Of a DNA stretch of 64,000 nucleotides, positions 1 to 64,000 are shown piece by piece. The DNA lies in contig ONEX01000018.1 in assembly GCA_900316955.1 (NCBI GenBank), positions 1 to 64,000 of the forward strand, written 5' to 3'. A model generated the notes under the pieces. The model had not been told where the DNA came from, did not search any database, and saw nothing but the letters and a program-made list of their open reading frames with translations. The stretch's first letter is position 1, and each line of letters opens with the position of its first letter. The DNA is from an uncultured Bacteroidales bacterium (GTDB lineage: Bacteria > Bacteroidota > Bacteroidia > Bacteroidales > UBA932). A program made the position numbers and the translations under genes.

Positions 1-52
1 GAATAGCTATTATTTTGATGCCCCAAAAGGGCACGGTTTCTCTCTTTATACA

Positions 53-100
53 AAAAGAAGGTGACCAATCAGTCAACAGACTTTTTAGTCACCTTCTTTT
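53..100. terminator. Intrinsic terminator-like hairpin, perfect 13-bp stem
   Basis: The arm at 53-65 (AAAAGAAGGTGAC) is perfectly complementary to the arm at 88-100. The stem has A/T-rich ends, so it could terminate in either direction. It probably ends a gene lying left of the window. No convincing gene was seen in 1-168. Confidence 0.75.
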
Positions 101-168
101 GCATGAAAAAGCCCGCCAGGTCTCCCTGATTTGTATTCTCCAGCAGGGATCACAAAGTATCCTGATTA

Positions 169-200
169 TTTGCATTTTCAAGAAATTCGTTTTACCTTTG
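169..200 (+). promoter_or_regulatory. Bacteroidetes sigma-ABfr type promoter of the OMP operon
   Basis: A TTTG box at 169-172 is followed after 20 bases by TACCTTTG at 193-200, a near-perfect Bacteroidetes -33/-7 pair. Transcription should begin around 205-208 and give a leader of roughly 110 bases before the ATG at 316. Confidence 0.8.
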
Positions 201-240
201 CCGACATGAAATGCACTGTCATTTCGTGATTTTCTGCAGT

Positions 241-283
241 GCCCTCCGGGTGGAGGGCAAGGGCGAAGCCGTTAAGGCAACCC
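241..283 (+). promoter_or_regulatory. Structured 5' leader of the OMP operon
   Basis: Two adjacent hairpins lie in the leader. GCCCTCC (241-247) pairs with GGAGGGC (252-258). A nested stem follows, with GGG (261-263) pairing CCC (281-283) and GCC (268-270) pairing GGC (276-278). The pairing is seen directly. A regulatory role is inference, and I do not recognise a known riboswitch class. Confidence 0.35.
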
Positions 284-315
284 GAAAGAATCATCTAAAA
301 AACATCAATACAATT

Positions 316-1080
316 ATGCGAAAGTTACTGACTTTGACCGCAGCCCTGATTCTCGGGGCAAGCCTCATGCACGCCCAGGGAGGAGATCCCTACGATCCGT
401 CCGGCAGATGGAACGTTTCCGTCCAGGGCGGCGTTATGGGTTCCCTGAGTGAGAACGCCTTCTCCTACAACGACAATGGCTACCTGGGCAAACTGTACAC
501 CCCCCAGGCCTCTGTCGCCGTGGGCTATGACTTCAACCAGACGTACGGTATCCGCGCTTCTGTCGGTTTCGGCAAGAACATGTCCGCCGGCAACGTGAAG
601 CAGACCGCTGTCCGCAACAACAACGGCTTCTGGCCCTACGGATTCAAGAGCATCAACGCATTCGTGGACTGTGTCATCAACCTCAACGGCCTCAACGTGA
701 CTTCCCGGGCGTTCGCCCCGAAGCTCTACGGCGGTCTCGGCTACGGCCACTCCTTCGGTTTCTGGCGTCCGAGCTACTCCATGATGAACGATGCGGACCT
801 CGTGGAAGCTGCCAAGATGTTCAACTACAAGAAGTTCCATCCCACCCAGAACATCAACGAATCCAATCATGCCCTCGGTTTCCGTTTCGGTTTCATCGCC
901 GAGTATAACATCACCCGCAACCTCGGCATCTTCGCCGACATCTGCGGTGAGGCCTATACCGACAACTACAACGGTCTCGAGCCTTGGACCTGGGACCACG
1001 CCAAGGGCACCGGTTACGCAGGTTTCCCGCTGGACCTCCGCGGCCTCGCTTCCTTCGGCATCCTGCTGCGTTTCAACTAG
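316..1080 (+). CDS. Outer-membrane beta-barrel protein with signal peptide
   Basis: The 254-residue protein starts with a Sec signal peptide (MRKLLTL start, hydrophobic core, cleavage near the Ala-Gln about residue 21). It continues as alternating aromatic and polar strands rich in Gly, Tyr and Asn, and ends in a terminal Phe-Asn, as expected for a small outer-membrane beta-barrel or the N-terminal barrel of an OmpA-like protein. I chose ATG 316 because it places the signal peptide at the N-terminus; the frame is open upstream but that stretch falls in the structured leader. It lies 24 bases before the OmpA-family gene and probably shares its transcript. The specific function is not recognised. 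Confidence 0.8.
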   Translation: MRKLLTLTAALILGASLMHAQGGDPYDPSGRWNVSVQGGVMGSLSENAFSYNDNGYLGKLYTPQASVAVGYDFNQTYGIRASVGFGKNMSAGNVKQTAVRNNNGFWPYGFKSINAFVDCVINLNGLNVTSRAFAPKLYGGLGYGHSFGFWRPSYSMMNDADLVEAAKMFNYKKFHPTQNINESNHALGFRFGFIAEYNITRNLGIFADICGEAYTDNYNGLEPWTWDHAKGTGYAGFPLDLRGLASFGILLRFN

Positions 1081-1104
1081 TCTGATAAAAAACAAAGATA
1101 TCCT

Positions 1105-2106
1105 ATGAAATTCAAATCCATCATCACGCTCGGCCTCGGTTTGGCCATGAGCATCAGCGCTTTTGCCCAGAGCAACAGCAACAACTATTGGTTTGGTGGC
1201 ATCGGCGGAGGCGCCAACCTCGCCTTCGACGGCCAGCAGTACGTGGACCGTCCGAACTCCCACTCCGGTGTCGGTACGGCCCTGGATGTCTACGTAGGTA
1301 AGTGGTTCAACGATTTCGCCGGCTTCCGCGTCGGTTATCAGGGCCTCAGCACCTCCGATCAGTACACGGACTATGGCAAGTATCGTTTCGACTACGGTCA
1401 CGCGGACCTCATGTTCAGCGTCGCCGACTGGTTCATCCCTTATATCCACGCCGGTTACGCCCACATCCAGAAGGGTGGTGTCGCCGGTGGTATCGGCATG
1501 ATGCTGCCGATCCGTCTCACCAAGCGTATCGCCATCGTTCCTGACGTGAAGGCCATGGCTCACAGCAACCGTCTCTTCAACGACGGCCGCGGCAACATCG
1601 CCGGCACCCTCACCGGTACCCTCGGCCTCGCCATCAACATCGGCAGCCGCCCGAAGCAGATCGAGCGCGTCGAGATCCCGGTCGAGGTCATCAAGTACCG
1701 CACCGACACCGTGGTCGTGAAGGAAGTCCGCGTCGACACCGTCTACATCCAGAAGGACATCGACGAAATCAACAAGATCCTCAGCGACATCGTCCTCTTC
1801 GACTTCGACAAGTACGACCTCACTCCGGAAGCCATCCCGGTCCTGAACCAGGTTGCCGACATCCTCAAGCGTCACCCGAAAGCCAACGTCGTCGTGGAAG
1901 GCCACACCGACAGCAAGGGTACCGAGGCTTACAACCAGGTCCTCTCCGAGAACCGTGCGAAGGCGGTCGTGAAGTACCTCGTCGACCAGGGCGTGAACGC
2001 CGGCATGCTCAGCTCTGTGGGCTACGGCAAGAGCCGCCCGATCACGGACAACTCCACGGAGGAAGCCCGTCACAGGAACCGTCGTATCGAGTTCCGCCTG
2101 AAATAA
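1105..2106 (+). CDS. OmpA-family outer-membrane protein with peptidoglycan-binding domain
   Basis: The 333-residue protein has a signal peptide ending near residue 21 (AFAQ), an N-terminal beta-barrel region of roughly 165 residues, a short linker containing valine-rich and charged repeats, and a C-terminal OmpA domain from about residue 225. That domain shows FDFDKYDLTPEA, VVVEGHTDSKG and the terminal RNRRIEF signature, which in this family bind diaminopimelate of peptidoglycan. It should tether the outer membrane to the wall. It is the second gene of the operon beginning at 316 and is followed by two hairpins, the second of which is a terminator. Confidence 0.92.
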   Translation: MKFKSIITLGLGLAMSISAFAQSNSNNYWFGGIGGGANLAFDGQQYVDRPNSHSGVGTALDVYVGKWFNDFAGFRVGYQGLSTSDQYTDYGKYRFDYGHADLMFSVADWFIPYIHAGYAHIQKGGVAGGIGMMLPIRLTKRIAIVPDVKAMAHSNRLFNDGRGNIAGTLTGTLGLAINIGSRPKQIERVEIPVEVIKYRTDTVVVKEVRVDTVYIQKDIDEINKILSDIVLFDFDKYDLTPEAIPVLNQVADILKRHPKANVVVEGHTDSKGTEAYNQVLSENRAKAVVKYLVDQGVNAGMLSSVGYGKSRPITDNSTEEARHRNRRIEFRLK

Positions 2107-2123
2107 CGCAGGATTTCCTGCGT
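2106..2123. repeat. Perfect 8-bp inverted repeat directly after the ompA-like stop codon
   Basis: ACGCAGGA (2106-2113) and TCCTGCGT (2116-2123) form a tight stem with a two-base spacer. There is no T-run, so it is more likely a 3' end stabiliser or pause hairpin than a terminator by itself. Confidence 0.5.
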
Positions 2124-2142
2124 CAGTAATCTGACTTTCAAC

Positions 2143-2183
2143 AAGGTCTTGTCCGGTAAGGAATTATTGGGCAAGACCTTTTG
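2143..2183 (+). terminator. Intrinsic terminator between the OmpA operon and the polysaccharide locus
   Basis: AAGGTCTTGTCC (2143-2154) pairs with GGGCAAGACCTT (2169-2180) apart from one G-T pair, and the sequence continues in T. It ends only 7-10 bases before the first ATG of the 50-kb locus. This suggests that the polysaccharide operon either reads through it or is controlled at it. Confidence 0.75.
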
Positions 2184-2190
2184 AATAAGA

Positions 2191-2877
2191 ATGAAGCCCG
2201 TCCTCGCCAAGATCTGGAGAGACCTGTCCTCCCCTGTCCGGAGAGGATGGGCTTATCTGTCCCTGAAAAGGAAGTTCCACGGTATCGTCCGGTTCGATGG
2301 GAGCAACCAGATCTGGCAAGGCTCCTCTTTCGAAGGGGCGAACAGCCTCGGGAAGCGGACCCGGTTCTCGGGCAGCTTGGGCTACGGCACGTATCTGTGC
2401 GAAGACTGCGTCCTGACCGGCCGCATCGGCAGATTCACGTCCATTGCGGCGGAAGTTCGGAATGCGCAAGGGGTCCATCCCGTTTCCGCGCCTTTCGCAA
2501 CCACCTCTCCCCTGTTCTACTCCCTCCGGAAGCAGGCCATGGTCACGTTTGCCACGGAACAGCGCTTCGACGAGATCAAACCCGGCGTCAGGATCGGCAA
2601 CGACTGCTGGATCGGGGTCCGGGCCTTCTTCGCCGGAGACGTGACCGTGGGCGACGGAGCCGTCGTCCTGGCCGGGGCGGTCGTCACGAAAGACGTTCCG
2701 CCTTACGCCATTGTAGGCGGGGTTCCGGCCCGGGTCATCAAGTACCGTTATGACGAGGAGACCATCGCGTGGCTGCTGAAAGTGCGCTGGTGGGACCGTC
2801 CGGTGGAATGGCTCCGGGAAAACTGGCGGCTGCTGGGCGATTTGGAAGCATTGAAAAAGGCACTGGATGAAGATTAG
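2191..2877 (+). CDS. CatB-type hexapeptide-repeat O-acetyltransferase
   Basis: This 228-residue protein has left-handed beta-helix hexapeptide repeats from about residue 50 to 185. They end in [15 protein letters not shown] and [14 protein letters not shown], the hallmark of xenobiotic/CatB-like acyltransferases that move acetyl from acetyl-CoA to a sugar hydroxyl. The C-terminal WWD..W segment is typical of the family members in capsule loci. It is the first gene of the polysaccharide locus and overlaps the next gene by 11 bases. The acceptor sugar cannot be read from sequence. Confidence 0.85.
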
Positions 2878-3709
2878 CGTCATCACCATCAACTGGAACA
2901 ATGCCGCCGGTCTGCGGAAGACCATCGACAGCGTCGCATCCCAAACGGTGCGGCCTTTCGAGTTTATTGTGGTGGACGGCGGATCCACGGACGGCGCGGT
3001 GGAAATGCTCCAAGCCGCCGAAGGAGTCGTAACAGACTGGGTATCAGAGCCGGACAAGGGCATCTACAACGCCATGAACAAGGGCGTCGCCCGCGCCCGC
3101 GGCGACTGGTGCATCTTCATGAACTCCGGGGACAGTTTCTCCGGTCCCACAGTCATCGCCGACCTCGACGCCTCGGGCGCATCGGCCGACATCATCTGCG
3201 GCCATGCGATGATCCAGGAGACGCCGGTCCGCCGGAAGACGCCTCCGTCCGAGATTTCCCTGGATTTCCTGTTCAGCGGTTCCCTGTGCCACCAGAGCGC
3301 GCTGATCCGCACGTCCCTGCTGCGGGAGCATCCCTACGACGAGCGGCTCCGGATCGTTTCCGACCGGAAATTCTTCCTGCAGGCGCTGGTCCTGGACAAC
3401 TGCTCGTACGAGACGGTGGACGTGGACATCGCCGATTACGACATTTCCGGGTTCAGCGCCCAGAACCGGTTCGCTTCCGAGCAGGAATGGGCCGGCGTCC
3501 TGGAATCGATGATCCCCTACCGGATCCGGGTGGACTACGGCCGGCGGGCGGCAGGCGCCCTGTACGGCGACTCCGACTATGAGAAGCTGTTCGCGGAAAT
3601 CGGCCGCAGGAAGTGGCGGAAGCCGGTGTACCGGCTGGTACGCGGCCTGCTGCTGCTCCTGGCTCCCTTTGTCAAGGGGGCGAGGTTCGTGAAAGAATTG
3701 GGCCGATGA
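2867..3709 (+). CDS. Family 2 glycosyltransferase
   Basis: The 280-residue GT-A protein opens with [10 protein letters not shown] and has the nucleotide-binding VVDGGSTDG at residues 35-43. [11 protein letters not shown] follows, and an NSGD motif stands where many GT2s have DxD, a pattern common in WcaA/WcaE-like transferases. The C-terminus is basic and partly hydrophobic and probably membrane-associated. Its stop overlaps the ATG of the acyltransferase gene at 3706 (ATGA). Donor and acceptor are unknown. Confidence 0.88.
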
Positions 3710-4728
3710 GCGCGAAGAAAAAAATGCCGGGGATCGAGTTCCTCCGGTTTTTCTTCATGGTCTGGATCTGCCTGATCCACATCTGGAAGCCGTTCAACCT
3801 GTATCACGGGGCGATCGGTGTCGAGTTTTTCTTCCTCGTCTCAGGCTATTTCCTGTTCCAAGGCTACCGGAACAAGCCGGTTTCGGTCCTTTCGTTCGGC
3901 CGGAAACGCTTTGCGCGCCTGTTCCCGGCGTATTTTGTGGGAATCCTGCTCTCCTACGCCATCTTCATCCTCGACTCCGTCCATGACGGAAGCGGAATCG
4001 ACGGAATCCGCCTCGCGGGCGATTTCGTTACGGAAAGCCTCATGATCCAGGACCTGGGCTGGTTCTCCCTCAATCCGGTCAATCCGGTCTCCTGGTACGT
4101 CAGCGTGCTGTTCATCGCCAGCATCCTGCTCTACGCCGCGCTCCGGTTCCAGGAGCGGTTTTCCCTCCTGGTCCTCTTCCCCGCCCTCATCGTCGGCTAT
4201 TATGTCCTGACCGCCAGCCACGGTCTCCAGGTCATGGAAATCTTCGGAGCCGACGCGGCCAATTCCATCGGCCCGGTCTTCCTCCCGCTGGGAAGGGGCC
4301 TTGCCGCGATTTCCGCCGGCATCCTCATCGGGGCCATCCTGGAAAAGGCCGAATTCGGAAAGAAGGGAAGCCTCTGCCTCGACATCCTGTCGGCACTATC
4401 CTTCTGCCTGATCACGGTCTATCTGTTCCTTCCGTACGACAACGACTACCTGATGCTGCTGCCGATGGTGCTCCTGGTTCTGGCCGCCTGCCAGCCCGAT
4501 TCCTGGCTGAACCGGCTCTTCACGCATCCGGTCTGGAGCTTCCTGGGAAGCCTCACTTACGGAATGCTCATGCTGCATATTCCGGTCCGATACCTGGTCA
4601 ATTACGGATACGGGCTCTACCCGCATTTCCGGATGGCCTGGATCCTCGTGTACCTGACGGTCACCATCCTGGCGGCCTGGGGGTTGAACAAGCTGCTGGA
4701 GGCCGTCCGTCCCAAAGTTCAGGGCTGA
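3706..4728 (+). CDS. Acyltransferase family 3 membrane protein (polysaccharide O-acylation)
   Basis: This 340-residue polytopic protein has about ten hydrophobic segments. It begins with the PGIEFLRFFFMVWICLIHIW signature, whose Arg and His are the catalytic-site residues of the acyltransferase-3 (OafA/NolL-like) family. ATG 3706 overlaps the upstream TGA. An open frame extends further upstream, but only in the shadow of the preceding gene. It is one of four AT3 proteins in the locus and is expected to acetylate a lipid-linked or nascent glycan at the inner membrane. Confidence 0.85.
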   Translation: MSAKKKMPGIEFLRFFFMVWICLIHIWKPFNLYHGAIGVEFFFLVSGYFLFQGYRNKPVSVLSFGRKRFARLFPAYFVGILLSYAIFILDSVHDGSGIDGIRLAGDFVTESLMIQDLGWFSLNPVNPVSWYVSVLFIASILLYAALRFQERFSLLVLFPALIVGYYVLTASHGLQVMEIFGADAANSIGPVFLPLGRGLAAISAGILIGAILEKAEFGKKGSLCLDILSALSFCLITVYLFLPYDNDYLMLLPMVLLVLAACQPDSWLNRLFTHPVWSFLGSLTYGMLMLHIPVRYLVNYGYGLYPHFRMAWILVYLTVTILAAWGLNKLLEAVRPKVQG

Positions 4729-6284
4729 TGACGAAAAAGGGAATCAACGCCCTGGTCTGGGGACTCATCCTGCTCTTTGCCGGAAGCATTTTCTGGATCA
4801 ATTTCCACAGCGCTTTCTGGTACGACATGGACATGGCCCTCAACGCCCACGAGGCGAAGATGATGTGGGAGCAGCAGCGGTTGTTCCCGGACGGCTGGGT
4901 TTTCGGCAACCAGTACCAGATCGTCGACACGATCAATGTCGCCGCGCTGTTCTACGGGCTTGTCCATCAGTCCACGCTCGCCCTGGCCCTGGCGTCCTCC
5001 CTGGGCATGCTGCTGATCCTGGCGGCGCTCGCCTGGTGTCTTTCCCCCTTTGTCGACAGAAAGGGGCTGACCATCGGACTGCTTTGCCTCATCGGCGGTA
5101 CCATCTTCGGCTACAGCGCCGCTTCCTACACCAAGGGACTGCAGGTTCTGTACACGATGGGCGCCTATTACGCCTGGTACCTGATCGTTTTCCTGCTCAC
5201 GGCCGGCGTCTGGTTGCGCCTGAAAGAAGGGATGAAGGTCCATTGGAGCGCCTGGATCATCCTGCTGGCGCTGAACTTCGGCATCGGGATGAATTCCCTG
5301 CGGGAAGTGATGATCCTGGGACTCCCCCTCCTCGCGCTGGCTGCAATCATCGTCCTTTTCGAGAAGGAACCAAGCGTCCATTTCATCTTCGCGACGCTGG
5401 TCTTCGTGGCTGAAATGAGCGGTTACCTGGTGATGAAATCCATCCCCGTGCCCACGAGCGCCAACATGAGCGCCATCAGCCTGAATCTGACCGGCGCGAG
5501 TCTCCTGTCCGGCATCCTGAATTCGACCAAGAATCTGCTGCGGATTTCCGGCATCGCGCTCGCCAAGGATGGATGGGCCTATCTCCCGCTGACGATTTGC
5601 GCGACCCTCGTGGCCGCCGCCATCCTGACGTCCATTTACCTGATATTCAAGCGGAAAGACCGGTCCGGGCTAGCCCGGGTCATTCTCCTTTGCGCCCTCA
5701 GCCTGCTGGGCGTCTATGCGGCCGGCTGCCTGTTCTTCAAGACCAGGGACATCTACTTCTTCCTGTATTGGCTCCTCGCGGCGCTATCGGTGGTTTATGT
5801 CGCCGGGAAGCATCCGCTCGTGAAATGGGTGGTGGCCGGCATCGCCTTGCTGAACTATGGCTATCAATTCACCCCCGATTTCGTCGAATACCACCGACAC
5901 GGCCGGGAAATGAAAGCCATCACATCCGAACTGGTCCAGCAGGGATACACGACCCTGTATGGAGATGATTGTACGGTGTTCGCCGCGGCGTCCAAGGACC
6001 GGATCGCAGCTGCGCCGATCCGGCTCAATCCTGTCACCAACAGCGCTTATCCGCTGATTGTGTTCCCCTACAACAAAGACTTGTCTCTCTATGGGGAGGC
6101 CCATCAACGGCAAGGTCTTGTCTGTATCTCCAACTTTTCCATACAATCGGAGACCGACGGCGCCTTACCGCAGGGTTTCAGCGAATTCAGCCCCCTTGCG
6201 TCCCTTCGCTGGGGGAAGCGTCTGATCTGGCTGTATCGGCCGTACAAGCCTTTTATCGAAAGCGTCAACTACCAAGATGAATAA
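4728..6284 (+). CDS. Polytopic membrane protein, GT-C-like
   Basis: The 518-residue protein has about eleven to twelve predicted membrane helices, an early loop carrying FWYDMDMALNAHEAKMMWE, and a C-terminal soluble part (about residue 390 onward). That topology, with an acidic residue cluster in the first periplasmic loop, resembles GT-C glycosyltransferases that use polyprenyl-phosphate sugars. It lies directly before another GT-C-like protein and a GtrB-type transferase (7736), which could supply the donor. I do not recognise a precise family, so the enzymatic role is inference. Confidence 0.6.
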   Translation: MTKKGINALVWGLILLFAGSIFWINFHSAFWYDMDMALNAHEAKMMWEQQRLFPDGWVFGNQYQIVDTINVAALFYGLVHQSTLALALASSLGMLLILAALAWCLSPFVDRKGLTIGLLCLIGGTIFGYSAASYTKGLQVLYTMGAYYAWYLIVFLLTAGVWLRLKEGMKVHWSAWIILLALNFGIGMNSLREVMILGLPLLALAAIIVLFEKEPSVHFIFATLVFVAEMSGYLVMKSIPVPTSANMSAISLNLTGASLLSGILNSTKNLLRISGIALAKDGWAYLPLTICATLVAAAILTSIYLIFKRKDRSGLARVILLCALSLLGVYAAGCLFFKTRDIYFFLYWLLAALSVVYVAGKHPLVKWVVAGIALLNYGYQFTPDFVEYHRHGREMKAITSELVQQGYTTLYGDDCTVFAAASKDRIAAAPIRLNPVTNSAYPLIVFPYNKDLSLYGEAHQRQGLVCISNFSIQSETDGALPQGFSEFSPLASLRWGKRLIWLYRPYKPFIESVNYQDE

Positions 6285-7743
6285 GTATTCCATGTCGCGC
6301 TGGTGGGAAGTGGCCTTCTGCGTGTTGCTCGCAGGCGCATTCTGCCTGTGCTTTTCCATATCCACGTCACCGCTCTACACCCATTACGGGTATGATTCCG
6401 TCATCTTCCAGCTCATCGGCAAATTCTGGGCGGAGGGGCATATCCCCTATGTGGAACTCTGGGACCACAAAGGGCCCTACATCTTTTTCATCAATGCGCT
6501 GGGCTATGGGATGACGGGGAACGCGATCGGCGTCTTCCTCCTGCAAGTCCTTCACCTGGCCGTTACCCTGTTCTTCATTCTCAAAGGGTTCCTGTTGTTC
6601 AGAAAGCCCTTGCAGGCGTGCCTTCTGACGGCTGTTTCCCTGCTCTGGCTCCTCTGTTCCTTCGATGAAGGGAACCTGACGGAAGAGTACATGCTCCCCT
6701 GGATCGCGGCCGTCATCTTCCTGACCCTCCGGTGGACGCAGGAAAAAGGTTTTCCGAGGACTAACGGCTTCAACCCCGCCATCTCGCTCTTTTCCGGGAT
6801 CATCCTCGGGCTCGGACTGATGACCCGGCTCACCAATGCGATCATTCCCTGCGGCATCATGCTGTTCGCCGGCATCCAGATGCTGGTCCGGCAAGAATGG
6901 CGGACGCTCGCCAAGACGGTTCTTCTGTATATCTGCGGTTTTCTCGTTTCGACCCTGCCTTTCATCCTCTACTTTGCGGCGAAGGGCGCCCTGTACGACA
7001 TGTGGTTCGGGACCTTCCTGATGAATTTCTCCTATGCCACCGGGACGGGCGGATTCCACTTCCCGTCCATTGTCCGGAATATCCTCCTTCTTGCCGCGCC
7101 TTTCGTCGGAACCGCCGTTCTATCGGCCTTCCTGACGGTCACCGACAAGGAATTCCGGCCTACGGCCCTCCTTTGGATGCTGGCATCTCTCCCCTACCTC
7201 CTGTGGCTGGTCGCCGGAAAGTGCTTCACGCACTACAACATGGTCGCGTATCCGCTCATTCCTGTCTTGTTCGTTCTGGCGGACAGGATTTCCGCGCGGT
7301 CGCGTATTCCGTGGGAAAAGATTCTTGCAGGGCTGGTCGTCGCCGGCGGTCTCGCGTTCGCTTTCGTGGGTTTCCGCCAGAGCCTGAAAGGATTCGACAA
7401 CAGTTCCTGCCAGGCGGGAATCGACCTGGTCCGGGAACATGTTCCGGAGAATGAACTGACGGCCTTCAATGCCTGGGAATGTCACCCGGCCGTCTATCAG
7501 AAACTGGGGGTCAAACCCTGTTATCCCCATTTCATCGCCCAGGCCTGGCATGCTTCCTTCACCGACATGGTGGCACGCGCCATCCGCACCGAGTGTGAAT
7601 CCTTGCAAGCGGAATGGTTGCTGGTCGTCCCCTACCGGGCTTCGATGATCCAGGACATCCTGGACAAGGAATACACGGTCGTCGCCTCCAGCGGAGACGA
7701 AGACCTGCCCTATCTGCTGTATAAACGGAATGCACATGAATAA
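6277..7743 (+). CDS. GT-C / ArnT-PMT-like membrane glycosyltransferase
   Basis: This 488-residue protein has about ten membrane helices and the first-loop pattern YDSVIFQ...GHIPYVELWDHKGPY. The DxKGP signature is typical of GT39/PMT-2-like proteins that transfer a sugar from polyprenyl phosphate on the periplasmic side. It overlaps the preceding gene by 8 bases and the GtrB-like gene by up to 14, which suggests one donor-making and donor-using cassette. It is a paralogue of the protein at 38939, which carries the matching DSKGP loop. Confidence 0.75.
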   Translation: MNKYSMSRWWEVAFCVLLAGAFCLCFSISTSPLYTHYGYDSVIFQLIGKFWAEGHIPYVELWDHKGPYIFFINALGYGMTGNAIGVFLLQVLHLAVTLFFILKGFLLFRKPLQACLLTAVSLLWLLCSFDEGNLTEEYMLPWIAAVIFLTLRWTQEKGFPRTNGFNPAISLFSGIILGLGLMTRLTNAIIPCGIMLFAGIQMLVRQEWRTLAKTVLLYICGFLVSTLPFILYFAAKGALYDMWFGTFLMNFSYATGTGGFHFPSIVRNILLLAAPFVGTAVLSAFLTVTDKEFRPTALLWMLASLPYLLWLVAGKCFTHYNMVAYPLIPVLFVLADRISARSRIPWEKILAGLVVAGGLAFAFVGFRQSLKGFDNSSCQAGIDLVREHVPENELTAFNAWECHPAVYQKLGVKPCYPHFIAQAWHASFTDMVARAIRTECESLQAEWLLVVPYRASMIQDILDKEYTVVASSGDEDLPYLLYKRNAHE

Positions 7744-8674
7744 GACTGTTACCCTCCTGATTCCCTGCTACAACGAGGAGGAATCCCTGCCGTTGCTGTA
7801 CGACACGCTTGTTCCGATCATGGACGATGCGCGCTATGACTGGGAACTCCTTTTCATCAACGATGGCAGCACGGACCACACCCTCTCCGCCATCCAGGCC
7901 TTGCGGGAAAAAGACCCGCGGATCAGTTATATCGACCTGTCGCGCAATTTCGGCAAAGAGAGAGCCATGCTGGCGGGATTCGATTACGCCCAGGGCGACT
8001 GCGTGGTCATCCTGGACGCCGACTTGCAGGATCCGCCGTCCCTGGTCCCCGAGATGCTGCGGTACTGGGAGGAAGGATACGAGGATGTCTATGCCAAAAG
8101 ACGGTCGCGGGGGAAGGAAGGATGGCTGCGCAAGAAGCTTTCCCTCGCCTACTACAGTCTCCTTCAAAAAACCACGCGTGTGGAGATCCTGCAGAATGTA
8201 GGCGATTTCCGCCTGCTCGACCGCAAATGTATCGAGGCCCTGAAGCAGATCCGGGAAAACGAGCGCTACACGAAAGGAATGTTCTGCTGGATCGGCTTCA
8301 AGAAGAAGGAGATCCTGTTCGACCGCGGCGACCGGGTGGTCGGCAAGTCTTCCTTCAACTTTGCCAGCCTCTTCAATCTGGGAATCGACGGCATCACCTC
8401 CTTTACGACGGCTCCGCTCCGGATGTCCACCATCCTGGGATTCATCATTTCGCTGGGCGCTTTCCTCATGATGATGTTCTTCCTGCTGAAGCGGCTCATC
8501 TTCGGGGATCCGGTCCAAGGTTTCTCCGCCTTGATCGTCGTGATCCTGTTCCTGGGCGGCATCCAACTTCTGTCCCTGGGAATCATCGGGGAGTATATCG
8601 GACGCATCTTCAATGAGACGAAAAACCGGCCGGTCTATCTGGTGAACACCTACCAAGGAAGGGAAAAGAACTGA
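7736..8674 (+). CDS. GtrB/DPM1-type polyprenyl-phosphate glycosyltransferase
   Basis: The protein has an N-terminal GT2 domain (LLIPCYNEEESLPLLYD, FINDGSTD, and DADLQDPP as the metal-binding motif) and two C-terminal membrane helices around residues 230-300. This is the architecture of enzymes that make undecaprenyl-phosphate glucose or similar. I prefer ATG 7736 (312 residues); ATG 7730 two codons upstream is equally in frame. No GtrA flippase gene is adjacent here, unlike the second cassette at 36645-40940. Confidence 0.88.
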   Translation: MNKTVTLLIPCYNEEESLPLLYDTLVPIMDDARYDWELLFINDGSTDHTLSAIQALREKDPRISYIDLSRNFGKERAMLAGFDYAQGDCVVILDADLQDPPSLVPEMLRYWEEGYEDVYAKRRSRGKEGWLRKKLSLAYYSLLQKTTRVEILQNVGDFRLLDRKCIEALKQIRENERYTKGMFCWIGFKKKEILFDRGDRVVGKSSFNFASLFNLGIDGITSFTTAPLRMSTILGFIISLGAFLMMMFFLLKRLIFGDPVQGFSALIVVILFLGGIQLLSLGIIGEYIGRIFNETKNRPVYLVNTYQGREKN

Positions 8675-8676
8675 TT

Positions 8677-9684
8677 TTGGCGGGGCGGATCACATATTGG
8701 GACAACGTCAGAGGAGTCGCGATCCTGCTGGTCATCCTCGCCCATTCCCTGCACGCTTCGGTGGGGATGGACCCGATCGACATCGCCATCTCCTCTTTCC
8801 ATGTCTATCTCTTCATGGTCGTGAGCGGGTACCTGTTCGCGGGATCGCTCCGTCACACGACCCCCTATCTGCTCTTGACCAAGGGAATCCAGCTTGTCCT
8901 CCCGATCCTTCTGTTCGGCACGGCGGACTATTTCATCGGATACTTCGACCCGCAGGCGGGGGTGCAGGCCAATCTCGTCAACTGGTATGCCCGATGTCTC
9001 CGGACGCTCTGGTTCTGCCAGGCGCTGTTCTTCTGTACGATGATCGTCCTGGTCGGGAACCGTGTTTTCAAGAAGAAGGAATGGATCTTCTACATCCTGG
9101 TCCTGTGCGCCTTCCTGGTGTTTCCGGATTTTGCGGAGCAGCGGGGCACGAAAGCCATGTTCCCCGCCTTCCTCTTCGGTTATTACATGAAAAAACAAGG
9201 CTGGGAGACGGTCTTGAAGGACCGGCTTTCCGTCCTGTTTCCGACCAGCGCGCTCGCGTTCTCCCTCCTGCTCGTCTTCTACCGGAGCGGGATGAATTTC
9301 GAAAACCTGGGCGTTTGGATCTTCAGCGGAAAGGCGCCCTGGCAGGAAATCCTGTACGTGGACTTTTACCGCGTCCTCATCGGCCTTGCCGGCAGCGTCA
9401 TGACCATGTCCCTGCTCTACTGGCTGGAATACCGGGCAAACGCATGCAAACACGGTATCCTGGCCAGCATCGGACGCCATACGCTCTGGATCTACATCAT
9501 CCATGTTTACCTGTGGGTTTACTACTTCAGGCACTTCAGCGAGTCGCTCCCCCATACTTACTGGATGACCCTTGTCGTGTTTCTGGCCCTCCTGGGCGTA
9601 TCCTACCCGCTTTCCTTGCTCATGGACCGGGTCTGGGCCGGCCTCCAGGGCCGGGCGCTGAAAATCTGCCACGTTTCCGAATGA
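8677..9684 (+). CDS. Acyltransferase family 3 membrane protein, TTG start
   Basis: The 335-residue protein begins ITYWDNVRGVAILLVILAHS, the AT3 catalytic signature with the Arg..His pair, and has about ten hydrophobic helices, resembling fucose 4-O-acetylase-like members. The only start that keeps the first helix is a TTG at 8677, two bases after the upstream TGA; the next ATG would delete the catalytic segment. It probably acetylates a sugar in the repeat unit. Confidence 0.82.
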   Translation: MAGRITYWDNVRGVAILLVILAHSLHASVGMDPIDIAISSFHVYLFMVVSGYLFAGSLRHTTPYLLLTKGIQLVLPILLFGTADYFIGYFDPQAGVQANLVNWYARCLRTLWFCQALFFCTMIVLVGNRVFKKKEWIFYILVLCAFLVFPDFAEQRGTKAMFPAFLFGYYMKKQGWETVLKDRLSVLFPTSALAFSLLLVFYRSGMNFENLGVWIFSGKAPWQEILYVDFYRVLIGLAGSVMTMSLLYWLEYRANACKHGILASIGRHTLWIYIIHVYLWVYYFRHFSESLPHTYWMTLVVFLALLGVSYPLSLLMDRVWAGLQGRALKICHVSE

Positions 9685-9688
9685 GCCG

Positions 9689-11239
9689 ATGAACACGGAG
9701 TCCCGCACATACAAGTCCCTGAGGAACAGCTGGGTTGCCCTGCTGTTCTATGCAGCGAACCTGCTGATCTCGTTCATCTCCCGGAAGGTCTTCATCAACC
9801 ATCTGGGGGCGGACGTGCTGGGACTGAACACGACGGCGAGCAGCCTGCTCTCGTTCCTGAACCTCGCGGAACTGGGAATCGGGACGGCCATCGGCGTGAC
9901 GCTGTACAAGCCGCTGGCCCAGAAGGACCAGACAGCCATCAACGAGATCGTCTCGCTGCAGGGATGGTTCTACCGGAAGGTCGCCTACGTCATCATCGCG
10001 GCCGCCTGCATCCTGATGCTGTTCTTCCCGAAGATCTTCGGGGACACCGGCCTGCCGCTCTGGTACGCTTACGGCTCCTTCGGCGTCATGCTCTTCGGGG
10101 CGCTGATCAGTTACTTTGTCAATTATCGGCAGATCGTCCTCTCCGCCAACCAGCAGCAATACCAGATTACAAGGACTTACTCCACCGCCCTGCTGGTGAA
10201 GGTGGTCTTCCAGATGATCGCCGTCTCCGTCTTCCAGAACGGTTATCTCTGGTGGCTCATCATGGAGTTCGTCTTCGCCATCCTGAGCAGCTGGATCCTG
10301 GATTACCAGATCCGGAAGACTTGTCCGGAACTCGACACCCGCACCGCGGACGGGGCGACGCTCCGCAAGAAGTATCCCGACGTCATCACGAAGGTCAAGC
10401 AGCTGTTCATCCACAAGATTTCCACCTTCGCCCTGACGCAGACGAGTCCGCTCATCATCTATGCCTATGCGACCCTGACCATGGTGACGGACTATGCGAA
10501 CTATGCGCTGATCACCGCCAGCCTGATGTCGCTTTTCAACGCCATCTTCAATGGGATGAACGCCAGCATCGGCAACCTGGTGGCGGAGGGCGACAAGACA
10601 CGGATCACGCGCGTTTTCAACGAGCTGTTCTCGTTCCGTTTCCTGATGATCGCAACCGTCTCCTACTGCTATTTCAAGCTGGCCACGCCGTTCGTCAGCA
10701 TCTGGCTGGGCGCCGAATACGCCCTTCCGTGGGACGTCGTGCTGATGGTCACGCTGCTGTTCTATATCCGGGGAACCCGCGAAGTAGTGGACTCGTACAT
10801 CAATGCGTACGGGCTGTTCTTCGACATCTGGGCGCCCGCGGCCGAAGCCGCGCTGAACGTCGGATGTTCCATCCTGTTCGGCTACTTCTGGGGGCTGACC
10901 GGCATCTTGGGCGGCGTACTGCTGAGCCAGATCCTGATCATCTTCATCTGGAAGCCCATCCTGCTGTACCACTATGGCTTCAAGACGTCCATCCTGGGGT
11001 ACGTGCTGATGTACGCCAAGCATCTGGCCCTGTATGCCGTCTCCATCCTGCTGGTGAACCAGTTGTTCAAGGTCATTCCCATCGACCCGGCCGCCGGATA
11101 CTGGCAGTTCTTCGTGGTCGGCGCCATCATCGCCGGGGTGTTCTTCCTCCTGCAGGGTGGTCTCCAGTATGCGACGGAGCAAGGGACGAGGGACTTTGCG
11201 AACCGGATGTGGAACCAAGTCATCCGAAGAAAGGCATGA
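9689..11239 (+). CDS. wzx: Wzx-type oligosaccharide flippase (MOP superfamily)
   Basis: The 516-residue protein has about 12-14 membrane helices. Its start region reads SLRNSWVALLFYAANLLISFISRKVFINHLG, with LGLNTTASSLLSFLNLAELGIGTAI after it, characteristic of polysaccharide-biosynthesis (Wzx/RfbX) exporters of Bacteroidetes and Firmicutes. It should flip the undecaprenyl-diphosphate-linked repeat unit across the inner membrane for the Wzy polymerase at 29600. Its TGA overlaps the ATG of the next glycosyltransferase. Confidence 0.92.
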   Translation: MNTESRTYKSLRNSWVALLFYAANLLISFISRKVFINHLGADVLGLNTTASSLLSFLNLAELGIGTAIGVTLYKPLAQKDQTAINEIVSLQGWFYRKVAYVIIAAACILMLFFPKIFGDTGLPLWYAYGSFGVMLFGALISYFVNYRQIVLSANQQQYQITRTYSTALLVKVVFQMIAVSVFQNGYLWWLIMEFVFAILSSWILDYQIRKTCPELDTRTADGATLRKKYPDVITKVKQLFIHKISTFALTQTSPLIIYAYATLTMVTDYANYALITASLMSLFNAIFNGMNASIGNLVAEGDKTRITRVFNELFSFRFLMIATVSYCYFKLATPFVSIWLGAEYALPWDVVLMVTLLFYIRGTREVVDSYINAYGLFFDIWAPAAEAALNVGCSILFGYFWGLTGILGGVLLSQILIIFIWKPILLYHYGFKTSILGYVLMYAKHLALYAVSILLVNQLFKVIPIDPAAGYWQFFVVGAIIAGVFFLLQGGLQYATEQGTRDFANRMWNQVIRRKA

Positions 11240-12090
11240 TCGAGTTCTCCGTCATCATCCCCTTGTACAACAAGGAAACCACCATCCTGAAGACCCTGGA
11301 TTCGGTGCTGGCGCAGACCTATCCCCACTTCGAGGTGGTCGTGGTCGACGACGGGTCCACCGATCGGAGCGCAGAACTCGTCACTTCGCTGGCCGATTCC
11401 AGGATCCGATACTTCAAGAAGGAGAACGGAGGGCCCAGTTCGGCCCGGAACCTGGGCGTAGAAAAGGCGGAAAAAGAGTGGCTCCTGTTTTTGGATGCCG
11501 ATGACCTTCTCCTCGGGAATGCGCTGGAAACCTTTGAGAAAGTGATTGCCCACACCGAGGGGGCCGGCATCTTTGCCGCCAATTTCTATTGGGTCAAGAA
11601 GCAGGCGAAATGGTTATACGCAAAGGACTACCCGGAAGGGGTCGTGCGCAACCCCTATAAAGACTGGTTCCTCCACCGGCTGATGCCCCGCGCCGGGGCG
11701 TGTGTCATCCAAAAAGGCATTGCGTCGGACTATCCTTACAAGGAATATCTCCGCCGCTCGGAGGATACCGACGTCATGTTCGACATGATGCGGAACCACC
11801 CTGTTTACCGGATTGCTGTTCCCGTCATGGAATACCGCCTGGATGATGCCACGGAGAGCAAGATCCGGAGAGGCATCGGCAAAGACTTCCAGGGGCATCT
11901 CTCTTTCGACCGCTGGAAACCCCTCTGGGAGCGGATCTGCCTCTATGAACTCTATGTGGAGGCGAAGAACAAATACCCGGACGAGGTGCACGGCGTCTAT
12001 CCGGACATGGGCAAACGGGTGTTCCTCAAGGCCGCCTACCATGCCGCCTTCCGATACCGGGCGTTCCTCCAAAAAAGACGCAAAAAATGA
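11236..12090 (+). CDS. Family 2 glycosyltransferase
   Basis: This 284-residue GT-A protein reads EFSVIIPLYNKETTI, VVVDDGSTD (about residues 34-42), GGPSSARNLG and the metal-binding FLDADDLL around residue 92. There is no C-terminal membrane segment. ATG 11236 overlaps the wzx stop; the frame is open far upstream but only as a shadow of wzx. The GT-D-like gene follows with a 4-base overlap. Substrates are unknown. Confidence 0.9.
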   Translation: MIEFSVIIPLYNKETTILKTLDSVLAQTYPHFEVVVVDDGSTDRSAELVTSLADSRIRYFKKENGGPSSARNLGVEKAEKEWLLFLDADDLLLGNALETFEKVIAHTEGAGIFAANFYWVKKQAKWLYAKDYPEGVVRNPYKDWFLHRLMPRAGACVIQKGIASDYPYKEYLRRSEDTDVMFDMMRNHPVYRIAVPVMEYRLDDATESKIRRGIGKDFQGHLSFDRWKPLWERICLYELYVEAKNKYPDEVHGVYPDMGKRVFLKAAYHAAFRYRAFLQKRRKK

Positions 12091-13100
12091 AAGCTTTCTA
12101 CGAATACAGTCCCGTCCAGGATTTCTGGCACAAATCCGTCTGCAAACTGAACGACCTCTATCTGAGGACGGTCGGCGACAAGCATCCGTATGTCCGGCCC
12201 ACCCGGACGGCCCAGGAATCCTCCGACAAGATCTACGACCTGCTCATGGCCGACAAGCCGTGCATGGTCGCCCGGTTCGGCGGGTCCGAACTCTATTGCA
12301 TCGCCAATTACCTGGGTGTCAGGCAAGGGCCCAGGAACCTGATTCCGTTCATCCGGACGGACGCGGAGCCCTGGTGGTGGATGAAGAAAAGGGTCACGGC
12401 CATGCAGGACCTGAGCGGATTCTTCCCGCTGACGGAAGAGGCCGTCGTCCGGTTCTGCGAGATGTCGCTGGAAGACACGGCGCAGGTGGACCTCCTCGCC
12501 AGCTGGATGGAGAAGGAATGGACGATGGAGCCTTACCTCGTCAGCCATGAGAAAATCTTCCTTCCTTACCTGGAGCCTTGGTATGCGGAGCGTCCATGGA
12601 CACGCGCCCTCGCCGGGAAGAAGGTCGTCGTGGTCAATTTCCTCGCGGACCTGATGGAAGAGCAGTACCGGGAGAACCGGACGAAACTCTTCCGGAACCC
12701 GGACATCCTCCCGCCGTTCGACCTCCGCGGGGTCAAGTCCGTCCTCACCTACACCGGCAGCGACGGCGGCTTCCAGTCCTGGTTCGACGCCCTGAAATGG
12801 ATGGAGGACGAGATTGACAAGGAAGACTACGACGTATGCATCATCGGCTGCGGGGCCTACGGCTTCTCGCTGGCCGCCCACGTGAAACGCTCCGGCAAGA
12901 AGGCCGTCCACATGGGCGGGGCCACCCAGCTCCTGTTCGGCATCAAGGGAAACCGCTGGGAAGACCCGATGTACGGCGTCAAGGAATGGGGCCTGCCCAA
13001 AGGCTTCTACACGGACATGTTCAACGAGTACTGGGCCAAGGCTGGCGCGAAGACGAAGCCGAAGAACGTGGACAAGATCGAGGGGGCTTGCTATTGGTAA
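12087..13100 (+). CDS. GT-D fold glycosyltransferase-like protein
   Basis: The 337-residue soluble protein carries MVARFGGSELYCI, with Arg63, Gly65 and Glu68 matching the RFGxGE signature of GT-D (DUF1792-type) glycosyltransferases. It also has a C-terminal CGAYGFSLAAHVKRSGKKAVHMGG segment resembling the nucleotide-sugar half of that fold. The family is known from streptococcal serine-rich-protein glycosylation, where it transfers glucose. It sits immediately upstream of the phosphonate genes. The family assignment is by motif recall and the substrate is unknown. Confidence 0.65.
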   Translation: MKAFYEYSPVQDFWHKSVCKLNDLYLRTVGDKHPYVRPTRTAQESSDKIYDLLMADKPCMVARFGGSELYCIANYLGVRQGPRNLIPFIRTDAEPWWWMKKRVTAMQDLSGFFPLTEEAVVRFCEMSLEDTAQVDLLASWMEKEWTMEPYLVSHEKIFLPYLEPWYAERPWTRALAGKKVVVVNFLADLMEEQYRENRTKLFRNPDILPPFDLRGVKSVLTYTGSDGGFQSWFDALKWMEDEIDKEDYDVCIIGCGAYGFSLAAHVKRSGKKAVHMGGATQLLFGIKGNRWEDPMYGVKEWGLPKGFYTDMFNEYWAKAGAKTKPKNVDKIEGACYW

Positions 13101-13101
13101 A

Positions 13102-15123
13102 ATGGATTCAAGCATGAAAGCACTTATTCTCAACTCCGGACTCGGACATCGCATGGGCGTCCTGACCAGCGAGCATCCGAAGTGCATGACCGAAATCTCG
13201 CACCGCAATACCATCCTCAGCCGCCAGCTGCGCCAATGCGTGGAATACGGAATCGAGGAGGTCGTGATGACCACGGGGTACTACGACAAGGTCCTGATCG
13301 ATTATTGCAACTTTCTCCACCTCCCGCTCAAGATCACGTTCGTCAACAACCCCCTCTACGACAAGACCAACTACATCTACAGCATCTACTGCGCAAAGGA
13401 TCATCTGAAGGACGGCGACATCATCCTGATGCATGGAGACCTGGTCTTCGAGAATCTGGTTTTCGAGGCCGTGGTCGACTCGCCCGACAGCTGCATGACC
13501 GTCAGCAGTACGCTGCCCCTGCCCGAGAAAGACTTCAAAGCCGTCATCAAAGACGGACGCATAGAGAAAGTCGGCATCGAGTTCTTCGAGAACGCGATGG
13601 CCGCCCAGCCCCTCTACAAGATCAAGAAAGAGGACTGGCTGATCTGGCTCTCCAACATCGAACGGTTCTGCGAGAACGACAATCGCAAGTGCTACGCCGA
13701 GAATGCGCTCAATGAAGTCTCCGGCCAATGCGCCATCAAGCCGCTGGATGTGAAGGACATGCTGTGCGCCGAGATCGACACGCCCGAGGATCTGGAGGTC
13801 GTTTCCGCGAAACTTCGCACCGTCAACGACCGCACCGTGTATATGTGTTTCTCCACCGAGTACATCCATTCCGGCCACATTGCCATTATCAAGCGAGCGA
13901 AACGCCTGGGGCGGTTGACCATCGGCGTACTCTCGGACCAGGCCGTCGCCAGTTTCCGCCGTTTTCCGCTGATGCCGTTCGAAGAGCGCAAGGCTTTGAT
14001 GGCCAGCATCGCCGGCGTGGAAAGGGTGGTCGAACAGTCTACGCTCAGCTATGCCGAGAATGTCCGCGCCTTGAAACCCGACTACGTGGTCCACGGAGAT
14101 GATTGGGTGAACGGCTTCCAGAGACCGATCCGGCAGGAAGTCCTGGATGTCCTCGCCGAATACGGCGGCCAGCTCGTCGAGTATCCCTATTCGTCCGACC
14201 CGAGATACAAGGAGATCGACAAGATGCACCGGGCGGAACTGGCCATGCCGGACCTTCGCCGTGGCCGTTTGCGCAAGTTGCTGGATATGAAAGGCCTGGT
14301 GACCGCCATCGAAGCCCATAGCGGCATTACGGGACTCATCGCCGAAAAGACTACGGTCCTTCAGGACGGAAAGACCTATCAGTTCGACGCCATGTGGATC
14401 TCTTCCCTCTGCGATTCTACGGCGAAGGGCAAGCCGGACATCGAACTGGTGGACATGACAAGCCGTTTCCGCACGATCGATGACATCATGGAGGTGACTA
14501 CCAAGCCCATCATCTTCGACGGGGATACGGGAGGGCTGACCGAGCATTTCATATACACCGTCCGTTCGCTGGAACGGATGGGAGTTTCGATGGTCATCAT
14601 CGAAGACAAGACGGGTCTTAAGAAGAACTCGCTCTTCGGGACCGAAGTCGAACAGACCCAGGACAGTATCGAAAACTTCTGCGCCAAGATCGCTGCCGGC
14701 AAGAAAGCCCAGAAGACCCACGACTTCATGATCTGCGCCCGCATCGAGAGCCTGATCCTGGAGCGGGGTATGGAAGATGCCCTGACCCGCGCCTTCGCTT
14801 TTGTGGGCGCCGGCGCCGATGCGGTCATGATCCACTCCAGAAAGAAGGATCCTGCGGAAATCTTCGAATTCGTTGCCAAGTTCCGGGAGAAAGATTCCGT
14901 GACCCCCATCGTGGTCGTCCCGACATCTTTCAACACCGTCACGGAAGATGAGTTCAAGGCTCGCGGCGTCAATGTGGTCATCTACGCGAACCAGCTCACC
15001 CGCACCGGCTTCCCGGCCATGCAGAACGCCGCCCGGACCATCCTGGAGCACCACCGCGCCAAGGAATGTGACGACATGTGCATGTCCATCAAAGACATCA
15101 TTACTCTGATCCCGGAGGAGTAG
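13102..15123 (+). CDS. Three-domain fusion: NTP-transferase / cytidylyltransferase-like / phosphoenolpyruvate mutase
   Basis: Three enzymes are read in the 673 residues. Residues 1 to about 235 are a sugar-phosphate-type nucleotidyltransferase (NSGLGHRMG at 11-19, then EHPKCM) resembling the phosphonate cytidylyltransferase PntC/LicC group. Residues about 245-375 are a glycerol-3-phosphate-cytidylyltransferase-like domain with HSGH at 256-259 and GDDW at 332-335. Residues about 388-673 are PEP mutase with the diagnostic EDKx5NS at 501-510. PEP mutase makes phosphonopyruvate, the C-P bond-forming step. One N-terminal domain probably activates the final phosphonate as a CMP ester. An ATG at 13114 is a possible alternative start. 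Confidence 0.9.
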   Translation: MDSSMKALILNSGLGHRMGVLTSEHPKCMTEISHRNTILSRQLRQCVEYGIEEVVMTTGYYDKVLIDYCNFLHLPLKITFVNNPLYDKTNYIYSIYCAKDHLKDGDIILMHGDLVFENLVFEAVVDSPDSCMTVSSTLPLPEKDFKAVIKDGRIEKVGIEFFENAMAAQPLYKIKKEDWLIWLSNIERFCENDNRKCYAENALNEVSGQCAIKPLDVKDMLCAEIDTPEDLEVVSAKLRTVNDRTVYMCFSTEYIHSGHIAIIKRAKRLGRLTIGVLSDQAVASFRRFPLMPFEERKALMASIAGVERVVEQSTLSYAENVRALKPDYVVHGDDWVNGFQRPIRQEVLDVLAEYGGQLVEYPYSSDPRYKEIDKMHRAELAMPDLRRGRLRKLLDMKGLVTAIEAHSGITGLIAEKTTVLQDGKTYQFDAMWISSLCDSTAKGKPDIELVDMTSRFRTIDDIMEVTTKPIIFDGDTGGLTEHFIYTVRSLERMGVSMVIIEDKTGLKKNSLFGTEVEQTQDSIENFCAKIAAGKKAQKTHDFMICARIESLILERGMEDALTRAFAFVGAGADAVMIHSRKKDPAEIFEFVAKFREKDSVTPIVVVPTSFNTVTEDEFKARGVNVVIYANQLTRTGFPAMQNAARTILEHHRAKECDDMCMSIKDIITLIPEE

Positions 15124-15126
15124 GCC

Positions 15127-16254
15127 ATGATACGTCCGCAATATTTCATCGACACTCTCGCGGCACACGGCATCGACTTCTTTGCCGGGGTGCCGGACAG
15201 CCTGCTCAAGAATATCTGTGCCTATATCTCGGATCACATCGACGGGAAGCACAACATCATCACCGCCAACGAAGGCGGGGCCATCGGCCTGGCAACCGGA
15301 TACCATCTCGCCACCGGCAAGATCGGCTGCGTGTACATGCAAAACTCAGGAGAAGGCAATATCATCAATCCCCTCGCTTCGCTCACGGACAAGGAAGTCT
15401 ACAACGTCCCCGTGCTCCTGCTGATCGGCTGGCGCGGCCGGCCTGGCGTCCATGATGAACCTCAGCACGTGAAGCAAGGCAAGGTGACGCTGGAGCTTCT
15501 TGATACGATGGGCGTCAAGCATGCCATCCTGGACAAGGACGAGGATGTGGCCGGCGAACAAATCGCCAGAGCCGTATCCCATATGAAGGCCACGAACGAG
15601 ACCTTCGCCCTGGTCATCGAAAAAGACACCTTTGACTCGTATACGCTCCAGCATGTCCGCTCCAACACTTTGGCGCTCAGCCGCGAAGATGCCATCCGGA
15701 CCGTAGCCGCCCGCCTGGATGCCAAAGACGTGATCGTTTCCACGACGGGGATGATCAGCCGGGAGCTTTTCGAGTATCGGACATCCCAAGGCGAGAGCCA
15801 TGAGCGCGATTTCCTGACCGTCGGCTCGATGGGACACGCTTCCCAGATTGCCCTGGGCATCGCCCTGGAAAAACCCGAACGCCGCATCTGGTGCTTCGAC
15901 GGGGACGGCGCCGTCATCATGCATATGGGCGGGATGGCCATCGTTGCGGAGAAAGCGCCGAAGAACTATATCCACGTCGTCTTCAACAACGGAGCGCATG
16001 ACTCCGTGGGCGGACAGCCTACCGTAGGCCTGGACATCGACCTTTGCGCCATCGCAAAAGCCGTCGGATACAAGGAGTCTTTCGACACGGACTGCAAGGA
16101 AGGTCTCTCTGCTATCCTGGACAAAGTGAAAAGTCTGGACGGTCCTATCCTCGTCCAGGTCCGGGTCAAGAAAGGAAACCGGAAGGACCTCGGCCGTCCG
16201 ACGACCACTCCGATTCAGAACAAGGAGGCCTTGATGGCCTTCCTCAAAGATTAG
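15127..16254 (+). CDS. aepY: Phosphonopyruvate decarboxylase (ThDP-dependent)
   Basis: The 375-residue protein has the phosphonopyruvate-decarboxylase start (FFAGVPDSLLKN), TANEGGAIGLATGYH with the conserved Glu, and the ThDP/Mg motif GDG at 259-261 paired with NN at 287-288. These place it with Ppd/AepY rather than acetolactate synthase. It irreversibly converts phosphonopyruvate to phosphonoacetaldehyde, pulling the unfavourable PEP mutase reaction forward. It starts 3 bases after the mutase gene and is followed 3 bases later by the reductase. Confidence 0.93.
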   Translation: MIRPQYFIDTLAAHGIDFFAGVPDSLLKNICAYISDHIDGKHNIITANEGGAIGLATGYHLATGKIGCVYMQNSGEGNIINPLASLTDKEVYNVPVLLLIGWRGRPGVHDEPQHVKQGKVTLELLDTMGVKHAILDKDEDVAGEQIARAVSHMKATNETFALVIEKDTFDSYTLQHVRSNTLALSREDAIRTVAARLDAKDVIVSTTGMISRELFEYRTSQGESHERDFLTVGSMGHASQIALGIALEKPERRIWCFDGDGAVIMHMGGMAIVAEKAPKNYIHVVFNNGAHDSVGGQPTVGLDIDLCAIAKAVGYKESFDTDCKEGLSAILDKVKSLDGPILVQVRVKKGNRKDLGRPTTTPIQNKEALMAFLKD

Positions 16255-16257
16255 GTT

Positions 16258-17382
16258 ATGCAGAGAATCATCCACGGCATCGCCAGTCTCCCGGATCTGC
16301 TGAAAGGCGCCGGTTGCAAGCGCCTTTTCCTGGTGATCGACGCATCGTACCCTTTCCTCAGTATCAAGGATGCTATCGAGTCTTTGCCGGTACCCGAGAA
16401 GGTCAAGTTTTCGGAGTTCACCCCCAATCCCCAGTATGAACAGGTTTGCCGGGGCATCGACCTCTTTGAATCGTCGGGCTGCGATTCCATCCTCGCCGTA
16501 GGCGGAGGAAGCGCCATCGACGTGGCCAAATGCATCAAACTGGCGGTTCTGGCGAAAAAAGGCGACCAAGCCATCATCCCCCCGCTGGTTTCCCAACGGC
16601 TGCCGATTGAAGGTGAAAGGATTCCCTTCATTGCCATTCCAACGACGGCCGGCACCGGCAGTGAGTCCACGCATAACGCCGTGATGTACTTCGAAGGGGC
16701 CAAGCAGACCGTCACCAACGACGGTATCCTCCCGGACTTTGCCATCCTGGAGCCGTCGGTCTTGAAAACGCTCCCCATCTACCAGAAGAAAAGCACGATG
16801 ATGGACGCCCTCTGCCAGGGTATCGAATCCTGGTGGTCGGTGAACTCGACGGACGAATCCAAGGAATACTCCAGGAACGCGGTGGAACTCGTCATGGCCA
16901 ACTGGGAGGCTTATATTTTCAAGAACGATGACGAGGCCGCCACGCAGATCATGCTGGCCGCCAATTACAGCGGACGCGCCATCAACCTTGCCCAGACGAC
17001 GGCCGCGCACGCGATGAGCTACAAGATTACATCGATTTTCGGATTGCCGCATGGGCATGCGGTGGCCGTGTGCCTGCCGGAGATTTGGGATTATATGCTT
17101 GTCAATCCTGACAAATGTATCGACATTCGCGGGAAAGAGTATTTGTTTGGAATCTTCCAATCCATCGCGACTGCCATGGGGGCAAAGAACGTCGCGGAGG
17201 CTATCGCATCTTTCAGGGAGATGATGCGTTCTCTGGATCTGGGCAATCCCCGGCGAAATCTCTGCACGGAAGACTCCTTTGACTCTCTCTGCCGTTCCGT
17301 CAATCCCGTACGGCTCAAGAACAATCCGGTCGGTCTGGATTCCAAAGCGATCTCTTCGTTATACACTTCAATCTTGAAATGA
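16258..17382 (+). CDS. Iron-containing (group III) alcohol dehydrogenase, probable phosphonoacetaldehyde reductase
   Basis: This 374-residue protein has the NAD(P)-binding GGGSAIDVAK at residues 82-91, PTTAGTGSE, and metal-site residues Asp183, His251 and His265. The fourth usual His ligand is Gln187 (MDALCQG). Next to PEP mutase and phosphonopyruvate decarboxylase, the expected reaction is reduction of phosphonoacetaldehyde to 2-hydroxyethylphosphonate, as with PhpC-type enzymes. No aminoethylphosphonate transaminase is encoded nearby, so the reductive branch is likely the only outlet. The function is inferred from family plus context. Confidence 0.85.
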   Translation: MQRIIHGIASLPDLLKGAGCKRLFLVIDASYPFLSIKDAIESLPVPEKVKFSEFTPNPQYEQVCRGIDLFESSGCDSILAVGGGSAIDVAKCIKLAVLAKKGDQAIIPPLVSQRLPIEGERIPFIAIPTTAGTGSESTHNAVMYFEGAKQTVTNDGILPDFAILEPSVLKTLPIYQKKSTMMDALCQGIESWWSVNSTDESKEYSRNAVELVMANWEAYIFKNDDEAATQIMLAANYSGRAINLAQTTAAHAMSYKITSIFGLPHGHAVAVCLPEIWDYMLVNPDKCIDIRGKEYLFGIFQSIATAMGAKNVAEAIASFREMMRSLDLGNPRRNLCTEDSFDSLCRSVNPVRLKNNPVGLDSKAISSLYTSILK

Positions 17383-18305
17383 GGCATTCATTCTTTACTC
17401 CGGCCCTTCTGTTCGCCGTCATCTCCATCCTGCTCTCCTGCACGCCTGCTAGCGGAGCGTCTCCAGATGAAACGAAAGCATCCCCGACGCATATCATTAT
17501 CCTGGGCTTCGACGGATGGGGCGCTAGTTCCTACGAGTTGGCAGAAATGCCTTTCTTGAAGAAGATGGTATCCGAAAGCGCATGGACTTTGAAAAAACGT
17601 TCCATCCTGCCTTCATCCAGCGCCTGCAATTGGGCTTCGATGTTCAAAGGCGCAGGCCCGGAGGCGCACGGATACATTGACTGGGATACCCGGAAGCCCG
17701 CTTTTGACATCACGTTCGCCGATGCAAAAGGACAGTTCCCGTCTTTCTTTTCCATCTTCCGGGAAGCTTTCCCGGATTACGAGATGGGATACCTCTATCA
17801 ATGGGAAGGGATGATGTATCTGTTTGACATGGCCGATTTCAACTACACGAAAAAGTTCGAGATTTCTCCTGCCGGGAGCACGGACCTGATGGATGCCGCT
17901 ATCTCCTACATCGAAGACAAGAAACCGGCCGTCGCAGCGCTCATTTGGGACTATCCGGACAAGATCGGCCATACGACAGGATGGTACACCAGTGATTACA
18001 TGAAGGAGCTGACGCACATTGACAGCATCATCGAGTCCATTGTCACCGCCTGTGAGAAGGCAGGAATCATGGATAGCACCCTGTTCGTGGTCACTTCGGA
18101 CCACGGAGGACATAACAAAACGCATGGCCAGGCCCTGATGTCCGATCTGGAGGCTCCTTTCATCATGTTCGGTCCCGGAGTACAGCCCGGTATGATTACA
18201 GACCCCATGATGCAATATGACGTTGCCGCCGTTTTAGCGGACTACATGCATCTGGACATTCCCAAGGGCTGGCGTGGGCGTTCTCCATCCGGCATTTTCA
18301 AATAG
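17379..18305 (+). CDS. Alkaline-phosphatase-superfamily phosphodiesterase-like lipoprotein
   Basis: The 308-residue protein has a lipoprotein signal (LLSC, Cys21). An alkaline-phosphatase fold follows: FDGWG with Asp45, the SSSACNWASM nucleophile region, WDYPDKIGH (Asp191, Asp194, His198) and TSDHGGH (Asp241, His242). This fits type I phosphodiesterase/nucleotide pyrophosphatase-like enzymes with two metals. It is exported to the periplasm or surface although its neighbours are cytosolic phosphonate enzymes. It could hydrolyse or transfer a phosphonate or phosphate ester on the finished glycan. It overlaps the reductase gene by 4 bases. The exact substrate is unknown. Confidence 0.8.
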   Translation: MRHSFFTPALLFAVISILLSCTPASGASPDETKASPTHIIILGFDGWGASSYELAEMPFLKKMVSESAWTLKKRSILPSSSACNWASMFKGAGPEAHGYIDWDTRKPAFDITFADAKGQFPSFFSIFREAFPDYEMGYLYQWEGMMYLFDMADFNYTKKFEISPAGSTDLMDAAISYIEDKKPAVAALIWDYPDKIGHTTGWYTSDYMKELTHIDSIIESIVTACEKAGIMDSTLFVVTSDHGGHNKTHGQALMSDLEAPFIMFGPGVQPGMITDPMMQYDVAAVLADYMHLDIPKGWRGRSPSGIFK

Positions 18306-18335
18306 TTCTTGTTTCCGCATAGTGTTTCGATAAGG

Positions 18336-19658
18336 ATGAGCCATCTTAAAGAATCGATCAAACGGGTGTTACCGGAAGAGGCGCTGAGGCCCTATGCCTG
18401 GCTTCTTCAGCACTACAGGGCAATTGTCGACAAAAGAGAATGGCAGATAGTCCTGCATCGAACTCGTCACGAACACATGGTAGCCCTGTCACGATTGAAG
18501 GGGAAATCGCCCATAAAATGCGTCTTTTTTGCCCTCTTCGAATCCGTTTGGAAATATGATCGCGTCTATCGGCTCATGGAGCGGAGCGATCGATTCGATC
18601 CCATTGTTTTAGTCTGTCCCATCGTCAATTATGGAAAAGAGAACATGATTGACAACATGCGCCGATGCTTCGCTTCCCTTCAGAAAAAAGGGTACAACGT
18701 GATATGTTCCTATGATGAGAAGACAGACCGCTATCTGGATGTCCGACAGGAACTGAATCCCGACATAATCTTTTACACGAGCCCCTACAAAGGTCTGATC
18801 GACGACCGATATTATATCGATCAGTTCGAAGATGTTCTCACAGTCTATGTCCCCTATTTCTTTTCAAGCAACAGAGACTACCAGTTGAGTTTCAACAAAC
18901 CTCTGCACAACTTGGTTTGGAGAAGGTATCTGGAATCGGACGTGCACCGCAAAATCGCTCGGAAGTGTTCGTACAACAAAAAGAACATCGTGGTATCAGG
19001 CTTTCCAGGGATTGACACGTTCTTGGATCCCAACTATCGCCCAAACGACGTATGGAAAGACAAATCGGCCCGCAAGAAAAGAATCATCTGGGCGCCTCAT
19101 CATACAATCGAACCTGTCGGCATCATTTATTACTCCTGCTTCCTGAAATACCAGGACTTCATGCTTTCAATGGCGCAAAAGTACTCGGGGTCCATCGAAA
19201 TGATCTTTAAGCCGCATCCCTTGCTCAGGAATAAATTGAATGCGCTCTGGGGCGAAGACAAGACCAACGAATACTACGCCCGATGGAGACAAGGAGAAAA
19301 CACCGACTATAATGATGGAGAATACGTCGATCTCTTTCTGACAAGTGATGCCATGATTCACGACAGCGCCTCTTTCACTGTCGAGTATCTTTATGTAAAC
19401 AAACCAGTTCTTCGAACACTCAATGGAGAGGATTTGACGGAGCAGTTCAATCAATTTGGACTGGCTTGCCTGAAGAACCACTATCTTGCCTATGACGAGA
19501 CGGAGATTGAAGCGTTCATCCAGAACGTCATCAGCGGTCAAGACCCGATGAAAGAATCTCGAACTTCGTTTCTCAAGGGGACACTGATACCGCATGGAAG
19601 CCCCTCCGAATTCATTATTGACGACATCCTGGACAGCATCGACAGCCAGCGCAACTAA
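18336..19658 (+). CDS. CDP-glycerol glycerophosphotransferase-like protein (TagB/TagF family)
   Basis: The 440-residue protein has the C-terminal half of the CDP-glycerol:polyglycerophosphate glycerophosphotransferase family: IIWAPHHTIEP, a FKPHPLLR motif, then LFLTSDAMIHDSASFTVEYLYVNKPVL. These enzymes use CDP-activated alcohols to build phosphodiesters. Beside a phosphonate cytidylyltransferase it may use a CMP-phosphonate donor instead. I chose ATG 18336; a TTG at 18309 is in frame but weaker. Its base composition is visibly more AT-rich than the flanking genes, and the 30-base gap upstream is larger than usual in the locus. Confidence 0.78.
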   Translation: MSHLKESIKRVLPEEALRPYAWLLQHYRAIVDKREWQIVLHRTRHEHMVALSRLKGKSPIKCVFFALFESVWKYDRVYRLMERSDRFDPIVLVCPIVNYGKENMIDNMRRCFASLQKKGYNVICSYDEKTDRYLDVRQELNPDIIFYTSPYKGLIDDRYYIDQFEDVLTVYVPYFFSSNRDYQLSFNKPLHNLVWRRYLESDVHRKIARKCSYNKKNIVVSGFPGIDTFLDPNYRPNDVWKDKSARKKRIIWAPHHTIEPVGIIYYSCFLKYQDFMLSMAQKYSGSIEMIFKPHPLLRNKLNALWGEDKTNEYYARWRQGENTDYNDGEYVDLFLTSDAMIHDSASFTVEYLYVNKPVLRTLNGEDLTEQFNQFGLACLKNHYLAYDETEIEAFIQNVISGQDPMKESRTSFLKGTLIPHGSPSEFIIDDILDSIDSQRN

Positions 19659-19682
19659 AATAGAACGATTCCTCGCAGCAAA

Positions 19683-20090
19683 ATGAAAATAGATTCCAGA
19701 ATCATCCAATTACCCAGATTCCTTGACGAAAGAGGGAATCTCTCCGTCATTGAGGAAGATAAGGACATTCCCTTCAAAATCCAGCGCAGCCACTGGATCT
19801 ATGACGTACCGGGCGGTGAAAAACGAGGAGGGCATGCCTACAAATCCACACAGCAGTTCATCATTGCGCTGTCAGGGAGCTTTGACATTCTGCTGGACAA
19901 TGGAGAGAATCAGACTTGTTACCATCTGAACCGATCCTATTACGGTCTTTATGTCCCGGAGATGATCTGGTGCGAGATGGATAATTTTTCGACGAACTCC
20001 CTCGCGCTCATCGTTTCTTCAACAGAATACGATGAACAAGACTATATTCGTGATTACAATCAATTTAAACAGCTATCCAGTGCACAATAA
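19683..20090 (+). CDS. FdtA/QdtA-like sugar ketoisomerase, copy 1 (variant active site)
   Basis: This 135-residue single-domain cupin matches dTDP-4-oxo-6-deoxyhexose 3,4-ketoisomerases (WxcM-like family): DERGNLSVIEE, WIYDVPGGEKRGGHAYKS and LSGSFDILLDNG. The usual pair of active-site histidines in RGxHAHK is here HAY, so the second His is replaced by Tyr. It is followed by a second, canonical copy, with which it overlaps. It could be a specificity variant, a partner subunit or an inactive paralogue. The region is AT-richer than most of the locus. Confidence 0.82.
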   Translation: MKIDSRIIQLPRFLDERGNLSVIEEDKDIPFKIQRSHWIYDVPGGEKRGGHAYKSTQQFIIALSGSFDILLDNGENQTCYHLNRSYYGLYVPEMIWCEMDNFSTNSLALIVSSTEYDEQDYIRDYNQFKQLSSAQ

Positions 20091-20505
20091 CAGCGTATTT
20101 GACTGCTCCATCCTGGAGCTTGACAAACACCATGCAGGGAAAGGGAATCTCTCGGTGGTAGAGAACCTGAAGGACGTGCCATTTAAAGTCAGGCGGCTTT
20201 ACTACCTGTACGACGTTCCCGGCGGCGAAAGCCGGGGAGCCCATGCCCACAAGAAACTGTATCAGTTTCTGGTGGCCGCCAGCGGCAGTTTCTCCGTCAC
20301 GCTGGACGACGGAAGAGTCAAAAGGACCTTTCTCCTGAACAGGCCTTACCAGGGATTGCTGATTGTACCGGGCATCTGGCGCACTCTGGAAGATTTCTCG
20401 GCCGGTTCCGTCTGCCTGTGCCTGGCGTCGGAATTATATGATCCGGAGGACTACATCCGCGATTACGACACATTCCTTGCCTATCGAAAAAGCCTGCAGG
20501 TATGA
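20080..20505 (+). CDS. FdtA/QdtA-like dTDP-4-oxo-6-deoxyhexose 3,4-ketoisomerase, copy 2
   Basis: This cupin isomerase has [30 protein letters not shown] with both canonical histidines, and a [11 protein letters not shown] core. It should convert dTDP-4-oxo-6-deoxyglucose to the 3-oxo sugar that the aminotransferase at 20957 aminates. I chose the in-frame GTG at 20080 (141 residues), which gives an 11-base overlap like other junctions here. ATG 20032 would add 16 unconserved residues and overlap copy 1 by 59 bases. Confidence 0.85.
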
Positions 20506-20960
20506 TTCATCCACTCGCTGACTGTCAGAACCCTCACATTCCGGAATCGACCAGAATCTGGCAATTCTGCGTCATATTTCCGGACTGTCTAATCGGGGAG
20601 GATTGTAATATCTGTTCCCATGTGCTGATTGAAAACGAAGTCACCATCGGCAACCGCGTCACCATCAAGAGCGGGGTACAGGTCTGGGATGGAATTGAAC
20701 TGGAAGACGACGTATTCATCGGTCCCAATGTCACCTTCACGAACGACAAGTACCCGCGTTCCAGGAACAAAGAATGGCAATTACTGAAAACCAAAGTCTG
20801 TAAGGGGTCTTCCATCGGCGCCGGATCGGTCATCCTGCCAGGAGTCACCATCGGGGAAGGCGCTGTCATCGGCGCCGGATCCGTAGTAACGAAAGATGTC
20901 CCTCCCGGAGAACTCTGGTACGGTAATCCTGCCCGGTTCCAGAAAAAAATCACCTTATGA
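20502..20960 (+). CDS. Hexapeptide-repeat N-acetyltransferase for a dTDP-3-amino sugar (FdtC/QdtC-like)
   Basis: The 152-residue left-handed beta-helix protein has repeats [28 protein letters not shown] and [10 protein letters not shown], and the typical [22 protein letters not shown] end. The TNDKYPRS loop is characteristic of acetyltransferases acting on dTDP-3-amino-3,6-dideoxyhexoses. It overlaps the isomerase and the aminotransferase genes by 4 bases on each side. Together they define a Fuc3NAc- or Qui3NAc-type precursor branch; the exact stereoisomer is not readable. Confidence 0.87.
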
Positions 20961-22072
20961 GCAATATTAGCATACCCTTCCTTTCCCTGAAAGACGTAAC
21001 CGCGCTGCACGGAGAAGAAATCCGAGAAGCGGCCTGTCGGGTCGTGGAAAGCGGCTGGTATCTCCAGGGCAAGGAGAACGAACAGTTCGAACGGCATTAT
21101 GCCGATTATATCGGAACTCGGCACTGCATCGGATGCGGGAACGGCCTTGACGCCCTGATCTGGATTTATCGCGCCTACATCGAACTGGGAATCATGCGGC
21201 CCGGGGACGAAGTCATTGTCCCGGCCAATACGTACATTGCGTCCATACTCGCCATCACGGAAAATGGGCTGAAGGCAGTGCTGGTGGAACCGGATCCCCG
21301 CACGCTGGAATTGGATGATTCCCGCGTGGAAGAAGCCATCACCGATCGTACCCGGTCCATCCTCCTTGTACACCTGTACGGAAGATGCGCCTGTACGGAA
21401 AAGATCCTTGCCCTCTGTCAAAAGTATAATCTGAAACTTGTCGAAGACAATGCCCAGGCCCACGGCTGCGCCTATCGCGGCCGGCATACCGGTTCTCTGG
21501 GCGACGCGGCCGGCCACAGTTTCTATCCGGGAAAGAACCTGGGTGCCTTGGGGGATGGCGGGGCCGTCACGACCGATGACGGGGAACTGGCCGCCTGCAT
21601 CCGGGCATTGGCCAATTACGGAAGCCAGAAGAAATACGTATTCAAATACAGAGGCCGCAACAGCCGCCTCGATGAAATCCAGGCCGCCATCCTGGACATC
21701 AAGCTCCGGTATCTGGACGAAGACAACCGCGCGCGGCAGCGCGTGGCGGCGCTGTATTATGACAACCTGGACAACCCGCTCATCACCCTTCCTGCCCGCC
21801 TGCCGGATGACAACAACGTCTACCACCTGTTCCCCATTCTCTGCCACCGGCGGGATGAACTGCAGCGGTACTTGGCCGACCATGGCGTCCAGACGCAGAT
21901 CCACTATCCGATCCCTGCCCATCTGCAAGAGTGCTATCAGGGAGAATGGGAAAGACTGTGCCTGCCCATCACGGAGACACTGGCCCGGGAAGAACTCAGT
22001 CTTCCGATGGGTCCGGCCATCCAAGAGGATGACATCTTGCTGATTATCAAGCTTATTAACCAATTCCGATAG
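20957..22072 (+). CDS. DegT/DnrJ/EryC1 aminotransferase, dTDP-3-amino-3,6-dideoxyhexose synthesis (FdtB/QdtB-like)
   Basis: This 371-residue PLP enzyme has the family signatures [23 protein letters not shown] and [15 protein letters not shown], in which Lys193 is the expected Schiff-base lysine. It should aminate the C3 keto group made by the FdtA-like isomerase with glutamate as amino donor. The product would be N-acetylated by the protein at 20502. No glucose-1-phosphate thymidylyltransferase or dehydratase gene is in the window, so dTDP-4-oxo-6-deoxyglucose must come from elsewhere in the genome. Confidence 0.92.
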
Positions 22073-22073
22073 T

Positions 22074-23030
22074 ATGGGCGACATCCTCCAACCCCCTGTT
22101 ACCGTCTCCGTCATCACCTACAATTCGTCCAAGACGGTGATCGAGACCTTGGACAGCATTTACCAACAGACATACCCCAACCTGGAACTGGTCATCAGCG
22201 ATGACTGCTCCACGGACGACACGGTACGGGTATGCCGGAACTGGATTGACGCCCATCAAGGCCGGTTCCTCAGAGCCGAAGTGCTGGAGAGCGAACGGAA
22301 CACCGGGACCTCCGCCAATCTCAACCGTGCCTGGGATGCCTGCCGGACACGGTGGGACAAGGATATCGCCGGAGACGACATCCTCTTTCCCAACTGTATC
22401 GAAGACAACATCGCCTTTGTGACGGAGCATCCGGAAGCCGTCGTCGTTTTTTCAAAGACCCTGATCTTTGAGACGCATGGAAACAAGCGGGTCTGGCTGG
22501 ATTACACGTGGCATGACGAAGGATTCTTCAAGCTGTCCATGGCCGAGCAGTACAGCTACCTGCTGAACAAGGGAAACCGGCTTCCGGCCGCGCCCTGTTT
22601 CTACGATCTCGAAAAGCTCCGGGAACTGGGAATCCGTCACGATGAAAGGATTCCTTTGCTGGAGGATTATCCCAAGTGGGTCAATCTTCTCCGGAAAGGA
22701 ATCGAACTCTCCTATTTCGACAAGCCGACCGTCGGCTACCGACATGACTCCCAATCCTTGAGCGCTGGGCTTTTCTCTCCGGTCTTCTTCAAGTCGAACA
22801 TCCTGTTCTATCTCTATTACTACCTGGACGAGATCGACAGCGAAGAAAAACGGGATTCCGTGTACCAACTGATCGCCAGCCAGCTCCTGCCCTTCTATGC
22901 CAAGACCTACGATGAAGTTACCCGGACCAGACAATCCCGGGACTTCAGGATCGGCCATCTGGTCCTGGCGCCGTTCCGTTATTTGAAGCAATTGCTTTCC
23001 CGTCTCTCCAAGTTTCTGACGAGGAAGTAA
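22074..23030 (+). CDS. Family 2 glycosyltransferase
   Basis: The 318-residue GT-A protein reads PVTVSVITYNSSKTVIETLDS, then VISDDCSTDD (about residues 41-50) and KDIAGDDILFP in the metal-binding position. The C-terminal part is mainly helical with no clear membrane span. It follows the amino-sugar genes by 1 base and may transfer that sugar, which is inference from position only. Confidence 0.88.
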   Translation: MGDILQPPVTVSVITYNSSKTVIETLDSIYQQTYPNLELVISDDCSTDDTVRVCRNWIDAHQGRFLRAEVLESERNTGTSANLNRAWDACRTRWDKDIAGDDILFPNCIEDNIAFVTEHPEAVVVFSKTLIFETHGNKRVWLDYTWHDEGFFKLSMAEQYSYLLNKGNRLPAAPCFYDLEKLRELGIRHDERIPLLEDYPKWVNLLRKGIELSYFDKPTVGYRHDSQSLSAGLFSPVFFKSNILFYLYYYLDEIDSEEKRDSVYQLIASQLLPFYAKTYDEVTRTRQSRDFRIGHLVLAPFRYLKQLLSRLSKFLTRK

Positions 23031-23047
23031 GTCAAGGCCTGACAACT

Positions 23048-23965
23048 ATGAAGACAACCCCATCGTTCACCATCATCATACCCCACTATAACATTCCCCG
23101 ACTCCTCAGGCATTGCCTTGCATCCATTCCTAAACGCGATGACATCCAAGTCATCGTCGTCGATGACAAGAGCAACGAGCTTTGCCGCAAACAGCTCCGG
23201 GAACTTGAGAAAGACTTCCCGGCGGTATCGTTCTTGTACGCAGAAGAGCACCGGGGCGGTGGCCGGGCGCGGAATCTCGGCATGGAGCAAGCCCGGGGAA
23301 AGTTTCTCCTGTTCGCGGATGCGGACGACTTTTTCAACGACTGCATCGGAGGAATTCTGGAGGATTATTCCACTTCAGAAGATGATCTCATCTTCTTCAA
23401 CGCCAATTCCGTCTATTTGGACGATTTCCGGCCGGCAAGACGGAGTTTCCAGCTCAACCGGATCTTCGCCCGGTATCCGCTCGACAGGAAAAAAGGCGAA
23501 ACCTGCCTTCGGTTCCTGTTCGGAGAGCCCTGGTGCAAGTTGATCCGGCGGGACCTGGTGGAAAAGAACCACATCCGGTTCGAGGAGACGCCCATCCATA
23601 ACGATACCCGTTTCTCCTATATGGTCGGATATTATGCCGGTTCCATTGCGGTTGACGACCGGGTGCTGTATTGCGTGACGGAGCGGACCGGAAGCGTCTC
23701 GAAAGCCAAGGATACCGACATCGAACTGATACGTACCCGGATTTTCGCCAAGAAGAACCGGTTTCTGGCCGACCATCACATCCATGCGTTCGATGAGATT
23801 CTACTCTGGCCCTTCAAGGACGCCGTCAAGCAGCATGACTGGAAACTGATGCATCAGTATTTCGCTGTAGCTAGGCAATATGGGTATTCCCTGGCAGATA
23901 TCCTTTTCCGATATTCGGAGCGGAAACTATTCCACAAGAACAACACAAACTGGTGTCACGCATGA
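23048..23965 (+). CDS. Family 2 glycosyltransferase
   Basis: This 305-residue protein reads FTIIIPHYNIPRLLRHCLAS, VIVVDDKSNE, RGGGRARNLGMEQA and the DxD-type LLFADADDFF (about residues 93-102), all expected of an inverting GT2. Its C-terminal region is rich in aromatic and basic residues. The frame ends inside the first codons of glf, giving a 4-base overlap. Confidence 0.88.
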   Translation: MKTTPSFTIIIPHYNIPRLLRHCLASIPKRDDIQVIVVDDKSNELCRKQLRELEKDFPAVSFLYAEEHRGGGRARNLGMEQARGKFLLFADADDFFNDCIGGILEDYSTSEDDLIFFNANSVYLDDFRPARRSFQLNRIFARYPLDRKKGETCLRFLFGEPWCKLIRRDLVEKNHIRFEETPIHNDTRFSYMVGYYAGSIAVDDRVLYCVTERTGSVSKAKDTDIELIRTRIFAKKNRFLADHHIHAFDEILLWPFKDAVKQHDWKLMHQYFAVARQYGYSLADILFRYSERKLFHKNNTNWCHA

Positions 23966-25095
23966 AGTATGACTACCTCATCGTAGGTTCCGGCCTGTAC
24001 GGAGCCACGTTCGCCCATTTCGCCGGCCAGGAGGGGAAACGCTGCCTGGTCATCGACAAGCGCCCGCAACTGGGCGGAAACCTGTATTGCAAGGACGTCG
24101 AGGGCATTCCCGTCCACTGGTATGGCGCCCATATCTTCCACACCTCCAACAAGGAGGTATGGGATTTCGTCAATTCCATCGTCCCGTTCAACCGGTACAC
24201 GAATTCGCCGGTCGCCAATTACAAGGGGACCCTGTACAATCTCCCCTTCAACATGAACACCTTCTACCAGATGTGGGGCGTGACGACACCGGAGGCCGCG
24301 AAGGCGAAGATCGAGCAGCAGCGCGCGGCGGCCCAGGCCGCGATGCGGGAAGCGGGCGTCACGGAGCCCCGCAACCTGGAAGAGCAGGCATTGCTGCTCG
24401 TCGGTCAGGACATCTATGAAAAGCTGATCAAGGGCTATACGCAGAAGCAGTGGGGGCGTCCCTGCACGGAACTCCCCGCCTTCATCATCCGCCGGCTTCC
24501 CGTCCGGTTCGTCTATGACAACAACTATTTCAACGACGCCTTCCAAGGGATTCCAATCGGTGGATATAACAAGCTGATAGAAGGGCTGTTGAAAGGAGCG
24601 GACACCCGGACCGGCGTGGACTTTTTCAAGGACCGCGCCTACTGGGAGGGCGTGGCGGATACGATCGTTTTCACAGGCAAGATCGACGAATTCTACGGAT
24701 ACCGGTTCGGCAAACTCAACTACCGGACGGTCCGGTTCGAGCATGAAGTGCTGGACACGCCCAACTTCCAGGGGAATGCCGTCATCAACTATACCGACGC
24801 CGGGACGCCCTATACCCGGGTCATCGAGCACAAGCATTTCGAGCTGTTCGGTCCAGCCGTCTACGACCGCCCGAAGACGGTCGTCAGCCGCGAGTACAGC
24901 ACCGAATGGAAAGACGGGATGGAACCCTACTATCCCGTGAACGACGAGGCCAACACGCAGTTGTACTTACAGTACAAAGCTTTGGCCGATCAGGAAGAAA
25001 GTGTTATCTTTGGCGGACGTTTGGCGGAGTATAGGTACTATGACATGGCGCCGATCGTCGAACAGGTAATGAAACGATTCCAAGATGGAGAATAA
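23962..25095 (+). CDS. glf: UDP-galactopyranose mutase
   Basis: The 377-residue flavoenzyme has the N-terminal FAD motif VGSGLYGATFAH, then WYGAHIFHTSNKEVWDFVN, LPFNMNTFYQMWG, KGYTQKQWGRP and YFNDAFQGIPIGGYNKL, all diagnostic of Glf. It converts UDP-galactopyranose to UDP-galactofuranose, so the polysaccharide should contain Galf. ATG 23962 is chosen over an upstream in-frame GTG. A near-consensus promoter lies inside its 3' end (24981-25012). It overlaps the next glycosyltransferase by 11 bases. Confidence 0.96.
   Translation: MKYDYLIVGSGLYGATFAHFAGQEGKRCLVIDKRPQLGGNLYCKDVEGIPVHWYGAHIFHTSNKEVWDFVNSIVPFNRYTNSPVANYKGTLYNLPFNMNTFYQMWGVTTPEAAKAKIEQQRAAAQAAMREAGVTEPRNLEEQALLLVGQDIYEKLIKGYTQKQWGRPCTELPAFIIRRLPVRFVYDNNYFNDAFQGIPIGGYNKLIEGLLKGADTRTGVDFFKDRAYWEGVADTIVFTGKIDEFYGYRFGKLNYRTVRFEHEVLDTPNFQGNAVINYTDAGTPYTRVIEHKHFELFGPAVYDRPKTVVSREYSTEWKDGMEPYYPVNDEANTQLYLQYKALADQEESVIFGGRLAEYRYYDMAPIVEQVMKRFQDGE
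24981..25012 (+). promoter_or_regulatory. Internal promoter within the 3' end of glf
   Basis: TTTG at 24981-24984 is followed after exactly 20 bases by TATCTTTG at 25005-25012, a textbook Bacteroidetes promoter lying about 75 bases before the ATG at 25085. The surrounding codons are unusually AT-rich for this gene. It would drive the 25085 glycosyltransferase and the TarI-SDR-LicD module. Confidence 0.6.
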
Positions 25096-26122
25096 ACTGA
25101 TGACCGTCGTCGTCCCGGTCTATAAGGTCGAACAGTATATCAACAAGTGCCTGGACTCCCTTATCCTGCCCCAGGAGTGGATGTCCCGGCTGGAAGTCCT
25201 CGTCGTGAACGACGGGACGCCGGACCGTTCCGCCGAGATGGCGAAAGAGTATGAGAAACGTTATCCCGGGGTGTTCCGGGTCATCGACAAGGAGAACGGC
25301 GGCCATGGGTCCGCCTGGAACCGGGGCCTCGCCGAAGCGACGGGCAAGTACCTCCGCTTCCTGGACAGCGACGACTGGTTCACCACGACGGAATTCGTCA
25401 AGCTCCTGGAGAAGCTGGACACGCTGGACGTGGACATCGCCATCTCCAACTACAACCGCTATTATGTCCAGCGGGACGAATTCGAGCCCATGCCGATTAC
25501 CGGCATGACTCCGGATCTCATCTACGACGCCGCGGAACTGAACTGGAACGAACAGCCCTGGGAAGTGGCCAACTTCTGGCGCTGCACCTACCGGACGGCC
25601 ATGCTGCAGCAGGAACAGCCCATGTTCGTGGAAAAGGTCTTCTACGACGACATCAAACTGTCCATCGCCTCGGTCATCCTGGCGGAGAAGGTGTGCTTTA
25701 TCGACCTGCTCATCTACAACTACCTCCTCGGGCGGCCCGGGCAGACGATGACCCCCGAGATCCAGCAGAAGAATTACCTGCACAAGTTCAAGGTCCAGAA
25801 GGACATCTTCGAGTTCTACCTGGCCCACCCGGTCTCCGGGGAAGGGCGGAACGCCTACCTTGTCGGGAAGATCAAGAGCTGGCTCCTGTTCGAGTTCTAC
25901 CAGATTTCCCGGTTCCCCTACAAGGCCAGCAAGAAGTATCTGGCCGAATGGAAGGAGTATTACCTGAAACTGGCGGACAAGGTCGGATTCACGACCTATC
26001 CCCTCAACACGATCAAGCTCTATTTCACCTGGCCCTTCCCGCTGTACTATTACGGGCGCATGCTCAAGGACACCCTGACGGGAGGAGACAAGGGAATCGG
26101 TTACGACACTTGGTCCCAATAA
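25085..26122 (+). CDS. Family 2 glycosyltransferase
   Basis: The 345-residue protein has MTVVVPVYKVEQYINKCLDS, VVNDGTPDRS, NGGHGSAWNRGL and FLDSDDWF, an inverting GT2 of the EpsH/CpsJ-like type. C-terminal residues 280-345 are aromatic- and lysine-rich, suggesting peripheral membrane attachment. It overlaps glf by 11 bases and leads the CDP-alditol module, separated from the cytidylyltransferase by 7 bases. It may add the residue that later receives the phosphodiester; this is inference. Confidence 0.88.
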   Translation: MENKLMTVVVPVYKVEQYINKCLDSLILPQEWMSRLEVLVVNDGTPDRSAEMAKEYEKRYPGVFRVIDKENGGHGSAWNRGLAEATGKYLRFLDSDDWFTTTEFVKLLEKLDTLDVDIAISNYNRYYVQRDEFEPMPITGMTPDLIYDAAELNWNEQPWEVANFWRCTYRTAMLQQEQPMFVEKVFYDDIKLSIASVILAEKVCFIDLLIYNYLLGRPGQTMTPEIQQKNYLHKFKVQKDIFEFYLAHPVSGEGRNAYLVGKIKSWLLFEFYQISRFPYKASKKYLAEWKEYYLKLADKVGFTTYPLNTIKLYFTWPFPLYYYGRMLKDTLTGGDKGIGYDTWSQ

Positions 26123-26129
26123 CCACACC

Positions 26130-26852
26130 ATGAAAGTATTTGCTCTCCTTACCGCCGGCGGTGTCGGAAACCGCATGGGACAGGACATACCGAAACAGTT
26201 CATGACGGTGGACAACGTCCCGGTCATCATCTATACGCTGCAGGCTTTCCAGAATCACCCCGCCGTGGACGCGATCTGCGTACCCTGCCTTTCCGGATGG
26301 GAAGTCGTACTCCAGTCCTATGCGAACCAGTACGGCATCACCAAACTCCAGTGGATCTGTCAGGGTGGCAGTTCCAACCAGGAATCCATCTTCAACGGAC
26401 TGATGGCCCTGAAAGAGGCCGGCTGCGACGACGAGGACATCGTCCTCATCCATGACGGTGTCCGTCCGCTGGTTTCCGAGGAGATCATCACCAACAACAT
26501 CGAGACCTGCAAGAAGTTCCGGTATGCCGTCACCGGCCTGGTGTGCAAGGAAGCCATCATGCGGCTGGGGGACGGGGTCGTCCAGCGGCTGGACATTCCC
26601 CGGGAGCAGCTCATCCGGACCCAGACGCCCCATACCTATCACCTGGGGGACCTGATCCAGGCGCATCGGGACGCCCAGGCGAAAGGTGTCAGGAATACCG
26701 TCGCCTCCTGCACGCTCCTGGCGGAACTGGGGGTGGACGACCAGCACTTGGTGATGGGCTCCGAGAAAAACGGCCTGAAACTGACGAAGCCCGAAGATGT
26801 CGAGCTGTTCCTGGCGTTGAAACAAACCGACGGCCTGTCCTGGATGAAATGA
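26130..26852 (+). CDS. IspD/TarI-like cytidylyltransferase
   Basis: This 240-residue protein has the IspD/TarI nucleotide-binding start LLTAGGVGNRMGQDIPKQF, then IHDGVRPLVS and TQTPHTY. Context separates the two functions: it sits with an SDR and a LicD phosphotransferase inside a glycan locus, so it more likely makes a CDP-alditol or CDP-sugar (ribitol-5-phosphate type) than the isoprenoid intermediate. The product would be the donor for LicD at 27868. Its stop overlaps the SDR start (ATGATGA). Confidence 0.85.
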   Translation: MKVFALLTAGGVGNRMGQDIPKQFMTVDNVPVIIYTLQAFQNHPAVDAICVPCLSGWEVVLQSYANQYGITKLQWICQGGSSNQESIFNGLMALKEAGCDDEDIVLIHDGVRPLVSEEIITNNIETCKKFRYAVTGLVCKEAIMRLGDGVVQRLDIPREQLIRTQTPHTYHLGDLIQAHRDAQAKGVRNTVASCTLLAELGVDDQHLVMGSEKNGLKLTKPEDVELFLALKQTDGLSWMK

Positions 26853-27871
26853 TGACGCCCTACGAAATGGATCTCCGCACCGCCGCCGGCTGTCCCCTTC
26901 CCTGGGAGCAGCTGGACGGTTGCCGGATCCTGGTCACCGGCGCGACGGGCCTGATCGGCGGTTGCCTGGTGGACCTGCTGATGGAAGTTTGCCGACAACG
27001 GGATCTCCGGCTGGACATCTATGCCATGGGGCGGAACGCGGAACGCGCGAAAGCCAGGTTCCGCACCTGCTGGGACCATCCCGCTTTTCATTTCGTAGAG
27101 CACGATGTCACCCGGCCGCTGGCGGGCGACACACCTTTCCATTTCATCATCCATGCAGCCAGCGGCGCCAGCCCGCAATTGTTCCGGGAGAGGCCGGTAG
27201 AGGTGATGAAAGCGAACCTGGACGGCGTCACGAACTTGATCGGATACGGGAAAAACCACGGGATGAAGCGCTTCCTCTATGTCTCTTCCGGAGAAGTGTA
27301 CGGAAAGCAGCAGCGCCCGGCGCTGGGGGAAGCCGACTACGGCTACGTGGACCTGCTGGATCCCCGCTCCTGCTACCCGTCCTCCAAGCGGGCAGCCGAG
27401 ACCCTGACCGCCTGCTTCGCCAGCGAATACGGGGTCGACACCGTCATCGCGCGGCCCTGCCACACCTTCGGACCGTACTTTACGGACACGGACCTGCGGG
27501 CCTACGCCCAGTTCATCCGCAACGTCGAAGCCGGCGAGGATATCGTCCTCAAGGGAGACGGCTCCCAATACCGGTCCTGGTGCTACGTCGTGGACTGCGC
27601 CTCCGCCATCTGCCACATCCTCTTGAAGGGAGAGAAAGCGCAGGCTTACAACATCGCGGACGCCCGCTGCGAGGCCAGCCTGAAAGAAGTGGCCTCCACA
27701 ATCGCAGACCTGGGCCGATGCGGCCTTACCGTCGGCGCGCCTGACCCGAATGCCGGCGAGCGGGTCATCTTCGACACCGCCCGGCTGGCATCCCTGGGCT
27801 GGGAAACGTCGGGAACGCTGAAGGACAAGCTCCGCCATACCCTGGAAACACGTCAACAAGCCGGGAAATGA
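26849..27871 (+). CDS. Extended short-chain dehydrogenase / NAD-dependent epimerase-dehydratase
   Basis: The 340-residue protein has the Rossmann motif VTGATGLIGG at residues 29-38, SSGEVYG as the active-site Ser strand, and the catalytic pair Tyr176-Lys180 (YPSSK). Its place between a TarI-like enzyme and LicD parallels known systems in which an SDR pairs with the cytidylyltransferase (for example Bcs1/Acs1-type ribulose-5-phosphate reduction). However, the extended-SDR form looks more like a nucleotide-sugar epimerase or reductase. The substrate is therefore left open. Confidence 0.82.
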   Translation: MMTPYEMDLRTAAGCPLPWEQLDGCRILVTGATGLIGGCLVDLLMEVCRQRDLRLDIYAMGRNAERAKARFRTCWDHPAFHFVEHDVTRPLAGDTPFHFIIHAASGASPQLFRERPVEVMKANLDGVTNLIGYGKNHGMKRFLYVSSGEVYGKQQRPALGEADYGYVDLLDPRSCYPSSKRAAETLTACFASEYGVDTVIARPCHTFGPYFTDTDLRAYAQFIRNVEAGEDIVLKGDGSQYRSWCYVVDCASAICHILLKGEKAQAYNIADARCEASLKEVASTIADLGRCGLTVGAPDPNAGERVIFDTARLASLGWETSGTLKDKLRHTLETRQQAGK

Positions 27872-28665
27872 GAAAGGTCGGACTGGAAGAGATGAAGCGG
27901 ATCCAGCTGGAGATCCTGGACGACGTGGACCGTTTCTGCAGGGAAACGGGGCTGCGGTATTCCCTCTGCGGCGGAACCCTCCTCGGGGCGGTCCGGCACA
28001 AGGGTTACATCCCCTGGGATGACGATATCGACATCCTGATGCCCCGGGAGGACTATGAGACCTTCATCCGGACGTACCGGTCGGACAAGAATACCGTCCT
28101 CGACCTCCGGAAAGAGGGGACGACGGTGGAGGTTGTCGTCAAGGTCAGCCGGAACGGTACCTGGATGACGGACCAGACGCTGGGCCGGACCCTCTGGGGA
28201 ATCAACATCGACATCTTCCCCGTGGACGGGATTCCGGACGATTTCGGGAAGCACTGCGACACGATCCTGGCCCTTCGCGACAAGCTGAGCCGGATCTGTC
28301 CCTTCTACCGGGTCGTCGGGAGCCGGAAATGGCGCTGGTTCCTCAAATATTGCTTGAAGCGGCTGGTCTATTTCTATCCGGGGACCTTCCTCGGATTGAA
28401 ACGCAGGATCGACACCCTGGCCTCCTCCTATGCGCTCTCCGAATGCAACCTGGCGGGAGCCGTACTGGGCAGCTATGGCCGGAGGGAAGCCGTCCGGAAA
28501 GAAGTATTCCTGGAATACGGGGACATCCCCTTCGAAGACCGTTCGTACCGGGCGGTCCTCGACTATGACCAGTATCTGAAGTCCCTGTACGGGGACTATA
28601 TGCAGCCGCCTCCCAAGGAGAAGCAGGTCAGTCATCACCTTTACGACGCATACATCGAAGAATGA
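27868..28665 (+). CDS. LicD-family phosphotransferase
   Basis: The 265-residue protein has the LicD core: YSLCGGTLLGAVRHKG followed by PWDDDIDILMPREDY, whose acidic cluster binds the metal and diphosphate of a CDP donor. LicD enzymes transfer phosphocholine, phosphoribitol or related groups from CDP donors to sugars. With the adjacent TarI-like enzyme and SDR, the likely donor is a CDP-alditol or CDP-sugar. It overlaps both neighbours by 4 bases. Confidence 0.9.
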   Translation: MRKVGLEEMKRIQLEILDDVDRFCRETGLRYSLCGGTLLGAVRHKGYIPWDDDIDILMPREDYETFIRTYRSDKNTVLDLRKEGTTVEVVVKVSRNGTWMTDQTLGRTLWGINIDIFPVDGIPDDFGKHCDTILALRDKLSRICPFYRVVGSRKWRWFLKYCLKRLVYFYPGTFLGLKRRIDTLASSYALSECNLAGAVLGSYGRREAVRKEVFLEYGDIPFEDRSYRAVLDYDQYLKSLYGDYMQPPPKEKQVSHHLYDAYIEE

Positions 28666-29597
28666 AGACCGTTCCCATCCTTTTCACGTTCACGGAGAGT
28701 CTCCTCATGCCGGCCGTGGTCTGCTTCACCTCCCTGCTGGAGAATGCGGCCCCGGATACGTTTTACGATATCTTCATCCTGCATGGTCCCGATTGCGATT
28801 TCTCTGAAAGCGCCCTGATGCGCCTGCCGGAACGCTTCGGAAACTGCCGCATCACCTGCCGGAAAGTGGTCGGAGAGTTCGTGGGAGGCTATGAAATCAG
28901 GGGCATCCCGGAAACGGCCTACTACCGCCTGCTCGCCCCCGAAATCATTCCCGAGTATGACCGGATCCTCTATTCCGACGTGGATGTCATCATTCGGGAG
29001 GACCTGTCCAAGTACTACGACCTGGACCTCGGGGAGAACTATTTCGCCGGCGTGGACAACTGCTCCCGGCTCCGGCCGTCCGTCCAGAAGTACCTGAAAG
29101 AGAGTCTCGGACTGGATTACAGGAAGGGATATTACTATTCCGGGAACCTCATCATCAACTCGGCCCTCATCCTCCGGGACGGGAAGACGAAGGAATTCCG
29201 GGAGCTGGGAAAAAACAATTATCTGCAGCAGGACATGGACATCATGAACATCGCCTGCAACGGGCGTTTCCTCCCGCTGGGGCCGTCCTACTGCCTGTCG
29301 AATTTCCTGTACGGGCTGATTGTGAACCGGCGGAAAGAGATGGAGGATATCTATGGCGCCGAGGAACTGGACCATGCCCTGCAATACGGCATCGTCCACT
29401 ACAATGGCGCGAAACCGTGGAAAGAAGCCTGCATGAACATGGACATCTGGTGGGACTATTACCGCCGGTCCATCGTCTTCGACGAGCAGTTCTGCCACGA
29501 CTTCTGGGACCGGGAGCGGAACCTGCTGCTGAAGATGCCGCTCCTGAAAAGAATCAAAATGCTCATTCGCTATCCGCTGGATAGGAAAGTCTGGTAA
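28662..29597 (+). CDS. Family 8 glycosyltransferase
   Basis: This 311-residue protein has GT8 hallmarks: VPILFTFTESLLMPAVVCFTSLLENA, the acceptor-lid ETAYYRLLAPEIIPEYDRILYSDVDV (DxD metal site) and a late HYNGAKPW motif. These retaining transferases (LgtC/WaaJ type) commonly use UDP-Glc or UDP-Gal. It follows licD with a 4-base overlap and precedes the polymerase by 2 bases. Confidence 0.92.
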   Translation: MKTVPILFTFTESLLMPAVVCFTSLLENAAPDTFYDIFILHGPDCDFSESALMRLPERFGNCRITCRKVVGEFVGGYEIRGIPETAYYRLLAPEIIPEYDRILYSDVDVIIREDLSKYYDLDLGENYFAGVDNCSRLRPSVQKYLKESLGLDYRKGYYYSGNLIINSALILRDGKTKEFRELGKNNYLQQDMDIMNIACNGRFLPLGPSYCLSNFLYGLIVNRRKEMEDIYGAEELDHALQYGIVHYNGAKPWKEACMNMDIWWDYYRRSIVFDEQFCHDFWDRERNLLLKMPLLKRIKMLIRYPLDRKVW

Positions 29598-29599
29598 CG

Positions 29600-30931
29600 A
29601 TGATTAAGTGGATCAAGGTACTGCTGACAGGGGTTCTGGTCAGTTTCTTCTATTTCCCGTTCGAATTCAAGTTCCTGCCGGGCATCAACACGAAGATGAT
29701 GCTGGCGGCCGTGGGACTGGTGGTCCTGCTTTACAGCTGGGTGCGCAAACGGGAGTTCGCCATCCCGCGCGAACTGTTTTTCCTGCTGATTCTCTCGGGG
29801 GTCGTTTCCTTGATATCCCTGTTCTCCATCACGTATAACCAGACGCCGGATACGGCCTATGTCTCCTATATCGTATCCGCCGCCGTATGGCTGAGCGCCG
29901 CCTTCACGACCTGCTATATCATCTACACCGTCCACGACAGGCTTGACATCACCCTGCTGATCAATTATCTGACGGGGGTCTGCGTGTTCCAGTGCATCAT
30001 CGCCATCGCCATTGACTTCAGCCCTACCGTCATGGCCTTCGTAGACCGGTTCTACGTGGGTGGCGAATATATGCGCAACCTCAAGCGGCTCTATGGCATC
30101 GGCGCCGGCCTTGACGTGGCCGGTACCCGCTTCTCCTGCGTCCTGATCTGCCTCAGCTACCTGATCGCCTACCGGAGCGACCCGCTGAAGAACGTGCAGA
30201 TGTATCTGTACTTCCTCAGTTTCGCCATCATCACCGTCCTGGGGAACATGATCGCCCGCACCACCGTCATCGGCGCAGTCATGGGCCTCCTGTTCATGGT
30301 GTTTTTCGGCATCATCTATTCGCCGAGCCGGGAACGGAACGGCCGGGCGCGACTGACGGGAATCATCATCACGGTCCTCGCCGCCGCCATCCCGATGACC
30401 GTCTACTACTACCGCACGAATCCGGAGTTCTACGAACTGACGCGGTTCGCCTTCGAGGGTTTCTTCTCGCTGGCGGAAAAGGGCGAATGGCAGGTGGCTT
30501 CCAATGAAATGCTCAAGAACATGATCGTGTACCCCGATGAGTTCAAGACCTGGATGATCGGGGACGGTTACTTCCTGAACCAGCGATACGACCCGAACTA
30601 CATCGGCGACGCGACGGAAGGCGGATTCTACATGGGCACGGATATCGGCTATCTCCGGTTCATCTTCTATTTCGGGACCATCGGACTCATCGCCATCTCC
30701 GCCGTCATGATCTATGCGGGCGCGCTCTGCATGAAATTCCATAAGGACTACTCGCTGATGTTCTTCATGATCCTCGTCGCAGGATTCATCATGTGGGCCA
30801 AGTCTTCGACGGATATCTTCGTGTTCTTCACTTTCTTCATCTGCGCCTACTTCGTCCGGCTGGAAGAAGGGGATATCGAGGAGGAAGAGGAAGAAGAAGC
30901 CGATGACGGATTGCCGGAAACCGTATCGTGA
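29600..30931 (+). CDS. wzy: O-antigen/capsule polymerase-like membrane protein (Wzy)
   Basis: The 443-residue protein has about ten to eleven membrane helices with a larger periplasmic loop around residues 285-345, the usual Wzy layout, and sits in a locus with wzx, wza and wzc. It should join flipped repeat units at the periplasmic face. The C-terminus is a strongly acidic tail (a run of eight Glu/Asp-type residues). Wzy proteins are poorly conserved, so the call rests on topology and context. It overlaps the next GT4 by 4 bases. Confidence 0.75.
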   Translation: MIKWIKVLLTGVLVSFFYFPFEFKFLPGINTKMMLAAVGLVVLLYSWVRKREFAIPRELFFLLILSGVVSLISLFSITYNQTPDTAYVSYIVSAAVWLSAAFTTCYIIYTVHDRLDITLLINYLTGVCVFQCIIAIAIDFSPTVMAFVDRFYVGGEYMRNLKRLYGIGAGLDVAGTRFSCVLICLSYLIAYRSDPLKNVQMYLYFLSFAIITVLGNMIARTTVIGAVMGLLFMVFFGIIYSPSRERNGRARLTGIIITVLAAAIPMTVYYYRTNPEFYELTRFAFEGFFSLAEKGEWQVASNEMLKNMIVYPDEFKTWMIGDGYFLNQRYDPNYIGDATEGGFYMGTDIGYLRFIFYFGTIGLIAISAVMIYAGALCMKFHKDYSLMFFMILVAGFIMWAKSSTDIFVFFTFFICAYFVRLEEGDIEEEEEEEADDGLPETVS

Positions 30932-32043
30932 AAACGCATATCGTCATATCCGCCGTCAACATCCGCAAGGGTGGCACCTTGACCGTTCTTCGGGATTGCC
31001 TGCGCTATCTGTCGGGCCGTCCCGACTTGCGTGTTACGGCCCTGGTGCACAAGCGGGAGCTCTGCGATTTCCCGGGGATCGACTATATCGAGATTCCCTG
31101 GAGCATCGAGGGCTGGGGCAAGCGGCTGAAATGCGAATACAGGACGATGCGGGGCATTTCGGAGAAACTGCAGCCCGTGGACCTCTGGCTCTCCCTGCAC
31201 GATACCACGCCGAATGTCAAGGCCGACCGGCAGGCTGTCTATTGCCAGACGTCCTTCCCCTTCCTGAAAGTGCGGCTCCGGGACTTCCTGATGGACAAGA
31301 AGATCCCCCTGTTCGCCCTGTTCACGAAGTACGCATACAAGAAGAACGTCCGTCGGAACAATTACCTGATCGTCCAGCAGAACTGGCTCCGGGAAGGCTT
31401 GTCCCGGATGCTGCGGGTGGACCGGAAAAAGTTCATCGTCGCTCCACCCAAGTTCGTGAATCCCCCCTTCGGGGACACCTCGGCCGACGAACCTGTTCCG
31501 TTGTTCCTCTACCCCGCCTCGCCGGACTGCCACAAGAACTTCGAGGACCTGTGCGCCGCGGCGGAGCGGCTGGAGAAGAAGCTGGGAACCGGCGCTTTCA
31601 AAGTGGTCCTGACCATCGACGGGAGCGAGAACAAATACGCCGCCTGGCTCCGCCGGAAATGGGGGCACGTCGCCTCCATCGACTTCCACGGATTCATGTC
31701 CAAGGACGACCTGTACGCCCATTACGGAAAGGCCGCCTGTCTCGTCTTCCCCTCCCGGGTGGAGACCTGGGGTCTGCCCATTTCCGAGTTCAAGCCCGCC
31801 GGGAAACCGATGATCCTGTCCGATCTTCCGTACGCGCGGGAAAGCGCGGCCGGGGCCGAAAAGGTCGCCTATTTCAAAATCTCTGACATTGACGGCCTTG
31901 TCCGGCAAATGCGGTTGGTCATTTCCGGAAAAATCAGTAACTTTGTCCGAATTATACCCAGTACGCCCGAAGCCCCCTTTGCGCCGGACTGGGAAACCGT
32001 ATTTTCGCTGTTGTTGAACGATGAAGGTACTCCAACTCGGTAA
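30928..32043 (+). CDS. Family 4 glycosyltransferase (GT-B)
   Basis: The 371-residue protein starts with VISAVNIRKGGTLTVLRD, where the GG loop is typical for GT4. In the C-terminal domain it carries ETWGLPISEFKPAGKPMILSDLPYARE, the EX7E donor-binding segment. It is a retaining transferase of unknown sugar. Its last 110 bases contain an AT-rich stretch with a promoter (31915-31945), and it overlaps the following GT4 by 23 bases. Confidence 0.88.
   Translation: MKTHIVISAVNIRKGGTLTVLRDCLRYLSGRPDLRVTALVHKRELCDFPGIDYIEIPWSIEGWGKRLKCEYRTMRGISEKLQPVDLWLSLHDTTPNVKADRQAVYCQTSFPFLKVRLRDFLMDKKIPLFALFTKYAYKKNVRRNNYLIVQQNWLREGLSRMLRVDRKKFIVAPPKFVNPPFGDTSADEPVPLFLYPASPDCHKNFEDLCAAAERLEKKLGTGAFKVVLTIDGSENKYAAWLRRKWGHVASIDFHGFMSKDDLYAHYGKAACLVFPSRVETWGLPISEFKPAGKPMILSDLPYARESAAGAEKVAYFKISDIDGLVRQMRLVISGKISNFVRIIPSTPEAPFAPDWETVFSLLLNDEGTPTR
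31915..31945 (+). promoter_or_regulatory. Internal promoter before the GT4-wza-wzc segment
   Basis: TTG at 31915-31917 is followed after 20 bases by TAACTTTG at 31938-31945, about 75 bases before the ATG at 32021. It lies in coding sequence whose codons turn abruptly AT-rich, which supports selection for the promoter. It could drive export genes independently of the long operon. Confidence 0.55.
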
Positions 32044-33133
32044 GTTCTACCCCATCCGGGGTGGTGTGGAAAAAGTCATGTGGGACCTCACGAGCGGCCT
32101 GTCCGCCCGCGGGATCGACTGTGACATGCTCTGCGCGGAACTCGAGAAGGACGAAATCATCCACCTGAACGAGCATGGCCGCGTCATCTGCCGCAAGGCC
32201 TGGAAGAAGATAGCCGCCACGATGATCGCCCCCAAGATGGTCTCCTGGCTGCGGAAGCACAAGGACGAATACGACATCATCCATGTCCATCATCCGGACC
32301 CGATGGCCTGCCTGGCCCTGTGGCTGAGCGGCTACAAGGGTCGCGTGATCCTCCATTGGCACAGCGACATCCTCAAGCAGAAGACACTCCTCAAATTCTA
32401 CGCGCCCCTGCAACGCTGGCTCATCCGCCGGGCGGACACCATCATCGGCACGACACCGGTGTACCTGAAGGAATCCCCCTATCTGCAGGATGCCCAGGAC
32501 AAGACGGTCGCCGTACCGATCGGCATCAAGCCCGTGACGTTCGACGAAGAGCTGGTCCGGCAGTGGAAGCAGCGCTACGCGGGCAAGAAGCTGGTCGTTT
32601 CCATCGGCCGGCTCGTGCCGTACAAGGGATACGGCTACCTAATCGCCGCCGCCGAGAAGCTGGGCGCGGATTACCAGGTCCTGATCGTCGGAGACGGCCC
32701 GGTCCATGACCAGCTGGAGGAATACATCACCTCCGCCGGCATCCAGGACCATGTCAAGCTGCTGGGCTACCTGGAGGACAACGAAATGTACTCCCTCCTG
32801 GCCGCCTGCGACGTCTTCGTCCTCAGCAGCGTGATGAAGACGGAGGCTTTCGGCATCGTCCAGATCGAGGCCATGTCCCTCGGGAAACCCGTCATCGCGA
32901 CGAAGATTCCCGAATCCGGCGTCTCCTGGGTGAATGCCGACGGCCTTTCCGGCCTCAACGTCCCGATCAAGGACGCGGAAGCGCTGGCCGGGGCGGTCCG
33001 GACCGTCTGTTCGGACCAGGAACTGCACGACAAACTCTCCGCCGGCGCCGCCAGGCGCTTCCGGGACACCTTCACGATCGACCAGATGATTGATAGAACG
33101 ATAAAGATTTATAACGATGAAAAATGCATGTAA
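32021..33133 (+). CDS. Family 4 glycosyltransferase (GT-B)
   Basis: The 370-residue protein has LGKFYPIRGGVEKVMWDL at the N-terminus, HVHHPDPMACLALW, VSIGRLVPYKGYGYLIAAAEKLG at the start of the second Rossmann domain and TEAFGIVQIEAMSLGKPVIAT as the EX7E signature. It is similar to mannosyl- or galactosyltransferases of capsule loci. It overlaps the preceding GT4 by 23 bases and the export lipoprotein by 17, so all three are translationally linked. Confidence 0.92.
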   Translation: MKVLQLGKFYPIRGGVEKVMWDLTSGLSARGIDCDMLCAELEKDEIIHLNEHGRVICRKAWKKIAATMIAPKMVSWLRKHKDEYDIIHVHHPDPMACLALWLSGYKGRVILHWHSDILKQKTLLKFYAPLQRWLIRRADTIIGTTPVYLKESPYLQDAQDKTVAVPIGIKPVTFDEELVRQWKQRYAGKKLVVSIGRLVPYKGYGYLIAAAEKLGADYQVLIVGDGPVHDQLEEYITSAGIQDHVKLLGYLEDNEMYSLLAACDVFVLSSVMKTEAFGIVQIEAMSLGKPVIATKIPESGVSWVNADGLSGLNVPIKDAEALAGAVRTVCSDQELHDKLSAGAARRFRDTFTIDQMIDRTIKIYNDEKCM

Positions 33134-33878
33134 ATGGGTCTTGTTGACCTGTGTCCTTGCGGTAACCTCATGCACGACGCCCGCCATGATTACCTACGTG
33201 AAGGACATCAAGTATGGCCAGACTTACAACGTCAAGCCGGCTCCGGAGCTCCGGGTCCAAAGGGATGACCAGCTGGAAATCCAGGTCTTCAGCACCGACC
33301 CTACGCTGGCGGAACCGTTCAACACGGGCGCGCTCGTCCAGGATGGCGTCGGCATCACGAAGCCGGCCACGTACATCGTGGACAACTTCGGCAGCATCGA
33401 CTTCCCGGTGCTTGGCGCCCTTCCCGTCGAGGGTCTCACGCTCAAGGAGGTTCAGAATGACATCGCCAACCGGATCAAGTCGGGCGGCTACATCAAGGAG
33501 CCTATCGTCAAGGTGGGGCTGGCCAATTTCACCATCACGGTCCTGAAGTACGGCTCGACCTCGAAGATGACCATTACCGAGCCCAGCATCAACCTGCTGC
33601 AGGTCGTGGTGCCTACGGAAGGGGAGAAGATCAAGGACGTGATGGTCATCCGGACCGAGAACGGCAAGCAGACGGCCTATTCCGTGGACTATCTGACCCG
33701 GGAGATGTTCGACTCTCCGGTTTTCTACCTGCAGCAGAACGACATCGTGTATGTCAAGCCGAACGGCTGGAGACAGTCCCAGACGGCACGGAACCTCATG
33801 CAGGTGTTCAGCACGGCCATGAGCGTGGTTTCCACGGCATCCAGTATCTTGATTTGGACCAGACTCGCAGGGAGATAA
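33117..33878 (+). CDS. wza: Polysaccharide export outer-membrane lipoprotein (Wza/OPX)
   Basis: The 253-residue protein has a lipoprotein signal with VTSC (Cys19). It then has a Poly_export domain (LRVQRDDQLEIQVFSTDP, VDNFGSIDFPVLGALPVEGLTLKEVQNDI) and a soluble-ligand-binding beta-grasp-like repeat (VLKYGSTSKMTITEPSINLLQVV). A hydrophobic C-terminal stretch is probably the membrane-crossing helix. It forms the outer-membrane exit for the polysaccharide together with Wzc, encoded 4 bases downstream. Confidence 0.93.
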   Translation: MKNACKWVLLTCVLAVTSCTTPAMITYVKDIKYGQTYNVKPAPELRVQRDDQLEIQVFSTDPTLAEPFNTGALVQDGVGITKPATYIVDNFGSIDFPVLGALPVEGLTLKEVQNDIANRIKSGGYIKEPIVKVGLANFTITVLKYGSTSKMTITEPSINLLQVVVPTEGEKIKDVMVIRTENGKQTAYSVDYLTREMFDSPVFYLQQNDIVYVKPNGWRQSQTARNLMQVFSTAMSVVSTASSILIWTRLAGR

Positions 33879-33882
33879 GCAT

Positions 33883-36231
33883 ATGAGCAAGCAGACACAA
33901 AAGAACCAGATCAACTTGGTGGAAGTCTTCTTCTACCTGCTCCGGCACTGGTATTGGTTCGTCATCTGCGCCGGCATCGCCGTCGCATACGCGTACTACA
34001 AGTACACGCAGATGCCTTTCGTCTACCGGGCGGACGCGACCATCATCATCAAGGATCCCAGCCATGCCCAGTCCACGGTGAGCCTGGAGCGGTATGCGAG
34101 CCTGATCAACAATGTAGATGTGACGAACGAGATCCTCCAGCTTTCCTCCAAGCAGTTGATGGCCGAGGTCGTCAAATCCCTCGACGCCGACGTCACCTAC
34201 TCCTACAAGGAAAAACTCCGCGAGGTGGAACTGTACCGCCGGACGCCGGTCCGCCTGTTCTTCTCGCGGGAGGACAATTCCTTCCTCAATTTCGCGGCGA
34301 AGATCATCCCCGTGGACCAGAAGACCATCCGGGTGGACCGGACCGAATTCGGTGGGGACAGCCAGATCGTCGCCCTGGGCGATACGGTCACGTATGACAA
34401 CCACAAGCTGGTGTTCATGCCCACGTCGGCATACAGCCCGTATTACTACGGGAAAGAGATCATCCTGCGGAAAGTTCCGTCCTACACGGCCGCTGCAGGC
34501 TATGTCTCCCGCTTGAGCGTAACCCGGACGAATCGGGAAGGCACCATTCTCCACCTGTTCATCCAGGACTACTCCGTCCAGCGCGCCTGCGACATCTTGA
34601 ACTCGCTCATTGACAAATACAACGAAGAAACCATCCGGGAGAAGAACCGCATCGCGGTGAATACCGCCACTTTCATCAACGAGCGGCTGATGATCATCCA
34701 GGAGGAACTGGGCGACGTGGAAGAGAACCTCGCGACCTTCCGGAGCAACCTCAAGACGATGAGCGTGGACGCGGCCGCCCAGGAGTATCTGAGCGCCAGT
34801 CGTAACTACAATTCCGAAATCATCAAGATCGAGACGCGCCTGTCCCTGGCTGAGTACCTCCGGGATTTCCTGAGCAGTTCCTTCTCCACCTATGAGATGA
34901 TTCCGCTCAACATCGGCCTGGATGAAAAGAACATCGATTCCGAAATCGCCCAATACAACAGCCTCATTCTCCGGCGCGAAAAGCTCGTCGAGGCTTCCAG
35001 CCCCGAGAGCCCGGCCGTCCGGCAGGTGGAAGTGCAGCTGAATTCGCTCCGCCAGAACATGCTGGGCTACATCGACAACCTGGTGAACAGCATGAACGTC
35101 CAGAAGCGCGAACTGGCCGACAAGGAACACGAGGCCATCCAGAACTTCACGGCCATGCCGGCCAAGGCCCGCCAGATGCTGTCCATCGAGCGTCAGCAGA
35201 AGATCAAGGAATCCCTGTTCATCTTCCTGATGAACAAGCGTGAGGAGAATGCCCTGACGCAGGCCATGGTGGACAACAACGCCCGCCTCCTGGATGCCGC
35301 CGAGGGTTCCGGTCCCATCTATCCCCAGCGGAACAAGATGCTCCTGCTGGCCTTCCTGATCGGCCTCGCCATCCCGGCCGTCATCCTGCTTTCCATCCTC
35401 TTCCTGGATACGCGCGTCAAGACCCGCAAGGACCTGGAAGAGTCCGTCGCCGTTCCTTTCCTGGCCGAGATTCCGGTCAACAAGATCAAGCGGAAAGACC
35501 GGGACGCCAAGAAGAAGAACGATGTCCGGTACGACCCGAACTCCAAGGGCGTCTTCACCGAGGCCATGCGTCTGATGGGCACCAACCTGGAGTTCATGAA
35601 GCCGGAAGGGACCGACCACGCGGTGGTCGCCTCCACGTCCTTCAGCGTCAATGCCGGTAAGACCTTCATCGACGCGAACCTCGCCGCCTGTCTGGCCGAT
35701 GCGAACAAGAAGGTGATCCTCATCGATGCGGACCTCCGCAAGCGGACGCTGTCCGACCACATGGGCATGAAGCACAAGACGGACGGCCTCTCCAACTATC
35801 TGTATGACGACCAGATCCGTCCGGAAAGCATCATCCGCAAGAATGTGCTCGAAGGTGTGGACTTCATCCCGGCCGGCCATATCCCGCCGAACCCGACCGA
35901 ACTGCTGAACCGCAAGCGCTTCGACCAGCTGATCGAGGAGCTCAAGAAGGTGTACGACTACATCATCATCGACAGTGTTCCGGTCAACGTCGTGGCCGAC
36001 CCGTACGTGATCAACCGCGTCGTGGACATGAACCTCTTCGTGATCCGCAGCGGCCAGATCGACCGGAAGGTCATGCCGGAACTGGACAACCTGTACGCTA
36101 GCGGCAAGCTGAAGAACATGGCCATCGTCCTGAACGGGACTGAGCTGAGAGCCGGCTACGGTTCCTACGGCTATGGTTATGGTTACGGATACGGCTATGG
36201 ATATGGATACGGAGAAAGCGAAAAGGACTAA
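33883..36231 (+). CDS. wzc: Wzc-type chain-length determinant / BY-kinase with Gly-Tyr tail
   Basis: The 782-residue protein has two flanking membrane helices (about residues 24-42 and 485-507) around a coiled periplasmic Wzz domain. A cytoplasmic P-loop kinase follows (Walker A around NAGKT with Lys593, Walker A' VILIDADLRKRTL). The C-terminus is a Tyr cluster of alternating Gly-Tyr with nine tyrosines, the autophosphorylation tail of bacterial tyrosine kinases. It controls chain length and drives export with Wza. No Wzb-type phosphatase gene is adjacent. The next gene starts inside the tail repeat. Confidence 0.95.
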   Translation: MSKQTQKNQINLVEVFFYLLRHWYWFVICAGIAVAYAYYKYTQMPFVYRADATIIIKDPSHAQSTVSLERYASLINNVDVTNEILQLSSKQLMAEVVKSLDADVTYSYKEKLREVELYRRTPVRLFFSREDNSFLNFAAKIIPVDQKTIRVDRTEFGGDSQIVALGDTVTYDNHKLVFMPTSAYSPYYYGKEIILRKVPSYTAAAGYVSRLSVTRTNREGTILHLFIQDYSVQRACDILNSLIDKYNEETIREKNRIAVNTATFINERLMIIQEELGDVEENLATFRSNLKTMSVDAAAQEYLSASRNYNSEIIKIETRLSLAEYLRDFLSSSFSTYEMIPLNIGLDEKNIDSEIAQYNSLILRREKLVEASSPESPAVRQVEVQLNSLRQNMLGYIDNLVNSMNVQKRELADKEHEAIQNFTAMPAKARQMLSIERQQKIKESLFIFLMNKREENALTQAMVDNNARLLDAAEGSGPIYPQRNKMLLLAFLIGLAIPAVILLSILFLDTRVKTRKDLEESVAVPFLAEIPVNKIKRKDRDAKKKNDVRYDPNSKGVFTEAMRLMGTNLEFMKPEGTDHAVVASTSFSVNAGKTFIDANLAACLADANKKVILIDADLRKRTLSDHMGMKHKTDGLSNYLYDDQIRPESIIRKNVLEGVDFIPAGHIPPNPTELLNRKRFDQLIEELKKVYDYIIIDSVPVNVVADPYVINRVVDMNLFVIRSGQIDRKVMPELDNLYASGKLKNMAIVLNGTELRAGYGSYGYGYGYGYGYGYGYGESEKD
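36166..36210. repeat. Gly-Tyr codon repeat in the wzc tail
   Basis: A tandem array of GGN-TAY codons encodes the alternating Gly-Tyr tail. Units are six bases, so slippage would change tail length without breaking the frame. In another frame the array supplies several ATGs, one of which is the likely start of the next gene. Confidence 0.7.
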
Positions 36232-36640
36232 ACTGACTATCGCGGTCGATTTCGACGGAACCATCGTCGAGCACAAGTATCCGGCCATCGGAAAGGAGAA
36301 GCCCTTCGCCATCGACACCCTCAAGGCGCTCGCTGGCGACGGGCATCGCCTGATCCTGTGGACCTCCCGGGAAGGCAGCCTCCTGAACGACGCCGTGGAT
36401 TTCTGCCACAAACGGGGACTGGACTTCTTTGCCATCAACAGCAACCATCCCCCGGGATACCTGTTCGAGGGCCGCTCCGACAAATCCCAGAAAGTGATCG
36501 CCGACCTGTATATCGACGACCGCAACCTGGGCGGACTGCCCGACTGGGGGACCATCTACGAGATGGTCAGCGGTATCCAGCGGAAGCCGCACAAGAAGCG
36601 CCCCTGGTGGAAACGGATCTTCCACAAAAAGCACCATTGA
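36203..36640 (+). CDS. HAD-superfamily hydrolase, small
   Basis: This protein of about 145 residues has HAD motif I (VDFDGTIVE), motif II (LWTSREG) and an acidic motif (DLYIDDRN), with a lysine/histidine-rich tail. It resembles small HAD phosphatases often encoded beside Bacteroides capsule genes. Several in-frame ATGs (36173, 36197, 36203) lie inside the wzc repeat; I chose 36203 as closest to the conserved domain. The overlap with wzc is 29 bases. The substrate is unknown; a role in dephosphorylating a pathway intermediate or Wzc is speculation. Confidence 0.82.
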   Translation: MDTEKAKRTKLTIAVDFDGTIVEHKYPAIGKEKPFAIDTLKALAGDGHRLILWTSREGSLLNDAVDFCHKRGLDFFAINSNHPPGYLFEGRSDKSQKVIADLYIDDRNLGGLPDWGTIYEMVSGIQRKPHKKRPWWKRIFHKKHH

Positions 36641-36644
36641 TGCC

Positions 36645-37079
36645 ATGAAATTCAAGTTGGACGGTACGGTCATCCGGTTCATCATCGTCGGAGTCGTCAA
36701 CACGTTGTTCGGTACGGCCATCATGTTCGTATTCTACAATGTGTTCCACCTGAGTTACTGGATTTCTTCCGCTTCCAACTACTTTTTCGGAAGCATCCTG
36801 AGCTACTTCCTGAACAAGGGATACACCTTCCGATACGGAAAGACGGACTTCAAGTCCATCTTCCGCTTTACCGTGAACATCCTGGTCTGCTACCTGCTGG
36901 CGTACGGCATCGCCAAGCCCGTCATGCGCCATCTCCTGTCGGGCTACAGCCAGTCCATCCAGGAGAATGTGTCCATGATGCTGGGCATGGTCCTGTTCGT
37001 CGGGCTCAACTACCTGGGGCAGCGCTATTTTGCTTTCAAGAAAGATGAGAAAAGTAACGATCCTGATTCCGTGCTTTAA
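36645..37079 (+). CDS. GtrA-like polyprenyl-phosphate-sugar flippase
   Basis: The 144-residue protein has four membrane helices and the GtrA pattern: VIRFIIVGVVNTLFGTAIMF near the start, YFFGSILSYFLNKGYTF in the middle and a final QRYFAF segment. GtrA proteins translocate undecaprenyl-phosphate sugars for side-branch addition. It overlaps the GtrB-type transferase at 37045 by 35 bases, a classic gtrA-gtrB arrangement. Confidence 0.9.
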   Translation: MKFKLDGTVIRFIIVGVVNTLFGTAIMFVFYNVFHLSYWISSASNYFFGSILSYFLNKGYTFRYGKTDFKSIFRFTVNILVCYLLAYGIAKPVMRHLLSGYSQSIQENVSMMLGMVLFVGLNYLGQRYFAFKKDEKSNDPDSVL

Positions 37080-37980
37080 CGAGGAGCAGTCCCTGCCCCT
37101 GCTGGATGCGAAGCTCAAGGAACTGATGGCCGGCAACCCGGGCTACGCCTGGGAAATCCTCCTGGTGAACGACGGGAGCCGCGACCATACGCTCGATATC
37201 CTGCGGGAACTGGCCCGGACCGACAGCCGGTACAAGTACATTTCCCTTTCCCGGAATTTCGGGAAGGAGAATGCCATGCTCGCCGGCTTCGACTACGCCT
37301 CCGGCGATTGCATGGTCATCATGGACGCCGACCTGCAGCATCCCCCGCACTGCATTCCCGAAATGCTGAAATACTGGGAAGAGGGCTATGAGGATGTGTA
37401 TGCCCGGCGCAAGGACCGGGACACCGACGGCTGGCTGCGGCGGAAGCTCTCCTACCAGTATTACAAGCTCCTGCAGAAAGCGACCAGCGTGGACATCCTC
37501 CCGAATGTCGGAGATTTCCGCCTGCTGGACCGCAAATGCATCGACGCCTTGAAGCAGCTCCGCGAGACGGAACGCTATACGAAGGGAATGTACTGCTGGA
37601 TCGGTTTCCGGAAAAAGGAAATCGAATTCGAGGTCGCCGAACGCGTGGCCGGGCAGTCTTCCTTCAGTTTCGGCAAGCTGGTCAAGCTGGCGCTCCAAGG
37701 ATTCACTTCTTTCTCGACGGCCCCGCTGAAATTCGCCACCTGGCTGGGAATCGTCGTTTCCGCCGTCTCCTTCCTGCTGATGCTCATCCACCTGGTCAAA
37801 GCGCTGATCTATGGCGATCCGGTCGCCGGATTCCCGACCCTGATCACCGTCATCCTCATGCTGGGCGGCATCCAGCTCCTTTGCCTGGGCATCATGGGCG
37901 AGTATCTGGGACGCATCTTCAACGAAACGAAACGCCGGCCCGTGTATCTGATCGGCGAGACCAACATCGAAAAAGCCTGA
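37045..37980 (+). CDS. GtrB/DPM1-type polyprenyl-phosphate glycosyltransferase
   Basis: The 311-residue protein has a GT2 domain (VTILIPCFNEEQSLPLLD, VNDGSRDHT, MDADLQHPP) and two C-terminal membrane helices. It is clearly paralogous to the protein at 7736, sharing the SRNFGKENAMLAGFDYASGD and NVGDFRLLDRKCI stretches. I chose ATG 37045; an upstream in-frame TTG is less likely. With GtrA it should make and flip an undecaprenyl-phosphate hexose. Confidence 0.9.
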   Translation: MRKVTILIPCFNEEQSLPLLDAKLKELMAGNPGYAWEILLVNDGSRDHTLDILRELARTDSRYKYISLSRNFGKENAMLAGFDYASGDCMVIMDADLQHPPHCIPEMLKYWEEGYEDVYARRKDRDTDGWLRRKLSYQYYKLLQKATSVDILPNVGDFRLLDRKCIDALKQLRETERYTKGMYCWIGFRKKEIEFEVAERVAGQSSFSFGKLVKLALQGFTSFSTAPLKFATWLGIVVSAVSFLLMLIHLVKALIYGDPVAGFPTLITVILMLGGIQLLCLGIMGEYLGRIFNETKRRPVYLIGETNIEKA

Positions 37981-37982
37981 CC

Positions 37983-38942
37983 ATGGAGGATTCCGCGCCC
38001 GTACTGATCATCACGATTCCGTGCTACAACGAAGAAGCCGTCCTGGAAGAGACGGTGCGCCGGATGACGTCCCTGCTGGACGGGATGTGCTCCGGTGACC
38101 GCCTGGTGAGCCCGGACAGCCGGCTGCTGCTGGTCAATGACGGTTCCAAGGACCGGACCTGGCCGATCATCGAGCGCCTCCATGCGGAGAACAAGTATGT
38201 CTGCGGAGTGAACCTCGCGGGCAATGTGGGCCACCAGAACGCGCTGATGGCCGGTCTGGAGTCGGCCAAGGAACTGGGCGACATCATCGTTTCCATCGAC
38301 GCGGACCTGCAGGACGACATCCATGTCATCCCCGAGATGGTCCGGAAGTACCTGGAAGGAAACGACATCGTCTATGGCGTGCGGAAAGAGCGGAAGACGG
38401 ATACCTGGTTCAAGAGGACCACCGCGCTCGCCTTCTACAACCTGATGCGCCGCCTCGGGGTCAAATCCGTCTATAACCATGCCGATTACCGGCTGATGAG
38501 CAAGCGGGCGGTCGAGCAGCTCTGCCGCTACCGGGAGAAGAACCTGTTCCTCCGGGGAATCGTCCCCACGATCGGGTACAAGACGGCGTGTGTCTATTAC
38601 GACCGGGCGGAACGGTTCGCCGGCGAGAGCAAGTACCCGCTGGGCAAGATGCTCAATTTTGCGGTGGACGGCATCACGTCCTTCAGCGTCAAGCCGGTCC
38701 GGATCATCTTCTTCCTGGGACTGCTGTTCCTGCTGATCGCCTTCGGGATCCTGATCTATGTCATCTGCTCCTTGATCGGCGGGAATGTGGTATCCGGATG
38801 GGCCTCCCTGATCCTGTCCCTCTGGTTCATCGGGGGGTGCGCCATGCTCGGAATCGGGATCATCGGCGAATACATCGGGAAGATCTACCTGGAGGTCAAG
38901 GACCGCCCGCGCTACAACATCGAGAAAACGCTGCTGAAATGA
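37983..38942 (+). CDS. Second GtrB/DPM1-type polyprenyl-phosphate glycosyltransferase
   Basis: The 319-residue protein reads LIITIPCYNEEAVLEETVRR, LVNDGSKDRT, SIDADLQDDIHVIPEM and NHADYRLMSKRAV, then two C-terminal membrane helices. It is more distant from the GtrB at 37045, so the two genes, only 2 bases apart, probably make different lipid-phosphate sugars. ATG 37983 is used; upstream open frame is a shadow. It overlaps the GT-C gene by 4 bases. Confidence 0.9.
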   Translation: MEDSAPVLIITIPCYNEEAVLEETVRRMTSLLDGMCSGDRLVSPDSRLLLVNDGSKDRTWPIIERLHAENKYVCGVNLAGNVGHQNALMAGLESAKELGDIIVSIDADLQDDIHVIPEMVRKYLEGNDIVYGVRKERKTDTWFKRTTALAFYNLMRRLGVKSVYNHADYRLMSKRAVEQLCRYREKNLFLRGIVPTIGYKTACVYYDRAERFAGESKYPLGKMLNFAVDGITSFSVKPVRIIFFLGLLFLLIAFGILIYVICSLIGGNVVSGWASLILSLWFIGGCAMLGIGIIGEYIGKIYLEVKDRPRYNIEKTLLK

Positions 38943-40531
38943 GCCGTAAAGACTGGATCGTTCTCGGTGGTCTGACGCTGTTTTCCGCAGTCGTCCTGTT
39001 CTTCATTTCTCCCGACTCCTATTTCAACGACATGCACACCCGGGCCGATTCGGCCTGGTTTTTCATGTGTGGGAAAGCCTGGATGAACGGCCTCGTGCCC
39101 TACGTGGACTTCGCGGATTCCAAGGGCCCGCTCCTCTGGCTCATCTACGGGCTCGGTTATCTGCTCAGCCCGACCAGCTATGTCGGCGTCTATTGGATCT
39201 CCTGCCTCTGGTACGGGCTGACTTTCTTCTTCACCTACAAGACGGCGGCGGTCTTCCTGCAGGACACCCGCAAGTCCCTCGTCTGCGCGCTCCTGTTGAC
39301 CCTGGCGTTCTTCAACCCCTGGTTCCACGAAGAGATCCGGGCCGAAGACTTCTGCCTGCTGTTCCTGGTCCTGTCCCTCTACCGCACGTGCCTGCTGCTC
39401 TATGCGGAGCGCCTCGGCGAAAAAGAGATACACTGGTCCTTCGGCATCCTCGGCGCCTGTTTTGCCGCCCTGTTCCTGATCAAGTTCAACATCGCGGCCA
39501 TGCAGGCGGTGCTGATTCTCGGCACGCTCTACTGGCTTCTCCGGGAAAAACGGTCCTGGCTCAAGCCTTTCCTGTATGGCCTCTGCGGGTTCGGCGCCGT
39601 CACGGTCCCTTTCCTGATCTACTTCCTGATAGCCGGAAACTTCCCGGCTTTCATCCAGGAATACATTCTCAATACGCTCCAGACGGTCGGAGAAGCCGCC
39701 CCCAATGACACCAATGTCCTGCTCAGCCAGATCGCCACGACGAACCCGCTCATCACCTACCTCCTCGAATGGGGAGATGTGGTCTATTGCCCGGAACTCG
39801 GCGCTCTCCTGCTGCTGATCGCGCTCGGCGGTATCCTGTTTCTCCGCCGGGAGGGGAAATACCGGTGGATGCCCCTGCTGGTGTCCCTCGCCATCTTCGC
39901 GCTGGCCATCCGGCATCATTTCCTGTATTATTTCAACAGTTGCTCCTTCCTGCTGCTGTTCCTGGTCGTCGGAATCGTGTCGCTGTTCGGGAAGCCGCTT
40001 CCGAGATGGGCCGTGCCCTTGACCGCCCTGGCTGTCGTCAGCATCGCCATCCCTTTCCACATCCTGACTTACAACTTCAAGATCCTCTTCTTCAACGACA
40101 ATATCAACCAGCGGGACTATTACCGGGCCGCCTACATCATGTCCCAGGTAAAGAGCCCGAAACTGGTGAACGCATACGGCCACGAATACGGTTTCGGCGT
40201 CCCCGCGGAAACCCTGCCGGCCGGAAAGTACTGGACCAAGCAGAATGGGATGACCGCGGAAATGATGGCCGAACACAACGCGCTCATCCTCTCCGGACGC
40301 GCCGATTTCATCCTCATCAACGAGGCGGCCTGGACCCGGTCGGAATGCGTGTCCGAACAGCAGCTGGCGGATGCCGGCTACGTGGAGTGCTGCCGACTCG
40401 GAGAAGGGCAGGATCTCATCCTGCTCAGCAAACGGCACGACCTCGAGATTCCAGACCGGGTCTCTGTCTCCCTTTCCAAGCTTTTCTTGAAACAGAAACC
40501 CTTCAGCCATGAAAGCTTCCCGATTGATTGA
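38939..40531 (+). CDS. GT-C / PMT-like membrane glycosyltransferase
   Basis: The 530-residue protein has about twelve membrane helices and a first periplasmic loop with ADSAWFF...GLVPYVDFADSKGP, parallel to the DHKGP loop of the protein at 6277. It should use an undecaprenyl-phosphate sugar made by one of the two GtrB enzymes just upstream. A soluble C-terminal domain of about 100 residues follows. It overlaps the GtrA gene at 40509 by 23 bases. Confidence 0.78.
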   Translation: MSRKDWIVLGGLTLFSAVVLFFISPDSYFNDMHTRADSAWFFMCGKAWMNGLVPYVDFADSKGPLLWLIYGLGYLLSPTSYVGVYWISCLWYGLTFFFTYKTAAVFLQDTRKSLVCALLLTLAFFNPWFHEEIRAEDFCLLFLVLSLYRTCLLLYAERLGEKEIHWSFGILGACFAALFLIKFNIAAMQAVLILGTLYWLLREKRSWLKPFLYGLCGFGAVTVPFLIYFLIAGNFPAFIQEYILNTLQTVGEAAPNDTNVLLSQIATTNPLITYLLEWGDVVYCPELGALLLLIALGGILFLRREGKYRWMPLLVSLAIFALAIRHHFLYYFNSCSFLLLFLVVGIVSLFGKPLPRWAVPLTALAVVSIAIPFHILTYNFKILFFNDNINQRDYYRAAYIMSQVKSPKLVNAYGHEYGFGVPAETLPAGKYWTKQNGMTAEMMAEHNALILSGRADFILINEAAWTRSECVSEQQLADAGYVECCRLGEGQDLILLSKRHDLEIPDRVSVSLSKLFLKQKPFSHESFPID

Positions 40532-40940
40532 CGTCCTTTTCGTGGCCCCGACCGACAACTGGTTCATCCAGTTTTTCCGCTATTTCTTTGTCGGCGGGTT
40601 TGCCTTTGTGGTCGATTACGGGCTTCTGGTCCTCCTGACGGAGGTATTCGGACTCCACTACCTCGTCTCCGCGACGATTTCCTTCATCGCCGGCCTGGTG
40701 GTCAATTATCTCCTCAGCACGAGCTGGGTGTTCCGGAAATCCACGCTGGAGAACAAATGGACGGAGTTTCTCATTTTCGCCATCATCGGCGTCGTGGGCC
40801 TGGGCCTCAACAACCTTCTCCTTTACTTATTCACGGACAAACTTAACATCCACTATATGATTTCCAAGCTGCTGACGACGGCGCTCGTCATGGTTTGGAA
40901 TTTCGGTGCCCGCAAGGTCATCCTCTTCAACAAGGAATAA
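40509..40940 (+). CDS. GtrA-like flippase, second copy
   Basis: The 143-residue protein has four membrane helices with FFRYFFVGGFAFVVDYGLLVLL, FIAGLVVNYLLSTSWVF and a C-terminal WNFGARKVILF, matching GtrA. Two GtrA and two GtrB proteins in this stretch suggest two independent lipid-phosphate sugar lines. A 12-base gap separates it from the flavoprotein gene. Confidence 0.9.
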   Translation: MKASRLIDVLFVAPTDNWFIQFFRYFFVGGFAFVVDYGLLVLLTEVFGLHYLVSATISFIAGLVVNYLLSTSWVFRKSTLENKWTEFLIFAIIGVVGLGLNNLLLYLFTDKLNIHYMISKLLTTALVMVWNFGARKVILFNKE

Positions 40941-40952
40941 ACTCCCCCCTGT

Positions 40953-42515
40953 ATGGACGCCAAGAAAACCGCCATCATCGTCGGTGCCGGCCCTGCCGGT
41001 CTCACCGCCGCACACGAACTGCTGGAGAAGACCGACATCCAGCCCGTCATCCTGGAACAGAGCGATGCCATCGGCGGCATCTCGCAAACCGTCCGCTACA
41101 AAGGGAATCGGATGGATATCGGAGGCCATCGCTTCTTCTCGAAGAGCAAGCGCGTCACCGATTTCTGGCAGGAGATCATGCCCATGCAGGGCGCTCCGTC
41201 CCAGGACGACAAGCTGATCGGCCGCGAGCGGACCCTGGAGCCCGGCGGCCCGGATCCGGAGACGACCGACCGGGTGATGCTCGAGCGCGGCCGCGTGTCC
41301 CGCATCTACTACCTGCGCCATTTCTTCGACTATCCCATCTCCCTCAAGTGGCAGACTTTTGCCAACATGGGCCTCTGGAGGACCATCAAGGCGGGCTTCG
41401 GCTACATCAAGTCCACCCTGGTCAAGAAGCCGGAAGATTCGCTGGAGAACTTCTATATCAACCGCTTCGGAAAGCCGCTCTACAGCATGTTCTTCGAAGA
41501 CTACACCGAGAAGGTCTGGGGCGTACACCCCTCCAGGCTCGGTGCCGACTGGGGGTCCCAGCGGGTCAAGGGACTCTCCATCCTGGCCATCATCAAGGAC
41601 ATGTTCAGCAAGGCGTTCGGGACCAAGGGAAAGGTGGAAACCTCCCTCATCGAATCCTTCGTCTATCCGAAATACGGTCCCGGCCAGCTGTGGGAAGCCA
41701 CGGCCGAGGAGATCGTCAAGAAAGGGGGCGGACTCAAGATGCAGGCCGATGTGACCGGCATCCATGTGCAGGATGGCAAGGTCGACTATGTGGAAACCAC
41801 AAAGCCGGACGGCACCGTGGAGAAGCAGGCGTGTGACTATCTGTTCAGTTCCATGCCCATCAAGGATCTCGTCGCGGCCATCCAGGGCGTCGAGGTCCCG
41901 GCTGAGGTGAAGCGGATTGCGTCCGAGCTTCCCTACCGGGACTTCATCACGGTCGGCCTCTTGGTGAAGAAATTGAAGATGAAGAATGAGACCCACATCA
42001 AGACCTACGAGAACCGGATTCCGGACACCTGGATCTACATCCAGGAGCGCGACGTCAAGATCGGCCGGCTCCAGGTCTTCAACAACTGGTCCCCCTACCT
42101 CATCAACGACTACAAGAACACGATGTGGATCGGTCTCGAGTACTTCTGCAACGAAGGCGACGAGATGTGGACCATGCCCAAGGAGGATTTCATCAAGATG
42201 GCCATCGACGAACTCGTCCACATTGGATTCATTGACGCCGATGATGTCCTGGACAGCACCCAGGTCAAGATCAAGAAAGCCTATCCGGCCTACTTCGGCG
42301 CCTACTACGAGCTGGACAAGGTCAAGGAGTTCCTCAACGGCATCGGCAACCTGTACTGCATCGGCCGCAACGGCCAGCACCGGTACAACAACATGGACCA
42401 CTCCATGCTTACGGCGATGGAGGCCGTCGATGCAGTCCGGGAAGGGAAAACCGACAAGAGCGCCATCTGGGCTGTGAATACGGAGGAAGAGTACCATGAA
42501 ACCAAGGCTCAATAA
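40953..42515 (+). CDS. FAD-dependent oxidoreductase, amine-oxidase/UGM-like superfamily
   Basis: The 520-residue flavoprotein starts with [19 protein letters not shown] (GxGxxG FAD motif) and has [16 protein letters not shown] and [22 protein letters not shown] at the C-terminus. Related proteins are common in Bacteroidetes glycan loci but I know no defined reaction. It is not Glf: the Glf substrate motifs are absent. Sitting between GtrA and a GT-C protein, it may oxidise or isomerise a lipid-linked or nucleotide sugar; this is inference. Confidence 0.82.
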
Positions 42516-43761
42516 GGATCCGAAGACCCTTCTGCTCCTCGGTGGGATCAGTTCGCTGCTGTGGATTGTCCTCCGGGGCGTAATCATCCACGCGGACAGC
42601 CCGAGTTACATCGAGGCGGCCGGCGTCGTCATGCAAGGCGGGATCGACCTTCTCCGGACGCCTGCGTACCCGTTTTTCCTGGGCATCCTGCACGCGGTCT
42701 TCGGGGCGGGAATCTATCTGTACGCCGCCATCATTCTCCAGCATGCCGTCTTTCTCGGTTCCGCCTGCTGCCTGTTCCGGATGACGGAACGGCTGATTTC
42801 CTCCCGGAATACCGCCTTTTATCTGACCCTGTTCTATGTCCTGTACCCGTTCGTCACGAGCCTGAACAATTACATCCTCACGGAGTCTTTCTCCATCAGC
42901 GGAGTGATGTTCCTGCTGTATCTGGCCTTCCGGCTGCACGAACGGTTCCGGTGGCCGGACGCGCTGCTGTTTCCGCTTCTGGCGTCCTGGCTGCTCCTGC
43001 TGAAACCGGCGCTCATCTTCATCATCCCCGTCTTCCTGGTCTTCTGGGCCGGCCTCCTGTTCGGAGGGGTCTCCAGGAAGTGCATCCTCGCCGGCCTGGC
43101 GGGCACCCTGGTCGCCGCCGGCTGCCTGTTGGGATATATGGCCGCATTCAAGCATGAATACGGAGTCTTCAGCGCCTCCTCCGTGAATACGTTGAACCAG
43201 TACCACATCGCCCGGATGTACGGGCTCCTGGACCCTTCCCGCATCGAAGATCCCGGGGTACGGGAGGACCTGGAAAAGAGCATCGAAGAGCACGGAGAGC
43301 GGCCGGACGATTTCATCCTGCTGTTCCAGGAGGCGTATCACATGATCCAGGACCACACCCTTCCCGTGGTCAGCCGGGAAGTGGCGGCCTGCACCCGGCA
43401 GCAACCCGTCCAGGTCCTCCTGGCGACCGGCAGCCGACTGTACGCCGCCGCGGACGATCCCTTGCTGGTTTCCTACGTGCACAAGAGCCGGCTCGGGCAT
43501 CTGTTCAGCTTCCACATCAGCACGCTGTTCCTTTTCCTGGTCATCTACACGCTCCTGCTGGTCCGCTGGATGATCCGGAACAGATCCATCCCCTGGTTGA
43601 GCGCCCTCCTTTACATGCTGGCCGTCAGCCAGATCGTCGTGGCAGTCTATGGGGCCCAGTCTGACTGGGGCCGGCTGCTGCTGCCCGTGCTGCCCGCCTA
43701 TCTGCTGATGGTCGGACAACTCTGCGCGGCGCTTCAGGCGCGCAGCGTCCAATTCCGGTAA
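42496..43761 (+). CDS. Polytopic membrane protein, GT-C-like
   Basis: The 421-residue protein has about ten helices and an early loop [18 protein letters not shown] followed by [12 protein letters not shown], a pattern seen in PMT/GT39-like glycosyltransferases. It overlaps the flavoprotein gene by 20 bases. The specific sugar is not readable, and assignment to GT-C is from loop motif and topology. Confidence 0.68.
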
Positions 43762-43768
43762 CAAGGCC

Positions 43769-44731
43769 ATGGGAAAACGGATTCCAGCGTTCGACATCCT
43801 GAAGGGACTCGCCATCCTGTGCGTCATCATCGGCCATATCCCGACGTTTCCCTACGAGTCGGTCAGACACTGGATCTATACGTTCCACATGCCGGTCTTC
43901 TTCCTGGTATCCGGCTACTTCTTCAGGCCTGCGACGGACACCCGGTCCTACCTGAAAAAAACCTACGACCGGCTGATCGTCCCCTTCCTGTCCACAGCCG
44001 CGATCCTGGTCCTCTACGGACTCGCCGTCTCCTTGAAAAACCAGGAATGGCGTCCCCTGCTCCGGATGGTGAGCCTGAACGTCTTCCCGAGCGGCGTCGC
44101 CCGGCATCCTGACCTGCAGACGCTCATCGACACAAGCATCCCCACATGGTTCCTGCCGGCCCTGTTCTGGTGCCGGCTCGTCACCAACCAGCTGTCGGAC
44201 AAGGCCTTCTATCCCTACAGCATCTTCCTGGTCGCCCTCGTTGCCATCGGGGTGGACCACGCCTTGTTCAACCTGCCCTTCGCCCTCCTTCCCGGACTGG
44301 CCGGACTGCTTTTCTACGAGACCGGCCATCTCTGCGCGAAACACGGAGTCAACCGGTGGCTGGCCGTCCTCTGCCTGATCTGCTGGCCGCTCGCCTTTGC
44401 GTTTTCCCGGCTGTCCATGGTCGATTCCTACTATGGAATCCTTCCGCTCGACTACCTGGGGGCCTGCGGCGGATCCCTTTTCCTCTGGTGGGTTTGCTCC
44501 TGGATCGCAAAGCTTCCGGCGGCGCTCTACAAGTGGCTTGAATGGATCGGCAAGAACTCCCTGGTCATCCTGTGTGTCCATACCGTCGAAATGATCTGCC
44601 TCCTGCGCGGGCACTTCGGAATCTCCAGCGCCTGGTACATCGAGCTGGCCGTCCGGCTGGCCGTCATTCTGGCGGCCTCCTGGCTCTGTACGAAAATTCC
44701 GTTCACCCGGAAGATTTTCCAAATCGCTTGA
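43769..44731 (+). CDS. Acyltransferase family 3 membrane protein
   Basis: The 320-residue protein opens with AFDILKGLAILCVIIGHIPTF and MPVFFLVSGYFF, the AT3 signatures (Lys in place of the frequent Arg before the first helix, catalytic His kept). It has about ten helices. The next gene, 1 base away, is a second AT3 of different sequence, so two distinct O-acylations are likely at this end of the locus. Confidence 0.85.
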   Translation: MGKRIPAFDILKGLAILCVIIGHIPTFPYESVRHWIYTFHMPVFFLVSGYFFRPATDTRSYLKKTYDRLIVPFLSTAAILVLYGLAVSLKNQEWRPLLRMVSLNVFPSGVARHPDLQTLIDTSIPTWFLPALFWCRLVTNQLSDKAFYPYSIFLVALVAIGVDHALFNLPFALLPGLAGLLFYETGHLCAKHGVNRWLAVLCLICWPLAFAFSRLSMVDSYYGILPLDYLGACGGSLFLWWVCSWIAKLPAALYKWLEWIGKNSLVILCVHTVEMICLLRGHFGISSAWYIELAVRLAVILAASWLCTKIPFTRKIFQIA

Positions 44732-44732
44732 C

Positions 44733-45842
44733 ATGGTGACTTCCCTCTCCTCCCGCACCATCTCCTGGCTGCGCTTCGCGTGCGCCTGCCTCGTGGTCCT
44801 GCTGCATGCCTTCGGGCCGCCGGCCGCGCCGGGACAGGCGATCGTATGGAGCAACGGGGTGTATGACACGGTCCGGATCCTGCTCTCACAGGGGGTCTGC
44901 CAGATCGCCGTGCCTGTCTTCTTCCTGATTTCCGGGTATCTTTTCTTCGTACGGCTGGAAGAATGGACAGGAACCCGATACAAGGAAAAAATGAAGAGAA
45001 GGGTCCGCAACCTGGTGGTGCCTTTCCTGCTCTGGGGCCTCATCGCCCTGGCCGTGGAACTCGCCGTCGCCTGCTATAAGGGCGCCAGTCCCGTCCAATG
45101 GCTTTCGGACAGAGGGTGGATCCTTCCCCTGTGGAACAATGGACGGTTCCATTTCAACGGCGCCAGGAACATCCTGGGATGGACCATGTACAATGAAGCG
45201 CTGCCGCTCGACTATCCCCTCTGGTTCGTCCGGGAACTCATTGTCCTGAACCTGTTTGCGCCGGCGATCCACTGGTGGGTCCGCAAGACGAAAGCCTGGG
45301 GGCTGGCGGTCCTCTTCCTGCTGTACCTGTTCAACATCTGGATCCCGTTGGAAGGATTCCACGCCGGCGGGACCTTCTTCTACAGCCTCGGCGCCTATTG
45401 GAGGATCAACCGGCAGGACTTGACGGTCCGGTGCCGGAAATGGGCGGTCCCTGCCGGAATCGTTTCCCTCCTCCTGCTTGTCGGGATGGTCCTGACCTAC
45501 CAGGTCCATCACCCCGTCTATACGGGCCTCTGCCGCGTGTTCACCTTGACCGGCTCGGTCTCCGCCATCGCCCTCGCCGCCATCGGCCTGGAGAAAGGAC
45601 GGCTTCAGGTCCATCCCTTCCTGACCCAGTCTTCGTTCTTCGTCTTCGCGGGTCATACCTTGTATGTCCGCGCGATCGCCTGCGGACTGATCGGACTGCT
45701 CATCCCGACCTCCACGCAGGCTGGGCTGACGCTCACCTATCTGCTGACAGCCCCGGTCTGCGTGGCCATCATTCTCGCTGTTTACGCGCTTCTCAAGCGC
45801 CTGCTTCCGAAAATGACATCAGTTCTCACCGGAGGGAGATAA
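44733..45842 (+). CDS. Acyltransferase family 3 membrane protein
   Basis: The 369-residue protein has SWLRFACACLVVLLHAFGPP and IAVPVFFLISGYLFF, typical of OafA/WecH-like O-acyltransferases, with about ten membrane helices. A long second loop contains a Trp-rich segment around residues 125-170 as in WecH-type members. The 31-base gap to the epimerase gene is among the largest gaps in the locus. Confidence 0.86.
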   Translation: MVTSLSSRTISWLRFACACLVVLLHAFGPPAAPGQAIVWSNGVYDTVRILLSQGVCQIAVPVFFLISGYLFFVRLEEWTGTRYKEKMKRRVRNLVVPFLLWGLIALAVELAVACYKGASPVQWLSDRGWILPLWNNGRFHFNGARNILGWTMYNEALPLDYPLWFVRELIVLNLFAPAIHWWVRKTKAWGLAVLFLLYLFNIWIPLEGFHAGGTFFYSLGAYWRINRQDLTVRCRKWAVPAGIVSLLLLVGMVLTYQVHHPVYTGLCRVFTLTGSVSAIALAAIGLEKGRLQVHPFLTQSSFFVFAGHTLYVRAIACGLIGLLIPTSTQAGLTLTYLLTAPVCVAIILAVYALLKRLLPKMTSVLTGGR

Positions 45843-45873
45843 CCTATCCGACTTTTTTCCGTATCTTGCAGAT

Positions 45874-46821
45874 ATGAAACAAACCATCCTCCTGCTCGGC
45901 GGCTTCGGCTTCCTGGGAACGAACCTCATCAAATGGATCGACGCGCACGCGGCCGACCGGTACGACATCATCGTCTTCGACCGGTTTCCCGCCCATCTGG
46001 GCGGCGTGCAGTTCCAAAGCGTATCCAAGGTTTATTCCGGCGATTTCTCGGACCGGCACCTCGTGGAATCCGTTTTCGCGGAAAACCGGATCGACCTGGT
46101 CGTCCATTCCCTGAGCGTCAGCATCCCGTCCTCCTCGGTGGACAACGAATTTGACCTGAAGTTCAATGTCCTTCCCACCATCGGCCTGCTGGACACCATG
46201 AAGCGGGCCGGCATCCGGGACATCGTGTTCATCTCCTCCGGCGGCGCCGTGTACGGCGACGAATATGTCCACCCGGAAGGGCATGCCGAGGACGACGTCC
46301 TCTACCCCCGGAGCGCCTATGGCATCTCCAAGATGACCATCGAGAAATACCTGCACCTGTACAACCTCCTGTATGGATTCAACCCGCTGATCATCCGGCT
46401 TTCCAATCCCTACGGACCTTACCACTACTCCCGGAAGCAGGGGATCGTGAACATCGCGCTGGAGAAAGCGCTCGACGGCGAGGTCTTCGGCGTCTGGGGA
46501 TCCGGCGAAGGCTGCAAGGACTACATCTATGTCGATGATTTCTGCCGGGTCCTGATGACCCTGGTCGGGAAAGGGCTGGACGGGCACCGCGTGGTCAACG
46601 TGGGAAGTGGGGAGCTGCTTTCCGTGAACCGGATCCTCGAGACGGTCCGGGATACGGTGGCGGCGGATTTCTCCTGGACCCACCATGCGTCCAACGCCCT
46701 GGACGTGCAGTCTTTCCGGCTCAACCTGGCCCAACTTTACGGCCTTGTGCCCGACTTCACCCCCACCCCCTTCTCCGTGGGCCTGCAGAAAACCCTTGAC
46801 TGGTACCGGGAAAAGCCATGA
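45874..46821 (+). CDS. NAD-dependent epimerase/dehydratase (GalE-like)
   Basis: This 315-residue extended SDR has the Rossmann motif LLGGFGFLGTNL (residues 7-18), SSGGAVYGDE, the catalytic YGISK pair and RLSNPYGPY. It resembles UDP-glucose/GlcNAc 4-epimerases of polysaccharide loci and probably supplies UDP-Gal or UDP-GalNAc, including substrate for Glf. It overlaps the next GT2 by 4 bases. Confidence 0.88.
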   Translation: MKQTILLLGGFGFLGTNLIKWIDAHAADRYDIIVFDRFPAHLGGVQFQSVSKVYSGDFSDRHLVESVFAENRIDLVVHSLSVSIPSSSVDNEFDLKFNVLPTIGLLDTMKRAGIRDIVFISSGGAVYGDEYVHPEGHAEDDVLYPRSAYGISKMTIEKYLHLYNLLYGFNPLIIRLSNPYGPYHYSRKQGIVNIALEKALDGEVFGVWGSGEGCKDYIYVDDFCRVLMTLVGKGLDGHRVVNVGSGELLSVNRILETVRDTVAADFSWTHHASNALDVQSFRLNLAQLYGLVPDFTPTPFSVGLQKTLDWYREKP

Positions 46822-47717
46822 ACATCGCTGTCATCATCACCTGCTACAACCGCAAGGTCAAGACACTGGCGTGCCTGGAAGCCCTGCAGGAGACCGTTCG
46901 GCCCTGGAAGGACCGGATCGCGCTCCAAGTCTTCCTGACCGACGACGGCTGCACCGACGGGACGGCCGACGCCATCCGCGAACGCCCGTTCGACATCCCC
47001 GTCCATATCCAGCAGGGGACGGGAGACCTGTTCTGGAACGGCGGCATGATACTCGCCTGGAAGGCCGCCATCGCCCGGGGCGGATTCGACGGATATCTCT
47101 GGATGAACGACGATACGACCGTCCTCCCGGAGTTCTGGCCGGACCTCCTCCAGGCCGATGCCTACAGCCTCGCCACCTATGGGAAACGGGGCATCTATGC
47201 CGGCAGCACGAAGGACGCGAAGACCGGGGCCTTCACCTACGGAGGCTTCAACTACCTCAGCAAATGGACCCTCGTGGACCAGTTCGTCCTTCCCGACGGC
47301 GAACATGTCCAACCCTGCGAGGCAGCCCATGGCAACATCACCTATGTGTCCCGGGAAGTCGTGGACAAGATGGGCATCTTCTGCGACCGATACTTCCACG
47401 GCGGAACGGACCACGACTACACCTATCTCGCCCACAAGGCCGGATTCCCCATCCTGGTCCTCCCCCGCTTCAGCGCCACCTGTGAGAACGACCACCTGGG
47501 AAAGACGCGGCAACATACGGAGAAGCCGCTGAGAGAGCGCTGGAAGGCCTTCCGTTCCCCACGAGGGACCATGCACAACACCCTGCTCTTCAACAGGCGC
47601 TGTTTCCCTTGGCGCGTCCCCTTCGTCTGGCTTTCCGGCCTCCTCAAGACGCTGTTCCCGAGCATCGGATACGGTCTCTACCTGAAACGTCGTCTTTCCT
47701 TTCTGAAACGCCACTGA
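46818..47717 (+). CDS. Family 2 glycosyltransferase (rhamnosyl/galactofuranosyl-type)
   Basis: The 299-residue GT2 reads NIAVIITCYNRKVKTLACLEA, FLTDDGCTDGTAD, the QGTGDLFWNGGMILAW loop, and NDDTTVLPEF as the metal-binding motif. The FWNGGM loop is typical of the subgroup containing rhamnosyl- and galactofuranosyltransferases, which fits the presence of glf. The donor is inference. Confidence 0.88.
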   Translation: MNIAVIITCYNRKVKTLACLEALQETVRPWKDRIALQVFLTDDGCTDGTADAIRERPFDIPVHIQQGTGDLFWNGGMILAWKAAIARGGFDGYLWMNDDTTVLPEFWPDLLQADAYSLATYGKRGIYAGSTKDAKTGAFTYGGFNYLSKWTLVDQFVLPDGEHVQPCEAAHGNITYVSREVVDKMGIFCDRYFHGGTDHDYTYLAHKAGFPILVLPRFSATCENDHLGKTRQHTEKPLRERWKAFRSPRGTMHNTLLFNRRCFPWRVPFVWLSGLLKTLFPSIGYGLYLKRRLSFLKRH

Positions 47718-47727
47718 GGCATCCGTC

Positions 47728-48720
47728 ATGACCGTCAGTATCCTGATTCCCTTCTACCAGGCGGAAACCTATCTCGAGCGGTGCGCACGAAGCGTCCTGG
47801 AACAGACCTATCCCGACATCGAGTATCTGTTCATCGACGACGCCTGCACCGACGGGAGCGTTTCCCTTCTGGAGCGGACCCTGGAAGACTACCCTCATCG
47901 GAAGGAACAGGTCCGTATTCTCCGGAACGAACAGAATCTGGGACTGGCCCGCTGCAGGAATCTGGCCGTCCAGGAATGTACGGGCTCGTTTCTTTTCTGG
48001 GTCGACGCCGACGACTGGATTTCTCCGGCGGACGCAATCCGGCAATTGGCCGACAAACAGCGGCAGACCGGAGCCGACATCGTCAGCGCCAGCGCGGTCA
48101 GGGTCCATCAGGACTGGCAGGAGGACTTTCCCATCTCCTCCCATGCATCCCAGAAGGACACCCTCCTCGGATTCCTCGACCACACCGTCGCATGGGCGAT
48201 CTGGGGGAGGCTGATCCGGGTTTCGCTATACCGGGACCACGGAATCGGATGCCTCGAAGGAATCGACTACAACGAAGATTTCCAAGTGGCGCCGAGGCTG
48301 TTCTATTTCGCCGATACCGTCAGCGAAGCAGACACGGCGGTCTACCACTACTTCGAAGGCGATCCCCTTTCCTATACGGAACGGTCGAGAATCGACCCCC
48401 GCATCAGGCTGAAACGATGGCAACAGAATCTGGCATCGACCCGGTTCCTCCGGGAGTTCTTCCGGGACAAACTCCCGGAAGCCGACCCGATCAACGAGAA
48501 ACACATCGTGCACTACCTCGTCCTGATCATCCACGAATCCACACGTGTCGGAGACAAGCCGGCCTTCCTGGAAGCCATGGAACAACTGAAACGGTGCGAC
48601 AAGGATATCGCCCCTGCGATTGCGAAAAGCCTCTGGACCTTCGCCCGTCTCGCCCCCTCCCTCTGCTGGTATCTCAAACGGCTCTGCTGCCGACTGTCGG
48701 ACCCTCAGTTCATTCAATAA
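47728..48720 (+). CDS. Family 2 glycosyltransferase
   Basis: The 330-residue protein has MTVSILIPFYQAETYLERCARS, FIDDACTDGSV, LGLARCRNLAVQ and FWVDADDWIS, a standard inverting GT2 with a helical C-terminal extension. It follows the previous GT2 after 10 bases and is 3 bases from the next, so these are a run of three related transferases. Confidence 0.9.
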   Translation: MTVSILIPFYQAETYLERCARSVLEQTYPDIEYLFIDDACTDGSVSLLERTLEDYPHRKEQVRILRNEQNLGLARCRNLAVQECTGSFLFWVDADDWISPADAIRQLADKQRQTGADIVSASAVRVHQDWQEDFPISSHASQKDTLLGFLDHTVAWAIWGRLIRVSLYRDHGIGCLEGIDYNEDFQVAPRLFYFADTVSEADTAVYHYFEGDPLSYTERSRIDPRIRLKRWQQNLASTRFLREFFRDKLPEADPINEKHIVHYLVLIIHESTRVGDKPAFLEAMEQLKRCDKDIAPAIAKSLWTFARLAPSLCWYLKRLCCRLSDPQFIQ

Positions 48721-48723
48721 CGC

Positions 48724-49695
48724 ATGACCATCTCCGTCATCACCCCCTTCTTCAAGGTCGCGCCGTTCATCGAGCGGTGCGCCGAGTCGCTGCTGGGACA
48801 GACGTACCCGGACATCGAGTTCATCTTTGTCGATGACGCTTCGCCCGACGAGAGCCGGGAAATCCTGGAGAAGGTCATCGCGCGGCATCCGGAACGCGAT
48901 GTCCGGATCGTCACGCACGCGCAGAACAAGGGCCTCCCTGCCGCCCGGAACACGGGCCTGGCCGAAGCCTCAGGCGAGTTCGTCTACCACTGCGACTCTG
49001 ACGACTGGGTGGAGACGGACCTGCTGGAAAAGATGGTCAAGGCCGCCGAGGAGAACGGCGCCGATTTCGTGTACTGCGACTTCTGGATGCAGTTCGAGAA
49101 AAGCGCCCGCTACATGGTCAATCCCACCTACACGGACCCGGAACAGATGATCAAGGAAGGGTTCCTCGCCGGCCTGATGAAATACAACGTCTGGAACAAG
49201 CTCATCAAACGGAGCCTGTACGAGGGGATCAGCTTCCCGGCCGGGCACGGCATGGGCGAAGACATGACCATCATCCTGGCCGCCACGAAAGCCACGAAGG
49301 TGGCCCATGTTCCGGAGGCCCTGTACCACTACGTGAAACTGAACATGAACGCCTTCTCCAACACCTTTTCGGAAAGGCATCTCACCGACATCCAGTTCAA
49401 TACGGCCCGCACCCTGAAAGGATTGGAATCCTGGGAGGTGAATGACAAAGGCAAGTACCTGAACTTCTTCAAGCTGAACATCAAGCTCCCCTTCCTCCTG
49501 TCGGGCGACAAGGGCCAGTACCGCCTCTGGAAAGAATGGTTCCCGGAGTCCGACAAGTACGCGCTGGAGAACAGGCACCTCCCCTTCCGCACCCGCCTCG
49601 TCCAATGGTTCGCCGCCAAGCGGCTCTTCCCCCTGGTCGGCCTCTACGACTTCCTCGTGAACAAAGTATACTACGGTCTGAAATTCCGAACATAA
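48724..49695 (+). CDS. Family 2 glycosyltransferase
   Basis: The 323-residue GT2 has ISVITPFFKVAPFIERCAES, FVDDASPDESRE, KGLPAARNTGLAEASGE and YHCDSDDWVE. The N-terminal half is clearly paralogous to the protein at 47728, suggesting duplication followed by divergence of the acceptor half. The donor is unknown. Confidence 0.9.
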   Translation: MTISVITPFFKVAPFIERCAESLLGQTYPDIEFIFVDDASPDESREILEKVIARHPERDVRIVTHAQNKGLPAARNTGLAEASGEFVYHCDSDDWVETDLLEKMVKAAEENGADFVYCDFWMQFEKSARYMVNPTYTDPEQMIKEGFLAGLMKYNVWNKLIKRSLYEGISFPAGHGMGEDMTIILAATKATKVAHVPEALYHYVKLNMNAFSNTFSERHLTDIQFNTARTLKGLESWEVNDKGKYLNFFKLNIKLPFLLSGDKGQYRLWKEWFPESDKYALENRHLPFRTRLVQWFAAKRLFPLVGLYDFLVNKVYYGLKFRT

Positions 49696-49698
49696 ACC

Positions 49699-50817
49699 AT
49701 GAAAATCCTCTACCTCATCGCCGGGACATACCGGGCGGCCGGCATGGAAAAAGTGCTGGCGGACAAGACCAACTGGCTGGTCAGGCACGGCTATGACATC
49801 GTCATCGCCACCACGGACCAGCGCGGCCAGGCGCCGGCTTTCGCCATGGACCCGGCCATCCGCCAGGTGGACCTCGGCATCAACTACGAGGCCACGAACG
49901 GAAAGAATTTCCTCGTCAAAGCATTCTCGTTCCCGATCAAGAAATGGCTTCACCGCCGGCGGCTGACCAAGCTCCTGATGCAGGAGAAGCCCGACGTCAC
50001 TGTGTCAATGTTCTGCAACGACGCCGGTTTCCTTCCGAAGATCCAGGACGGGAGCAAGAAGGTGCTGGAGGTCCATTTCTCCCGCTTCAAGCGCATCCAG
50101 TACGGCCGCAAGGGCCTCTGGGGCGTGGCCGACCGGTTCATGAACGAGCGCGACGCCCAGTATGTCCATGCCTTCGACCGCTTCGTCGTCCTCACCGAGG
50201 AAGACAAGGGCTACTGGGGCAACCTTCCCAACATGGTGGTCATCCCCAACGGCGTCGAGCGCAAGGATCCCTCCCCCCTCACGGCCCATACGGTCATCGC
50301 CGTCGGCCGCTATTCCTTCCAGAAGGCCCTGGACCGGCTCATCACGGCCTGGTTCATGATCGAGGACAAGGGCGACTGGAAACTGAAGCTCGTCGGCGAC
50401 GGCGAATGCCGCGACGACCTCTTCGCACTCATCAACGAGTACGGCATGTGCGACACGGTGGAAATGACCGGTGTCCAGAAAGACATGGACGCCGTCTATC
50501 GCGACGCTTCCGTCCTCGCCCTCTCCTCCCGCTATGAAGGCCTGCCGATGGTGATCCTGGAGGCCCAGGCCCATGGCGTCCCGGTCGTCTCCTTCGCCTG
50601 CCAGTGCGGTCCGAAGGACGCCATCGAGGACGGCGTGAACGGCCGGCTCGTCCCCGAAGGCGACGTCAACGCGCTCGCCCGCGTCCTGGACGAGACCATC
50701 CACGACCCCGCCGCCATCCGCCGGATGGGCGCGGCGGCCTATGAGACCGCCCGCCGGTGGGAGCCGGAAACCATCATGCAGCAGTGGGACGCGCTGTTCA
50801 AAGGACTCCGTCCATGA
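49699..50817 (+). CDS. Family 4 glycosyltransferase
   Basis: The 372-residue GT-B protein begins ILYLIAGTYRAAGMEKVLAD and has VVIPNGVERKDPS, VGRYSFQKALDRLITAW and SSRYEGLPMVILEAQAHGVPVVSF (EX7E). It resembles retaining N-acetylgalactosaminyl/galactosyl transferases of the PglH/WbnH kind. It is the last glycosyltransferase of the locus and overlaps the terminal nucleotidyltransferase gene by 4 bases. Confidence 0.92.
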   Translation: MKILYLIAGTYRAAGMEKVLADKTNWLVRHGYDIVIATTDQRGQAPAFAMDPAIRQVDLGINYEATNGKNFLVKAFSFPIKKWLHRRRLTKLLMQEKPDVTVSMFCNDAGFLPKIQDGSKKVLEVHFSRFKRIQYGRKGLWGVADRFMNERDAQYVHAFDRFVVLTEEDKGYWGNLPNMVVIPNGVERKDPSPLTAHTVIAVGRYSFQKALDRLITAWFMIEDKGDWKLKLVGDGECRDDLFALINEYGMCDTVEMTGVQKDMDAVYRDASVLALSSRYEGLPMVILEAQAHGVPVVSFACQCGPKDAIEDGVNGRLVPEGDVNALARVLDETIHDPAAIRRMGAAAYETARRWEPETIMQQWDALFKGLRP

Positions 50818-51782
50818 CCGACCTCTTCTTCGCCCTCATCCGCGCCGGCCTCGATGGCACCCCGCTGACCGACTTCCCGAAGCTGGAAGGCCGGCAGTGG
50901 GCGGCCCTCCTGGACATGGCCCGCAAGCAGACGGTCGTGGGATTGCTGTACCAGGGCCTTTCCCAGCTCCCGCAAGGCTATCCCCTGCCCCAGAACCTGC
51001 TGTACGTCCTGATCGCCGAAATCGGCCATCTGGAGAAGGAGAGCCGGAAGGTGCAGCAGACGGCCGAGGCCCTGACGGCGGAATTCCGGGCGCAAGGCCT
51101 GCATCCCCTCGTGATGAAAGGCCCCTCGGTGGCGGCGTTCTACGCCCAGCCCCTGCTGCGGGAATGCGGCGACATCGACCTGTATTTCCCGCCGGAGGAG
51201 TTCGACCGGGCCGCGTCGATGGCCGGCGACGTCAAGCCCGCCCCGGACGGGAGCGTCCATTACAAGCGAGAAGGCATCGACATCGACCAGCATCGGCAGT
51301 ATTTCGACATCCACAGCCGGAAACTGCCCCCGGTTCCGTCACCGGAAGCGACCCTCCTGATGCTGTCCGCCCACATCCTCAAGCATTGCATGGGCGTCGG
51401 CATCGGCCTGCGGCAGCTTTGCGACCTGGCGATGGCCTACAAGGCGCTGGCCGTCCCGCCGGAGGATCTGCGCCGATGCTTCCGGGATGTCGGCCTGGAG
51501 CGCTGGAACCGGCTCCTTTTCTCTTTCCTGCACAAGTACCTGGGCGCCGAGCCCCTGTACGACACCCTGCCCTCCCCGGACCCGCTGCTGAAGATCGTCC
51601 TGGAAGGCGGCAACTTCGGGCATCATTCCCAGGCCCGGGAGGCTTCCCTCCACAAGAGCCCCCTCCGTCGCAAACTCGGCACGGCCGGCCTCTTCCTGCG
51701 CCGGCTTCCCTTCTCCCTCCGTTATGCAAAAAAAGAGCTCGTCCCGATGCTGGGAGAGCTCCTGAGAGGCAATCTGTCGTAG
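50814..51782 (+). CDS. NTP_transf_5-type nucleotidyltransferase-fold protein
   Basis: The 322-residue protein has HPLVMKGPSVAAFYAQPLLRECGDIDLYF, the acidic GDIDLY motif of the uncharacterised nucleotidyltransferase family PF14907, then a helical region and a basic tail. It ends the polysaccharide locus; its stop lies 6 bases from the stop of a converging gene. ATG 50814 overlaps the GT4 stop; an upstream extension would only shadow it. The family's reaction is not established, and a regulatory or modifying role on the glycan machinery is possible. Confidence 0.8.
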   Translation: MTDLFFALIRAGLDGTPLTDFPKLEGRQWAALLDMARKQTVVGLLYQGLSQLPQGYPLPQNLLYVLIAEIGHLEKESRKVQQTAEALTAEFRAQGLHPLVMKGPSVAAFYAQPLLRECGDIDLYFPPEEFDRAASMAGDVKPAPDGSVHYKREGIDIDQHRQYFDIHSRKLPPVPSPEATLLMLSAHILKHCMGVGIGLRQLCDLAMAYKALAVPPEDLRRCFRDVGLERWNRLLFSFLHKYLGAEPLYDTLPSPDPLLKIVLEGGNFGHHSQAREASLHKSPLRRKLGTAGLFLRRLPFSLRYAKKELVPMLGELLRGNLS

Positions 51783-51793
51783 CTGCGGCTACG
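51778..51793. repeat. Short hairpin spanning two convergent stop codons
   Basis: CGTAGC (51778-51783) pairs with GCTACG (51788-51793). It carries the two opposed stop codons. No T-run follows on either strand, so it is not an obvious terminator, and transcripts of the two operons may overlap. Confidence 0.45.
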
Positions 51794-52019
51794 CCTCTTC
51801 TTCTTCGCCGGCCAGCGTTTCGGCCGGACCTTCGACTTCATTGTTCAGCGGACCGCACCCGGGGTCGACCGCTTGGATGGGCCGGTTCGGGCCCTCGAGC
51901 GGATCGGCGAGGGGTTCGGCTTCGACGGGCGTGTCGATGGGAACCAGGTCCGGGTTCGCGGAACGGGGCGGACGCGGGACGACGATGACTTTGGAAGGGT
52001 CGTTTCTTTTGATATCCAT
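51789..52019 (-). CDS. Small acidic proline-rich protein, unknown function
   Basis: The predicted product is a 76-residue protein that begins MDIKRNDPSK, continues as a proline/acidic stretch with repeated PLxDPLxG-like spacing, and ends in a run of glutamates. It has no signal peptide or membrane helix and I do not recognise it. It starts 20 bases downstream of the membrane protein gene at 52040 and is on the same strand, so they are probably one operon. Low complexity makes a false ORF possible. Confidence 0.45.
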   Translation of the reverse strand: MDIKRNDPSKVIVVPRPPRSANPDLVPIDTPVEAEPLADPLEGPNRPIQAVDPGCGPLNNEVEGPAETLAGEEEEA

Positions 52020-52039
52020 ATCAGTATTGTTTTGGTTGA

Positions 52040-52627
52040 TTATTGTCGGAGGAAAACGTTGATGGCCGTGATGGCCTTGTCGATGTCGGAAGGGTCCACA
52101 TACGGCAGCGGGCTGTGGATGAGGAGCCATTTGGGCAGTTCCTCGTCGATCTGGGTAGTCTTCGCGATGAAATGGCGGTCGATGCTCTCTACGATGTTCT
52201 GGCAGGTGTCATAGGCCCGGATGATCTTCATGGACAGGGTATTGTCTCCGATCTTCTGGAAAATCGACGAGGTTTTCAGGAGCTCCAGGGCGTCGTGCGG
52301 AAGGGTGACGGACACCTCGGCGTACACCATGCCTTGGTGGTAGGTCACCGTACTCAGCGTCACGCTGTCCAAATGATGCACGTTTTTCAAGAGTTCGGGG
52401 TTGTCATTCAAGTACTGCGCGGACTGCTGCACCTGATTCAAGGTTTCGCGCAAGTCGGCGATATCCTGCCGGTTGGAAATCAGTTCCGTACGCACCAGTT
52501 GCAAGGCCGACCGCACTTCCTTGCGGTCGTGGGCCCGGTCGATCATCCCCTGGCCCGCGAAAGTGATCACGATACCCAGGATGACCGCGACGAGTTCACT
52601 GAAGAAACTTTTCCAAGCGTCTGACAT
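52040..52627 (-). CDS. Single-pass membrane protein of unknown function
   Basis: The 195-residue protein has one N-terminal membrane helix (ELVAVILGIVITFAGQGMI, about residues 10-28). A helical, partly coiled-coil domain follows (about 35-100: VRSALQLVRTELISNRQDIADLRETLNQVQ). The layout resembles DUF6090-like Bacteroidota membrane proteins, an assignment I hold only loosely. Its gene has its own promoter, divergent from thrB, and precedes the small acidic protein gene. Confidence 0.72.
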   Translation of the reverse strand: MSDAWKSFFSELVAVILGIVITFAGQGMIDRAHDRKEVRSALQLVRTELISNRQDIADLRETLNQVQQSAQYLNDNPELLKNVHHLDSVTLSTVTYHQGMVYAEVSVTLPHDALELLKTSSIFQKIGDNTLSMKIIRAYDTCQNIVESIDRHFIAKTTQIDEELPKWLLIHSPLPYVDPSDIDKAITAINVFLRQ

Positions 52628-52650
52628 AGGAATGCTGCCTTTACCAGCCT

Positions 52651-52683
52651 CAAATATAGTATTTTTTGGCGATAAATGCCAAA
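52651..52683 (-). promoter_or_regulatory. Minus-strand promoter of the 52627 membrane-protein operon
   Basis: On the minus strand, TTTG (plus 52680-52683) is followed after 21 bases by TATATTTG (plus 52651-52658). It sits 24 bases before the ATG and is divergent from the thrB promoter. Confidence 0.78.
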
Positions 52684-52692
52684 AACGGCCTT

Positions 52693-52727
52693 TTTGGATG
52701 GATTTTTAAATTAATTTATTATATTTG
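52693..52727 (+). promoter_or_regulatory. Promoter of thrB-thrC
   Basis: TATATTTG at 52720-52727 is the -7 element, with TTTG at 52693-52696 upstream (23-base spacing, slightly long). Transcription should start near 52733, leaving a leader of about 50 bases with a short GGAAG/CTTCC stem (52739-52757). Confidence 0.72.
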
Positions 52728-52784
52728 CAGAAGACCCCGGAAGGCAACCCTGTCTTCCCCGAACTTGACAAATATCCACTGCCT

Positions 52785-53711
52785 ATGAAAACGGTCAGAG
52801 TGTTCGCACCGGCGTCCATCGCCAATCTCGGGTGCGGATTCGACATTATGGGTCTCGCCCTGGACGAAGTGGGCGATGTCCTGGAAATGAGCGTCTCCGA
52901 GGGAGACGGGCTCACGATCAAGAACGAATCGGGTGTTCCCCTGCCGGAGGACATCGAGCAGAACGTGATCACTCCCGTTGTGCGCAAGTTCCTGGAAATG
53001 ACCGGGAACCGGGCGCAGGTGGATGTCGTCATCAAACGGAAAATCTATCCGGGATCCGGGATCGGCTCCAGTTCCGCGTCCAGCGCGGCGGCCGCCTTCG
53101 GGATGAACGAGCTGTTCGGCTGTCCCCTCTCCGAGGAGGACGTGGTCGTGTGCGCGATGGAGGGAGAGAACCTCGCCAGCGGCGGATATCATGCCGACAA
53201 CGCGGCTCCCGCCGTGATGGGCGGCATCGTCCTCATCCGCGGCTACGAGCCCCTGGACCTGATCAAGCTGCCGGTGCCGGGCGATTTCTACTGCGCGGTC
53301 ATCCATCCCAAGCTGGTCGTGTCCACGAAGGAGGCGCGCAGCATCCTGCCCAAGAAGGTGGACATGCACGCCGCCATCGCCCAGTGGGGCAATGTGGGCG
53401 GCCTCGTCGCCGGCCTGTATTCCGGCAACATCGGCCTGGTAGGGCGTTCCATGCGGGATTCCATCGCAGAACCCTACCGCAAGAGCTTCATCCCGGGCTT
53501 CGACGAGCTGCGCGAGAAGGTGCTCGAGAGCGGCTCGCTGGCGATGAACATCGCCGGCTCGGGCCCGTCGGTCTTCGCCCTCGCGAACCGCTACGAGAAG
53601 GCCCAGCGCGCCGGCGCCATCATGGAGAAGCATTTCTCCGACCTGGACATCCCCTATGAGTGCTATGTCGTCAAGGTTTCCAACCGGGGCGCGCGGCTGA
53701 CCGCCTACTAA
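52785..53711 (+). CDS. thrB: Homoserine kinase
   Basis: The 308-residue GHMP kinase has FAPASIANLGCGFDIMGLAL at the N-terminus, the ATP loop PGSGIGSSSASSAAAAFG and a C-terminal NIAGSGPSVFAL. It phosphorylates homoserine on the route to threonine. I chose ATG 52785 because the only earlier in-frame start (TTG 52725) overlaps the -7 box. thrC follows by 1 base; no thrA is adjacent. Confidence 0.95.
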   Translation: MKTVRVFAPASIANLGCGFDIMGLALDEVGDVLEMSVSEGDGLTIKNESGVPLPEDIEQNVITPVVRKFLEMTGNRAQVDVVIKRKIYPGSGIGSSSASSAAAAFGMNELFGCPLSEEDVVVCAMEGENLASGGYHADNAAPAVMGGIVLIRGYEPLDLIKLPVPGDFYCAVIHPKLVVSTKEARSILPKKVDMHAAIAQWGNVGGLVAGLYSGNIGLVGRSMRDSIAEPYRKSFIPGFDELREKVLESGSLAMNIAGSGPSVFALANRYEKAQRAGAIMEKHFSDLDIPYECYVVKVSNRGARLTAY

Positions 53712-53712
53712 C

Positions 53713-55014
53713 ATGCAGTACTACAGTACGGAACACAAGGCGCCGGCCGCCTCGCTTGCGAAGGCCGTCGTCCAGGGCCTGGCGGAGGACCGCGGGCTCT
53801 ATATGCCGGAGCGGATTCCGGCTTTTTCCGCCGATTGGATCAAAAGCCTTCCCGAACGCTCCTTCGTCGAGATCGGGCAGGAAGTGGCCGCGGCGTTCTT
53901 CGGCGAGGACGTTCCCCGCGCGGACCTGGACCGGATCGTCGCGGAAACCCTCGCTTTCGACTACCCGGCCGTGCCGGTGGAAGAAGGGATCTACGCCCTG
54001 GAACTCTTCCATGGGCCCACCCTCGCGTTCAAGGATGTCGGCGCCCGGTTCATGGCCCGGCTCCTCGGCCATTTCACCGACGAGGGGAATGTCAATGTTC
54101 TCGTCGCCACGTCCGGTGACACCGGGAGCGCCGTCGCGAACGGCTTCCTGGGCGTCCCCGGCACGCACGTCTTCGTCCTGTATCCCCGCGGCCGCGTAAG
54201 CCCCGTGCAGGAGGCCCAGTTCGCGACCCTGGGGCAGAACATCACCGCCCTGGAGGTGGACGGCAGCTTCGACGACTGCCAATCCCTGGTCAAGGCCGCC
54301 TTCCTGGATCCGGACCTCCGGCGCGCGCTGCGGCTGACATCGGCCAACAGCATCAACGTCGCCCGCTTCCTGCCGCAGGCCTTCTACTATTTCCACGGCT
54401 ATGCGCAGCTCGCGCGCCTGGGCAAGGCCGACCGGCTGGTCGTGTGCGTCCCCAGCGGCAACTTCGGCAACATCTGCGCCGCCCTCGTGGCCAAGCGGAT
54501 GGGCCTGCCCATCCTCCGCTTCATCGCGGCGAACAACCGGAACGACGTGTTCTTCCAATACTTGCAGACGGGTTCCTATACCCCGGCCCTGAGCATTCGC
54601 ACCCTCGCGAACGCGATGGACGTGGGCAATCCCAGCAATTTCGCCCGCATCCTGGACCTGTACAACCACAACTGGCTGGACATCCGGAAAGACATCTCCG
54701 GCGCGGTCGTGGGTGACGGCACCATCATCACCACCATCCGGCAGTGCTATGAGGAAAACGGCTACCTCCTTGACCCGCACGGTGCCTGCGGCTACCGCGC
54801 GCTCAAGGACGGCCTCCGCGAAGGCGAAACCGGTCTCTTCTGCGAAACGGCCCATCCCGCCAAGTTCCAGGAAACCGTCTCCCGCGCCACCGGCGCCGCC
54901 GTTCCCCTCCCCGACCGCCTCGCCGCCTTCCTCCGCGGCACCAAGCAATCGGTCCCCCTCTCCGCCACCTTCCCCGCCTTCAAGACCTACCTCCTCAGCT
55001 ACGCGCTGCGGTAG
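53713..55014 (+). CDS. thrC: Threonine synthase
   Basis: The 433-residue PLP enzyme has the start YYSTEHKAPAASLAKAVVQGL, the PLP-lysine motif HGPTLAFKDVGARFMA, ATSGDTGSAVANGF and SGNFGNICAALVAKRMG. It converts O-phosphohomoserine to threonine. It is co-transcribed with thrB and followed by a perfect 14-bp terminator hairpin at 55122. Confidence 0.96.
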   Translation: MQYYSTEHKAPAASLAKAVVQGLAEDRGLYMPERIPAFSADWIKSLPERSFVEIGQEVAAAFFGEDVPRADLDRIVAETLAFDYPAVPVEEGIYALELFHGPTLAFKDVGARFMARLLGHFTDEGNVNVLVATSGDTGSAVANGFLGVPGTHVFVLYPRGRVSPVQEAQFATLGQNITALEVDGSFDDCQSLVKAAFLDPDLRRALRLTSANSINVARFLPQAFYYFHGYAQLARLGKADRLVVCVPSGNFGNICAALVAKRMGLPILRFIAANNRNDVFFQYLQTGSYTPALSIRTLANAMDVGNPSNFARILDLYNHNWLDIRKDISGAVVGDGTIITTIRQCYEENGYLLDPHGACGYRALKDGLREGETGLFCETAHPAKFQETVSRATGAAVPLPDRLAAFLRGTKQSVPLSATFPAFKTYLLSYALR

Positions 55015-55039
55015 GAATCAAGCGTACCACCCTCCCAAG

Positions 55040-55079
55040 TGCCCGTATATAGGTCCATTCTTTGGACCCATACGAGCAC
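55040..55079. repeat. Large near-perfect hairpin after thrC
   Basis: Nested complementary blocks GTGC/GCAC, CGTAT/ATACG and AGGTCC/GGACC fold the whole stretch into one stem with a 6-7 base loop. There is no T-run. It could be a transcript-stabilising 3' structure or part of the repeat region that follows. Confidence 0.5.
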
Positions 55080-55100
55080 CTGCACCGATGGACTGCGCCA

Positions 55101-55162
55101 GATTCCTCTCGGGGCATATATCGAAAAAGCATCGCTGTCGCGATGCTTTTTCGTAGCCCCAA
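55101..55162. repeat. Degenerate copy of the tRNA-Arg 3'-end/terminator unit (copy A)
   Basis: This stretch matches 57110-57174 in order and orientation: GATTCCTCTCGGGGC, TATATCGAAAAAGCA, a short variable loop, CGATGCTTTTTCGTAGCCCCAA. In copy B the last block is the 3' end of tRNA-Arg. The following bases even keep TCGAACC at a slightly shifted distance. No tRNA remains here. Confidence 0.75.
55122..55153 (+). terminator. Terminator of thrB-thrC, perfect 14-bp stem
   Basis: CGAAAAAGCATCGC (55122-55135) pairs perfectly with 55140-55153 around a TGTC loop, and the 3' arm contains five T residues. It lies within repeat copy A, so a tRNA terminator unit apparently serves the threonine operon. 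Confidence 0.78.
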
Positions 55163-55331
55163 ATGACATTTTGTCGAACCTTTTCCTGGAGGACCTGGAG
55201 AAGATCTGGGAACTCAAGAAATGGATTCCAGACCCCTGCAATCCACATTTACATTACCTAAAACAACAGGATGATGATGAAAAATGACACCATGAAGCAG
55301 GAGGTGTTTTCCACTTGGGGTACAACTGTGT

Positions 55332-55362
55332 TTTGCAGATGAAGGAAAAAGTATTACCTTTG
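55332..55362 (+). promoter_or_regulatory. Promoter of the orphan small-RNA unit
   Basis: TTTG at 55332-55335, a 19-base spacer and TACCTTTG at 55355-55362 make a full-consensus Bacteroidetes promoter. No ORF follows before the terminator at 55474. Confidence 0.8.
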
Positions 55363-55367
55363 CATAG

Positions 55368-55509
55368 AGATAGTAAAACGTGGCACGGATGAGGTAATTC
55401 GCTACGTGCAAAGACCCCGCCTCGAGCCTCACCGAAAGGTAAACATCCACCACGTAGTCTTGGGGCAAAAGTAAAGGATGGCCAATTGGCCATCCTTGTT
55501 TTCATTTTT
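55368..55509 (+). ncRNA. Candidate structured small RNA, about 140 bases, unidentified
   Basis: A consensus promoter and a strong intrinsic terminator bracket about 100 bases without a coding frame. Long-range pairing is visible: ACGTGG (55378-55383) with CCACGT (55450-55455), GGATG (55387-55391) with CATCC (55444-55448), and an inner GAGG (55391-55394) with CCTC (55427-55430) that shares G55391 with the previous stem. A small ACC-GAAA-GGT hairpin follows. CCCC near 55414 could pair with GGGG near 55463 as a pseudoknot. I do not recognise a known family. Confidence 0.5.
55474..55509 (+). terminator. Terminator of the small-RNA unit
   Basis: A perfect 10-bp stem (AAGGATGGCC, AATT loop, GGCCATCCTT) at 55474-55497 is followed by GTTTTCATTTTT. 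Confidence 0.88.
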
Positions 55510-55609
55510 CAGCATCTAGTGCGGTTATACGGTTTCCTGCAGCAATTCCAATAACCTTGGATAGCACTATTTTTGCAATCAGACAACCCGACTTGAATCC
55601 CTGCTATTT

Positions 55610-56533
55610 ATGCTTCAACGTTTTACATTGATTCCCCTTCTGGCTCTTCTTGTCTTCAGTTGCGCCCATCCTGATATCGTTTCTGATAGTATTGATAGTA
55701 TCTGGCTTAAAACCTTTGAAGATGAGGATTTGTCCACGAAGGTCATAGTTGACGAATCCGATTGGCGTGAAGTCATAAAGGAAATTCGTCGGTGCCGTCA
55801 GTCGATTGGCAAGTACTACCCAGAAGCCACTTTGGTAATCGAATACAAAAACGGGTCGAAAAACCAGTTCAACATACTGTCCAGTCCTGATCGGTTATTG
55901 ACTGGCAGGGGGGATTCTCCTTATTCATCCAATAGAAAGCATCCCGTACTGGAAAAATACTTGGACTTATCAAATGCTGAATACATCTCCTGGCCATCCA
56001 AGACGACCGGGCCCAATCTACCTGTCCGCAATTGCGATATCGACAGGTGGAATGAAGATACAACTGTCATCGGGTATGCTTTTGTGGATACCGCCGCCGT
56101 GAACTGGATGCTGCCGAAATTGATGAAAGATTCCTATGTCTTCACTCCTGGTTTATCTGACCTCCGGAAGGCGGAACGGATGCTAAAACGGGAATACCCT
56201 TCCATCATGAAGAAAATAGCCTATGATAAAGACGGCCATTTGTTCGAGGAAGGCGGTCTTAGTAACTACGCTCGTCAATATTTGTTTATGGAAAGTCCTG
56301 AAGGCAGTTTTGTCTATATCAACTTCGTCTATCTGAGAAGTGCTGACTTGGAAGACAAAGAACCTCCGGTCTATGATCCGGATGATCCGGACTTTGTACC
56401 ACCTCCGCCTTCGGGCCATGCCTTAAGCCGTTATTGGGTCATTGTCCATGATGGCGGTGATTCTTACTGGCGAGTATTTCTGAATCTGGACAAGGAAAAG
56501 ATTGAATGGTGTGGTGTGAATGGGCATGCATAG
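55610..56533 (+). CDS. Lipoprotein of unknown function, AT-rich
   Basis: The 307-residue protein has a lipoprotein signal with VFSC (Cys18) and a soluble mixed alpha/beta body. A Pro/Asp-rich segment lies around residues 247-265 (DPDDPDFVPPPP) and an aromatic C-terminus ends in WCGVNGHA. I do not recognise a family. Its base composition is clearly more AT-rich than the flanking genes, and it lies alone between two repeat copies, so it may be horizontally acquired. A TATTTTTG at 55568 is a possible -7 box, but without a matching upstream element. Confidence 0.72.
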   Translation: MLQRFTLIPLLALLVFSCAHPDIVSDSIDSIWLKTFEDEDLSTKVIVDESDWREVIKEIRRCRQSIGKYYPEATLVIEYKNGSKNQFNILSSPDRLLTGRGDSPYSSNRKHPVLEKYLDLSNAEYISWPSKTTGPNLPVRNCDIDRWNEDTTVIGYAFVDTAAVNWMLPKLMKDSYVFTPGLSDLRKAERMLKREYPSIMKKIAYDKDGHLFEEGGLSNYARQYLFMESPEGSFVYINFVYLRSADLEDKEPPVYDPDDPDFVPPPPSGHALSRYWVIVHDGGDSYWRVFLNLDKEKIEWCGVNGHA

Positions 56534-56910
56534 GAGATCTTATGACTGGTTTACCTGAGAGGATAATGAAAAGGGCTTTGAGGGGTCGATGAGGGAAGAT
56601 TGTAGAAAATACATTCGCGGGTATGCGAATCAAATCCCGGAAAGGCAGTAGCAGGGATCTTCCCGTCCCGACAGGTCTGCGGATGGCCTTTCCATAAGTT
56701 ATTGAGTATCAAACCCCTTTTTCTGTCGTTCCAGCAGACCCCATGCAAAAATATGAGGCCCGCGGATACCAAGCATGGAACGACCTGATACTCATGCACA
56801 TACAAACACCCTTCCCGCAGACCCGTGTCTTGTCCTGAAATAGGTTTACCAATAGGGTTGGCACCTGTCGGATTGTAAGTCAATTATATGTAGATAGTTA
56901 CAAGACAGCC
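56534..56910. other. Non-coding stretch, nothing recognised
   Basis: Short frames exist on both strands but none shows a signal peptide, conserved motif or consistent codon use. The segment may be decayed sequence from an older insertion. Confidence 0.4.
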
Positions 56911-56948
56911 GGTTCCGAACCCTTTCTTTTCATTAAGGGTTCGGAACC
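56911..56948. repeat. Perfect 14-bp inverted repeat
   Basis: GGTTCCGAACCCTT (56911-56924) is exactly complementary to 56935-56948 around a 10-base T-rich loop. TGCTTTTTAAC follows on the plus strand, so it may terminate transcripts from the 55610 gene, or be an element end. Confidence 0.6.
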
Positions 56949-56989
56949 AATGCTTTTTAACTTCCTGATTATCAGGCGATTGAAAAACG

Positions 56990-57109
56990 ATAGGTTCCAA
57001 ACCTCGGAGGCGAAGCCGACGGGAGGGGGTCCGGGGGTCTTCCTCCGGCCGCCCCTGGGGGCAGCCGCGTAGCGGCGGGGGTAAAAGAATGCGGCGCCCG
57101 AAGGCGCCG
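56990..57109. repeat. Very GC-rich palindromic tract
   Basis: Dense short palindromes include GCCGC-GTA-GCGGC (about 57064-57076) and GGCGCC-CGAA-GGCGCC (about 57093-57108), with runs of G and C between. The tract abuts repeat copy B and differs sharply in composition from the AT-rich DNA to its left. It resembles REP/BIME-like intergenic elements. Confidence 0.5.
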
Positions 57110-57182
57110 GATTCCTCTTGGGGCGTATATCGAAAAAGCACCGCCGCCATGGCGATGCTTTTTCGTAGCCCCAAGAGGAATC
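57110..57182. repeat. tRNA-Arg-associated inverted repeat (copy B)
   Basis: GATTCCTCTTGGGGC (57110-57124) is the exact inverse complement of 57168-57182, which is the T-arm/acceptor end of the tRNA-Arg gene. The terminator hairpin lies between the arms. The unit 57110-57174 is duplicated at 55101-55162. Confidence 0.75.
57131..57165 (-). terminator. Terminator after tRNA-Arg
   Basis: On the minus strand CGAAAAAGCA..CGCC pairs with GGCG..TGCTTTTTCG around an ATGG loop with single mismatches, ending in a T-run directly after the tRNA. Confidence 0.75.
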
Positions 57183-57237
57183 GAACCTCTATTTAAAGTT
57201 TAGGAAACTTCCGTTCTATCCGTTGAACTATGAGGCC
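57166..57237 (-). tRNA. tRNA-Arg (anticodon CCT)
   Basis: The 72-base cloverleaf has acceptor GGCCTCA with TGGGGCT, a D-arm GTTCAACGGATAGAAC, anticodon stem GAAGT/ACTTT with loop TTCCTAA (CCT) and T-arm AGAGG-TTCGATT-CCTCT. CCA is not encoded. It lies 31 bases after rpmF on the same strand without an intervening promoter, so it is probably co-transcribed with rpmF. Confidence 0.93.
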
Positions 57238-57268
57238 GCGCGGGCAGCCGGAAGGTTCCGGCGCGAGA

Positions 57269-57451
57269 TTACTCAGCGCTCTTGACGATGATCTGACGAC
57301 CGCGGTAGTAGCCGCACTCAGGGCAGACACGGTGATACATCACGGTGGCGCCGCAGTTCGGGCAGACGCTGAGGGTCGGGACCGCAGCGTGGTCGTGCGT
57401 TCTTCTCTTGTCTCTCCGCTGCTTGGAGAGTTTGTGTTTCGGATGTGCCAT
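57269..57451 (-). CDS. rpmF: 50S ribosomal protein L32
   Basis: The 60-residue basic protein begins AHPKHKLSKQRRDKRRTH and has a zinc ribbon of two CxxC pairs (CPNCG and CPECG). It follows the DUF177 gene by 22 bases, the conserved bacterial pairing. Confidence 0.97.
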   Translation of the reverse strand: MAHPKHKLSKQRRDKRRTHDHAAVPTLSVCPNCGATVMYHRVCPECGYYRGRQIIVKSAE

Positions 57452-57473
57452 AATTACTTATCTTTATTTTGTT

Positions 57474-57995
57474 TTATTTTCCGTCAAAAAGTCCTTTCAG
57501 CGCGGCGAACGGGCTGTTCGTTTCTCCAGCCTCCTCGTTCACCGGCTCATGACCCAGAAACCGCACCGTGTCGGGGTTGCACTCCCCTTCCGCGTGGACC
57601 CGTTGCATCGGCAACGATAGGCAGACGTAGTCGTAGATGGCCTGACTCAGGTCCAGCTCGGCGTCCGAGGCGCTCAGGAACAGGATCTCACGAGAACCTT
57701 CCCGCATTTCCTCTTCCGAGGACGCTTCCTCACCGAACTTCACGCTGAAAGCGGGGTGGGCCTCCACCGGGAGCTGCAAGTCCTCCAGGCATCGGTCGCA
57801 GGCGACCGTCACGTGCCCCTGGATGTCCAGGTCCACGCCGATGTAATGCCCTGACTTGACGGCTCTTGCCTCCACTTCGACAGCGGCGTCAAGGATTTCT
57901 GTATTGTCAAACTTTTGAAAGAACTTATTATCCGCCTGCCAGCGGTATTCCCGCTCACCGGCAGCCCATCCATTCAGAGGAATGATGTAATCCAT
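57474..57995 (-). CDS. DUF177 (YceD-like) protein
   Basis: The 173-residue protein starts MDYIIPLNG and contains the CDRCLEDL motif and acidic C-terminal half of the DUF177 family, linked to 23S rRNA/ribosome maturation and nearly always encoded before rpmF. I chose the ATG at 57995 because the promoter's -7 box (58020-58027) lies just upstream and would fall inside a longer ORF. Confidence 0.92.
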   Translation of the reverse strand: MDYIIPLNGWAAGEREYRWQADNKFFQKFDNTEILDAAVEVEARAVKSGHYIGVDLDIQGHVTVACDRCLEDLQLPVEAHPAFSVKFGEEASSEEEMREGSREILFLSASDAELDLSQAIYDYVCLSLPMQRVHAEGECNPDTVRFLGHEPVNEEAGETNSPFAALKGLFDGK

Positions 57996-58019
57996 CGCCT
58001 GAAAACAGATTAAGGGTTG

Positions 58020-58045
58020 CAAAGGTACAAATAATTTTCCGAATA

Positions 58046-58049
<4 letters not shown>
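58020..58049 (-). promoter_or_regulatory. Promoter of DUF177-rpmF-tRNA-Arg
   Basis: On the minus strand TTG (plus 58047-58049) is followed after 19 bases by TACCTTTG (plus 58020-58027). The -33 element overlaps the stop codon of typA, so the two units are packed without a spacer. Confidence 0.78.
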
Positions 58050-59851
<1,802 letters not shown>

Positions 59852-59882
59852 ATGACTTCCTAACCTTCTTCTAAAAAACTTG

Positions 59883-59916
59883 CAAAGTTAACATTTTCCA
59901 TGCATTATCCGACAAA
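59883..59916 (-). promoter_or_regulatory. Probable promoter of typA
   Basis: On the minus strand TAACTTTG (plus 59883-59890) lies 32 bases before the ATG. A TTTG (plus 59913-59916) is 22 bases further up, inside the T-run of the tRNA-Leu terminator. Confidence 0.6.
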
Positions 59917-59943
59917 AAAGCCCGGAAACTTTCGTTCCCGGGC
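59914..59943 (-). terminator. Terminator after tRNA-Leu
   Basis: GCCCGGGAAC, a GAAA loop and GTTTCCGGGC (minus strand) form a 10-bp stem with one G-T pair, followed by six T residues. Confidence 0.9.
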
Positions 59944-59946
59944 CTG

Positions 59947-60030
59947 TGCGCGAAATCAGAGTCGAACTGACACGTCCTTTCGGACACTACCTCCTGAGAG
60001 TAGCGCGTCTACCAATTCCGCCATCCGCGC
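59947..60030 (-). tRNA. tRNA-Leu (anticodon CAG)
   Basis: The 84-base class II tRNA has acceptor GCGCGGA with TTCGCGC, anticodon stem CTACT/GGTAG with loop CTCAGGA (CAG), a variable arm GTCC-GAAA-GGAC and T-arm GTCAG-TTCGACT-CTGAT. CCA is not encoded. It has its own promoter and terminator. Confidence 0.95.
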
Positions 60031-60042
60031 GTTTGTGGATTG

Positions 60043-60073
60043 CAAAGGTACAAAGTTTTTTTGAATCTGCAAA
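60043..60073 (-). promoter_or_regulatory. Promoter of tRNA-Leu
   Basis: On the minus strand TTTG (plus 60070-60073), a 19-base spacer and TACCTTTG (plus 60043-60050) place transcription start only a few bases before the tRNA. Confidence 0.82.
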
Positions 60074-60077
60074 TTTT

Positions 60078-60833
60078 TTATATCCAAAGTTCTATATCCT
60101 CCGTCCGCGACCACAAGTCCGTGGAGATGGTGACGGAGGTGAGGGAAATGTCCACCTGAAGCGAGAGGTCCTCCAGGTCGGTGGCAGACCAGTCATACCC
60201 GGCGGCGGCGATGTAGGAGCCCAGGGCGAAGGTGCGGACCACCTGGTCGGAAAAGACGATGTGCATGAGGAGCGAATCGTCCCCCTGGCGCGGGAGACGG
60301 AGGACGGCGCGGCCGTCAGAGCCGGGCAGGAGGCGGCGGGAGAACGAGCCGGGGGTCGGGGAACCGTCCGGCTCCCAGCCGCCGTAAAAGCCCTGCACGG
60401 CGACCTCGAAGGGCGGTCCATACCCGGACGGCCCTTTGAAGAGCATCTCAAGGGAACAGAACTGCTTATGCAACGTGACAGGCAGGACAACCTGCTCGGC
60501 GTCCGTCGACACATCCGCATGGAACAGGTACAAGGGCGGGGCCTCCTCCCCTTCCGGAATCCGGACGCTCCCGTCCCCTTCCGCCAAGGCGCCACCCACG
60601 GCGGACACGGCCATCTCTCCCCGCGGGACCGACAGCACAAGGACCGTATCCGCATGGACGACTTCGGTCAAGGCATACTCCTCCCCCGTCACGCGCAGGA
60701 CCACGGGACGGACCGGCAGGCCGGCGAGCTCCACGGTCAGGCCGCAGGGGCAGGCCGCCCTGTTCTCCTTGATGGAACAGGACGGCACGAGGAGCAGCGG
60801 CAACAGGATCCGGAGGAATCGGTCAGAAGACAT
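60078..60833 (-). CDS. FimB/Mfa2-family fimbrial anchor lipoprotein
   Basis: The 251-residue protein has a lipoprotein signal with VPSC (Cys19), followed directly by the family-typical SIKENRAACPCGLTVEL stretch. A two-domain beta-rich body of the FimB/Mfa2 type follows. Such proteins anchor or regulate fimbriae in Bacteroidales. It overlaps the DUF3575 gene by 11 bases and is the last gene of a three-gene minus-strand operon. No fimbrillin shaft gene is in the window. Confidence 0.85.
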   Translation of the reverse strand: MSSDRFLRILLPLLLVPSCSIKENRAACPCGLTVELAGLPVRPVVLRVTGEEYALTEVVHADTVLVLSVPRGEMAVSAVGGALAEGDGSVRIPEGEEAPPLYLFHADVSTDAEQVVLPVTLHKQFCSLEMLFKGPSGYGPPFEVAVQGFYGGWEPDGSPTPGSFSRRLLPGSDGRAVLRLPRQGDDSLLMHIVFSDQVVRTFALGSYIAAAGYDWSATDLEDLSLQVDISLTSVTISTDLWSRTEDIELWI

Positions 60834-61374
60834 AGGACAGTGTCAAAGCGAGGTCGTTCGGTAAGATGAATGTCTTCTCGCCCGACTCCTCCGTGATCCC
60901 GCATACCGGACAGGAATAGACCGTGTACCGCTGCAGACCGCCCCAGACGCCCGCCCCCAGGGAGACGTTCAGGTGGGGATGGAGCATGTAGGTGAAACCG
61001 GCGGAGAGGCCCGCCCCATATCGATCCCCCTCGTCCGTCACGGCCGAGCGGATCCCTCCCCGGTTGTATTCCTGGTATTGGACCTTTCCCCCGATCCACC
61101 AGCCCGAGAACACGTGCCAGGGCCAGAACCGCACTCCGGCGGCGTACAGCTGCTGGCGCGCCGAGAGCGGCTCGGGCGTATCGGCCTTGAACAGGAAAGG
61201 ATTGTACTTGGCCCCGGCGGTCAGGGTCCATTGGCGGGCCACCGCCACGTCCCCCTCCACGTTCAGGGTCCCGAAATCGGCATAGTCCAGCAGGTTGGTC
61301 GCGACGGACAGGCGCTGGGCGGAGGCGGCGGCCCCGATGAGGAGGGCGGCCGCGAGCAGAATCATCCTTTTCAT
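60823..61374 (-). CDS. DUF3575 outer-membrane-like protein
   Basis: The 183-residue protein has a signal peptide (cleavage near ASAQ, residue 19), then SVATNLLDYADFGTLNVEGDVAVARQWTLTAGAKYNPF, a DUF3575 hallmark. Beta strands ending in a terminal aromatic follow. A CPVCG pair sits in a late loop. DUF3575 genes commonly accompany FimB/Mfa2-type genes. It overlaps both neighbours. Confidence 0.85.
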   Translation of the reverse strand: MKRMILLAAALLIGAAASAQRLSVATNLLDYADFGTLNVEGDVAVARQWTLTAGAKYNPFLFKADTPEPLSARQQLYAAGVRFWPWHVFSGWWIGGKVQYQEYNRGGIRSAVTDEGDRYGAGLSAGFTYMLHPHLNVSLGAGVWGGLQRYTVYSCPVCGITEESGEKTFILPNDLALTLSYVF

Positions 61375-62957
61375 CGGCTGTAACGGCTGAAAACCTGGGA
61401 AATCGTCCTTTCCTGCTCGGGGAAGAGCATGATGAGCGCGTCCTGCAAGTCGTCGCGGGAGGTCACGTCGGACTTCAGGGCCTTGTAGATGTCTGCGCAG
61501 GTCATACCCCGCTCATACAGGTAGCGGAAAATCTGCGGATAGAACCAGAAAGCGGTGCCGAAGGCGGGCAGGTCGCCGCCATAACGGTCCTGGAAGAGGA
61601 CGCTCTCCAGGAAGTAGGCCCACATTTCTCCCACTTCGCAATAGCCGGCGTCCTCCCCGGAACCGCTCCCGTACGCCTGCCGTCCTTCCGTGACATAGGA
61701 ACGGAGGACATAGGTGATGTAAGGGTTCCACCAGGCATTGCCCACCTGGGCGTAATGGCTGGCGTGCGCCATCTCATGCATCACCGCAGAATACAGGTCC
61801 ACAAATTCGCCGTCCCCGGCCTTCGCCCCGATGGTGATGTCCGGCAGGAACGTTTTCAGCAGGGAGGAATAGCCTCCCAGATAGCGCCGGATGAGGTCGT
61901 TGCCCTCGACGAACGCCCCGTGGTGGAGCATCGCCGCGCTGCTGCACGACAGGTTCTTGAAGATCCAGATACGGAGGTCCTGCGGCGGAGCCTTGAGGTC
62001 CAGGTCGGAGGAAGCGCAGCGGGAAATGTAGTCATAGGCCGCATTGTTCACGACCGCCCGGCGCCAGAGGGAGCCGTCGGATCCCGTATCGATATGGACA
62101 TCCACGCCCGCGGCCGGTCCGGTCCCCAAGGTCGATACGGACGCGGGGATGAGGATGAGGTTCAGACCGATGGAGAAACCCGCGCTGTTCTTGAACACCA
62201 GCCGGTACCGCGGGGTGGATGTATATTTCTTGGACATCTGGTAGTAGCCGTCGCGGTCGGTGTAGGCCGTGGCGAACTTCACGAAGCTGTTGCAGACCAC
62301 CTGGACGCCGGCGAGGCCGTAGGGCTTTCCGCCGAAGGCGTTCGGGTCCTCGACCGTGATGCGGCCGGCCGGGAAGGCCGCCTCTTCGTCAGCGCGCGTC
62401 GCGGGATAGAGGTCTTCATTGCCGGTCAGGCGGTACGCCTCGGCCTCCACGGCGTCCCAGTCAATGCCGCTATCCGCCCGCGTAACCGGGTCGTTTTCCG
62501 AGAGATAGCATTCGTCCAGGATTTCACACCGGATGCCGGCGGGGAACTCGAAATCCTTCGACACCACGGCATACTGCCAGGTGATCGCCTGCTCCGACAG
62601 GTCGGGATCGTGGTAATAATCCCCTTCCTTGACGATGCGGTAATCGACGGGATGGTCCGTCAGTTTCAATCCCTTCGAGAGCAGGAGGGCGTACTCCTCC
62701 TCGGTCATGGGCAGGAAACGGACATAGAGGTCCGTCGCCTTGATGGAGATGCCGCCCGCGCGGGTCGGGTACAGGCGCGCCACGGCCTCCTGCATGTTCT
62801 CCACGGTATAGGGATCCTCCAGTTTCTCGCCCAGTTCGATCATTCCGTGGGACAAGGCGGAAACATCCACCCGGCGTTCGTCGGGCCCGGGGAACCCCTC
62901 TTCCTGACACCCCGCCAGGAGCGTCAAGGGCAACAATACTTTCCAGCAGTTTCGCAT
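61371..62957 (-). CDS. Putative zinc metallopeptidase lipoprotein of the fimbrial operon
   Basis: The roughly 528-residue protein has a lipoprotein signal with LAGC. A carboxypeptidase-regulatory-like beta segment is possible around residues 190-250. A catalytic HEMAH motif lies at about residues 394-398, followed by CEVGEMWAYF, which may give the third ligand. ATG 62957 gives a typical signal peptide; ATG 62969 is four codons upstream. As first gene of the operon with DUF3575 and FimB/Mfa2 partners, it may process a fimbrial or surface substrate. The specific family is not recognised. Confidence 0.78.
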   Translation of the reverse strand: MRNCWKVLLPLTLLAGCQEEGFPGPDERRVDVSALSHGMIELGEKLEDPYTVENMQEAVARLYPTRAGGISIKATDLYVRFLPMTEEEYALLLSKGLKLTDHPVDYRIVKEGDYYHDPDLSEQAITWQYAVVSKDFEFPAGIRCEILDECYLSENDPVTRADSGIDWDAVEAEAYRLTGNEDLYPATRADEEAAFPAGRITVEDPNAFGGKPYGLAGVQVVCNSFVKFATAYTDRDGYYQMSKKYTSTPRYRLVFKNSAGFSIGLNLILIPASVSTLGTGPAAGVDVHIDTGSDGSLWRRAVVNNAAYDYISRCASSDLDLKAPPQDLRIWIFKNLSCSSAAMLHHGAFVEGNDLIRRYLGGYSSLLKTFLPDITIGAKAGDGEFVDLYSAVMHEMAHASHYAQVGNAWWNPYITYVLRSYVTEGRQAYGSGSGEDAGYCEVGEMWAYFLESVLFQDRYGGDLPAFGTAFWFYPQIFRYLYERGMTCADIYKALKSDVTSRDDLQDALIMLFPEQERTISQVFSRYSR

Positions 62958-63165
62958 AGCACAATTCATTTGTCCGATGCAAAACTCGGAAACAGAGCCG
63001 TTTTAAAAAAATATTAAACGTTTAAGTTCCAAAAACGCATTCCGCGCGGCTGCAAGGGCGTTTTTCGCACCCGGGCAACCTCGCGGAAAAGGGCATTTCA
63101 CGCAAAAACTCCGGAATTTTACCGCAACACCGGCCTTCCAGGCCCCTGGAACGGCGATTTTCCGG

Positions 63166-63187
63166 AAAAACCGTAAAACGGCTTTTT
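63166..63187 (-). terminator. Terminator-like hairpin at the end of deoC
   Basis: On the minus strand AAAAA-G-CCGT and ACGG-TTTTT pair around a TT loop, with a single bulged G, right at the deoC stop codon. Confidence 0.55.
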
Positions 63188-64000
63188 AGAAATAAGTGAC
63201 CGTCTTCTGCTCCACGGCGGAGACCAGCTGGTTCGCGAGGCGGCTCACGCCGAAGCGGAACAGGCTCTTGTCCAGCCACTCCTTGCCGAGGATCGTGGAC
63301 ACGATGGAGTAGTAGCACACGGCGTCCATCGCGGAGGAGATGCCGCCGGCGGCCTTGAAGCCCACCTTGCGGCCGGTCTGCTCGTAGAACTTCTTGATGC
63401 ACTGGCACATCACGTAGGCGGCCATCGGGGTGGCGTTCACCTCCACCTTGCCGGTGGACGTCTTGATGAAGTCGGCCCCGTTCTCCATCGCGAGGAAGGA
63501 GGCGTCGGCGATGCGCTCGGGCGTCATCAGCAGGCCGGTTTCCAGGATCACCTTCAGGACGACGGGACGGCCGAGTTCCGCGGCGACCTTGTCGATGCAC
63601 TCGCGGCTGGCGAGGATTTCCTTGCCGGCGGTCTCGTAGTCCCCCTCCAGGAACGAATTGAGGGCGAGGACGATGTCGATCTCGTCGGCGCCTTCCCGGA
63701 CGGCCAGCTCGATCTCGCGGAGCTTCACCTCGAGGAAGCTCTGGGAGGACGGGAAGCAGCCCGCAACGGTGGTCACGTGCAGGTTCGGGTTCTTGCGGGT
63801 CTTCCGGACGACGGAGGCGAAGTTCGGATAGACGCACACCGAAGCCGGCAGCGGATAGGCGGGATAGTCGGCCGCGAAGGAATTGACCTTCTCGACGAGC
63901 TTCCGGACGGAAGACGGGGTGTCCTTCGGGCTCAGGGTGGTCAGGTCCATGATGGAGAAGCACTCCTTGAGGACCTCGTTCGAAACGACCTGCTCCAGAC
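63186..64000 (-). CDS. deoC: Deoxyribose-phosphate aldolase, 5' end cut by the window
   Basis: The class I aldolase has VCVYPNFASVV, TVAGCFPSS, KVILETGLL, ADFIKTSTGK with the reactive lysine and GFKAAGGIS. It cleaves 2-deoxyribose-5-phosphate to glyceraldehyde-3-phosphate and acetaldehyde. The frame stays open from the internal ATG at 63950 through the window edge (codons encoding LEQVVSNEVLKECFSI), so the true start lies outside. Confidence 0.95.
   Translation of the reverse strand, partial: LEQVVSNEVLKECFSIMDLTTLSPKDTPSSVRKLVEKVNSFAADYPAYPLPASVCVYPNFASVVRKTRKNPNLHVTTVAGCFPSSQSFLEVKLREIELAVREGADEIDIVLALNSFLEGDYETAGKEILASRECIDKVAAELGRPVVLKVILETGLLMTPERIADASFLAMENGADFIKTSTGKVEVNATPMAAYVMCQCIKKFYEQTGRKVGFKAAGGISSAMDAVCYYSIVSTILGKEWLDKSLFRFGVSRLANQLVSAVEQKTVTYF

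What the first reader, a model, noticed from the sequence alone, without database searches (positions are those of the whole stretch)
13102..19658. Phosphonoglycan module predicted to attach 2-hydroxyethylphosphonate
PEP mutase, phosphonopyruvate decarboxylase and a group III alcohol dehydrogenase are consecutive with 3-base gaps, and no aminoethylphosphonate transaminase is present. Established pathway knowledge then gives 2-hydroxyethylphosphonate as the product. A cytidylyltransferase in the mutase protein and a CDP-glycerol-phosphotransferase-like enzyme supply a plausible CMP-activation and transfer route into the surface polysaccharide. Known Bacteroidales phosphonoglycans are described mainly with aminoethylphosphonate.
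Basis: partly seen in the sequence, partly recalled or inferred. Interest (0 to 1): 0.85.

Follow-up and report, generated by a model that had tools for sequence, protein, structure and literature searches.

The report
Hydroxyethylphosphonate surface-sugar decoration module
This gut-type bacterium carries a compact gene set that most likely makes 2-hydroxyethylphosphonate and attaches it to its surface sugar coat; closely related gene sets occur in many rumen and gut bacteria, which suggests a decoration so far overlooked there.

Summary
PEP mutase, phosphonopyruvate decarboxylase and an iron-type alcohol dehydrogenase (ADH) are consecutive, and no aminoethylphosphonate (AEP) transaminase was found in the assembled genome. 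The mutase is a rare three-domain protein: a LicC/PntC-like cytidylyltransferase, a Fom1-like cytidylyltransferase (Fom1's makes CMP-HEP) and the mutase. Comparison supports hydroxyethylphosphonate (HEP): of 80 related triple-fusion loci, 75 carry the ADH within 7 kb and none a clear transaminase; a serine of the Fom1-like domain is kept in Fom1 and 102 of 102 ADH-type rows but in 0 of 6 transaminase-type rows; the N-terminal domain has His in 81 of 81 where AEP-specific PntC has a substrate-contacting Glu; the ADH has the metal site of a sulfoacetaldehyde reductase. The attachment step is open: a PF04464 enzyme sits in the module, but LicD is the commonest neighbour family in relatives and the window also has a LicD. 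Among 19 Bacteroidales mutase loci sampled, 16 are ADH-type and 1 transaminase-type, so the HEP type looks like the rule. New variant of a known kind; the glycan itself is unproven.

The parts
13102..15123 (+). three-domain fusion: N-terminal LicC/PntC-like cytidylyltransferase (about 13114-13821), Fom1-like cytidylyltransferase (about 13834-14196), PEP mutase (about 14269-15117)
   Evidence: PF12804, PF01467, PF13714 over cut-off; TIGR02320 400 bits; PDB hits 5x3d and 1jyk/6pd1
15127..16254 (+). phosphonopyruvate decarboxylase
   Evidence: TIGR03297 519 bits, cut-off 313
16258..17382 (+). iron-type alcohol dehydrogenase, predicted phosphonoacetaldehyde reductase
   Evidence: PF00465/PF25137; best PDB hit 6jko, a sulfoacetaldehyde reductase; metal site D183 Q187 H251 H265
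17379..18305 (+). type I phosphodiesterase / alkaline-phosphatase superfamily protein with a lipoprotein-like signal; predicted extracytoplasmic phosphonate-ester hydrolase or transferase
   Evidence: PF01663 76 bits, PF00884 45 bits; ENPP hits
18336..19658 (+). PF04464 glycerophosphotransferase-like enzyme, candidate CMP-HEP:glycan transferase (ORF from TTG 18309)
   Evidence: PF04464 33 bits; 39% identical gene directly upstream of a ppm-ppd-adh module in L138; GT-B-like matches of a low-confidence model, TagF at rank 50
12087..13100 (+). GT-D-like glycosyltransferase directly upstream
   Evidence: PF22882 23 bits, below its cut-off of 27
26130..26852 (+). IspD-like cytidylyltransferase of the same locus
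   Evidence: PF01128 120 bits
26543..27871 (+). NAD-dependent epimerase (domain from about 26927)
   Evidence: PF01370 157 bits
27868..28665 (+). LicD-family phosphotransferase, second candidate for attachment of HEP
   Evidence: PF04991 143 bits
33117..33878 (+). polysaccharide export protein; with the surrounding glycosyltransferases marks a surface-polysaccharide locus
   Evidence: PF02563 63 bits

Best explanation
The module makes 2-hydroxyethylphosphonate and loads it onto a surface polysaccharide. The mutase domain turns PEP into phosphonopyruvate; the decarboxylase gives phosphonoacetaldehyde; the ADH reduces it to HEP; the Fom1-like domain, fused to the mutase, joins HEP to CMP. A CMP-dependent transferase of the same locus (the PF04464 enzyme, or the LicD at 27868) puts the HEP phosphonyl group on a sugar hydroxyl before export, and the lipoprotein phosphodiesterase may trim or rearrange the ester outside. 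Shown here: gene content, domain make-up, lack of a recognisable transaminase in the assembled genome, linkage and residue signatures. Inferred: every catalytic step, the transferase, the role of the N-terminal cytidylyltransferase and the glycan target.
For: ADH within 7 kb on the same strand in 75 of 80 triple-fusion loci and 26 of 35 double-fusion loci; transaminase in 0 of 80 and 6 of 35 (100-bit threshold). 2 of 50 triple-fusion genomes hold a transaminase over the TIGR03301 cut-off, with no mutase found in the 16-18 kb fetched around either. Fom1-like domain: E 5e-39 to the Fom1 structure 5x3d; Ser251 in 102 of 102 ADH-type rows and in Fom1, Gly or Thr in 6 of 6 transaminase-type rows. 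ADH: three metal residues and Thr247 are those of the sulfoacetaldehyde reductase BkTauF in 101 of 101 rows; the fourth, atypical Gln is Gln in 76 of 101 (window included) and His in 25 of 101. Fom1's domain makes CMP-HEP (as stated in PMC6697681). N-terminal domain His111 in 81 of 81 where 6 of 6 PntC rows have Glu. Polysaccharide-locus context.
Against: No chemistry. The ADH is far below the cut-off of the named phosphonate ADH family TIGR03405 (143 against 424 bits) and has Ile where BkTauF has the substrate-site Phe252. The Fom1-like domain also occurs in 6 transaminase-type loci, so its presence alone does not mark HEP. The 6 comparison rows come from two origins at most, five of them one clade and the sixth (L134) on a long branch of unsure place, so the signature partly reflects kinship. 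The second amine contact of PntC, Glu196, is kept in the N-terminal domain. Five triple-fusion loci show no ADH nearby, one of them (L089) cut by the contig end. 8 of 50 genomes hold an aminotransferase with about 130-159 bits on TIGR03301 (cut-off 361), beside the mutase in L039. The window's phosphodiesterase has no phmmer counterpart in the flanks of L038-L135. Steps after HEP (for example oxidation or methylation) were not searched for.
Confidence: 0.72

Rival explanations
1. AEP is the true product: an unlinked or non-canonical aminotransferase converts phosphonoacetaldehyde and the ADH does something else or drains excess aldehyde.
For: AEP is the phosphonate described for Bacteroides fragilis capsule (PMC6697681). 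8 of 50 triple-fusion genomes hold a class V aminotransferase with about 130-159 bits on TIGR03301 (cut-off 361); one lies beside the mutase in L039, the places of the other seven relative to the mutase were not worked out.
Against: No AEP transaminase in the window's genome; 48 of 50 relatives lack one over the cut-off; ADH linkage across two phyla and two gene orders; signature residues.
Confidence: 0.1
2. HEP is made but goes to a lipid or to a further modified small phosphonate, not to the polysaccharide.
For: HEP is an intermediate of fosfomycin and methylphosphonate pathways (passages of PMC6697681, PMC8931226 and PMC9381506); 60KD_IMP and phosphodiesterase fusions accompany related clusters.
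Against: The module sits among glycosyltransferase, export and sugar-nucleotide genes; LicD and PF04464 are adjacent in relatives. No gene of later steps was recognised among the 24 window genes scanned with Pfam.
Confidence: 0.12
3. A variant within the best explanation: the PF04464 enzyme is not the HEP transferase; the LicD at 27868-28665 is, and PF04464 and phosphodiesterase serve another polymer step.
For: LicD matches 27 of 105 immediate neighbours of triple-fusion modules, PF04464 7 of 105; LicD within 7 kb in at least 35 of 80 triple-fusion loci; 22 of 50 such genomes lack PF04464 over the cut-off.
Against: In the window LicD is 8 kb away and next to an IspD/epimerase pair that could supply its own CDP-donor; a PF04464-like gene follows the ADH in 8 of 35 double-fusion loci, with weaker matches in two more (L163, L165), and a 39% identical copy of the window's gene abuts the module in L138.
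Confidence: 0.4

Closest known systems
Fom1 of fosfomycin biosynthesis (cytidylyltransferase-PEP mutase, makes CMP-HEP)
   Same: Same two fused domains; the window's middle domain keeps HxGH and the Ser251/Ser284 positions; decarboxylase and aldehyde reductase complete the route to HEP.
   Different: A third, N-terminal cytidylyltransferase is added; the genes sit in a polysaccharide locus, not an antibiotic cluster.
Triple-fusion mutases PF12804+PF01467+PF13714 counted by Rice et al. 2019 (42 of 1485 mutases)
   Same: Identical domain set.
   Different: That paper gives a count; in the sections and passages I read no function or ADH link is assigned to this class.
PntC pathway for AEP tailoring (Tde1415, Ari1348)
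   Same: CMP activation of a C2 phosphonate, LicC-like domain with conserved metal residues, LicD-type neighbours (in relatives and in the window's locus).
   Different: ADH instead of transaminase; His in place of the AEP-contacting Glu104.
Phosphonoglycans of Glycomyces and Stackebrandtia (HEP on glycan is recalled; only the reference title was seen)
   Same: Predicted HEP on a glycan.
   Different: Actinobacteria; gene sets not compared here.
ppm-ppd-ADH cluster of the gut archaeon Methanocorpusculum vombati (PMC10035134, passages read)
   Same: Mutase, decarboxylase and a predicted phosphonoacetaldehyde reductase in one cluster.
   Different: Authors suggest an antibiotic; domain fusions and glycan context not described in the passages read.

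Membership tests
PEP mutase (Ppm) | EDKxxxxxNS motif and TIGR02320 score over cut-off | tested here: met
   motif in window and 79 of 80 triple-fusion relatives; 400 bits, cut-off 320
Triple-fusion Ppm class of Rice 2019 | PF12804 + PF01467 + PF13714 in one protein | tested here: met
   all three over gathering cut-off
Fom1-type CMP-HEP cytidylyltransferase | HxGH motif and homology to Fom1 CyTase domain | tested here: met
   H256, H259; E 5e-39 to 5x3d
Fom1-type CMP-HEP cytidylyltransferase | makes CMP-HEP from CTP and HEP | not testable with these tools
   enzyme assay needed
PntC (CMP-AEP cytidylyltransferase) | LicC-like domain with conserved metal residues | tested here: met
   D113, E224, D226 in 81 of 81; fold matches 6pd2, 1jyk
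PntC (CMP-AEP cytidylyltransferase) | Glu104 placed to contact the AEP amine | tested here: not met
   His111 in 81 of 81; Glu in 6 of 6 PntC rows
PntC (CMP-AEP cytidylyltransferase) | Glu196, the second residue near the AEP amine | tested here: met
   Glu200 in 81 of 81
Phosphonopyruvate decarboxylase | TIGR03297 over cut-off | tested here: met
   519 bits, cut-off 313
Phosphonoacetaldehyde reductase (Fe-ADH type) | Fe-ADH family with complete metal site | tested here: met
   D183, Q187, H251, H265; same site as BkTauF, where Gln binds Zn
Phosphonoacetaldehyde reductase (Fe-ADH type) | reduces phosphonoacetaldehyde | not testable with these tools
   enzyme assay needed
NCBIfam TIGR03405 Phn_Fe-ADH | score over curated cut-off | tested here: not met
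   142.7 bits, cut-off 423.7
AEP biosynthesis | AEP transaminase present | tested here: not met
   none among 6 PF00266 hits of the genome
CDP-glycerol glycerophosphotransferase family PF04464 | score over gathering cut-off | tested here: met
   33.1 bits, cut-off 22.1, only positions 145-290 of 367
HEP phosphonoglycan | HEP ester found in purified glycan | not testable with these tools
   31P NMR and mass spectrometry needed

The most novel reading that the evidence does not exclude
HEP, not AEP, is the usual phosphonate of Bacteroidales and rumen/gut Clostridia surface glycans, and the triple-fusion enzyme carries a previously undescribed cytidylyltransferase: a LicC/PntC relative re-specified for a hydroxyl rather than an amine substrate, working beside the Fom1-like domain so that one polypeptide starts the C-P bond and activates the product, possibly with two different CMP-donors.
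Probability: 0.35. Interest if true: 0.78.

Novelty: new variant of a known kind. Interest (0 to 1): 0.56.

Why it matters
HEP esters on polysaccharides are known from marine dissolved matter (PMC9381506, passage) and, by recall, actinobacteria. If gut and rumen Bacteroidales and Clostridia widely make them, host-associated surface chemistry contains a common phosphonate that seems not to have been looked for there, which could affect immune recognition, phage adsorption and phosphorus flow. The residue signatures give a simple sequence test for HEP-type against AEP-type mutases, and the triple fusion is an assayable enzyme with two unassigned cytidylyltransferase specificities.

Tried and rejected
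AEP route: rejected as most likely because no transaminase was found in the genome. PF01467 fusion as a HEP marker by itself: rejected, since 6 of 35 double-fusion loci carry a transaminase. PF04464 as a fixed partner of the triple fusion: rejected, 22 of 50 genomes lack it over the cut-off. Window phosphodiesterase as a conserved part of the triple-fusion module: phmmer found no counterpart at E 1e-3 among the genes called in L038-L135. LicD tree to decide whether the window's LicD belongs with mutase-adjacent or IspD-adjacent ones: unresolved. Model of the PF04464 protein: low confidence (pLDDT 64, pTM 0.54); the matches are mostly GT-B-type UDP-GlcNAc 2-epimerases, TagF at rank 50, so only the overall fold is supported. 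Literature: no paper on HEP in gut or rumen glycans was seen in the listings (8 of 9 listed; 3 of 3; 15 of 15; 20 of 132; 10 of 10; 5 of 517,536; 40 of 87); two primary papers on phosphonoglycans were not held. Scripts failed part-way and were run again in mended form.

In one search L039 was counted as ADH plus transaminase at a 60-bit threshold; one search used 100 bits because that gene is a distant paralogue. L157, whose transaminase is cut by the contig end, stands under neither; L089 and L133 are cut by contig ends too, and 2 of the 9 rows without the Fom1-like domain lack the mutase motif. In some searches, 50 of the 80 genome-contig loci were searched. The tree holds 45 rows: the double-fusion rows long enough, the window and a random part of the triple fusions.
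Full report
Observation. The window lies in a 3.13 Mb genome of 38 contigs, 98.46% complete, with one match to the PEP mutase family TIGR02320. The module runs mutase 13102-15123, decarboxylase 15127-16254, ADH 16258-17382, phosphodiesterase 17379-18305, PF04464 enzyme 18309-19658, all on the + strand, with spacings of 3, 3, -4 and 3 bases as listed. Two starts may be later: 13114, where the relatives begin, and 18336, an in-frame ATG. Families: PEP mutase TIGR02320 400 bits (cut-off 320), phosphonopyruvate decarboxylase TIGR03297 519 bits (cut-off 313), Fe-ADH PF00465, PF01663 phosphodiesterase and PF04464.

The mutase is a triple fusion. PF12804 (residues 7-116), PF01467 (255-347) and PF13714 (390-648) all pass their cut-offs. 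The middle domain matches the solved Fom1 cytidylyltransferase domain 5x3d at 5e-39 over 121 residues; the N-terminal domain matches LicC 1jyk and PntC 6pd1 by sequence, and its model (pLDDT 71.5) matches inositol-phosphate cytidylyltransferases, PntC and LicC best. Rice et al. 2019 (PMC6697681; abstract, sections 6-8 and passages read) counted 42 such triple fusions among 1485 mutases, state that the Fom1 domain makes CMP-HEP, and show that two PntC enzymes prefer AEP over phosphocholine.

No transaminase. The 6 PF00266 matches of the genome were identified as other enzymes. A transaminase of an unrelated fold, or one lying in the missing part of the assembly, was not excluded.

Relatives. 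One scan of genome contigs gave 385 relatives, of which the best 80 were kept: best-segment identity 74-88% over nearly the whole fusion, by their record titles Bacteroidales and Clostridia mostly from rumen and gut. Further mutase loci came from samples of 393 genomes of the order (19 over the cut-off), 395 of the phylum (9), 92 of one family (10) and 391 of another class (14); these sets overlap. Their regions were fetched, with two matches below the cut-off (G762, G442). In 124 loci: triple fusions 75 with ADH, 0 with transaminase, 5 with neither (L077, L089, L094, L108, L114); double fusions (PF01467-mutase) 26 ADH, 6 transaminase, 3 neither; mutase-like proteins without the Fom1-like domain 0 ADH, 3 transaminase, 6 neither. 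In the order sample 16 of 19 loci are ADH-type counting the window, 1 of 19 transaminase-type, 2 of 19 undecided. Gene order is ppm-ppd-adh in 37 and ppm-adh-ppd in 36 triple-fusion loci where all three genes were found on one strand; in the listing the first is the order of the Bacteroidales loci and the second that of the Clostridia. Of 50 triple-fusion genomes 2 hold a transaminase over the TIGR03301 cut-off and 8 a paralogue of about 130-159 bits; around the two, no mutase was found in the stretches fetched.

Residue tests. Middle domain: window Ser251 is Ser in 76 of 76 triple-ADH rows (window included), 26 of 26 double-ADH rows and Fom1, but Gly or Thr in 6 of 6 transaminase-type rows; among 8 rows with neither partner it is Ser in 6. 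Ser284 is Ser in 73 of 76 and 25 of 26 (Gly in the rest) and in Fom1, but Lys or Asn in 6 of 6. The tree of 45 rows needs two changes between ADH and transaminase types; five of the six transaminase rows are one clade and the sixth, L134, is on a long branch whose place is unsure, so the comparison rests on two origins at most. L134 has also lost the second His of HxGH, and its cluster has a separate PntC-transaminase fusion. N-terminal domain: metal residues Asp113, Glu224 and Asp226 are invariant in 81 of 81 rows; His111 is invariant in 81 of 81 where 6 of 6 PntC rows, Tde1415 included, have Glu. In Tde1415 that Glu104 is placed to bond the AEP amine (PMC6697681 section 8). The other amine contact, Glu196, is kept (Glu200 in 81 of 81), a result that does not separate the two. 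Of 295 genomes of the order, 37 have a match to this domain; of nine relatives aligned, eight have Asp or Glu at position 111 and one Asn, and three of those scanned with Pfam are fusions to a class I/II aminotransferase-fold enzyme while others are stand-alone by length.

ADH. The best solved relative is 6jko, labelled methanol dehydrogenase in the PDB table; the paper on Bifidobacterium kashiwanohense TauF (PMC6616044, abstract and passages read; the entry code occurs in its text) describes a sulfoacetaldehyde reductase with Zn on Asp192, an atypical Gln196, His261 and His275. The window has D183, Q187, H251, H265. Among 101 ADH rows (window included) the Gln is Gln in 76 and His in 25, the other three are invariant; Thr257 is kept, Phe265 is Tyr and Phe252 is Ile in 101 of 101. 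Sulfoacetaldehyde is the sulfur analogue of phosphonoacetaldehyde, so the match fits the proposed reaction. The score on the named family TIGR03405 is far below its cut-off.

Transfer step. PF04464 next to HEP-type modules recurs: in eight double-fusion Bacteroidales loci a PF04464-like gene follows the ADH (L119-L124, L126, L129), six of these continuing into a gene of 966-1017 residues similar to L119's 60KD_IMP protein and a seventh, L120, into one cut by the contig end (the two genes of L119 were typed by Pfam, the others by similarity to them); weaker matches follow the ADH in L163 and L165; in Clostridia 60KD_IMP and PF04464-like parts are fused in one protein near the triple fusion (L086, L101, L103, L104, L111, L113; Pfam on L101, the rest by similarity); and in L138 a gene 39% identical to the window's abuts ppm-ppd-adh. 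Yet among 105 immediate same-strand neighbours of ADH-bearing triple-fusion modules LicD matches 27 and PF04464 7, and LicD lies within 7 kb in at least 35 of 80 triple loci, adjacent in 24. The window has LicD 27868-28665 beside IspD 26130-26852 and an epimerase. I keep both candidates open.

Phosphodiesterase. 17379-18305 has a signal with LLSC, which fits the recalled lipobox, the ENPP-like FDG, PDKIGH and SDHG stretches, and a serine where ENPP has the threonine recalled as the nucleophile. A place outside the cytoplasm and action on the phosphonate ester are inferences.

Setting. Around the module are glycosyltransferases, a flippase-like protein by eye, FdtA/aminotransferase/acetyltransferase genes of an amino-sugar route, UDP-galactopyranose mutase by eye, and polysaccharide export, which fits a surface polysaccharide locus.

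Known or new. HEP on polysaccharide is known in marine dissolved matter (PMC9381506, passages). A ppm-ppd-reductase cluster was noted in a gut archaeon and read as possible antibiotic synthesis (PMC10035134, passages). I saw no report of HEP on gut or rumen glycans in the listings, some of which show only a part of the papers found; subscription papers are largely outside that library.

Verdict.

Noticed in passing
L119:11452-15733 and equivalents in L120, L122-L124, L126, L129: Double-fusion HEP-type clusters run on into a PF04464-like gene and a roughly 1000-residue protein that in L119 joins a 60KD_IMP (YidC-like) domain to a weak phosphodiesterase match (below its cut-off): a possible membrane phosphonyltransferase (L120's copy is cut by the contig end).
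   Followed up: partly
L101:5771-7678, L086, L103, L104, L111, L113: Clostridial fusions of a 60KD_IMP domain with a PF04464-like region near the triple-fusion mutase.
   Followed up: partly
window 26130-28665: IspD-like cytidylyltransferase, NAD-dependent epimerase and LicD in a row: a second CDP-donor pathway in the same polysaccharide locus.
   Followed up: partly
L077, L094, L108, L114: Triple-fusion mutases without decarboxylase or ADH in the held flanks; L077 also lacks the mutase motif EDKxxxxxNS.
   Followed up: no
L134:7614-8915: Fom1-like domain of a transaminase-type mutase has lost the second histidine of HxGH while a separate PntC-transaminase fusion is present: likely decay of the fused domain.
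   Followed up: partly
L039:6113-7165 and 7 other genomes: Class V aminotransferases scoring about 130-159 bits on TIGR03301 (cut-off 361), one beside a triple-fusion mutase; function unknown.
   Followed up: partly
window 19683-20505: Two FdtA-like (PF05523) genes in tandem, overlapping by 59 bases as listed.
   Followed up: no
L054 and L056: One cultured strain, Xylanibacter ruminicola D31d, holds two triple-fusion HEP-type modules on two contigs.
   Followed up: no
L038-L117: In the Clostridia loci the fused mutase is 74-79% identical to the window's while decarboxylase and ADH are only about 41-55%, and the order of the two differs from Bacteroidales: the mutase fusion is unusually conserved or moved on its own.
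   Followed up: no
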